Assembly: GCA_020846435.1 (NCBI GenBank)
Contig: JADLDY010000023.1
Coordinates: 1 to 32,798 of the forward strand
Direction of reading: 5' to 3'
Length of the DNA: 32,798 nucleotides
Origin: Deltaproteobacteria bacterium
GTDB taxonomy: Bacteria; Desulfobacterota; GWC2-55-46
The position numbers and the translations under genes are program-made. Under the pieces are notes generated by a model. The model was given only the letters and a program-made list of their open reading frames with translations, had not been told where the DNA came from and searched no databases. This document shows, one piece after another, positions 1-32,798 of this stretch (within the stretch, counting starts at the first letter, position 1; every line of letters begins with the position of its first letter).

Positions 1-77
<77 letters not shown>

Positions 78-141
78 TCTTGGAAAATCGTGAGTTCAGT
101 AAAATAACACAACGGCAAGAAGCTTTCCAGAAAAAACCGGA

Positions 142-492
142 TCAGACCAGCATTTTTTTAATCTGCGTGAGCTCTTTTTTGATGGATTTGAGCGCCGTCT
201 GGAACTGCTTTTCATTGAAGCCGAAATCCAGCTGCTTCGTCCTCTCGGCCTGTATCTCTTTTATCTTCTTCTTCGCTCCGTCTAAAGTAAAGCCTTCCTT
301 GTAAAGGAGGCGCTTTATGTCGAGGATGAGCTCGATGTCCCGCCTGCTGTAAACCCTCTGCTTGGTCAGGGACTTGCGCGGGCTTATTATCTTAAACTCG
401 CTCTCCCAGTATCTGAGAACGTAAGGCTTTACCTTCGTGAGGGAAGCTACCTCGCCGATCTTGAAGTACAGTTTATCGGGTATCTGCGTCAT
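142..492 (-). CDS. MerR-family transcriptional regulator
   Basis: The product has 116 residues. The N-terminal half is a MerR winged helix-turn-helix: 'KIGEVASLTKVKPYVLRYWE' near residues 11-30 is the canonical MerR recognition region, followed by the wing (SRRDIELILDIKRLLYKEGFTL). The C-terminal part is a short Lys/Glu-rich helix that probably dimerises as a coiled coil. There is no effector-binding domain and no cysteine metal site, so the signal it senses, if any, cannot be read. It is the last gene of the thrS-infC-rpmI-rplT-pheS-pheT-ihfA series, about 47 bp after ihfA. A small MerR protein next to ihfA is a recurring arrangement in deltaproteobacteria (from memory). The targets are unknown. 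Confidence 0.88.
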   Translation of the reverse strand: MTQIPDKLYFKIGEVASLTKVKPYVLRYWESEFKIISPRKSLTKQRVYSRRDIELILDIKRLLYKEGFTLDGAKKKIKEIQAERTKQLDFGFNEKQFQTALKSIKKELTQIKKMLV

Positions 493-539
493 CTGAGGGC
501 CTTTACCTTCAGGAGCGCGGCTCGCGTTCTATTGGTCTT

Positions 540-854
540 TCAGGCCTGGGTAGTGGGCTGGGCGGCCGGAGTAGAAGGAGCCTGGTTTATGGCTTTCTTG
601 AGGAGCTGGCTGGCCTTGAAAGTCATAACGCGCCTCTGCTCTATCGTTATCTCGTTGCCTGTCTGGGGGTTTCTGCCCCGCCTGGCTCTCTTCTGCCTGG
701 TGGTGAAGTTGCCGAATCCGGAGATCTTGACCTTCTCGCCGCCCTCGAGGGTGGTCTTGATGGTCTCGAATATCTCCTCGATGACCGCTGAAACGTCCTT
801 TTTCGAGAAACCCACCTTCTCGAATACTATTTCCACGATGTCCGCCTTGGTCAT
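540..854 (-). CDS. ihfA: Integration host factor alpha subunit (HU/IHF family)
   Basis: This is a 104-residue DNA-bending protein of the HU/IHF family that acts in the nucleoid, in recombination and as an architectural transcription factor. The sequence shows the N-terminal helices (MTKADIVEIVFEKVGFSKKD), the conserved GEKVKISGFGNFTTRQKRARRGRNPQTG beta-arm segment with the DNA-intercalating Pro in RNPQTG, and a C-terminal helix (FKASQLLKKAIN). A Pro/Ala/Thr tail follows. The start at 854 is preferred over an upstream ATG at 869 because a strong GAGGAGG site lies 6 nt upstream of it. The position directly after pheT is the classical ihfA location, which supports alpha over beta or HU. Confidence 0.93.
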   Translation of the reverse strand: MTKADIVEIVFEKVGFSKKDVSAVIEEIFETIKTTLEGGEKVKISGFGNFTTRQKRARRGRNPQTGNEITIEQRRVMTFKASQLLKKAINQAPSTPAAQPTTQA

Positions 855-894
855 AGTAAACCTCCTCATTAAAAAAAACGCGGCTTTAATTATG

Positions 895-3279
895 TCAGAC
901 CCGTATCTGGGCCTTGAACCTGTCGGTCAGCTCTTTGACGACCCTGGAGTGCATATCGTCGACTTCCTGGGCCGTCAGGGTCCGCTCCATCGACCTGTAA
1001 GTCACGCGGACGGCGAGAGAACGGGAGCCCTGGGGAATATTTCCACCGTAGTATACATCAAACAATTCAACTTTATCAATAAGTTTCGTATCTAATTTTT
1101 GAACCGTCCTCAAGATATCAGCGAAGGGCGCGCCCTCGTCAATTACAAAGGCGATGTCCCTCGCGGACTCAGGGAACCTCGGCAGCTGAGCGTATTTTTT
1201 CGGCCTTCCGTACATCTCCATGAGCGCGTCTACGTCGAGCTCGAAGACATAAGCGGGCTTCTTGAGGCCGTACTTCTCCCAGAGTTCAGGGTGCAGCTCG
1301 CCAAGGAAACCGGCGGGTTTGCCACCGACTTTCAGGAGCGCCGACTTTCCAGGATGCAGCAGGGGGTGCTCTATCGGCGCGAACTCGGCCTTCTCTATGC
1401 CGAGGGAATCGAGGAGCTTTTCGACCGCTCCCTTGGCGTCGAAGAAATCGACCCAGTCCCTGGGGAACAACCACAGAGGCTCGAACCTCTGCCCGTAGAG
1501 GAGGCCCGAGACCCTCCACTTCTCCTGCGGCAGGCGGCCTGAGTCGATAAATACAGGAGCGAACTCGAATATCCTCACCTCTTCGGTCTTTCTGGCGAGG
1601 TTGTACTTAAGGTTGTCAAGGAGAGACGGCACGAGGGAGTCCCTCATGACAGACTGCTCCTCTGTGAGCGGATTCAAAAGAGAGACGCCCTTTTTATCGG
1701 CCGGGCCGGATACAAGGAACGAGTCCTTCGATACAAAGCTGTAATTTATGACCTCCATGAAGCCTGAGGCCGCAAGAAGGGCCTTTGAGAGCCTCCTTAT
1801 GGAGGAGAGCCTTCCGGGCTGACCCGGGATAAGGCGCGCCACAGGCAGGGTCGTCGGGATGTTGTTGTAGCCGAAGACCCTGGCGACCTCCTCTATGAGG
1901 TCTGTCTCCGTCTTTATATCCATCCTGTAGGAAGGAGCGAGAGCGCTTATGATGCCGGAGGCCGAGGCCTCGGCGCTTATCCTGAGCTTTCTGAATATGT
2001 CGAGTATATCTTGAGCGGAAACATGCGCGCCAAGGAGGTCGGTCGCCCTCTTTACCCTGAAGTCTATGTGCAATGGCTGGAACTTGACCGGATAGACGTC
2101 CATGACGCCTCTGGCCACCCATCCGCCGGCGAGCTTGTTTATGAGGTGGGCCGCCATCTCGAGGGCCTTCAACACCCCTTCCATGTCGACTCCGCGCTCG
2201 AACCTGAAGGACGAATCAGAGGAGAGGCCGAGCTTCCTCGAGGTGCGCCTTACGCTCGAAGGGTCGAACCACGCGCTCTCAAGGAGGACCGTCGTGGTCG
2301 TCTCTGTAACCTCCGTCTCCTTGCCGCCCATCACTCCGGCGACGGCCACTGGGCGCGTCGAATCTGCGATGACCAGCATGGAGTCGTCAAGCGCCCTCTC
2401 CCTGCCGTCTATCGTCACTATCTTCTCGCCGGTGGCGGCCTGCCTCACGACGATCTTCTTGCCGGTTATTTTAGAAAGGTCAAAGGCGTGCATCGGCTGG
2501 CCGGTCTCTATGAGCACGAGGTTCGTGACGTCGACGACGTTGTTAATAGACCTTATGCCGTGGGCCTCCAGCCTCTGGCGTATGTGCTCAGGAGAGGGAC
2601 CGATCGTCACTCCCTCTATGACCCTCGCCGTGTATCTCCTGCAATGGGCGTCTGGGGCTATCTCGACGGACGCAAAGGCGCCGACAGGCTCTTCCCCTTC
2701 GTCCACAGGGAAGTCTTTGTCATGGAATACGGCCGCGCTTATTGCCGCAGCCTCCCTTGCCATGCCCTTTATCGAAAGCAGGTCAGCCCTGTTCGGGGTG
2801 ACCCCAGCCTCGAACATGTAATCAGAGCCGATAAGGCCGCCAAAGTCCTGGCCCAATGGCGTATCAGGGGAGAGTATCAGTATGCCCTCTGAAGTGTCCT
2901 TGAGGCCGAGCTCGACCTCGGAGCACATCATGCCCTCTGACTCCACTCCCCTTATCTTCGACCTCTTTATCTTGAAGCCGCCTGGAAGCTCCGCGCCGAT
3001 GGTTGCGAGCGCGACCCTGTCGCCAGGCTTCATGTTCCTGGCCCCGCAGACGATCGAGAGCTCATCTTTGCCGGTCGTGACCTTGCACAAGGAGAGCTTG
3101 TCGGCGTTGGGGTGCTTGTCAATGGTCAAGACAGAGGCCGTGACGACCCCGGTGAAGTCAGCGCCAGTCTTCTTCACCGACTCTATCTCTGTGCCGGACA
3201 TGGTCAGTTTTTCGGCGAGCTCGGAGGGCGATGGGGCGCCCTCGAGATACTCTTTTAGCCAGTTGTAGCTGAACAGCAT
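895..3279 (-). CDS. pheT: Phenylalanyl-tRNA synthetase beta subunit
   Basis: The 794-residue product is normal length for bacterial PheT. Together with PheS it forms the alpha2beta2 enzyme that charges tRNA-Phe in the cytoplasm. Visible domains in order are an N-terminal EMAP/OB-type tRNA-binding domain (about residues 40-150, with GARN and GVESEGMMCSEVELGL), the B3/B4 editing domain (about 210-380), the B5 domain (about 400-470), the core synthetase-like domain (about 480-690) and the C-terminal ferredoxin-fold anticodon-binding domain (about 700-794, with PRFPESARDIAFV). The ATG at 3279 follows an AAGGAT ribosome site. A 166-bp gap separates it from pheS, longer than other gaps in this operon and without a recognisable signal. 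Confidence 0.97.
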   Translation of the reverse strand: MLFSYNWLKEYLEGAPSPSELAEKLTMSGTEIESVKKTGADFTGVVTASVLTIDKHPNADKLSLCKVTTGKDELSIVCGARNMKPGDRVALATIGAELPGGFKIKRSKIRGVESEGMMCSEVELGLKDTSEGILILSPDTPLGQDFGGLIGSDYMFEAGVTPNRADLLSIKGMAREAAAISAAVFHDKDFPVDEGEEPVGAFASVEIAPDAHCRRYTARVIEGVTIGPSPEHIRQRLEAHGIRSINNVVDVTNLVLIETGQPMHAFDLSKITGKKIVVRQAATGEKIVTIDGRERALDDSMLVIADSTRPVAVAGVMGGKETEVTETTTTVLLESAWFDPSSVRRTSRKLGLSSDSSFRFERGVDMEGVLKALEMAAHLINKLAGGWVARGVMDVYPVKFQPLHIDFRVKRATDLLGAHVSAQDILDIFRKLRISAEASASGIISALAPSYRMDIKTETDLIEEVARVFGYNNIPTTLPVARLIPGQPGRLSSIRRLSKALLAASGFMEVINYSFVSKDSFLVSGPADKKGVSLLNPLTEEQSVMRDSLVPSLLDNLKYNLARKTEEVRIFEFAPVFIDSGRLPQEKWRVSGLLYGQRFEPLWLFPRDWVDFFDAKGAVEKLLDSLGIEKAEFAPIEHPLLHPGKSALLKVGGKPAGFLGELHPELWEKYGLKKPAYVFELDVDALMEMYGRPKKYAQLPRFPESARDIAFVIDEGAPFADILRTVQKLDTKLIDKVELFDVYYGGNIPQGSRSLAVRVTYRSMERTLTAQEVDDMHSRVVKELTDRFKAQIRV

Positions 3280-3445
3280 CTAATAATATCCTTTTTGATT
3301 GATGTAGACTCTGACCGGCCGATCATGCGTCTTCGCTATCGCGCGAAGCAAACCCTGAGGACGCGAAAGAGAAACGGCTGCGCCGCCATACACACATTAA
3401 CGCAGGCAGAGCGCGGTTCGATCAGGTATTTTATGCAATAGAATC

Positions 3446-4462
3446 TTAGAATTGGCGCAGAAACCTCAAGTCGTTCTCGAAGAACATGCGTATGTCCTCG
3501 ATCCCGTACTTGAGCATGGCTATCCTCTCGATGCCGAGTCCGAAGGCAAAGCCCGTGTACTCCTCAGGGTCGTACTTCACCGACCTGAAGACCTCGGGGT
3601 GTATCATGCCCGCGCCCAAAATCTCAAGCCAGCCGCTGCCCTTGCAGACGCGGCAGCCCGAACCATTGCACATGACGCAGCGAATGTCTATCTCGGCGCT
3701 CGGCTCGGTAAACGGGAAGAAGCTCGGCCTGAAGCGTATCTCGGTCTTTTCTCCGAAAAGGCTGTGCAGGAAATGGGTAAGGACGCCCTTGAGGTTGCTG
3801 AAGGTCACGCCCTTGTCGACCATGAAGCCCTCGACCTGATGGAACATCGGCGTGTGCGTGATGTCGGAATCCCGCCTGTAAACGGTCCCCGGCGCGATGA
3901 CGCGAAGAGGCGGCCTCTCCTTTTCCATGACCCTTATCTGTACGGGGGATGTATGGGTGCGAAGGAGCACCTCGTCGTTTACATAGAAGGTATCCTGCAT
4001 GTCTCTGGCAGGATGGTCTTTTGGAAGGTTTAAAGCTTCAAAATTATAATAATCGAGTTCTACCTCCGGGCCTTCGGCAACGTCGAACCCGAGCCCGGAG
4101 AAAATCTCTTCAATCTCCTCCATCACCTGGGTAACGGGATGGAGCCTGCCAGGGCGCACGCGCCTGCCCGGCAGGGTTATGTCAACGCGCTCATTCCTGA
4201 GCTTCTCCGCCCTGCCTGCGGCCTCGATCGAGGCGATCTTCGCGTCAAAAGCCTCCTCAAGGGTGGCCTTCACCGCGTTTATCGCCTCTCCAGCCTTCTT
4301 TCTCTCTTCAGGGGAAAGCGCCCCCAGCTCCTTGAGGAGCGAGGCGACAGAACCCTTCCTGCCGAGGTACTTCGTCTTTACCTGGAGAGCGTCTTCGATG
4401 ACAGAGGCGCCGGAGAGTTCTCCAAGCGCCTCGGAGGCGAGCTTTTCAAGCCGCCCGCTCAT
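3446..4462 (-). CDS. pheS: Phenylalanyl-tRNA synthetase alpha subunit
   Basis: The 338-residue product is the catalytic alpha subunit of the class II synthetase that attaches Phe to tRNA-Phe. The N-terminal coiled-coil tRNA-binding region (about residues 1-90, with KYLGRKGSV) is followed by the catalytic core with [12 protein letters not shown] and [12 protein letters not shown] (motif 2 region), [10 protein letters not shown] and the C-terminal motif 3 [33 protein letters not shown] cysteine cluster in the core is seen in many PheS proteins. The start codon overlaps the rplT stop by 4 bp (ATGA), indicating translational coupling to L20. Confidence 0.97.
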
Positions 4463-4818
4463 GCGGCAAGGCTGGTCCTTGCGATCTCCACGACCCTGGT
4501 AAACCCGGCCGGGTCCTTTATGGCCATATCGGCGAGAGCCTTCCTGTCGATGACGACATTAGCCCTGAGAAGCCCGTTCATCAGGCGGCTGTAAGTTATG
4601 TCGTTGATCCTGGCGGCCGCGTTGATCCTGGCTATCCAGAGGCTCCTGATCTCCCTCTTCTTCGTGCGCCTGTGAGCGTACGCGTAGACCAGAGCCCTGT
4701 CAACGGCTTCCGTGGCTATGCGGTAGAGAGTTCCACGGCCGGCTCTGAAGCCTTTAGCGGCTTTAAGTACCTTCTTCTTTTTCTTCTTGGCGTTTACGCC
4801 CCTTTTTACCCTCGGCAT
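4459..4818 (-). CDS. rplT: 50S ribosomal protein L20
   Basis: The 119-residue protein is very basic and of normal L20 length. It begins [29 protein letters not shown], the conserved extended N-terminus that binds 23S rRNA, and continues with the globular domain ([20 protein letters not shown]). L20 is an early assembly protein of the large subunit. In E. coli it also represses the rpmI-rplT unit translationally; no such element was located here. It lies 111 bp downstream of rpmI and overlaps pheS by 4 bp. Confidence 0.98.
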
Positions 4819-4929
4819 GACTGATGCGCTCCTCGTTTCTTGGATTATACAGACACGACGGCAAAAAAGCCGCGAGTGTCATAGGTGTAACAGGCCAGCT
4901 GAGTCTCCCCGGCTGACCGCTGAAAAAGC

Positions 4930-5127
4930 TCAGGCGTAAGGAATGAGCTTTTTGATGGACTTTTCGTGCGTCTCTGAAATAAGGCCGCTCTGCCTCAAAT
5001 TCCTCTTCACCTTCTTGGCCTTGCTGGTAAGGATATGCCGCATACCAGCCTTTCCTCTCTTGACCTTACCGGTCCCGGTGAGCTTGAACCTCTTGGCAGC
5101 GCCCTTGTTAGTCTTAAGCTTCGGCAT
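4930..5127 (-). CDS. rpmI: 50S ribosomal protein L35
   Basis: This is a 65-residue basic protein with the L35 signature: [22 protein letters not shown] at the N-terminus, [16 protein letters not shown] in the middle and a KLIPYA C-terminus. It is a structural component of the large ribosomal subunit. It starts 2 bp after the infC stop codon, so it is almost certainly translated from the same message. The infC-rpmI-rplT trio is universal in bacteria. Confidence 0.98.
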
Positions 5128-5129
5128 CT

Positions 5130-5720
5130 TTACTCCTTCTTCTCGGCCTGGCTCTGCGCTTCGTACTCAGCCAGCGCGGCCGCCTCTGTTTTTGCTTTTT
5201 CAACCTTCTGCGGTGCAGGTGCTACTATCATGGTCATTGAGCGGCCTTCGAGCTTGGGAGCCGTCTCTATTGTCGCCATGTCCTTGAGCTCTTCAGCGAC
5301 ACGCTTCAACATGCCCATGCCGAGTTCGGTATGGGTTATCTCGCGGCCCTTGAACATTATAAGTATCTTTACCTTGTCGCCGTCCTCAAGGAACCTCTTT
5401 ATGTTGCGCAGCTTGAACTGGAAGTCGTGCTCTTCAGTCTTGCCGCGAAGCTTCATCTCCTTGACGCTGATAACGGTCTGCTTCTTCTTGGCCTCCTTGG
5501 CCTTCTTGCTCATCTGGTACTTGAACTTGCCATAGTCCATTATACGGCAGACCGGCGGGGTCGCAGTAGGGGCTACTTCAACGAGGTCGAGCCCTGCTGT
5601 CTCCGCGGCAGTCAAAGCGTCCCTCGTGGCCAGGACACCCATCTGGTTGCCGTCGGCGTCGATGACCCTGACCTGCGGCACCCTGATCATCCGGTTTATT
5701 CTTACGGTATCCTTAGCTAT
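5130..5720 (-). CDS. infC: Translation initiation factor IF-3, probable ATA start codon
   Basis: IF-3 binds the 30S subunit, keeps subunits apart and checks start-codon/initiator-tRNA pairing. The N-domain ([24 protein letters not shown]), the Lys-rich linker ([12 protein letters not shown]) and the C-domain ([33 protein letters not shown]) are all present. The natural N-terminus ([15 protein letters not shown]) is preceded in frame by ATA at 5718-5720, about 11 nt after an AGGAGG. No ATG lies in frame until the internal Met of RMIRVPQ. A GTG at 5727-5729 is only 2 nt from the ribosome site, so it is a poor choice. Non-canonical AUU/AUA/AUC starts are known for infC, where IF-3 discriminates against its own start codon. 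It begins about 20 bp after thrS. Confidence 0.93.
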
Positions 5721-5739
5721 AAAATTCACCCCCTCCTGA

Positions 5740-7674
5740 TTACGGCGCCTGGTTCGTCTTGACGCCTGGCCGGTTCTCGGCCGCAATTACAGCAAGGAAC
5801 TCGTCGACCGGCATGGCAGGAAGTGTCGCCCCGCCTCTGAGCCTCGGAGCCACCTGCCCTGTTTCAGTCTCCTTGTCGCCTATGACAAGCTGGTACGGTA
5901 TCTTCTGCAGCTGCGCTTCTCTTATCTTGAAGCCCAGCTTCTCGTTCCTTATATCAAGCTCGGCCCTTATTCCCTCGGCGCGAAGCTTCTTGTAGACTTC
6001 GGTCGCGAACTCGTCGTTCCTCTCGGTGACCGTCAGCACGACGGCCTGCACAGGCGCGAGCCAGACAGGGAAAGCCCCGGCGTAATGCTCGACCAGGCAG
6101 CCGAAGAACCTCTCAAGGGAGCCCATGAGAGCCCTGTGTATCATTATGGGACGGCTTTCGCCGCCGTTTTCGTCCCTGTATGTTACGTCGAAACGCTCTG
6201 GCAGGTTGAAGTCGACCTGTATGGTCGAGCACTGCCAGCTCCTGCCGATGACGTCCTTTATCTTTATGTCTATCTTCGGGCCGTAGAAGACGCCCTCGCC
6301 CGGGTCTATGCTGTACTTCAAGCCCTGAGATTCGAGCGCGCCTTTCAAGGCGGCTTCGGCCTTTGCCCAGTTTGCGAGGTCGCCGACGTACTTTTCCGGC
6401 CTGGTGCTTAAGTATATATCAAAATCATTGAATCCAAAAGAATTTAATATGAAAACGACGAATTTGAGGACGCCCTTTATCTCATCTTCGAGCTGAGCGG
6501 GTGTCGTAAAAATATGCGCGTCGTCCTGCGTGAAGCCCCTGACCCTCAAAAGGCCGTGGAGCGCGCCGGAACGCTCGTACCTGTAAACGGTCCCGAGCTC
6601 GGCGTACCTTATGGGCAGGTCGCGATAGCTCTTGAGGCCGGTCTTGTAGATCTGTATGTGGAACGGGCAGTTCATCGGCTTTACGATGTAGTCCTGCCCT
6701 TCTACGTCCATCGGGGAGTAGAGGTTTTCCCTGTAAAAATCCCAGTGGCCGCTCGTCTTCCAGAGATCAAGGTTTGCCACATGGGGAGTGTAAACGACCG
6801 AGTAGTCGCTCTTCGCGTGCTCGGCCTTCCAGAAGTTCTCTATTATCCCTCTTATGGTCGCGCCCCTGGGGTGCCAGAGCACGAGGCCCGAGCCTATGTT
6901 CTCGCTGGTCGAGAACAGGTCGAGCTCTCTGCCAAGCTTCCTGTGGTCCCTTCTCTTGGCTTCCTCAATCCTCTCCAGATAGGCTTTGAGCTCGTCCTTG
7001 GTGAAAAAGGCCGTGCCGTAAACCCTCTGGAGCATCTTGTTCTTCTCGTCGCCCTTCCAGTACGCCCCTGCCGTGCCTGTGAGCTTGAACGCCTTTATCC
7101 AGCCGGTGGACGGAAGGTGCGGCCCGCGGCAGAGGTCGACGAAGCCTGACTGCCTGTAAACGCTGAAGGCTTCAGCGTCGAGCCCGGAGATTATCTCTTC
7201 CTTGTAGCCCTCGCCCATCCCCCTGAAAAGCTCAAGAGCCTCGGCCCTGGACATGTCCTCGCGCTTGAACTGGTGGTCGCCCTTTATTATCTCCTTCATC
7301 CTGGCCTCGATCTTCTCGAGGTCTTCAGGCGTGAAAGGCTTTTCAACGTCAAAATCGTAGTAGAAGCCGTCCTCTATTGCAGGGCCTATGGTGACCTTGA
7401 CCCCGGGGTAGAGCGACTGCACGGCCTCGGCGAGGACATGGGCGGCCGAGTGCCTCAATATATCGCGGGCCTCGGCGGTGTCGACGGTTATGGCCTCTAT
7501 CTTTTTAGGGCCGCCGTCCCCGAGAGCGCTTCCAAGGTCTTTTAACGCGCCGTCGACTTTCACGGCAACGGACTTCTTGAGAAGGTCCCTGTCATGGGCC
7601 TTCAAGACCTCGAAAAAGGAGCTCTCCTTTTTAAAGTCCCCTTCTTCTCCGGTCGAAAAAAGTACCTTTGTCAT
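5740..7674 (-). CDS. thrS: Threonyl-tRNA synthetase
   Basis: The 644-residue product is full length. It charges tRNA-Thr and edits mischarged Ser-tRNA. It has an N-terminal TGS domain (about residues 1-65), the editing/SAD domain with the HSAAH zinc-type motif near residue 75, and the class II catalytic core with VKPMNCPFH (zinc Cys), LHGLLRVRGFTQDDAHIF (motif 2) and the motif 3 region near IMIHRALMGSLERFFG. The C-terminal anticodon-binding domain (about 545-644, PVWLAPVQAVVLTV) is intact. It heads the translation operon. A strong intrinsic terminator lies about 70 bp upstream of the start, so thrS must have its own promoter in that gap or be read through or attenuated from the tRNA-Val promoter. 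Confidence 0.97.
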   Translation of the reverse strand: MTKVLFSTGEEGDFKKESSFFEVLKAHDRDLLKKSVAVKVDGALKDLGSALGDGGPKKIEAITVDTAEARDILRHSAAHVLAEAVQSLYPGVKVTIGPAIEDGFYYDFDVEKPFTPEDLEKIEARMKEIIKGDHQFKREDMSRAEALELFRGMGEGYKEEIISGLDAEAFSVYRQSGFVDLCRGPHLPSTGWIKAFKLTGTAGAYWKGDEKNKMLQRVYGTAFFTKDELKAYLERIEEAKRRDHRKLGRELDLFSTSENIGSGLVLWHPRGATIRGIIENFWKAEHAKSDYSVVYTPHVANLDLWKTSGHWDFYRENLYSPMDVEGQDYIVKPMNCPFHIQIYKTGLKSYRDLPIRYAELGTVYRYERSGALHGLLRVRGFTQDDAHIFTTPAQLEDEIKGVLKFVVFILNSFGFNDFDIYLSTRPEKYVGDLANWAKAEAALKGALESQGLKYSIDPGEGVFYGPKIDIKIKDVIGRSWQCSTIQVDFNLPERFDVTYRDENGGESRPIMIHRALMGSLERFFGCLVEHYAGAFPVWLAPVQAVVLTVTERNDEFATEVYKKLRAEGIRAELDIRNEKLGFKIREAQLQKIPYQLVIGDKETETGQVAPRLRGGATLPAMPVDEFLAVIAAENRPGVKTNQAP

Positions 7675-7742
7675 TTAATCTACTTACGGCCCCTTGATCG
7701 CTTGCGCTTCCGGCGGTCTGCCAAACAAAAGCCGCCCAAATC

Positions 7743-7800
7743 AAAAAGGCATCACCCACCACGCAGATGTCCCATGACCGTACTGGCGGTGGATGATACC
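7743..7800 (-). terminator. Intrinsic terminator (or attenuator) between tRNA-Val and thrS
   Basis: On the minus strand a 13-bp stem (GGTATCATCCACC with GGTGGGTGATGCC, two G-T wobbles) closes a loop of about 27 nt and is followed directly by TTTTT. It starts 13 nt after the CCA end of tRNA-Val and ends about 68 nt before the thrS ATG. The simplest reading is a terminator for the tRNA transcript. A regulatory role for thrS is possible. No T-box antiterminator motif was found. Confidence 0.7.
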
Positions 7801-7812
7801 CTCAATTGTATA

Positions 7813-7887
7813 TGGTAGGCACGGGCGGTTTCGAACCGCCGACCTCTACAGTGTCAATGTAGCGCTCTACCCCTGAGCTACGCGCCT
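7813..7887 (-). tRNA. tRNA-Val (anticodon GAC)
   Basis: The minus strand gives a complete cloverleaf. The acceptor AGGCGCG pairs with CGTGCCT (one G-T pair), followed by discriminator A and an encoded CCA. The anticodon stem CTACA/TGTAG encloses the loop TTGACAC, giving anticodon GAC for Val codons GUC/GUU. The T arm GGCGGTTCGAAACCGCC is perfect. A sigma-70-like promoter lies about 110 bp upstream and a terminator immediately downstream. Confidence 0.96.
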
Positions 7888-7996
7888 GAAGTGCCTGTGC
7901 GAGACAACCGGAGCCGGGTGACAAGGCCAGCCCCTTGCTGAAAGACAAAACCGCTTGAGGAAAATGGTTCTTCACAAAGCAGCCTTAGAACCTGTA

Positions 7997-8025
7997 TGTA
8001 TAACCATTTTTGCGTTTTTTGTCAA
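7997..8025 (-). promoter_or_regulatory. Sigma-70-type promoter upstream of tRNA-Val
   Basis: On the minus strand TTGACA (8020-8025) and TATACA (7997-8002) are separated by exactly 17 bp. Predicted transcription begins near 7990, giving a leader of about 100 nt before tRNA-Val that would be removed by processing. No gene or tRNA is recognisable in that leader. Confidence 0.65.
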
Positions 8026-8185
8026 GATTAAGATGCGTTTTTCCTGAAAAAGGCTCAACAAAAGCCGCCCAAGAGCATATCTTAACAAATCCAGCGCCCC
8101 AGATAAACAATATAATGAGTAAAAAGAAGAATTAATCGGTTTTTTACCCTTGAAAAGCGCGAGGCAAACCAATTAAACTCGTGCC

Positions 8186-9763
8186 ATGACAAAAAACCGC
8201 CTTGAATGGGCCTTACTCGCCGCCATAATCGCGGCGTCGTTCCTCCTTCGCCTCCTGGTCATGGACATACCCTTTGAGCGCGACGAGGGCGAGTACGCCT
8301 ACGCCGCACAGCTCCTACTCGACGGAGTGCCTCCTTTCAAGGAGGCCTACAACATGAAGTTCCCCGGCATCTACGCCGTCTACGCCGCGATCCTCTTCGT
8401 CTTCGGCCAGACCCACACAGGGGTGCACCTGGCCCTTGCCTTTGTCAACGGTGCGACCTCAATACTTGTCTTTCTCATAGGCAGGCGGCTTTTTGGCCCT
8501 CCGGCCGCACTCGCGGCATCAGTTGCCTTTGCCATGCTCTCTTTTCTTCCGTCCATGCAGGGCATAATGGCCAACTCTGAACACTTCGTGCTCCTCGCGG
8601 CCCTCGCCGGGATCCTCACTTTGATGAAGGCCATGGACAAAAGGAGTCTTTCGATGTTCTTCATAGCAGGAGCGCTCCTTGGCCTCGGCTACACGATAAA
8701 ACAGCACGGAGCGGCCTTTGTCCTCTTCGGGTACTTTCTTCTTGCCCCGTATCACTTCAAGAATTCAGGCCTCAAAAAAGCCGTGGCCGGGCTTGCCGCT
8801 TTCACCATAGGGGCGACCCTGCCCTTCCTCGTCATGTGCGCTCTTCTATACTCAGCGGGCGTCTTTGACAGGTTCTGGTTCTGGTCCTTCAGCTACGCGG
8901 CTGAATATGTCTCTGTCACGCCGTTCTCAGTCGGCATGGGGCGACTCAAAGCCGAGGCCGCGAACATACTTCTCTCTGCGCCGCTCCTCTGGATTATCGC
9001 GGCAATCGGCCTCTTTTTCCCATTGTGGGATAAAGAAGCCAGAAGAGCGTGGCCGTTCATGGCCAGCCTCCTTGCCTTCTCAGCCCTTGCTGTCATGCCC
9101 GGCTTTTTCTTCAGGCCGCACTACTTCCTCTTCCTCGTGCCGGCAACGGCCCTGTTTTTCGGCGCGGCGCTGAAAGCTCTTCCCATCATATTTGGAAGAA
9201 CAAAAGGAACGGCGGCAATAGTGACCCTCAGCATTGTCCTCTGCGTCTACTTCGCCTACACGCAAAGGACGGCCCTCGCCGCCCCTCCTGAAGTCCTCTC
9301 AAGGCAGATGTATGGGTACAACCCCTTCCCCGAGGCCCTTGTCATCTCGGATTACATCGCGAAGAATACCGCTGAAAACGAAAAGATAGCTGTCCTGGGC
9401 TCAGAGCCTGAAATATACTTCTACACAAAAAGACGCGCGGCTACAGGCTTCATATACACCTACCCTCTCATGGAACGCCAGCGGTTCGCGCTCGACATGC
9501 AAAAACAGATGATGGATGAGGTAAAAAAGGCCGCCCCGGCCTATCTCGTCTTCGTTGACATCAAGTTTTCATGGGGCGCGAACGACGACTCGTCCCTTGA
9601 GATCTTCGACTGGCTGAAATCGTATGTGGCTGAAAGCTACACTCTCGTCGGCATGGCAGACATCAAGGCAACGGGCGCGAAGAAGTACGCGTGGGGAAGG
9701 GATATCGAAAACGTCCCGGCCCCTATGCCGGGATACGGCATCTACATCTACAAGAGAAACTGA
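8186..9763 (+). CDS. GT-C family membrane glycosyltransferase (PMT/ArnT-like)
   Basis: The 525-residue product is a polytopic inner-membrane protein with roughly ten or more hydrophobic segments between residues 8 and 400 and a soluble C-terminal domain (about 405-525). The first external loop carries FERDEGEYAYAAQ (Asp33-Glu34), the acidic motif of the PMT_2/ArnT-type GT-C superfamily. These enzymes transfer sugars from polyprenyl-phosphate donors onto lipids or proteins at the periplasmic face. The substrate cannot be deduced. No clear Shine-Dalgarno site precedes the ATG at 8186. A TATAAT at 8111-8116 is a possible -10 element without a good -35. It is the only protein gene on the plus strand and converges with another GT-C gene. 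Its stop codon touches the palindromic repeat at 9763. Confidence 0.87.
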   Translation: MTKNRLEWALLAAIIAASFLLRLLVMDIPFERDEGEYAYAAQLLLDGVPPFKEAYNMKFPGIYAVYAAILFVFGQTHTGVHLALAFVNGATSILVFLIGRRLFGPPAALAASVAFAMLSFLPSMQGIMANSEHFVLLAALAGILTLMKAMDKRSLSMFFIAGALLGLGYTIKQHGAAFVLFGYFLLAPYHFKNSGLKKAVAGLAAFTIGATLPFLVMCALLYSAGVFDRFWFWSFSYAAEYVSVTPFSVGMGRLKAEAANILLSAPLLWIIAAIGLFFPLWDKEARRAWPFMASLLAFSALAVMPGFFFRPHYFLFLVPATALFFGAALKALPIIFGRTKGTAAIVTLSIVLCVYFAYTQRTALAAPPEVLSRQMYGYNPFPEALVISDYIAKNTAENEKIAVLGSEPEIYFYTKRRAATGFIYTYPLMERQRFALDMQKQMMDEVKKAAPAYLVFVDIKFSWGANDDSSLEIFDWLKSYVAESYTLVGMADIKATGAKKYAWGRDIENVPAPMPGYGIYIYKRN

Positions 9764-9885
9764 CAGGCTGCTCAAAAGGTTCATATGCGAGGCGTCGAGG
9801 AGCGAGTAATGAGGCGTACTTTGTTTGTACGCCGCTTATTCCGCGACGCTGACAACAAAGCAGATGGAGCTTTTGTGCAGCCTGT
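9763..9885. repeat. 123-bp palindromic repeat filling the gap between two convergent genes
   Basis: The ends are a 16-bp inverted repeat, ACAGGCTGCTCAAAAG against CTTTTGTGCAGCCTGT, with one mismatch. A second nested pair (GAGGCGTAC / GTACGCCGCTT around TTTGTTT) sits at the centre, so the element can form a long imperfect cruciform. It begins at the A of the TGA of the plus-strand gene and ends at the first base (plus-strand T) of the TTA that encodes the minus-strand gene's TAA, so it holds all the intergenic DNA. It has no ORF. It resembles REP/MITE-like palindromes common in deltaproteobacterial chromosomes (recalled, not searched) and probably acts as a bidirectional terminator. Confidence 0.8.
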
Positions 9886-11105
9886 TAAAGGCCGCCGAAG
9901 AGCGGGAAGATAAGGTCAATGGCGTAAAGGGCCGTGCTCTTCACGCCAGCGGCGGCCTCAAGCAGCACAGCCAGGGCCGCGACTATCAACAATGCTCCAT
10001 ACAAGCGCCTCGCGTTCCCCACGCCTTCCCTGAACCTCGTCAAGATCAGCGGAACCGTCATTGAAAACAGGAGTATCGCAGGAGGCGCGGCGAGTATCAC
10101 ATAACGCAGAACCTTTGAATAACCGCGCGCTCCGAGTACGACATGAAAGACGAGGACCGTGGCGATCCACAGGATAAAGGCGGCCCCTACCCCCCTCGCC
10201 TTCGGGTCTTTGAGCGTAAGAACATAAAAAACAAGGGCCGGCACGATCGCCCACATCACCTTAGGGAGAAGCGTAAGATATATCCACGGCTGCCTCACGA
10301 CGGTCAGGTAGCGCACGTACTGGTTCGACTCTATGAGGGCCTGCGAGGGCTTTCCGGCCCAGCCGGGAAAAGGCGTGCCAAAGACCATCCACTGCCAGAT
10401 CTCCCAGGGAAGCTGCACCAGAAGGGCCGTCGCGAACAGGCATGCTGACAAACCGATGAAGAGTTTGAGCTTCGGGCGTTCAAGAAGGACCAGGGCCAGA
10501 AGCGCGAAGCCCGGCATGACAAGAAAGGCCGTTATCTTGATGAGGCTCGCCAGGCCGAGGACAAAGCCCGCGGCCACAGCCCCAAAGACGCTCCTGTTCT
10601 GAAGGGCCTTAATGAAAACAGCCAGTGACAGGACGCATAAGGCTAAAAGCGGGCCGTCCAGCCAGTAATGCGTGCCAACATGGACTGCTATCGGGTTGAG
10701 CGCAGAGAGGAGCCCGGCCAGCATTACCCCGAGAGGCGGCAGGCGCAGAAAAAAAGCGGCCGCGACCATGGACCAGAAGAACAGGGCGTAGCTGAACATC
10801 TGCGCCATGGCAAACCCAGGCTGGCCGAAGACCGAATAGAACAGCCAGAAGAGGCCCACGCCTCCCGGAGGATGAAAAAAGAGCTCCCTGCCGTACTGCT
10901 GCTCGTCGAGTATTCCCTGATCTATGAGTGGCGTGCCCTTGAGCGTGTAGCCGTTGCCCTCTCCGAGCTGCGCAACAAGCACGGCGTAGATTATCTCGTC
11001 GCCCTCGTCATGGTGGTCGAAAAAAACCGGGGCGCGAAGGATTATACCTATCGCGAAGAAAAGGAATACCAGCTTCCAGGGAGTTTTGTCGAAGAAAGAG
11101 CTGAT
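9885..11105 (-). CDS. GT-C family membrane glycosyltransferase, start codon uncertain
   Basis: This is a polytopic membrane protein with about nine hydrophobic segments. Reading upstream of the first conventional start (GTG at 10982) the frame stays open and encodes a first transmembrane segment (WKLVFLFFAIGIILRAP) and the loop motif FFDHHDEGDEIIY, the acidic catalytic motif of PMT_2-type glycosyltransferases. The real gene must therefore begin further upstream. No ATG, GTG or TTG exists in frame between there and the stop at 11163-11165. The best candidate is ATC at 11103-11105, six bases after CGGAGG; CTG at 11148-11150 is another. The product of about 406 residues lacks the C-terminal soluble domain seen in the convergent GT-C protein and ends exactly at the palindromic repeat, so it may be slightly truncated. 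The substrate is unknown. Confidence 0.75.
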   Translation of the reverse strand: MSSFFDKTPWKLVFLFFAIGIILRAPVFFDHHDEGDEIIYAVLVAQLGEGNGYTLKGTPLIDQGILDEQQYGRELFFHPPGGVGLFWLFYSVFGQPGFAMAQMFSYALFFWSMVAAAFFLRLPPLGVMLAGLLSALNPIAVHVGTHYWLDGPLLALCVLSLAVFIKALQNRSVFGAVAAGFVLGLASLIKITAFLVMPGFALLALVLLERPKLKLFIGLSACLFATALLVQLPWEIWQWMVFGTPFPGWAGKPSQALIESNQYVRYLTVVRQPWIYLTLLPKVMWAIVPALVFYVLTLKDPKARGVGAAFILWIATVLVFHVVLGARGYSKVLRYVILAAPPAILLFSMTVPLILTRFREGVGNARRLYGALLIVAALAVLLEAAAGVKSTALYAIDLIFPLFGGL

Positions 11106-11194
11106 GGCGCGCCTCCGGAAAAGCCTGACGAAGAATGGCTGACAGCACAGGATTTTATTTGTTTACAGCCTGTTGGTCAAGGAGATAAAGGCTT

Positions 11195-11233
11195 GACAAA
11201 AAAAAGGCCCGGGTCTTTTAGACCCGGGCCTTT
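11195..11233 (-). terminator. Intrinsic terminator of the DEAD-box helicase gene
   Basis: A near-perfect GC-rich stem (AAAGGCCCGGGTCT with its complement, tiny loop) ends on the minus strand in a run of eight T. It begins 15 bp after the helicase stop codon and separates it from the downstream glycosyltransferase. Confidence 0.9.
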
Positions 11234-11247
11234 GAACCTGCGTCGTG

Positions 11248-12849
11248 TTATCTTCTCGCGCCCTTCGGCTTTGCAGGGGCGACTGCCACCTTCCTGCCGG
11301 ATATCATGGAGCGGTGCATCATCTCGATTATCTTCTCGGCCGAGTCCCTGGGGACCTCGACAAAGGTGAAGGTCTCGAATATGCTGACGCCCTTTATCAT
11401 CTGCTTCGGTATGTCCGCCCTTCTGGCGATAGCGTCGATTATATCGTTGGCGCGCACGCCCTGCTCCTTGCCTATGGTGAAGAAGAGGCGGGCCATGCCC
11501 GGGGACGCTCCCGTGTCGTTGAGGGACGCGGGCGCTTCCTGCTCGGCAGGCTTGTCAAAGCCCTCGAGCTGGAACTTCAAGAGCGCGGCCAGGGCGTCCT
11601 TCGGGTCGAGCTTAGCCAGAAGCCTGTCGGCAAGGCCCAGGAACTTGTCGAAATGCTTGTCGTCGATGAACTCGTTTATCTTCTCTTCCAGTCCGGTGAG
11701 GCGCGCGCCAAGGACTTCTTCCCTGCTCGGGAGCTTGCCCCTTTTTATCTGCGCCTTGGATACCGACTGTATGATGCGAAACTGCCTGTCCTCCCTCGGA
11801 GTGACGAAGGTTATGGCGACCCCTTCCCTTCCGGCCCTTCCGGTGCGGCCTATCCTGTGAACGTAGGACTCCGGGTTCTGCGGGATGGAGTAGTTCACGA
11901 CGTGCGAGATGCTGCTGATGTCAAGGCCCCTTGCGGCTACATCGGTAGCGACAAGGATATCACACCTGCCGTCGCGGAACTTCTTGAGGACAGCCTCCCT
12001 CTGGGCCTGCGTGTAGTCGCCGTGCATGGCGTCGGCTTCATATCCACGGAGACGGAGGTGCTGAGAGACCTCGTCGACTTCCCTCTTGGTATGGCAGAAT
12101 ACGAGATAGATGCCCTCTGAGCCGAAGTCGACGAGACGGCACAAGGCGTCGAGCTTGTCGGCGTTCCTTACTTCATAGACTATCTGGCTTATCTTCGGGG
12201 CCGTAAGCGTGTCGGTCGCTATGCGTATGCGCTCCGGGCTCTTCATGTGGCGCTTGGAGATTTTCAGTATCTCGTCCGGCATGGTCGCTGAGAAAAGCAG
12301 CGTCTGCCTCGTCTCCGGCGTGGTCTTCAATATCTTCGTGATGTCTTCCACGAAGCCCATGTCGAGCATCTCGTCGGCCTCGTCAAGGACGACCATCTTG
12401 ACTTCCTTGAGCGAAAGGGTCTTTCTCTCTATATGGTCGAGGACTCGTCCTGGGGTGCCGACAACTACCTGCACGCCCTTGACGAGCGCCTTTATCTGTC
12501 TTTCAATGGAGGTGCCGCCGTAGACCGGCAGCGCGTGTATCTTCTTGTGCTTTCCGAGCTTGTTCATCTCCTCGGCGGCCTGCATCGCGAGCTCCCTCGT
12601 GGGGGCGAGCACGATGGCCTGCACCGCGTTTATCTGCCTGTCCATTTTTTCGATGATGGGTATGCCGAAGGCGGCCGTCTTTCCGGTGCCGGTCTGCGCC
12701 TGCCCTATGACGTCCTTGCCCGTGAGGAGCACGGGGATGGTCTTTGCCTGTATGGGCGTGGGCTCCTCAAAGCCCATCGCGAGGATGGACTTCAACATCT
12801 CGCTTGATAGTCCAAAATCCTCGAAACTCTTCTTTTCCTTGCTTTCCAA
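11248..12849 (-). CDS. deaD: DEAD-box ATP-dependent RNA helicase with DbpA-type RNA-binding domain
   Basis: The 533-residue product resembles CsdA/DeaD, which unwinds structured RNA in ribosome assembly, mRNA decay and cold adaptation. All helicase motifs are visible: Q motif (EEPTPIQ), motif I AQTGTGKT (51-58), Ia PTRELA, motif II DEAD (156-159), motif III SAT, motif V ATDVAARGLDI and motif VI HRIGRTGRAG. The C-terminal ~75 residues (ARLFFTIGKEQGVRANDIID through MIKGVSIFETFTFVEVP) match the DbpA RNA-binding domain, followed by a basic tail. The start appears to be TTG at 12849, preceded by AAGGAG; no ATG is suitably placed. It is monocistronic, with a strong terminator downstream. Confidence 0.93.
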   Translation of the reverse strand: MESKEKKSFEDFGLSSEMLKSILAMGFEEPTPIQAKTIPVLLTGKDVIGQAQTGTGKTAAFGIPIIEKMDRQINAVQAIVLAPTRELAMQAAEEMNKLGKHKKIHALPVYGGTSIERQIKALVKGVQVVVGTPGRVLDHIERKTLSLKEVKMVVLDEADEMLDMGFVEDITKILKTTPETRQTLLFSATMPDEILKISKRHMKSPERIRIATDTLTAPKISQIVYEVRNADKLDALCRLVDFGSEGIYLVFCHTKREVDEVSQHLRLRGYEADAMHGDYTQAQREAVLKKFRDGRCDILVATDVAARGLDISSISHVVNYSIPQNPESYVHRIGRTGRAGREGVAITFVTPREDRQFRIIQSVSKAQIKRGKLPSREEVLGARLTGLEEKINEFIDDKHFDKFLGLADRLLAKLDPKDALAALLKFQLEGFDKPAEQEAPASLNDTGASPGMARLFFTIGKEQGVRANDIIDAIARRADIPKQMIKGVSIFETFTFVEVPRDSAEKIIEMMHRSMISGRKVAVAPAKPKGARR

Positions 12850-13059
12850 TGTACAATCTTCTCCTTTATTCGCCTTTTGGTCGATAATTTATCAATATAG
12901 CACGAATTACAGCCATTGTGTAGGAAAAAACCCTGCCCGTCCCGCGTCGCAATCGGACCGGAGGTATGCACCATCGACGGCGTGCCGACAGAAAGCTGCA
13001 GGCATCAAAACGCGGATCCCGTTAATCTTCGATTGGAAAACAGCGCCTGAAATGCGTAC

Positions 13060-13083
13060 AGGGAGGCCGATTACGGCCTCCCT
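13060..13083 (-). terminator. Hairpin downstream of the tandem micro-peptide genes
   Basis: A perfect 10-bp stem (AGGGAGGCCG / CGGCCTCCCT) with a 4-nt loop lies 38 bp after the second micro-peptide stop codon on the minus strand. It lacks a clear T-tract, so it may be a weak terminator or a 3'-protecting hairpin. The stretch from here to the helicase start (13084-12850 reversed) holds no gene I can recognise. Confidence 0.5.
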
Positions 13084-13120
13084 GCCGGAGGAGTGAAGAG
13101 GAGCGGGAATTTTGCGGAAT

Positions 13121-13204
13121 TTATATGGACGAGAGAACGGCCGGCAGAGCTAATATCAGGGCCGCGAGGTTGGCGATTATTTCCATGAACCCCATGCTCA
13201 TCAT
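13121..13204 (-). CDS. Hydrophobic micro-protein of 27 residues, function unknown
   Basis: A tiny ORF begins ATGATGAGC just after a GGAGG site (4 nt before the first ATG, 7 nt before the second, which is the better start). It encodes 26-27 residues, roughly M-M-S-M-G-F-M-E-I-I-A-N-L followed by an Ala/Leu/Ile-rich segment ending PAVLSSI and TAA. It is hydrophobic enough for one membrane-spanning helix and has a single acidic residue. It lies 14 bp downstream of a second micro-protein gene of the same kind and is probably cotranscribed with it. It is not homologous to anything I recognise; membrane micro-proteins of type I toxin-antitoxin systems or small regulators of membrane complexes are possible analogies. 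The support is ribosome sites, tandem layout and composition only. Confidence 0.5.
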   Translation of the reverse strand: MMSMGFMEIIANLAALILALPAVLSSI

Positions 13205-13218
13205 AAGGCCTCCAGAGC

Positions 13219-13308
13219 TCAGGCAAGATTGATGAGGGTCGACAGGACCGCGAGTATGACTATCACGTTCAGCGTAACTTCAACTATGGTCTCGGTTGTC
13301 TTTTCCAT
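13219..13308 (-). CDS. Hydrophobic micro-protein of 29 residues, function unknown
   Basis: The ORF starts at an ATG five bases after a strong AAAGGAGG ribosome site and ends in TGA. The 29-residue product begins MEKTTETIVEVTLNV and continues with a hydrophobic run of Ile, Val and Leu to STLINLA. It is net negative at the N-terminus and could be one short membrane helix or an amphipathic peptide. A consensus TATAAT at 13342-13347 would start transcription about 27 nt before the ATG. With the next gene at 13121-13204 it forms a two-peptide unit flanked by a promoter element upstream and a hairpin downstream. No known family is recognised. Confidence 0.55.
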   Translation of the reverse strand: MEKTTETIVEVTLNVIVILAVLSTLINLA

Positions 13309-13341
13309 GTCCGCCTCCTTTGACCCGTTGTTTACGATTCC

Positions 13342-13347
13342 ATTATA
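13342..13347 (-). promoter_or_regulatory. Probable -10 element for the micro-peptide pair
   Basis: A perfect TATAAT lies on the minus strand about 34 bp upstream of the first micro-peptide ATG. No good -35 is seen at 17 bp (ATACCG), so it is either a weak or an activated promoter. Confidence 0.45.
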
Positions 13348-13441
13348 CTCACAGGAGATTAAGCCGGTATTAAGGCTGAAAATAAATATCCGGCGCTGAA
13401 TAGCTGGAGAACGAAGGCGGATGAGGCTCTTTTGCCGTTAC

Positions 13442-13621
13442 AAAAAAAGGCCCTGAAATGTAAATACGCCCGGAAGGCAGTCATGGGCTTCCGGGCGTAT
13501 TTCTGGGTTTCGCTCTAACATGTGGAAAGGAGAACCCCAGGTCTCTATCATATGCGGTAACGGCTTCATGCCCGTTACGACTACCATTTTACTTATGAAA
13601 GATTAAGGCGAGATTAGAGAC
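13442..13621 (-). ncRNA. Candidate structured non-coding RNA with terminator
   Basis: This gene-free stretch downstream of dinB contains four nested or adjacent pairings on the minus strand: an outer GTCTCTA (13615-13621) with TAGAGAC (13541-13547); GTAACGG/CCGTTAC (13557-13578) inside it; CTGGGG...CCCAG (13503-13540); and a perfect 15-bp stem (13462-13476 with 13488-13502). A T7 run at 13442-13448 follows. The density of pairing and the terminal T-run suggest a small RNA of about 170-180 nt. The last two stems can also compete, because CCCAG may pair alternatively with the GGG just before the T-run. I considered 6S and SRP RNA; neither signature is convincing. The promoter is unclear. Confidence 0.45.
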
Positions 13622-13664
13622 TTTAAATCCCTTCCATGCCTTGAAAAATCTGGGGCCCTGGCAA

Positions 13665-14897
13665 TCATTTGACATTTATCCTTTTTACTCCGACAGGCCT
13701 CCAGGCCGGGGATATGACCCCTGTCTCGTCATCACAACCAGAGCCTTCGTCCAGCAGAGAACCCCATGTTATGGTATAGCCGCCAAAAGACCTGTTTACC
13801 TCGTCCATCGCCTCAAGGAGCCTCTGGCGGCGGCGGTCGTCCTCGAAAAGGGACATCTGGCCGCTTCCCTTCGCAAGCCCTGAGATGGAAACTCCAAGGA
13901 GCCTCACGGCTGTCCGAAGCCTCATGACCTCGAGTATCGAGAGGGCCGACATGTATATGGCGCGCGTGTCGTTGGTATGAGAAGGGAGCGTCTTCTGGCG
14001 GGAGAAGGTATAAAAATCAGGGTATCTTACAGTGAGGCAGACCTTGGAGCCCTTCAGGCCGTGCTCCCTGGCCCTCGCCCCGACCATCTCGGAGAGTTTC
14101 AGGAGGTATCTTCTTATGGCCCCTTTCTCGGATGTATCGGCGGGCAGTGTCGTCGAGTGGCCGACGCTCCTGGCCTCATCTTCATGGCCAGCCGGCGCTA
14201 CCTCATTAGAATAGATGCCCTGGCCCATGAGTTTTAGCCTCTCGCCTATTACGCCAAACCTGTCGCGCAGCAGGCTCAAAGGCGCCCTCCCTAACTGGCC
14301 GCATGTGCGGATGCCGAGCCTGCCGAGGTGCTCGGTGAGCCTCGGGCCTATGCCCCAGAGCTCGCCCGCTGGCAGGTCTTCGAGCACTCCCGGAGAAGAA
14401 GCCTCGTCCATTATCACCAGCCCGTCAGGCTTCTTCATGTCTGAGGCGAGCTTGGCAAGGAGCTTGTTCGGGGCTATCCCTATTGAGCAGGTAAGGCCGA
14501 GCGCCTCTTTTATCCTGCGCTTCACTTCCATGGCGAGAGCGGACGGCGTGCCAAAGGGAGCGAGGCATCCGGTTATGTCGATGAAGGCCTCGTCAATCGA
14601 GTACGCCTCGACCAGCGGGGAAAAGGAGTTCAGTATCTCGAGTATGCGGACGGAAGCGTCTATGTATTTGCTGTTGTCGCCTACAACGAAGATGATCTGC
14701 GGACAGGCCATCTTGGCCTCGAACCTGTTCATGCCTGTCTTTACGCCGAACGCCCTTGCCTCGTAGGAGGCCGTCGTCACGACCGTCCTCTTTGCCGAGC
14801 CGACGACCGCTATGGGCTTGCCCCTCAATGCCGGTGAGCACCTTTGCTCGACAGAGGCGAAAAATGCGTTCATGTCGACATGCATTATGAGCTTCAC
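13665..14897 (-). CDS. dinB: DNA polymerase IV (Y-family translesion polymerase)
   Basis: The 410-residue product is full length. It copies past DNA lesions during the SOS response. The metal-binding catalytic residues are visible: Asp8 in HVDMNAFFASVE and Asp102-Glu103 in YSIDEAFID. SYEARAFGVKTGM (steric-gate and finger region), the HhH region (LWGIGPRLTEHLGRLGI) and the little-finger domain follow. QMSLF at residues 347-351 fits the beta-clamp binding consensus, followed by a tail of about 60 residues. The GTG start overlaps the stop of the DUF6504 gene (GTGA), giving translational coupling. It is the third gene of the lexA operon, so LexA repression of this polymerase is expected. Confidence 0.94.
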   Translation of the reverse strand: MKLIMHVDMNAFFASVEQRCSPALRGKPIAVVGSAKRTVVTTASYEARAFGVKTGMNRFEAKMACPQIIFVVGDNSKYIDASVRILEILNSFSPLVEAYSIDEAFIDITGCLAPFGTPSALAMEVKRRIKEALGLTCSIGIAPNKLLAKLASDMKKPDGLVIMDEASSPGVLEDLPAGELWGIGPRLTEHLGRLGIRTCGQLGRAPLSLLRDRFGVIGERLKLMGQGIYSNEVAPAGHEDEARSVGHSTTLPADTSEKGAIRRYLLKLSEMVGARAREHGLKGSKVCLTVRYPDFYTFSRQKTLPSHTNDTRAIYMSALSILEVMRLRTAVRLLGVSISGLAKGSGQMSLFEDDRRRQRLLEAMDEVNRSFGGYTITWGSLLDEGSGCDDETGVISPAWRPVGVKRINVK

Positions 14898-15130
14898 TCT
14901 GCGGCCTCTATCGACCAGCTGAGGCTCGAGCGATTGTAGGCGAGCTCAAAAAGGGACGCCCCGTCAGTGACCGAGAAATGGAGTATGTTTGAAGCCCCCT
15001 CGACAGAAGACCACGAGTGGGTCACTTCTTTTATCGCGTAAAGCCGCCCCCTCCAGCGGAACTTCACAGGGGTGATGCCGCGGTCGAATATCGCGATGAC
15101 CTTTATGCCTTCCTGTATGCTTTCAGCCAT
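14894..15130 (-). CDS. DUF6504-like small protein in the SOS operon
   Basis: The product has about 78 residues starting MAESIQEGIKVIAIFDRGITPVKFRWRGRLYAIKEV. The pattern of an 'RGI-PVKFRWRGRLY-IKEV-W' strand followed by a hydrophobic beta-rich part (ILHFSVTDGASLFELAYN) matches DUF6504-type domains that I associate with Y-family polymerase genes, either fused to ImuB-like proteins or as separate genes. The ATG at 15130 is preferred over a TTG at 15169 because AGGGGA lies 6 nt upstream. It sits between lexA and dinB, overlapping dinB by 4 bp, so a role in mutagenic repair or as a polymerase accessory is likely but unproven. Confidence 0.75.
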   Translation of the reverse strand: MAESIQEGIKVIAIFDRGITPVKFRWRGRLYAIKEVTHSWSSVEGASNILHFSVTDGASLFELAYNRSSLSWSIEAAE

Positions 15131-15161
15131 GCCTGCTTGTTCCCCTGTTTTTTCAGACGCC

Positions 15162-15776
15162 TTATACAAAACGCCTTATGACTGATATGACCTTGCCGAC
15201 GATGGCGAAGTCCGTGCCCTCAGAGACCCTTATGGGCTCCATGGAGGGGTTCTCAGGCTTCAATACGACCTCATTCCCGTCCATCAGGAAAGTCTTTACC
15301 GTAGCCTCGCCATCTATGAGCGCGACGACTATGTCGCCGAGGGAGGCGTCCTTCTGCGGCCTCACTACCACAAAATCGCCATCGGCTATACCGACGCCTG
15401 TCATGCTCTCCCCCTCGACCTTCAGGAGGAACGCGTCCGAGCACCTGAAAAAACTCTCGTCGAGCACGACATGGCCGGCTATGTCCTCGATGGCAAGCAT
15501 GGGAGAGCCAGCCCTGACCCTGCCGGCTATGGGCAGCGATACTCCGCCCTTTGCTCTCGGACGGCCCAGGACCTCCACGCCCCTTGAGGAGGCCGCCTTC
15601 CTCCTTATGAAGCCCTTTTTCTCGAGGGCGCCTAAGTGCTTTGCCGCGTTCTGCGGCCCCTTTATGCCGAATCGGGCGCAGATCTCCCGCAAGGAAGGCG
15701 GAAAACCCGCTTCCTTTATGAACTCGCTGAGAAAATCAAGTATCTCTTTCTGGCGTTGTGTAAGAGGGCTATCCAT
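15162..15776 (-). CDS. lexA: LexA repressor
   Basis: The 204-residue product is normal length. It represses SOS genes and cleaves itself when RecA filaments form. The N-terminal winged helix (LTQRQKEILDFLSEFI, PSLREICARFGI) is followed by the peptidase domain. The self-cleavage bond is Ala89-Gly90 (RVRAGSP), and the catalytic Ser124 (EGESM) and Lys161 (GEATVKTF) are in place. The start ATG is embedded in a perfect palindromic operator and there is no obvious Shine-Dalgarno site. The predicted transcription start leaves a leader of only about 14 nt. It heads the operon lexA-DUF6504-dinB and is almost certainly autoregulated. Confidence 0.96.
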   Translation of the reverse strand: MDSPLTQRQKEILDFLSEFIKEAGFPPSLREICARFGIKGPQNAAKHLGALEKKGFIRRKAASSRGVEVLGRPRAKGGVSLPIAGRVRAGSPMLAIEDIAGHVVLDESFFRCSDAFLLKVEGESMTGVGIADGDFVVVRPQKDASLGDIVVALIDGEATVKTFLMDGNEVVLKPENPSMEPIRVSEGTDFAIVGKVISVIRRFV

Positions 15777-15825
15777 AGGGTAACATTTGTTACCCTATAA
15801 TAAGACAGATGAGCGGCGGTGTCAA
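15775..15825 (-). promoter_or_regulatory. lexA promoter with LexA operator (SOS box)
   Basis: Two 11-bp arms, ATAGGGTAACA and TGTTACCCTAT, around a TT centre form a perfect 24-bp palindrome at 15775-15798. On the minus strand TTGACA (15820-15825) and TATTAT (15797-15802) are 17 bp apart. The operator therefore covers the downstream edge of the -10, the expected start point near 15790 and the first two bases of the ATG. The half-site spacing C-N4-G and GG..CC flanks resemble the operator reported for Geobacter LexA (recalled as GGTT-N2-C-N4-G-N3-ACC), with one symmetric change. Confidence 0.85.
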
Positions 15826-15891
15826 TAAATGATAGTGAGGTTAAATGCGCGGGCTTGGGTCAACAGCGTTCACATGAAGTCCTACGCCAAA

Positions 15892-15923
15892 AGGCCTCTT
15901 TCGCACGATAGCGAAAGAGACCT
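15892..15923 (-). terminator. Hairpin downstream of mtgA
   Basis: A stem of 12 pairs out of 13 (AGGTCTCTTTCGC with GCGAAAGAGGCCT, 6-nt loop) is followed on the minus strand by TTTT. It lies about 50 bp after the mtgA stop codon and before the lexA promoter region, and probably ends the mtgA transcript. Confidence 0.55.
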
Positions 15924-15972
15924 CCTTGCATAGCTCAAAACATCAATTTTCAATACCGCAAAAACACACCTG

Positions 15973-16815
15973 TCAGGGCACGATTGGCTGCGCCTCTTCT
16001 GGTTTGGGTTCTTCTATTGCAGGAAGCTCTGGTTGATCAATAGCCTCAATCGACGCGCTAACTCCGGCGGTAGTATCGATTGATGAGGAGATGTCTAACG
16101 CCCCTTCGGCCTGTATCTCGTCGAACTCAGGTATGGCTACCCCTCGCCTGACCATTATGCGGTAGATGACATTCGCCCTGTTCGCGACGTATCTCTGCTC
16201 GCCCGAGGCGTTGAGCCTCCTCGGGTTGGGCAGCACGGCGGCGAGCCTCGCGGCCTCCATAGCCGTGAGCTCTGAAGCGGATTTCCCGAAGTGGTGGCGG
16301 GAAGCGGCCTCGACCCCGAATATCCCCTCGCCCCACTCGGCGACGTTCAAGTAGAGCTCGAGTATGCGCCTCTTGGAGAGCGAGCGTTCAAGCTTCCAGG
16401 TGATGACCGCCTCCCTTATCTTCCTTATCGGGGACTTCGTCGGAGTAAGAAAGAGGTTCTTGGCGAGCTGCTGGCTTATGGTCGACCCGCCGGACTTGAA
16501 CTTCCCGGCCTTCAGGTCTTTCTCTATGGCCTTTTGCATGGCCTCGAGGTCAAAGCCCTCGTGCTGCCAGAACTTGTCGTCCTCGGCTATTATGGCGGCC
16601 TTTGCCATGTAGGGAGAGATGCGTGAGTACGGCACCCAGACCTGGTAGACCTTGCGCTTTTTCTTCTTGGCGGCCCACTCGGCCTCCCGATACTCCATCA
16701 TGGCGGTCCTCGAAGGGTTCTCCTTGGCAAGATGAGAGACGCTGGGGATGAACGCGAGATAGAGCACGAGGAGAATGGAAGCGAATATAAGTAATGCGTA
16801 GAGGGATCTTTTCAT
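15973..16815 (-). CDS. mtgA: Monofunctional peptidoglycan glycosyltransferase (GT51)
   Basis: The product polymerises lipid II into glycan strands at the periplasmic face of the inner membrane. From the ATG at 16815 the 280-residue protein starts MKRSLYALLIFASILLVLYLAF, a single membrane anchor. The GT51 motifs follow: IIAEDDKFWQHEGFD (catalytic Glu), GGSTISQQLAKNLFL, RKIREAVITWKLERSLSKRRILELYLNVAEWG and AARLAAVLPNPRRLN. There is no transpeptidase domain. The last ~50 residues are a Ser/Glu/Pro-rich tail not typical of the family. An in-frame GTG at 16848 would add 11 residues ahead of the anchor and is less likely. The gene stands alone, with a repeat element just upstream. Confidence 0.92.
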   Translation of the reverse strand: MKRSLYALLIFASILLVLYLAFIPSVSHLAKENPSRTAMMEYREAEWAAKKKKRKVYQVWVPYSRISPYMAKAAIIAEDDKFWQHEGFDLEAMQKAIEKDLKAGKFKSGGSTISQQLAKNLFLTPTKSPIRKIREAVITWKLERSLSKRRILELYLNVAEWGEGIFGVEAASRHHFGKSASELTAMEAARLAAVLPNPRRLNASGEQRYVANRANVIYRIMVRRGVAIPEFDEIQAEGALDISSSIDTTAGVSASIEAIDQPELPAIEEPKPEEAQPIVP

Positions 16816-16851
16816 GCTTTTTAAAATTCCAACCTCTGAATAATTCACAAC

Positions 16852-16941
16852 CTGTCATTCTGAGCGAAGCGAAGAATCTCGTATATGGATATACGGCAAA
16901 CTGCTGGATTCTTCGGTCGCTCTGCTCCCTCAGAATGACAG
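16852..16941. repeat. 90-bp inverted repeat with CTGTCATTCTGAG ends
   Basis: The ends CTGTCATTCTGAG and CTCAGAATGACAG are perfect 13-bp inverted repeats. Pairing continues inward (GCGAAGCGAAGAATCT against GGATTCTTCGGTCGCTCTGC), leaving a short centre. There is no ORF. The same CATTCTGAGCGAAGCGAAGAATC motif is, from memory, a very widespread dispersed repeat of bacterial genomes. It lies between mtgA and the apgM terminator, in what should be the mtgA promoter region. Confidence 0.85.
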
Positions 16942-16968
16942 AAAAAAACTCTACAAGAACGTCTCAAG

Positions 16969-17005
16969 ATAAAAAGCCCGCGGACATTCTCCGCGGGCTT
17001 TTTAT
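16969..17005. terminator. Intrinsic terminator of the threonine operon
   Basis: A 16-bp perfect stem (ATAAAAAGCCCGCGGA and its complement, 5-nt loop) carries A/T tracts on both sides, so it can work in both directions. It begins 20 bp after the apgM stop on the minus strand. Confidence 0.92.
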
Positions 17006-17024
17006 TCTATTAAAATACCTGTCC

Positions 17025-18236
17025 TCAAACCCCGGCCTTCTCTACCATCCCGAAGAACTCTTCGGCAAGCGCCTGGCAGTCCTCTACGAGAACGCCTGTT
17101 GCCTTCGCGCCCTTCTCAGAGAACTTCGAAGGAGAGCCCTCAGAGCCGCTCCTGTACAGAACGAACGGCACTGGGTCTGAGGTGTGCGTCTTTATTGCTA
17201 TCGGCGTCGGGTGGTCAGGGAGAACGAGCACAGCGATGTCTCCGAACTTCGACGCCCCTTTGACAACAGGGCCGACTATCTTCTCGTCGAAGTCCTCTAT
17301 GGCCTGGAGCTTGTCCTTCAAGTTGCCGTTGTGGCCCGCCTCGTCAGGGGCCTCCACATGGACGCAGACGAAGTCCTTTGTCTCAAGGGCCTTTAACGCC
17401 GCTTCGGCCTTGCCTTTGTAGTTGGTGTCGATGTAGCCTGTGGCTCCCGGCACGTTTATGACTTCAAGCCCGGCGTATATGCCTATGCCCTTCATGAGAT
17501 CGACCGCCGATATTATGGCGCCTTCCTTGCCGAACCTGTCCCTCAAAGCTGGCATGGCAGGCGCGCTGCCCTGCCCCCAGAGCCATATGGAAGTGGCGGG
17601 CTTCTTTCCTGCCGCGATCCTCTTCTTGTTCGTGGGGTGGTCCTTCATCACTGCCCAGGAAAGCTCCATGAGACGCTGTAACTTCTCAGCCCTGTCTCCC
17701 TTGGGAAGCCAGGGGGCGATGGGCTTATCAGATATGTCGTGCGGCGGGGTCGTCTTCACGGCCTTTGCCCCGTCCTTCCAGACCATGAGGTGGCGGTAGC
17801 TCGTGCCGGGATAGAACCTCACGCCCTCGGACTTCAACGCCTCGTCAAGAGAAAGGACTATCTCTCTGGCGTCTTCCGTAGTGATGTGTCCTGAGCTGTA
17901 ATCGCCCATTATCGTCTCATTGTCTTTTTCAACGAGCGTGACGAGGTTGCACCTGAAGGCTATGTCAGTTGGGCCGAGCTTGACGCCGATGGAAGCGGCC
18001 TCCAAAGGGGCCCTGCCTGTGTAGTACTTCCTCGGGTCATAGCCCATGACGCTCAAGTTGGCGACATCGCTCCCAGGAGAAAAGCCCGGAGGCACTGTCC
18101 TGAAAAGGCCGTATTTGCCAGCCCCGGCAAGTAAATCCATGTTCGGGGTTTTGGCGGCATCGAGCGGCGTCTTGTTGCCGAGTTCAGCGAGGTCGCTGTC
18201 GGCCATGCCGTCGCCTATGAGTATTATGTATTTCAT
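17025..18236 (-). CDS. ApgM-type phosphoglycerate mutase homologue, proposed homoserine kinase
   Basis: The 403-residue protein belongs to the alkaline-phosphatase-like, archaeal-type cofactor-independent phosphoglycerate mutase family. Visible motifs are the metal-binding start MKYIILIGDGMAD, GFSPGSDVANLSVMGYD with catalytic Ser56, YYTGRAPLEAASIG, HVEAPDEAGHNG and the C-terminal metal ligands in VLPDHPTPIAIKTHTSD. It is the fourth gene after alaC-like, hom and thrC, and no thrB is present. A bacterial subgroup of this family in such operons has been proposed as the homoserine kinase (I recall TIGR02535). Glycolytic mutase activity is the alternative. A terminator follows, so it ends the operon. 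Confidence 0.88.
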   Translation of the reverse strand: MKYIILIGDGMADSDLAELGNKTPLDAAKTPNMDLLAGAGKYGLFRTVPPGFSPGSDVANLSVMGYDPRKYYTGRAPLEAASIGVKLGPTDIAFRCNLVTLVEKDNETIMGDYSSGHITTEDAREIVLSLDEALKSEGVRFYPGTSYRHLMVWKDGAKAVKTTPPHDISDKPIAPWLPKGDRAEKLQRLMELSWAVMKDHPTNKKRIAAGKKPATSIWLWGQGSAPAMPALRDRFGKEGAIISAVDLMKGIGIYAGLEVINVPGATGYIDTNYKGKAEAALKALETKDFVCVHVEAPDEAGHNGNLKDKLQAIEDFDEKIVGPVVKGASKFGDIAVLVLPDHPTPIAIKTHTSDPVPFVLYRSGSEGSPSKFSEKGAKATGVLVEDCQALAEEFFGMVEKAGV

Positions 18237-18310
18237 GGGTCAGTCCCCTGCAGAGCTTGATTGAAAAAATATTTTCTTCTTACAGTTTATCAGATTTCTT
18301 CGACGCCCTG

Positions 18311-19381
18311 CTAAAAGCCCATCAGCTTTAAAATCTTCGCAGTATCAGCCGGAACCTTTATGGGCTTCTCCGAAGACTTCAAGGCTATGTCAGGGTCTTT
18401 GAGGCCGTGTCCCGTCAATGTGCACACTACGGTGTCCCCGTCGTGCAGGACGCCTTCTTTTTTCATCTTGATCGCGCCCGCCACGCTAGCGGCAGAGGCC
18501 GGCTCGCAGAAAACACCCTCGCGTCCCGCGAGGAGCTTGTAGGCCTCTATTATCTCATCGTCAGTAACGGCCTGTATGACGCCGCCGCTCTCATCCCTTG
18601 CTTTGAGCGCGCCGTCCCAGCTCGCCGGGTTGCCTATCTTGATGGCAGTGGCCAGAGTCTCCGGGTGCTCTACCGGGTGGCCGAGCACTATGGGGGCTGA
18701 GCCCTCAGCCTGGAAGCCCATCATCTTCGGGAGGTTCGCTATCATGCCCTCGTTGTAGTACTGCCTGTATCCTTTCCAGTAGGCCGTTATGTTGCCGGCG
18801 TTGCCAACGGGGAGGAAGTGGTAAGTCGGCGCGTGCCCGAGGTGCTCGCAGACTTCGAACGCTCCGGTCTTTTGCCCCTCTATCCTGAACGGGTTAATGG
18901 AATTGACCATCTTTATCGGATAGTCTTTGGTTATCTCCTTGACTATGGCGAGCGCCTCGTCAAAGTTACCCTTTATCTGGAGGACCATGGCCCCGTGCAT
19001 TATCGCCTGCGAGAGCTTGCCCATGGCAATGGCTCCGTCCGGCACGAGGACAAAGGCCTTCATGCCTGCCCTGGCGGCGTAAGCGGAAGCGGCAGCAGAT
19101 GTGTTGCCGGTAGAGGCGCAGATTATCGCCTTCGCGCCCTCTTCCCTGGCCTTTGAAACGGCCATCGTCATGCCCCTGTCCTTGAAGGAACCGGTTGGGT
19201 TCAGGCCCTCATACTTCAACATGAGCCTGAGGTCGCCGAATATGGGTTTGAGGTTCACGCACTCGACAAGGGGCGTATTGCCCTCATGCAGCGTGGTAAT
19301 GGCGCTATCCTCAATCTCCGGGAGGAATTCCCTGTACTCCCTTATTATGCCTCCCCAGAGTCCTTTCCTAGTTAGCTGCAC
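18311..19381 (-). CDS. thrC: Threonine synthase
   Basis: The 356-residue PLP enzyme converts O-phosphohomoserine to threonine. The PLP lysine is Lys67 in NPTGSFKDRGM. CASTGNTSAAASAYAARAG (phosphate-binding loop), LPVGNAGNITAYWKGY and CTLTGHGLKDPD are typical of the shorter threonine synthase class. The GTG start at 19381 lies inside the last codons of hom, overlapping it by 14 bp, which implies translational coupling. It follows hom and precedes the ApgM-like gene, so its substrate supply depends on whichever enzyme phosphorylates homoserine. Confidence 0.95.
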   Translation of the reverse strand: MQLTRKGLWGGIIREYREFLPEIEDSAITTLHEGNTPLVECVNLKPIFGDLRLMLKYEGLNPTGSFKDRGMTMAVSKAREEGAKAIICASTGNTSAAASAYAARAGMKAFVLVPDGAIAMGKLSQAIMHGAMVLQIKGNFDEALAIVKEITKDYPIKMVNSINPFRIEGQKTGAFEVCEHLGHAPTYHFLPVGNAGNITAYWKGYRQYYNEGMIANLPKMMGFQAEGSAPIVLGHPVEHPETLATAIKIGNPASWDGALKARDESGGVIQAVTDDEIIEAYKLLAGREGVFCEPASAASVAGAIKMKKEGVLHDGDTVVCTLTGHGLKDPDIALKSSEKPIKVPADTAKILKLMGF

Positions 19382-20699
19382 CGAGGTTCTCCTCTATCCT
19401 GATGTATACCGGTTTTTCGTGTATTGTATCCATTTTCTCTATCTCGGCTAACGCCGCCATGAGCTCTTTTTCAACGGCGTGGTGCGTGAGTATGACGAGG
19501 GCAACTGACCCGCCTATCTTCCTGTCCCTCTGTATGACCGACGAGATGCTTATGTTGTGGCGGCCCAAAACCCCGGAGATGTTGGAGAGTACTCCGGGCT
19601 TATCCGCCGCCAGGAATCGCATGTAATACGGTATCTCGAGGGAGTCGGTAGCCTTGATCTCCATCTCCCTCACCGCGGAGTCGGCATACGACAGGGCCGG
19701 TATCCTCTGGGACGAACCGGTGAGCATGTTTCTCGCTATGTCCATCATGTCGGCGACGACCGCGCTCGCCGTCGGCATCATGCCCGCGCCCATGCCGTAG
19801 AGCATGACAGGGCCGACGGCGTTGCCCTTCAAATAGATTCCGTTGAACGCGCCGTCTATGTTCGCGAGCGGGTGACTGGCCGGTATCATGGTCGGGTGGA
19901 CCCTGGCCTCTATCCTGCCTTCTATCGACTTTGTTATGGCAAGGAGCTTTATCCTGTAGCCGAACTCCTTGGCGAACTTTATGTCAAGCTGGTTGATCCT
20001 CGATATGCCCTCTGTGTAGATATCCTTGAGGCCGATGTAAGTGCCAAAGGCAAGGTTTATGAGTATCGCGAGCTTGTGAGCGGTGTCTATGCCCTCGACA
20101 TCGTAGGTCGGGTCAGCCTCGGCGTAACCCTTCTCCTGCGCTCTCCTCAGAACATCCTCGAACTTGCCGCCCTCGTTGGTCATCTTCGAGAGTATATAGT
20201 TGGCTGTTCCGTTTATGATGCCGTATATCGACTCTATCCTGTTGGCGGCAAGCCCTTCGCGAAGGGCCTTAATGACGGGTATGCCGCCGCCCACGCTCGC
20301 TTCAAAGCCGACATCGACCCCTTTTTCAGAGGCCTTGGAGAATATCTCTTTGCCGTGCGTGGATAAAAGCGCCTTGTTGGCGGTGACTACATGCTTGCCG
20401 CGCTCGAGGGCATCCATTATGAAAGTCCTGGCTATCCCAGTGCCTCCTACGAGCTCTATTACAATCGAGATCTCCGGGTCGTTCAGCACATCAGACGCTT
20501 CAGAGGTCATGACTCCGTCGTCTAACTTCACGCCCCTGTCGCGGTCAGTGTCTTTGTCGGCGACCCTCTTTAAAACAAGCTCGCAACCGAGCTTGTCCTT
20601 GATGACTGAAGCGTTCTCTTTGAGGACCCTTACCACTCCTGTGCCGACCGTGCCGAAGCCGATGAGACCGGCGTATATGCGCTTCATGTCTTTCGGCAT
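19368..20699 (-). CDS. hom: Homoserine dehydrogenase
   Basis: The product reduces aspartate semialdehyde to homoserine, the branch point to threonine and methionine. From the ATG at 20699 it has 443 residues: the Rossmann NAD(P) motif GLIGFGTVGTG, TANKALLSTHG, GGGIPVIKALREGLAANRI, IINGTANYILSKM, and the catalytic core EADPTYDVEGIDTAHKLAIL. A C-terminal ACT domain (about 365-435, FLAADKPGVLSNISGVLGRHNISISS) probably senses threonine. An in-frame extension to 20747 is possible, but the 20699 ATG overlaps the upstream stop (TGATG) and has AGGTGG 7 nt before it. It is not fused to aspartate kinase. Confidence 0.95.
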   Translation of the reverse strand: MPKDMKRIYAGLIGFGTVGTGVVRVLKENASVIKDKLGCELVLKRVADKDTDRDRGVKLDDGVMTSEASDVLNDPEISIVIELVGGTGIARTFIMDALERGKHVVTANKALLSTHGKEIFSKASEKGVDVGFEASVGGGIPVIKALREGLAANRIESIYGIINGTANYILSKMTNEGGKFEDVLRRAQEKGYAEADPTYDVEGIDTAHKLAILINLAFGTYIGLKDIYTEGISRINQLDIKFAKEFGYRIKLLAITKSIEGRIEARVHPTMIPASHPLANIDGAFNGIYLKGNAVGPVMLYGMGAGMMPTASAVVADMMDIARNMLTGSSQRIPALSYADSAVREMEIKATDSLEIPYYMRFLAADKPGVLSNISGVLGRHNISISSVIQRDRKIGGSVALVILTHHAVEKELMAALAEIEKMDTIHEKPVYIRIEENLGAAN

Positions 20700-21892
20700 C
20701 AGCCGACCACCTTCATGTCCGGGGTCTCGAGCGCCTTCTTTATGCACTTGGCGGCCTGTCTTATCCTGTGCTCGTTCTCAACGAGCGCGAGCCTGACATA
20801 ATCATCTCCGTACTCTCCGAAACCTATGCCCGGGGAGACCGCGACCTTGGCCCTGTTCAGGAGGTACTTCGAGAACTCGATCGATTTCATCTCCTTGAAC
20901 TGCTCAGGAATCTTCGCCCAGACGAACATCGTGGCCTTGGGTTTTTCTATCTCCCAGCCTGCCTTGCCGAAGCTCTCGATGAGGGCGTTCCTTCTCACTT
21001 CGTAGATCTTGCACATCTCGGAGACGCACTCCTGCGGCCCGTTCAGCGCGATTATGCCGGCGATCTGTATGGGCTGGAACATGCCGTAGTCGAGATAGCT
21101 CTTCATCCTGGTGAGAGCGCCGATGAGCCTCTTGTTGCCCACGGCAAATCCTACCCTCCAGCCTGGCATATTGTAGCTCTTGGAGAGCGTGAAGAACTCG
21201 ACGCCCACATCCTTGGCCCCTGGTATCTCAAGGAAGCTCGGAGCCTTGTAGCCGTCAAAGACTATGTCGGCGTAGGCGAGGTCATGGACGACCATGAGGT
21301 CGTTCTCCTTGGCGAAGTCAACGATCTTGACGAAAAATTCCCTGTCAACGCACTCTGTCGTCGGGTTGTGCGGAAAGTTCAGTATGATGAGCTTCGGGCG
21401 CGGCCAGGTCTGCTTCATGGCCTTCTGGAGCTCATCGAAAAAATCGACGCCCGGCAGAAGAGGAATGCTCCTGACGTCGCCGCCCGCGATGATGACGGAA
21501 TAAGTGTGTATCGGATATGTCGGGCTCGGGACGAACGCGACATCCCCGGGGCCTATTATCGCCATGGCGAGGTGGGCTATGCCCTCCTTCGAGCCGATGG
21601 TTGCGACGGCTTCGGTCTCAGGGTCTATGTCGACGTTGTAGCGCCTCTTGTACCAGTCGGCGATGGCGCACCTCAACTTGTATATGCCGCGGGAGGCCGA
21701 GTACCTGTGGTTCTTCGGGTTGAGAGAGGCCTCGATGAGCTTGTCGACTATATGCTTCGGCGTGGGCTGGTCAGGGTTGCCCATGCCGAAGTCTATTATG
21801 TCCTCGCCCCTTTTGCGGGCCTGGACCTTGAGATCGGTAACTATGTTGAAGACATAAGGCGGGAGCCTTTTTATCCTGTGAAACTCTTCCAT
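20699..21892 (-). CDS. AlaC-like class I aminotransferase
   Basis: This 397-residue PLP-dependent aminotransferase starts [18 protein letters not shown]. The fold-type I motifs are clear: [43 protein letters not shown] and the PLP lysine Lys238 in [12 protein letters not shown]. The sequence resembles the AlaC (glutamate-pyruvate) and LL-diaminopimelate aminotransferase groups; AlaC is the closer recollection. The ATG at 21892 has AAGGA 7 nt upstream and is preferred to the ATG at 21922, which would overlap lipA. It directly precedes hom (TGATG overlap), so it belongs to the threonine operon, where it may supply or recycle aspartate-family amino groups. Confidence 0.88.
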
Positions 21893-21902
21893 CTTGCCGT
21901 CC

Positions 21903-22769
21903 TTAGTTGACTTGATTTCCATTCAATTCTTCCATCAGTTTTTCGGCATTATACGAACTCCTGACAAAAGGCCCGGAGTACACATGGCCGAGGCCCAGAC
22001 TTTTGCCGAACTCCTCGTATTCCTTGAAGACATCAGGCTCGACATACTCTTTGACCTCGAGGTTGCCCCTCGTGGGCCTCAGGTACTGCCCTATCGTAAC
22101 GGCGTCGCACCCTGAAGCTTTGAGGTCTTTCAGGACTTCCCTCACCTCTTCGGGCGTCTCGCCAAGGCCGACCATTATGCCGGACTTCGTGATGAGCCCG
22201 GCTTTTTTCGACTTCTCGAGCACCTCAAGCGAGCGGCGGTAATCAGCCTGGGGGCGCACGATGGAATAAAGGGAGGGGACCGTCTCAAGGTTGTGATTGA
22301 ATATGTCCGGACGGGCCTCGAAAACAGACGCCAGAGCCCCCTCGTCCCCATTGAAATCAGGGGTCAGGACCTCTATCAAAATGCGGGAAATGTTATCCCG
22401 TATCGCCTTGATTGTCAAGGCAAATTGGCCCGCTCCGCCATCCAGAAGGTCGTCTCTCGTGACCGATGTAACGACCACATGCTTCAAGCCAAGTTCCTTC
22501 GCCGTGACAGCTATGTTCATGGGCTCATGAGGGTCGACAAGAAGAGGGGTCGCCCCCTTGTCAATCGAGCAGAAGCCGCAGGTCCGGGTGCACACATCGC
22601 CCAATATCATGAAGGTAGCGGTAGGCTTTGAAAAGCACTCCCCGATATTCGGACACCTCGCGGACTCGCAGACCGTATGGAGGTTCCTCTTGCGCAGGAT
22701 GGCTTTCATCTCGTGGAGCGCTCCCAGCGGCCCAAGAGTCTTTTTTGCCCAGGATGGTAGTCTTTTCAT
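21903..22769 (-). CDS. lipA: Lipoyl synthase
   Basis: This radical SAM enzyme of about 288 residues inserts two sulfurs into protein-bound octanoate. The auxiliary cluster [12 protein letters not shown] (Cys34, 39, 45) and the radical SAM cluster CTRTCGFC (Cys60, 64, 67) are intact, and the RSSYNAE motif that coordinates the auxiliary cluster is near the C-terminus. The ATG at 22769 gives the usual [10 protein letters not shown] start; a TTG at 22793 would add eight residues. Neither has a strong ribosome site. The aminotransferase start follows 10 bp after the stop codon, so the two genes are probably cotranscribed. No lipB is in the window. Confidence 0.95.
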
Positions 22770-22943
22770 AGTGTTAACACAGGAAAAACCCAAAAAAAAG
22801 TAAACTATAAGATATCACTTTGAAAAAGGAAATACAACAGCGCTTCAAAAGCCCGGTCAACCGAAAGTTGCCACGCAGGAGCCAGTAACACCCTGAAAAC
22901 ATTGGGAATACCATCAAAACCTGCCGCTTCACCCGGCGCGGAC

Positions 22944-22973
22944 AAAAAAAGCCCCGAAAAGGCTGCCGGGCTT
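22944..22973 (-). terminator. Terminator-like hairpin after the zinc-ribbon gene
   Basis: On the minus strand AGCCC pairs with GGGCT around a loop of about 13 nt, followed by seven T. It lies about 65 bp downstream of the small zinc-ribbon gene and separates it from lipA. The remaining 170 bp before lipA should contain its promoter; TTGTAT-17-TATCTT is a weak candidate near 22825-22855. Confidence 0.65.
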
Positions 22974-23036
22974 ACACCTCGACCGACCTTCCAGGGCGAA
23001 ATCAAAACAGCTTTAAAAAAAACGGCTGGAAAGGGC

Positions 23037-23210
23037 CTACTGAGCCTTCGCGGCCTTGAGCCTGGCCTTCCTCTCCTTCTCCTTTTTCTCGGAGCACTCA
23101 GGGCACGCGAACCTCTTCTCGTGCTTTACCGTGAGCCTGTCATATTCGCTGTCAAGGGCCACCCTGGCTACTGATGCGCTCTCCCTGCCGCAAAAATCAC
23201 ACTTTAACAT
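23037..23210 (-). CDS. Small zinc-ribbon protein, 57 residues
   Basis: The ORF starts MLKCDFCGRESASVARVALD, has a second pair CPEC near residue 36 and ends in a Lys/Glu/Arg/Ala-rich helix to KAAKAQ. Two CxxC pairs (CDFC, CPEC) about 30 residues apart form a zinc ribbon. The ATG lies within the 3' end of the DUF3343 gene, overlapping it by 14 bp, so the two are translationally coupled. The function is unknown; nucleic-acid or protein binding is the usual role of such ribbons. Its codon use looks like its neighbours, and a terminator follows. Confidence 0.8.
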   Translation of the reverse strand: MLKCDFCGRESASVARVALDSEYDRLTVKHEKRFACPECSEKKEKERKARLKAAKAQ

Positions 23211-23436
23211 AGTCTTCCCCCTCTTTCCTGTATATGTTCCTGGGCTTTAGCCCCGCTTTTTCGAGTATGGACCTGGCGCCCTCAAGATCATTTTCGCTCA
23301 CGCGGATGACGAGGCCGCAGGAGGCGTCAAGCGCCCTTGGCACCGGCAGGAGCCTGAAGGCAAGTTCAGCCTTTTTAAGCGTCTCCTCGGCCTTCAATGC
23401 CCTGTGCGGGGAACCGAAGCCCAGAATGTATTCCAT
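23197..23436 (-). CDS. DUF3343 family protein (putative Se/S carrier-like)
   Basis: The 79-residue protein starts MEYILGFGSPHRALKAEETLKKAELAFRLLPVPRALDASCGLVIRV. The N-terminal strand, 'FRLLPVPR-L-ASCGL-IRV' and the single conserved Cys are the hallmarks of DUF3343, annotated as a putative Se/S carrier-like family because of its association with YedF and selenium-related genes. No selenium gene is visible here. It follows the glyA terminator and overlaps the zinc-ribbon gene, so the two may act together. The start at 23436 is ATG; the GTG just before it is equally open. Confidence 0.82.
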   Translation of the reverse strand: MEYILGFGSPHRALKAEETLKKAELAFRLLPVPRALDASCGLVIRVSENDLEGARSILEKAGLKPRNIYRKEGEDYVKV

Positions 23437-23485
23437 CACCGGAAAATATCACGATTGTCAGCCGCTGGCAAGGGCGCAGATGAAA

Positions 23486-23517
23486 AAAAGCCCGCTGACA
23501 GATGTCAGCGGGCTTTT
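23486..23517 (-). terminator. Intrinsic terminator of glyA / end of the fab-rpiB-glyA cluster
   Basis: A perfect 14-bp stem (AAAAGCCCGCTGAC and complement, 4-nt loop) ends in a T-run on the minus strand, 16 bp downstream of the glyA stop. Confidence 0.93.
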
Positions 23518-23532
23518 GACATGCTTAAACAA

Positions 23533-24783
23533 TCAGGCTGAAACTACTTTTGACTTATAAAACGGGAAAGCGGCGCAAAGCACCTTTACCTCGGCCTTGA
23601 TCGCGTCGAGGGCCGCCTCGTTGGACCTGTTCTGGAGGGCTTTGTCGATGAACCCGGCGATAAGCTTCATCTCGGGCTCTTTCATGCCCTTTGTCGTGGA
23701 GGCCGGAACGCCGACCCTTACGCCGCTGGTGACGAACGGGCTCCTGGTCTCAAACGGGATGGTGTTCTTGTTGACCGTGATGCCTGCCCTGCCGAGAGCC
23801 TCTTCAGCTTCCTTGCCTGTTATGTCCTGCTTCGTGAGGTCGATGAGCATCAGGTGGTTGTCGGTGCCGCCGGAGACGAGGTCATAGCCCCTGGCCATGA
23901 GCTCATCCGAGAGCACCTTAGCGTTCTTCAACACCTGCTTCTGGTAATCAGTGAAAGAAGGCAGCAGGGCTTCCTTGAAGGCGACTGCCTTGGCCGCTAT
24001 GATGTGCATGAGCGGGCCGCCCTGTATGCCGGGGAATATCTGCTTGTCGACAGCCTTGGCGAACTCTTCACGGCACATTATCATGCCGCTTCTCGGGCCG
24101 CGAAGGGTCTTGTGCGTGGTAGTCGTCACGAACTCGGCATAGGGCACCGGGCTCGGGTGCAGGCCGGTCGCGACAAGCCCCGCTATGTGGGCGATGTCGA
24201 CCATCACCTTGGCGCCGACCTCGTCGGCTATCTCCCTGAACGCCTTGAAGTCTATAACCCTCGGGTAGGCGCTCGCGCCAACCACGATGAGCTTCGGCTT
24301 GTGCTCTTTGGCAAGGGCCCTGACAGAGTCCATGTCAAGCCTGTGGTCATTCGGGCGCACCCCGTAGAAGACTATGTTGTAGAGCTGGCCCGAGAAGTTC
24401 ACCGGGCTTCCGTGCGTGAGATGTCCGCCGTGAGAGAGGTTCATGCCCATGACGGTATCGCCGGGCTTGACCGTCGAGAGATATACGGCCATGTTCGCCT
24501 GCGAGCCGGAATGGGGCTGGACATTGACATGGTCAGAGCCGAATATCTTTTTGGCCCTCTCTATGGCAAGCCTCTCGACTATGTCGACATACTCGCAGCC
24601 GCCGTAGTAGCGCTTTCCAGGGTAGCCTTCGGCGTACTTGTTGGTCATAACGCTTCCGGCCGCTTCCATCACTTCTTCGCTGACGAGGTTCTCGGAGGCG
24701 ATGAGCTCGAGCTTGTACTCCTGCCTTTCGGTCTCGAGCCTTATGGCCTCAAACACTTCATTGTCGAATTCTTTTAAAGACAT
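23533..24783 (-). CDS. glyA: Serine hydroxymethyltransferase
   Basis: This 416-residue PLP enzyme interconverts serine and glycine and loads tetrahydrofolate with one-carbon units. [44 protein letters not shown] and the PLP lysine Lys225 in [14 protein letters not shown] are all present and the length is normal. It follows rpiB by 54 bp in the same orientation and ends at a strong terminator, so it closes the fatty-acid cluster transcript, a linkage common in deltaproteobacteria (from memory). Confidence 0.97.
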
Positions 24784-24837
24784 CTTTGCTGCCTCCGTTC
24801 AAAAAATAAATGAAACGCCCGGGAGGGCGCCTTCAGG

Positions 24838-25296
24838 CTATTTATGGTTCCTGTTTTCAAGCTCGGTTATCTTGTCGAGCCTTGTCTGGTGCCTGCCGCC
24901 CTCGAATTTCGCCTCTATCCAGGTCTTGAGCATCTCCCTGGCGAGCCCCTTGCCGACTATCCTGCCGCCTATGACGAGGATATTGGCGTTGTTGTGCTCC
25001 TTGGCCATCCTCGCGGTGAATACATCACTCACGAGCGCGGCGCGCACGCCCTTGAACTTGTTCGCGAGGATGCTCATGCCTATGCCCGTGCCGCAGACCA
25101 GAACGCCTCTGGGCACTTCGCCCTTCGAGACCTTCTCGGCAAGAGGTATCCCGTAGTCCGGGTAGTCGACCGACTTATCGTCGTTTACGCCCATGTCAAC
25201 GACCTCGGCGTCGATGGACTCGAGGAACTCTTTCAGGTCCTCTTTCATCTCGCGTCCGGCGTGGTCGCTCGCGATCGCGATTGTCTTCTTGTCCAT
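24838..25296 (-). CDS. rpiB: Ribose-5-phosphate isomerase B
   Basis: The 152-residue RpiB/LacAB-family protein interconverts ribose-5-phosphate and ribulose-5-phosphate. IAIASDHAGREMK at the N-terminus, catalytic Cys68 in LVCGTGIGMSILANK and EHNNANILVIGGRIVG are typical. It lies between fabF and glyA with gaps of 72 and 54 bp and is probably cotranscribed with them. Confidence 0.95.
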   Translation of the reverse strand: MDKKTIAIASDHAGREMKEDLKEFLESIDAEVVDMGVNDDKSVDYPDYGIPLAEKVSKGEVPRGVLVCGTGIGMSILANKFKGVRAALVSDVFTARMAKEHNNANILVIGGRIVGKGLAREMLKTWIEAKFEGGRHQTRLDKITELENRNHK

Positions 25297-25368
25297 CCCC
25301 GAACCTCTGTGTGTTTGTGTGCGCAGTTCTGATTAACGCCCTTTCACCGGAATAGGGCAGGAAAAAAT

Positions 25369-26604
25369 CTACTCAAAACTTCTGAAGGCAAGTACGCCGT
25401 TTGTGCCGCCAAAGCCGAACGAGTTGGACAGAGCAACCCTGGGCTTCGCGTCCCTCGCGGTGTTCGGCACGTAATCGAGGTCGCACTCTGGATCCGGGGT
25501 CGTATAGTTGACCGTCGGCGGCAGAATCCCGTTCTTGAGGGAGAGGACTGTGAATACGGCCTCTACTCCTCCGGCCGCGCCAAGAAGGTGTCCTGTCATG
25601 CCCTTGGTCGAGCTTATGGCAAGCTTTCTGGCGTGCTCTCCGAAGACTGTCTTTATAGCCATCGTCTCGTAAAGGTCGTTGTAGTAGGTCGAGGTGCCGT
25701 GCGCGTTTATGTAGTCCACTTCCTCGGGGTTGACTCCCGCGCTCCTCAAGGCCATCCTCATGCACCTTGCCGCGCCCTCGCCGTTCGGCGCCGGGGTCGT
25801 CATGTGGTTGGCGTCCGAGTTGAGGCCGTAGCCTATGACCTCTGCGTATATCTTCGCGCCCCTCTTTTTAGCCGACTCGAGCTCTTCGAGGACGACTATG
25901 CCGCTGCCCTCGCCGACCACGAAGCCGTCCCTGTCCTTGTCGAACGGGCGGGAAGCCGCGGTAGGGTCGTCGTTCCTCGTTGAAAGAGCCTTCATCGAGT
26001 TGAAGCCCGCGACGCAAAGAGGGGTTATCGTCGATTCCGTGCCTCCGGCGACCATGACGTCGGCGACGTCAGTCTGTATGAGCCTGTACGCGTCGCCTAT
26101 TGAATGGGTGCCGGTCGCGCACGCGGTCACGGCGCAGCTGTTAGGCCCCTTGGCGCCTATCTTTATCGAGATCTGGCCTGAGGCCAGATTTATTATCACC
26201 ATCGGGATGAAGAACGGGGTCACCCTGTCAGGGCCCTTTTCCTTCAATACTCCAAGCCAGTGCTCTATCGCCGGGAGGCCGCCCATGCCGGCCCCGACGT
26301 ACACGCCCACCCTCTCCGCGTTCTCCTCGGTCACCTTGAAGCCGGAGTCCTCGAAAGCCATGCTTGCTGCTGCGACCGCGTAGTGGATGAAGGTGTCCAT
26401 CTTCTTTATTTCTTTTTTCTCGATGAACAGAGCCGGGTCGAAGTCAGGGACCTCTCCGGCTATCCTTACGGGGAAGTCCGTAATATCGAAGCGCGTGATC
26501 GTCCTGATGCCTGAGCGGCCCTCTACTGCCGCGCTCCAGGATTTTTCCACGCCTGTGCCCAGCGGGCTTACCATTCCTACGCCTGTTACGACTACCCTTC
26601 TCAT
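25369..26604 (-). CDS. fabF: 3-oxoacyl-ACP synthase II (KAS II)
   Basis: The 411-residue condensing enzyme elongates acyl-ACP with malonyl-ACP. The catalytic triad is visible as Cys162 in [11 protein letters not shown], the His in [12 protein letters not shown] and the His in [14 protein letters not shown]. The GFGGTNG motif near the C-terminus is also present. It follows acpP by about 110 bp, in the standard fabG-acpP-fabF order. Confidence 0.97.
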
Positions 26605-26713
26605 CTCGCCGTTATTCCCCGTGTCAAATAAGTCCGCCGAAGAGGCCGGGAAAACCCCTTGCCCTCCGGCGGATTAGTTTATGCTGAAAAAAACAGGACG
26701 GATACGCCCTTTA

Positions 26714-26950
26714 TTACTTGCCGGACTTCTTCTTGATGTACTCGGTCGCGTCCTGGACGGTCTTTATCTTCTCGGCGTCCTCGTCAGGTATCTCGATGCC
26801 GAACTCTTCCTCGAAAGCCATTACCATCTCGACGGTGTCGAGGGAGTCGGCGCCGAGGTCGTCCACGAAAGAAGCAGTAGGGGTGACCTCGTCCTCGGTC
26901 ACGTCAAGCTGCTCGATTATTATCTTCTTTACCTTGTTATCAACAGACAT
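26714..26950 (-). CDS. acpP: Acyl carrier protein
   Basis: The 78-residue acidic carrier holds growing acyl chains on phosphopantetheine attached to Ser36 in [13 protein letters not shown]. The rest ([20 protein letters not shown]) is canonical. A strong GGAGGT lies 9 nt before the ATG, suited to a highly expressed protein. The 100-bp gap to fabG is AT-rich and contains GATAATAC, a possible separate -10, so ACP may also have its own promoter. Confidence 0.97.
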
Positions 26951-27050
26951 TTTCAGATACCTCCAATAGAATTGTATTGTATTATCATCGATTTCGGACA
27001 GATTTCACTGTATAACACCGATTGCGGCCCAAAGTCAAATTCAAACAGGG

Positions 27051-27794
27051 CTACTGCATCGCCATTCCGCCGTTTATATTGAGCGTGTGGCCTGTTATGT
27101 AGCTTGCCGCGTTGGACGACAGGAACAGGACGCCGTTGGCTACATCAGCCGCGCCTCCCAGCCTGCCGAGCGGGATCTTCGCCATGAGTTCCTCTTTCAC
27201 CTTGTCGGAGAGCGCGTCAGTCATCGCCGTCTCGATAAAGCCTGGTGCCACAGCGTTGCAGGTTATGTTCCTCGACGCGAACTCCCTTGCTATCGTCTTG
27301 GTGAGGCCTATGAGCCCGGCCTTGCTCGCGGCGTAGTTCGCCTGCCCCGCGTTGCCCATGACGCCCACGACGGAAGCGATGTTCACTATCCTGCCCCATC
27401 TCGCCTTTGTCATGTACTTCAACGCCGCCTTTGTGCAGTTGAACGCGCCCTTCAAGTTGACGTTCATGACCGCGTCCCAGTCCTCTTCTGTCATGCGCAG
27501 GATGAGCCCGTCCCTGGTTATGCCGGCGTTGTTTACGACTATGTGAATGGCCTCCATCTCCTTGAAGACAGCCTCAGCCATCTCCTCGCATTCCTTGAGG
27601 CTCGTGACATCGACCTTCAAAGCCATGGACCTGCGGCCCATGTTCTTTATCGAATTGGAGACCGCCTGAGCCTTCTCGAGGTTCACGTCCACGACGACCA
27701 CGTCGGCTCCGTAAGAGCCGAGCTTTTCCGCTATCGACTTTCCAATGCCCTGGCCTGCGCCAGTCACTATCGCGACCCTGCCGGTTACGTTCAT
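27051..27794 (-). CDS. fabG: 3-oxoacyl-ACP reductase
   Basis: This 247-residue short-chain dehydrogenase catalyses the NADPH-dependent first reduction of each elongation cycle. It shows the cofactor motif TGAGQGIG, NNAGITRDGL, and the catalytic Ser141, Tyr154 and Lys158 in IASVVG and YAASK. GGMAMQ at the C-terminus is typical of FabG. GGAGGAG precedes the ATG, which lies 38 bp after fabD. Confidence 0.97.
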   Translation of the reverse strand: MNVTGRVAIVTGAGQGIGKSIAEKLGSYGADVVVVDVNLEKAQAVSNSIKNMGRRSMALKVDVTSLKECEEMAEAVFKEMEAIHIVVNNAGITRDGLILRMTEEDWDAVMNVNLKGAFNCTKAALKYMTKARWGRIVNIASVVGVMGNAGQANYAASKAGLIGLTKTIAREFASRNITCNAVAPGFIETAMTDALSDKVKEELMAKIPLGRLGGAADVANGVLFLSSNAASYITGHTLNINGGMAMQ

Positions 27795-27832
27795 TCTCTC
27801 CTCCTCATAAAAATTATCGCGGCCTCAGGCCC

Positions 27833-28768
27833 CTATAAGGCCCCGAGCGCCTTTTCAAGGTCAGCCGCTTCTTTCAGGTTGAGCGTGTTTATTTCCTTGT
27901 CGATTCTCTTGATAAGTCCCGTCAGGACCTTTCCGGGGCCGACCTCTATGATAGTACCAGCGCCGTCGGCCTTCATCTTTCTGACTATGTCGACCCAGCG
28001 CACAGGGCTCGTCAACTGGCGGCAGAGGAGCTCTTTTATCATGCCCTTTTGCGTGACCGGCTCTGCCTCGACATTGGAATAGACCGGTATTGACGGGTCG
28101 TTTATCGTTATCTTGTCGAGCTCTTTGCCGAGCCTCAAAGCCGCGTTCTCCATCAAGGGCGAATGGGACGGCGCGCTCACCTGCAGAGGGACGACCATCT
28201 TCGCGCCCCTGTCCTTTGCCATGCCCGCGGCTATGTCAACGGCGGCCGAGGCCCCTGATATGACTATCTGCTCAGGGCTGTTGATATTGGCCGGAACAAC
28301 CTGCGCCGAGTCTATGGAGGCAGAATCGCAGATGGTCTGGACATCGGCGAGCCCGAGGCCGATTATGGCGCACATCTTTCCAACGCCTGCGGGCACGCTC
28401 TCCTGCATGAATATGCCGCGAAGGTGCACGAGCCTTATTGCCTCTTTGAAGTCAAGCGCGCCGGAAGCGACCAGCGCCGTGTACTCGCCGAGGCTGTGCC
28501 CAGCGAAACAAGCCGCCCGGAAAGACGTCTTCTCGTTGAGGACTCGAAGAGTCGCGATAGAAGCCGCCAGAAGCGCGGGCTGCGTGTACTCTGTCCTGTT
28601 GAGGAGCTCTTCAGGGCCTTCGAAGCAGAGCTTGGCCATATCGAGGCTCATGGCCGTGCTCGCCTCGTCAAACGCCTTTTTCGCGGTATCGAATGAATCG
28701 TAAAAACTTTTTGCCATGCCCACGGACTGCGAGCCCTGGCCGGGGAATACGAAAGCGGTTTTCAGCAC
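27833..28768 (-). CDS. fabD: Malonyl-CoA:ACP transacylase
   Basis: The 311-residue enzyme transfers malonyl from CoA to ACP. FVFPGQGSQ, the nucleophile Ser92 in GHSLGEY, and SAPSHSPLM with the catalytic His are visible. The start is GTG at 28768 with AAGGGGA upstream. Unlike its neighbours it is separated from the preceding gene (fabH) by 171 bp, almost all of it occupied by a palindromic repeat. Confidence 0.96.
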   Translation of the reverse strand: MLKTAFVFPGQGSQSVGMAKSFYDSFDTAKKAFDEASTAMSLDMAKLCFEGPEELLNRTEYTQPALLAASIATLRVLNEKTSFRAACFAGHSLGEYTALVASGALDFKEAIRLVHLRGIFMQESVPAGVGKMCAIIGLGLADVQTICDSASIDSAQVVPANINSPEQIVISGASAAVDIAAGMAKDRGAKMVVPLQVSAPSHSPLMENAALRLGKELDKITINDPSIPVYSNVEAEPVTQKGMIKELLCRQLTSPVRWVDIVRKMKADGAGTIIEVGPGKVLTGLIKRIDKEINTLNLKEAADLEKALGAL

Positions 28769-28797
28769 TGAGAGCGTCCCCTTCCGTTACTATTTTT

Positions 28798-28937
28798 GAG
28801 TGCCTCTAAAAATCAGATATTTTTTCCGAGATCGAGGAAGGGTGAAAATAAAAAGCGCAGCATATATGGCAATATGTGAGCATTTTTATTTCCACCCTGA
28901 CAAAGAGACCGGGAAAAAGAACATTTTTAGAGCACCC
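28798..28937. repeat. 140-bp palindromic repeat between fabH and fabD
   Basis: The two halves are imperfect inverted copies: GAGTGCCTCTAAAAATC...GAAGGGTGAAAATAAAAAG on the left and ATTTTTATTTCCACCCTG...CATTTTTAGAGCACCC on the right, meeting in ATATATGGCAATATGT. The whole can form one long hairpin. It has no ORF and is AT-richer than its surroundings. It ends 2 bp before the fabH stop codon and 30 bp before the fabD start. It looks like a MITE/REP-type dispersed element different from the one at 9763-9885. Confidence 0.82.
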
Positions 28938-28939
28938 TT

Positions 28940-29914
28940 TTACCATTTTATCGCGGCCGAGGCCCATGTGAGACCTCCGCCGAAAGCGACGAACAATACT
29001 ATGTCGCCGTCCTTGACCCTGCCCTGCTCAACAGCCTGATCAAGGGCAAGGGGTATGGAGCCTGCGGAGGTGTTCCCGAACCTGTCGAGGTTGGTGAAGA
29101 CCCTGTCTTCAGGGAGTCCGAGCCTCTCTCTCGTCGCTTCTATTATCCTCAAATTTGCCTGATGCGGTATGAGGAGGGCTATATCTTCGGGCTTTATGCC
29201 GGTATCGTCAAGGACCTCTTTTATGGCCTGGCCCATAGTCCTCACGGCTATCTTGAAGGTCTCGTTGCCGCTCATCTTGAGGAAGGCAGGCTCCTCAGGC
29301 TTTGTATCGAACGGGCTCGGCGTAAAGCCGCTCTTGCAATATAGCATGTCCCATTGCTTGCCGTCGGAGTGTATATGGGTCGAAAGGACCCCTTTGGAGC
29401 CCTTTTCAGCGGACAGTACGGCAGCGCCCGCGCCGTCTCCGAAAAGCACGCAGGTAGACCTGTCTTTCCAGTCAAGTATCTGGGAGAACCTGTCAACGCC
29501 TATTACAAGGGCCTTTTTGACGCCCCCTGCCTTGATGTATTTATCAGCTATGTCGAGAGCGTAGAGAAACCCGGAGCAGGCGGCCGAGACGTCAAAGGCC
29601 GCGGCCCCTGCCCTGATCCCAAGCTGTGCCTGGACAGAGCAGGCCGTCGAAGGAAAAGCCATCTCAGGTGTGACTGTGCCGACGACGATAAGGTCGATGT
29701 CCTTTGGGGAGACGCCTGAGGACTTGAGGGCCGCCTTCGCCGCCCTCGCCGCCATGTCAGAGGTAGACTCGTCCACCGCGACCCTGCGCTCCCTTATGCC
29801 GGTGCGGGTCGATATCCACTCGTCGGAGGTCTCGACCATGCTTTCGAGCTCCGCGTTCGTGAGAACCTTTTCCGGCACATAAGAGCCTGTGCCAAGCACC
29901 CTTGACCTGAGCAT
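28940..29914 (-). CDS. fabH: 3-oxoacyl-ACP synthase III
   Basis: The 324-residue enzyme starts fatty-acid synthesis by condensing acetyl- or acyl-CoA with malonyl-ACP. Catalytic Cys113 in DVSAACSGFLYALD, the His in LIPHQANLRI and the Asn in RFGNTSAGSIPLAL are intact, as is the C-terminal GGGLTWAS. The start lies 9 bp after the plsX stop with AAGGGGA before the ATG. Confidence 0.97.
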   Translation of the reverse strand: MLRSRVLGTGSYVPEKVLTNAELESMVETSDEWISTRTGIRERRVAVDESTSDMAARAAKAALKSSGVSPKDIDLIVVGTVTPEMAFPSTACSVQAQLGIRAGAAAFDVSAACSGFLYALDIADKYIKAGGVKKALVIGVDRFSQILDWKDRSTCVLFGDGAGAAVLSAEKGSKGVLSTHIHSDGKQWDMLYCKSGFTPSPFDTKPEEPAFLKMSGNETFKIAVRTMGQAIKEVLDDTGIKPEDIALLIPHQANLRIIEATRERLGLPEDRVFTNLDRFGNTSAGSIPLALDQAVEQGRVKDGDIVLFVAFGGGLTWASAAIKW

Positions 29915-29923
29915 CTTCCCCTT

Positions 29924-30949
29924 CTAACTCCCGGATACGGCCGTGCGGCCGGCAAGGTCTTTGTTCTTTTCTATCTCTTCCATGAGGTGCAGGTTTACCT
30001 TGCTCTTTGCGTACTCATGGGCGCGCAAGATGGCGTTCTTTATCGCCTTGGCGTTCGACCTGCCGTGGCTTATTATGCAGTTTCCCTCAACTCCGAGAAG
30101 CGGCGCGCCGCCGTACTCGGCGTAGTCTATCTTTTTCTTGAGCTTCCTGAAAGCGCCCTTGGAGAGCATGTAGCCTATCTTGGCGGGGACTGACGCCATT
30201 ATCTCGTTCTTGAGCATAGTCGTGACTGCCTCGACAAGGCCTTCAGAGAGCTTCAAAACGACGTTGCCGACAAATCCATCCGTCACGACGACGTCTATCT
30301 CGCCCTGGTATATGTCCCTGCCCTCGACATAGCCCACATAGTTTATGGATGACTCTTTGAGGAGCGCGTGTGTCTCCCTCGTGAGCTCGTTGCCCTTGCC
30401 TTCCTCCTCGCCGTTGGAAAGGAGGCCGACCCTGGGGCGGTCCTTCTTGAGCACGCACCTCGCGTAGACTTCCCCCATTATCGCGAACTGGAAGAGATGG
30501 CTGGGCTTGCAATCGACGTTGCCACCGACGTCGAGGATTACGGCCGGGCTCTTCATGGTGGGCACGCACACCGCTATGGCTGGCCTCTCGACGCCTTTAA
30601 TCTTTTTAAGGAGAAATATCCCTGCGGCCATGGCGGCTCCCGAGTTCCCGGCGGAGACGACGGCGTCGGCCGCCCCGCTCTTGACGAGGTCGAAGCAGAC
30701 CCTTAAAGAAGAGTCCTTCTTTTTCCTTATCGCCTGCGTGGGAGATTCGTCCATCGCCACCACCTCGGAGGCATGGACGATTGAGATATTGGAGTTCGTT
30801 GTCTTGTGTTTGGCGAGCTCGGATTCTATGCGCGCCTTGTCACCTACGAGGATGATGGGGATGCCCAGTTCCTCGGCGGCCAAAAGCGCGCCTTCGACAA
30901 CTACCGCGGGAGCGTAATCTCCGCCCATTGCGTCAACAGCTATCTTCAT
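29924..30949 (-). CDS. plsX: Phosphate acyltransferase PlsX
   Basis: The 341-residue enzyme converts acyl-ACP to acyl-phosphate, the donor used by PlsY for phosphatidic acid synthesis. [12 protein letters not shown] at the N-terminus, [23 protein letters not shown] and [24 protein letters not shown] are family hallmarks. It is the link between ribosome-related rpmF/yceD and the fab genes, an arrangement widely conserved in bacteria. Confidence 0.97.
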
Positions 30950-31050
30950 ATCAGGCCGCTATAAGGGGAAAATGAGCTGTAAAAGAGGCCCGGCCAAGGC
31001 GCAAAAAGTCCTCGGCAGGGCCGTACACTGAGCGGAATGGAAGCACTGAT

Positions 31051-31236
31051 CTAAAGGGCCTCGTCCTTCTTGATTACAGTCCTGCCCTTATAGGTGCCGC
31101 AGCTCGGGCAGACGTAATGAGGACGCTTGGGCTCGCCGCACTGCGGACAGGTGGAAACTCCGGTGGCGGTGAGGGCGTCGTGGCTCCTTCTCTGGCCCCT
31201 CTTGCAGCTTGAATGTCTTTTCTTAGGATTCGGCAT
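31051..31236 (-). CDS. rpmF: 50S ribosomal protein L32
   Basis: The 61-residue basic protein begins [22 protein letters not shown], the usual L32 N-terminus, and has a zinc ribbon made by CPQCG and CPSCG. The cysteine-containing form implies zinc binding. It lies between yceD and plsX. Confidence 0.97.
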
Positions 31237-31321
31237 TGTCTTAAGACCTCTCTTCTTTAATCAGTTCAGTTCTATATCTTGATATATGAAAGCCCCGGCG
31301 TCAACAAAAATTTCCGGGAGG

Positions 31322-31858
31322 TTACTTTATCTTGAGGTCCTTCAACTTGGCGAACTTCGACCCAGCCTTCGTTTCAGCCTTCTCTTCGGGCTTGCAGCCG
31401 CAGTCGCCGAGGTTCAGATCAGCGCCGCACTTCGGGCACAGACCCTTGCAGTTTTCAGAGCAGAGGGGCTGCATGGGAAGCTCGAAGACTATCTGGCCGA
31501 GGAGCAGATCGGCGGTGTCGAGCTCATCTCCCTCGATGAAGTTCACTTCCAGGTCTTCGGGGTGGAGCTCCTGTTCCTTTTCGCCCTTACCGACCCTCTC
31601 GTAGTAGGCGGAAAAAGGCGCGTCATAATCGTAGTCGTACTCTTTGGCGCACCTGCCGCATACAAGGCGCAAAGAGGTCTTTATGTCCCCTGTTATGAAA
31701 AAACTGCGGCCCTGCTTCGTTATCTCGATGTGAGAGGTAACGGGCGCGAGGAAACTGAAGTCAAGCGTGCCGCCTGCCCTCTCGTTCAGCACGGAGCCTT
31801 CCTCATGCACATCGAGGGAGAGGCCGTACTCAGGTATTTCGTTGATGTTTATCTTCAT
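31322..31858 (-). CDS. yceD: YceD/DUF177 family protein, 23S rRNA accumulation
   Basis: The 178-residue protein matches DUF177, whose members are needed for normal 23S rRNA accumulation in bacteria and plastids. The central CGRCAKEY pair and the LPMQPLCSENCKGLCPKCGADLN cysteine-rich segment (a short zinc-binding signature) are visible, with an acidic stretch between (HPEDLEVNFIEGDELDTADLL). The tail is Lys-rich. It directly precedes rpmF, the classical pairing, and is the first gene of the fatty-acid cluster in this window. Confidence 0.9.
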   Translation of the reverse strand: MKININEIPEYGLSLDVHEEGSVLNERAGGTLDFSFLAPVTSHIEITKQGRSFFITGDIKTSLRLVCGRCAKEYDYDYDAPFSAYYERVGKGEKEQELHPEDLEVNFIEGDELDTADLLLGQIVFELPMQPLCSENCKGLCPKCGADLNLGDCGCKPEEKAETKAGSKFAKLKDLKIK

Positions 31859-31924
31859 TTCTTCTTTTAATATAAAGACTTAAAAGTATACAAGACAGAC
31901 AAGCGCGTTGTCAACAGAATTTCC

Positions 31925-31953
31925 TTGACTTGATTCTTCCATCTAATTATATT
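31925..31953 (+). promoter_or_regulatory. Sigma-70-type promoter for tRNA-Gln
   Basis: TTGACT (31925-31930) and TATATT (31948-31953) are separated by 17 bp on the plus strand. Transcription should start near 31960, about 12 nt before the tRNA. Confidence 0.75.
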
Positions 31954-31971
31954 AGATTATCCAACGGCTGA

Positions 31972-32045
31972 TGGGGGATCGTCTAACGGCAGGACAACGG
32001 ATTCTGAATCCGTTTATCTAGGTTCGAATCCTAGTCCCCCAGCCA
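31972..32045 (+). tRNA. tRNA-Gln (anticodon CTG)
   Basis: A complete cloverleaf: acceptor TGGGGGA with TCCCCCA, discriminator G and encoded CCA. The anticodon stem ACGGA/TCCGT encloses TTCTGAA, giving anticodon CTG for glutamine CAG. The T arm CTAGGTTCGAATCCTAG is perfect. It has its own promoter and terminator, so it is a monocistronic tRNA unit. Confidence 0.96.
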
Positions 32046-32052
32046 AAAAATC

Positions 32053-32086
32053 AAAGGGTTACAGGCTTTATACCTGTAGCCCTTTT
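32053..32086 (+). terminator. Intrinsic terminator of tRNA-Gln
   Basis: A 13-bp stem (AAAGGGTTACAGG with CCTGTAGCCCTTT, one G-T pair) runs into TTTT, 7 nt after the tRNA CCA. Confidence 0.9.
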
Positions 32087-32118
32087 CTATTTATGCCTAC
32101 TCCTCCCTAAACTCTCCC

Positions 32119-32320
32119 TTATGGCAACCTGAGTCTGAAAACCTGGAAGGCACAGTAATTAATACAGTCCAGAAGTTCCTGCTCGGCATCCTCAAGAAAG
32201 TCCCTGCCGTCACCTTAGATATTCAGGGGCTCGTACTTCTTCTTTGCGCCAGTGTATCTTGAGACGGCCTTAACGAGAACGGGTGTAAGTCCAGAACTGC
32301 TCAAACGAAGTGCCAACGAA
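32119..32320 (-). pseudogene. Remnant of a small protein gene with internal stop
   Basis: One minus-strand frame reads VSRYTGAKKKYEPLNI, then TAA at 32215-32217, then GDGRDFLEDAEQELLDCIN and YCAFQVFRLRLP before a final TAA at 32119. The protein-like composition on both sides of the stop, and a further plausible segment (FEQFWTYTRSR) in a shifted frame just upstream, suggest a decayed gene with one nonsense and one frameshift change. I do not recognise the family with confidence. The rest of 32090-32329 holds nothing else I can identify. Confidence 0.4.
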
Positions 32321-32329
32321 TAAAAACAG

Positions 32330-32356
32330 GGCCCACACGCCTCAGGCGTGCGGGCC
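32330..32356 (-). terminator. Intrinsic terminator of the UspA gene
   Basis: GGCCCGCACGCC pairs with GGCGTGTGGGCC around a 3-nt loop (one G-T pair), followed on the minus strand by CTGTTTTTATT. It lies 21 bp after the uspA stop. Confidence 0.85.
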
Positions 32357-32377
32357 TTTAATTTACACATAAAGAAT

Positions 32378-32797
32378 TTATTTATCCGGTGGCACTACGA
32401 GGACAGGGCACCCAGCCTTCCTCAGCACCCTTTCCGTATTGCTTCCCACCAGGAACCTGTCAACACTTCCTTTGCCATGTGATCCGATTATCACGATGTC
32501 GCTCTTGTTCTTTTTCGCAAAACTCAAGATCTGCTGGTGAGGCACGCCTGTCAACACGGCAGTCTTGATGTTTTTGTATCCCTTCAGGCTCTTGGCCTGA
32601 AATTTTTTAAGATTTATTTCTGCCTGTTCTATCATGGATTCGAGAGCGCTGGTGACGAAAAAAGCGGAGACATCAGCATTTACGTTCACAACATGGACCA
32701 CCTGCAGTATCGCACTATCCCTGCGTGCAAGCTGAAGCGCGTAACCCGCGGCTTTCTCAGATGGAGCGCTGAAGTCTGTTGGAAGTAGAATCCTTGA
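32378..32797 (-). CDS. Universal stress protein (UspA family), 5' end cut by the window
   Basis: The reading frame continues to the right edge of the window, starting in sequence RILLPTDFSAPSEKAAGYALQ, so only a few N-terminal residues are missing. The C-terminal ATP-binding signature G-x2-G-x9-G-S is visible in GSHGKGSVDRFLVGSNTERVL, and the protein ends CPVLVVPPDK. At about 140 residues it is a single-domain UspA of the ATP-binding type. Partners beyond the edge cannot be seen. Confidence 0.9.
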   Translation of the reverse strand, partial: SRILLPTDFSAPSEKAAGYALQLARRDSAILQVVHVVNVNADVSAFFVTSALESMIEQAEINLKKFQAKSLKGYKNIKTAVLTGVPHQQILSFAKKNKSDIVIIGSHGKGSVDRFLVGSNTERVLRKAGCPVLVVPPDK

Positions 32798-32798
32798 A

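Follow-up and report, generated by a model that had tools for sequence, protein, structure and literature searches.

Two tandem micro-ORFs, here called ORF A and ORF B, were analysed in the genome of a deltaproteobacterium, and we propose, with a probability of about 0.6, that they encode members of a membrane micro-protein family within the regulon of a two-component system (regulator RR1, histidine kinase HK1), that these micro-proteins are presumed to tune membrane redox complexes, and that a small RNA (sRNA) forms a parallel arm of the same regulon. The window, i.e., the whole stretch of DNA that was analysed, has a length of 32,798 nucleotides and is part of a 2.4-Mb draft genome.

Organization of the locus

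The two ORFs are flanked by dinB (DNA polymerase IV, PF00817) on one side and by a DEAD-box RNA helicase gene (PF00270, DbpA domain) on the other, and their products read MEKTTETIVEVTLNVIVILAVLSTLINLA (29 aa, ORF A) and MMSMGFMEIIANLAALILALPAVLSSI (27 aa, ORF B). A preliminary description of the locus had reported two tandem minus-strand ORFs of 29 and 27 residues, 14 bp apart and each with a Shine-Dalgarno (SD) site, a TATAAT ahead of the first ORF, and products that are hydrophobic single helices. All of these features are present in the sequence (Table 1): GGAGG is found upstream of ORF B, the sequence upstream of ORF A reads CTTAATACCGGCTTAATCTCCTGTGAGTATAATGG, and each product consists of one single hydrophobic helix. 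The hairpin that had been placed after the second ORF is present as well and an equivalent hairpin follows ORF A in the loci of two relatives (L002 and L003), but there is no clean U run after it and it is regarded as a terminator candidate only. The preliminary description did not mention that two TTAAT repeats precede the TATAAT, that a further promoter of this kind is located 244 bp upstream and leads into a probable sRNA, or that the genome holds paralogs at other loci.

Table 1. Sequence features around ORF A and ORF B, with positions counted along the window.
Feature	Position	Strand	Basis
Hairpin after ORF B, approximately 11 bp, CAGGGAGGCCG-TAAT-CGGCCTCCCTG, terminator candidate	13059..13084	minus	sequence
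ORF B, 27-aa membrane micro-protein (E-I-I-A-N motif)	13121..13204	minus	sequence, positional counterparts, weak HMM support
ORF A, 29-aa membrane micro-protein (E-V-T-L-N motif)	13219..13308	minus	sequence, orthologs, dN/dS, HMM
Shine-Dalgarno AAAGGAGG of ORF A	13314..13321	minus	sequence; strong SD in every ortholog
-10 element TATAAT of the A-B promoter	13342..13347	minus	sequence; GTATAATGG kept across the regulon
Putative response-regulator box CTTAATACCGG-CTTAATCT, 11-bp direct repeat	13356..13374	minus	pattern search, 0 mismatches; reversed-pattern control 0
Probable sRNA from second box, ending in GC-rich hairpin and TATTT	13462..13577	minus	conserved in three genomes; start inferred from -10
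sRNA terminator hairpin AATACGCCCGGAAG...CTTCCGGGCGTATTT	13462..13501	minus	sequence, conservation
sRNA pairing region UUCUCCUUUCCACAUGUUAGA	13514..13534	minus	complementarity and covariation
Second box and -10 (TAATCTCGCCTTAATCTTTCATAAGTAAAATGG)	13584..13616	minus	0 mismatches; kept in G001 and G002

Coding potential of ORF A and ORF B

The same arrangement was found by DNA search in two genomes of the same genus (G001, loci L003/L031; G002, loci L002/L029), where the counterparts of ORF A read MEKTKDNLIEITINLVVALAVVSTLIKVSL and MTKIKDNLLEVTINLVIALAVLSTVAKVTL and each has a strong SD and the same promoter. In comparison with these two orthologs the dN/dS of ORF A was 0.18-0.31 and the substitutions per codon position (10/3/19, 13/6/17, and 8/3/14) were biased toward the third position. 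Because of this ratio and this codon-position pattern ORF A is, on comparative grounds, a protein gene. Five other ortholog or paralog sets of similar micro-ORFs gave dN/dS values of 0.06-0.51 with an excess of changes at codon position 3, one pair being without any non-synonymous change. Using a leave-genus-out HMM, ORF A scored 13.9 bits, which was reached by 0 of 200 shuffles, and ORF B scored 6.4 bits, which was reached by four of 200.

For ORF B no close ortholog was found. Its place upstream of the DEAD-box helicase gene is occupied by a clear family member in G002, G005, and G029 (MKEQGIWDVIANVAVMVAIVAAVII in G002 and MNGMNEIFEAVANLAVIVVIIAAVII in G005), with which it shares an (E/D)-x-x-A-N motif. 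Based on this position, the shared residue motif, and the ribosome site, ORF B is probably a protein gene.

The preliminary description had looked to relatives for reading frames kept with synonymous-biased substitution, conserved ribosome sites, and conserved gene order. The frame is kept in this way for ORF A in the two genomes of the same genus and its ribosome site in all orthologs, the result for ORF B being limited by the missing close ortholog. The order is conserved as to the place upstream of the helicase gene and not as to the pair: in G001 and G002 ORF A stands alone behind the promoter and only in this genome is it followed by ORF B, so that the earlier suggestion of a two-peptide system is not supported as regards a unit.

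The micro-protein family

ORF A and ORF B appear from their sequences to be members of a family of inner-membrane micro-proteins (approximately 23-40 aa) that have a single helix, are specific to the lineage, and occur as several paralogs per genome, the HMM support being weak for ORF B. The family alignment is near-gapless and displays E/D-x-x-x-N/S/H, often E/D-x-x-x-N, at the start of the helix. ORF A has every characteristic of the family (single helix, E/D-x-x-x-N/S/H, box promoter, strong SD), and ORF B has the motif and the SD and shares the promoter of ORF A. Matches to the family HMM were obtained in 21 of 58 genomes. Searches of the micro-proteins against Pfam, NCBIfam, and PHROGs gave no credible match, a weak Pfam match of ORF B to UBA (E 0.16) being dismissed as chance.

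At least eight family ORFs were identified in this genome, namely ORF A, ORF B, two on contig C60 (MNRTVDLVEF... and MKISELYFPL...), one on C23 (MKTSQWILAI...), and three on C34 (MKVLAADFAA..., MIDEIGIMDL..., and one at G000:C34:54560 without a recognisable box). The position of the cluster, flanked by dinB on one side and the DEAD-box helicase gene on the other, is conserved and holds up to seven micro-ORFs (G005). In the g10 genomes and in G044, which belongs to another family, this helicase gene is likewise preceded by a box and two or three micro-ORFs. An exact scan of the contig collection returned 20 stretches, most of them from one clade of "Deltaproteobacteria" MAGs; the five from unrelated taxa correspond to about chance level.

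Tandem arrays of near-identical micro-proteins of 27-32 aa (e.g., MTRIFETVASLAVIVTLVAVSA...), some copies with their own box, were observed at L227 and L228 (G026), L230 (G012), and L231 (G019). At L088 and L090 (G002 and G001) ORFs of 62-65 aa end in a family-like helix (...AILEVLLNIAVVLVLVITITV) and have a polar N-terminal extension; the true start of these ORFs may be internal.

The promoter box

Just upstream of the TATAAT of the A-B promoter lie two CTTAAT-like half-sites 11 bp apart, which read CTTAAT-ACCGG-CTTAAT, and most members of the family are encoded behind a promoter of this type. The pattern of box and -10 element was matched six times in the own genome (at most three mismatches; reversed control 0) and in 37 of 59 genomes when relatives were searched (at most two mismatches; three matches in total for the reversed control). 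An SD-led hydrophobic micro-ORF of about 23-40 codons directly follows 33 of the 47 box sites in the clade, as compared with 1.2% of random positions and one of 39 sites that have a -10 element only.

Other boxed genes in the clade encode a TlpA-like thioredoxin, a cytochrome c, PepSY, and cytochrome b561. One box of the own genome (C34:40740) is followed by a 30-aa micro-ORF and then by the gene of a cytochrome b561-dihaem cytochrome c, an arrangement kept in G001 and G003. The gene of the TlpA-like thioredoxin has the same box upstream in several genera (among the boxes of L057, L058, L061, L065, and L067), and at L058 and L061 a boxed micro-ORF is located directly upstream of an ApbE-type gene.

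The candidate regulator

Only two OmpR-family regulators were identified in the own genome, PhoB (with PhoR) and RR1. The latter is encoded in an operon of cytochrome b561, RR1, and the histidine kinase HK1 (L120, G000:C29), and this operon carries CTAATCGACTTTTAATGTTCAATGCCCTATCAT, i.e., the same repeats with a spacer that is one base longer. A site precedes the operon at 28 of the 30 RR1 loci that were taken from this genome and its relatives, the -10 element being poor at one of the 28 (L139); the regulator's own operon is thus boxed across species, as in OmpR-family autoregulation.

The distribution of the box follows that of the two-component system. Of the 40 genomes with the system 33 have boxes, as against four of the 19 without it (Fisher p 8.5e-6, a value that overstates independence as the genomes are related), and two or more boxes are present in 25 of the 40 and one of the 19 (Fisher p 2.0e-5, relatedness likewise being ignored). 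G015 and G021, which had seemed to have boxes and no RR1, were counted as having the system since their cognate kinase was found as a fragment. In genus g6 boxes and family members are both absent from four genomes without RR1 (G008, G017, G025, and G027) and both present in G029, which has RR1. Seven RR1-bearing genomes gave no box match at two or fewer mismatches. The one clear exception in the other direction is G012 (100% complete, 20 contigs), where boxes and micro-proteins are present and a search for RR1/HK1 found neither; here the system was either recently lost or is missing from the assembly, or the box is read by another regulator.

RR1 matched TIGR01387 (CusR/CzcR) with 274.3 bits, a near miss of the curated cut-off of 279.2, and HK1 matched TIGR01386 (CusS-type) with 261.5 bits, below the curated cut-off of 292.55. 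With 199.5 bits against NF007928 (PmrA; cut-off 330) RR1 is not a PmrA equivalog. Residues D41-x-H43, E58, E67, and E70 of the outer domain of HK1 are kept in almost every one of 21 orthologs, a pattern suggestive of a metal or redox signal. Taken as a whole, the comparative data make the CusR/HprR-like RR1 the likely activator of the boxed promoters.

The Pho box and the PhoB regulon, considered on account of the 11-bp direct repeats, were rejected as an explanation: the pst/phoU region had no box at five or fewer mismatches, and the phoB region had a single match with five mismatches and without repeats. At L074 (G055:C66) genes for a PepSY protein and a cytochrome b561-dihaem cytochrome c fusion were observed behind a box and next to a cytochrome b561-linked two-component system.

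A probable small RNA and its candidate target

The second box of the locus is followed by a probable sRNA. Rfam holds no family for it, giving sub-threshold matches to the terminator hairpin only, and no conserved ORF was found within the sRNA stretch. Its core is a perfect complement, over 20 nt, of the ribosome-binding site of an exported multihaem cytochrome gene (G000:C7, L200), and over 21 nt in G001:C13 (L201). Three positions differ between species in both the sRNA and the cytochrome target such that pairing is retained, and the other paralogs of the target cytochrome have unrelated leaders. The pairing energy with the cytochrome leader was -37.4 kcal/mol, compared with -20.1 for the best of 300 shuffles. 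This is strong sequence evidence that the probable sRNA would block translation of the multihaem cytochrome c.

Paralogs of the multihaem cytochrome are broken at contig ends (L218 on G000:C1, L200 on G000:C7, and contigs C30 and C39 of G000), which looks as if near-identical copies broke the assembly.

Proposed mechanism and alternative explanations

RR1 would bind the two CTTAAT-like half-sites in place of a -35 element, as comparative sequence data support, and would activate transcription from the adjacent TATAAT and also from its own operon. ORF A (supported) and ORF B (probable) would each be translated from their own ribosome site. The products would insert as one helix, may bind a membrane partner via the conserved acidic and Asn positions at the helix start, and would tune or stabilise membrane redox complexes, e.g., the cytochrome b561/dihaem cytochrome, as PmrR tunes LpxT, in response to a periplasmic metal or redox signal that the kinase is presumed to sense. 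In a parallel arm the probable sRNA, transcribed from the neighbouring RR1 box, would act on the multihaem cytochrome c. The targets activated by RR1 would hence comprise its own cytochrome operon, the micro-ORF with the cytochrome b561-dihaem cytochrome, the sRNA, and the micro-proteins, and across the clade also TlpA-like thioredoxins and a cytochrome c.

Modulation of membrane redox complexes appears to be the most likely role of the micro-proteins because there are redox genes in the regulon and because PmrR, which has the size and topology of a micro-protein, provides a precedent with LpxT. The membrane partner is a guess, since only one micro-ORF lineage occurs in an operon with a cytochrome and most stand alone. 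This agrees with the preliminary description in so far as it had taken the two ORFs for genuine genes of membrane micro-proteins that might regulate a membrane complex, a view that purifying selection on ORF A, the family, synteny, and the conserved promoter uphold; where it had left the function open, the present data narrow it to a place in a two-component regulon that is CusR/HprR-like and linked to cytochrome b561. More tentatively, one envelope redox/metal sensor might switch on, order-wide, fast-evolving micro-proteins that each serve a different membrane protein, together with a cytochrome-silencing sRNA.

The main rival is that the micro-proteins are fixed, CydX-like structural subunits of cytochromes or transporters, with one paralog per complex, and not conditional modulators. 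Consistent with this, one micro-ORF lineage precedes the cytochrome b561-dihaem cytochrome c in a box-driven operon in three genomes of the genus, and cytochromes and TlpA-like thioredoxins are frequent in the regulon. However, most micro-ORFs, including A and B, are not beside any complex gene, and the tandem near-identical copies in G007, G012, G019, and G026 are more easily explained by the dosage of a free effector than by a stoichiometric subunit; we consider this reading unlikely.

Distinctly less probable is a type I toxin-antitoxin module, an idea put forward in the preliminary description, in which the peptides A and B would depolarise the membrane and be kept in check by antisense or anti-SD RNA. 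Peptides of the Ldr, Ibs, and TisB type are similar in size, hydrophobicity, and multi-copy tandem arrays, and the gene of an sRNA that contains an anti-SD stretch lies directly upstream. This sRNA has the same direction as A and B and overlaps neither, and a search by sequence alone found no antisense partner. In contrast to its pairing with the cytochrome leader, its pairing with the leaders of ORF A (-16.5 kcal/mol; shuffle mean -16.9) and ORF B (-16.9 kcal/mol; shuffle mean -13.7) is no better than shuffled, and an antitoxin role of the sRNA toward either ORF was rejected on that ground. The activator-type box of the promoters and the ordinary redox genes in this two-component regulon likewise speak against a toxin module.

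That A and B are leader peptides or attenuators for the downstream DEAD-box helicase gene is very improbable: in several genera this helicase gene directly follows the cluster, with a hairpin between, but members of the family are also found at many loci where the neighbouring genes are different, the protein sequence is under selection and has no codon runs, and in the window the helicase start lies approximately 270 bp downstream of ORF B. Chance ORFs without a product can practically be dismissed, for although ORFs of 27-29 codons are common by chance and ORF B taken alone is weakly supported, this reading is already contradicted for ORF A by its dN/dS and by the SD, promoter, and place conserved in relatives.

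Significance

If the regulation of redox-tuning micro-proteins by RR1/HK1 proposed here is true, these bacteria would possess a micro-protein regulon that remodels the electron-transport membrane. Tiny membrane proteins have mostly been found singly and their function is hard to guess. Here one conserved promoter signature marks many micro-proteins in dozens of genomes and would tie them to one sensor-regulator pair and to cytochromes, so that micro-proteins could be found from sequence in organisms that cannot be grown, and the timing and the partners of their action could be predicted in a testable way. The sRNA with its covarying target pairing is unusually clean evidence for a regulatory RNA from uncultured bacteria. 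Regulated single-helix micro-proteins are already known; in the open-access literature we found no description of a micro-protein regulon of this kind, in which a multi-paralog family is linked throughout an order to a single box and a single two-component system and has an sRNA arm beside it.

Comparison with known systems

Small cytochrome subunits such as CydX are single-helix proteins of about 30-40 aa encoded in one operon with a b-type cytochrome, as is the micro-ORF at C34:40740. Unlike CydX, the micro-proteins have no Pfam or NCBIfam match and most paralogs stand alone. RR1 and HK1 resemble the CusRS/CzcRS/HprRS systems in that TIGR01387 and TIGR01386 were their best NCBIfam matches; they differ in that both scores fall below the curated cut-offs and in that the operon includes cytochrome b561 and not metal efflux genes.

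The PmrA box of Salmonella and E. coli, bound by an OmpR-family regulator, consists of YTTAAK-type direct repeats with a period of 11 bp (PMC3973317, PMC10927774), and the YTTAAK repeat with its 5-bp gap is found at the promoter here as well, and regulon-wide. PmrR, a small protein of the PmrA regulon, inhibits the membrane enzyme LpxT (PMC8129183); the likeness to the micro-proteins is that of a small regulon protein by role, and no sequence likeness is claimed. In contrast to PmrA, RR1 is closer to CusR/HprR by NCBIfam score, and the system described here has many paralogs and a cytochrome-linked kinase operon.

The box of BqsR, from the Fe2+-responsive BqsRS system of Pseudomonas aeruginosa, reads TTAAG-N6-TTAAG, and one of its pentamers serves both BqsR and polymerase binding (PMC4682146). 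Two pentamers with the same spacing, (T/C)TAAT-N6-TTAAT, are found here, and the downstream half-site is close to the -10 element here too, whereas the pentamer ends in T and not in G. In the literature found, no micro-protein family linked to BqsR was described. Membership of either system is not claimed. In its half-sites and their spacing the box agrees with that of PmrA, and it is closely similar to the BqsR box.
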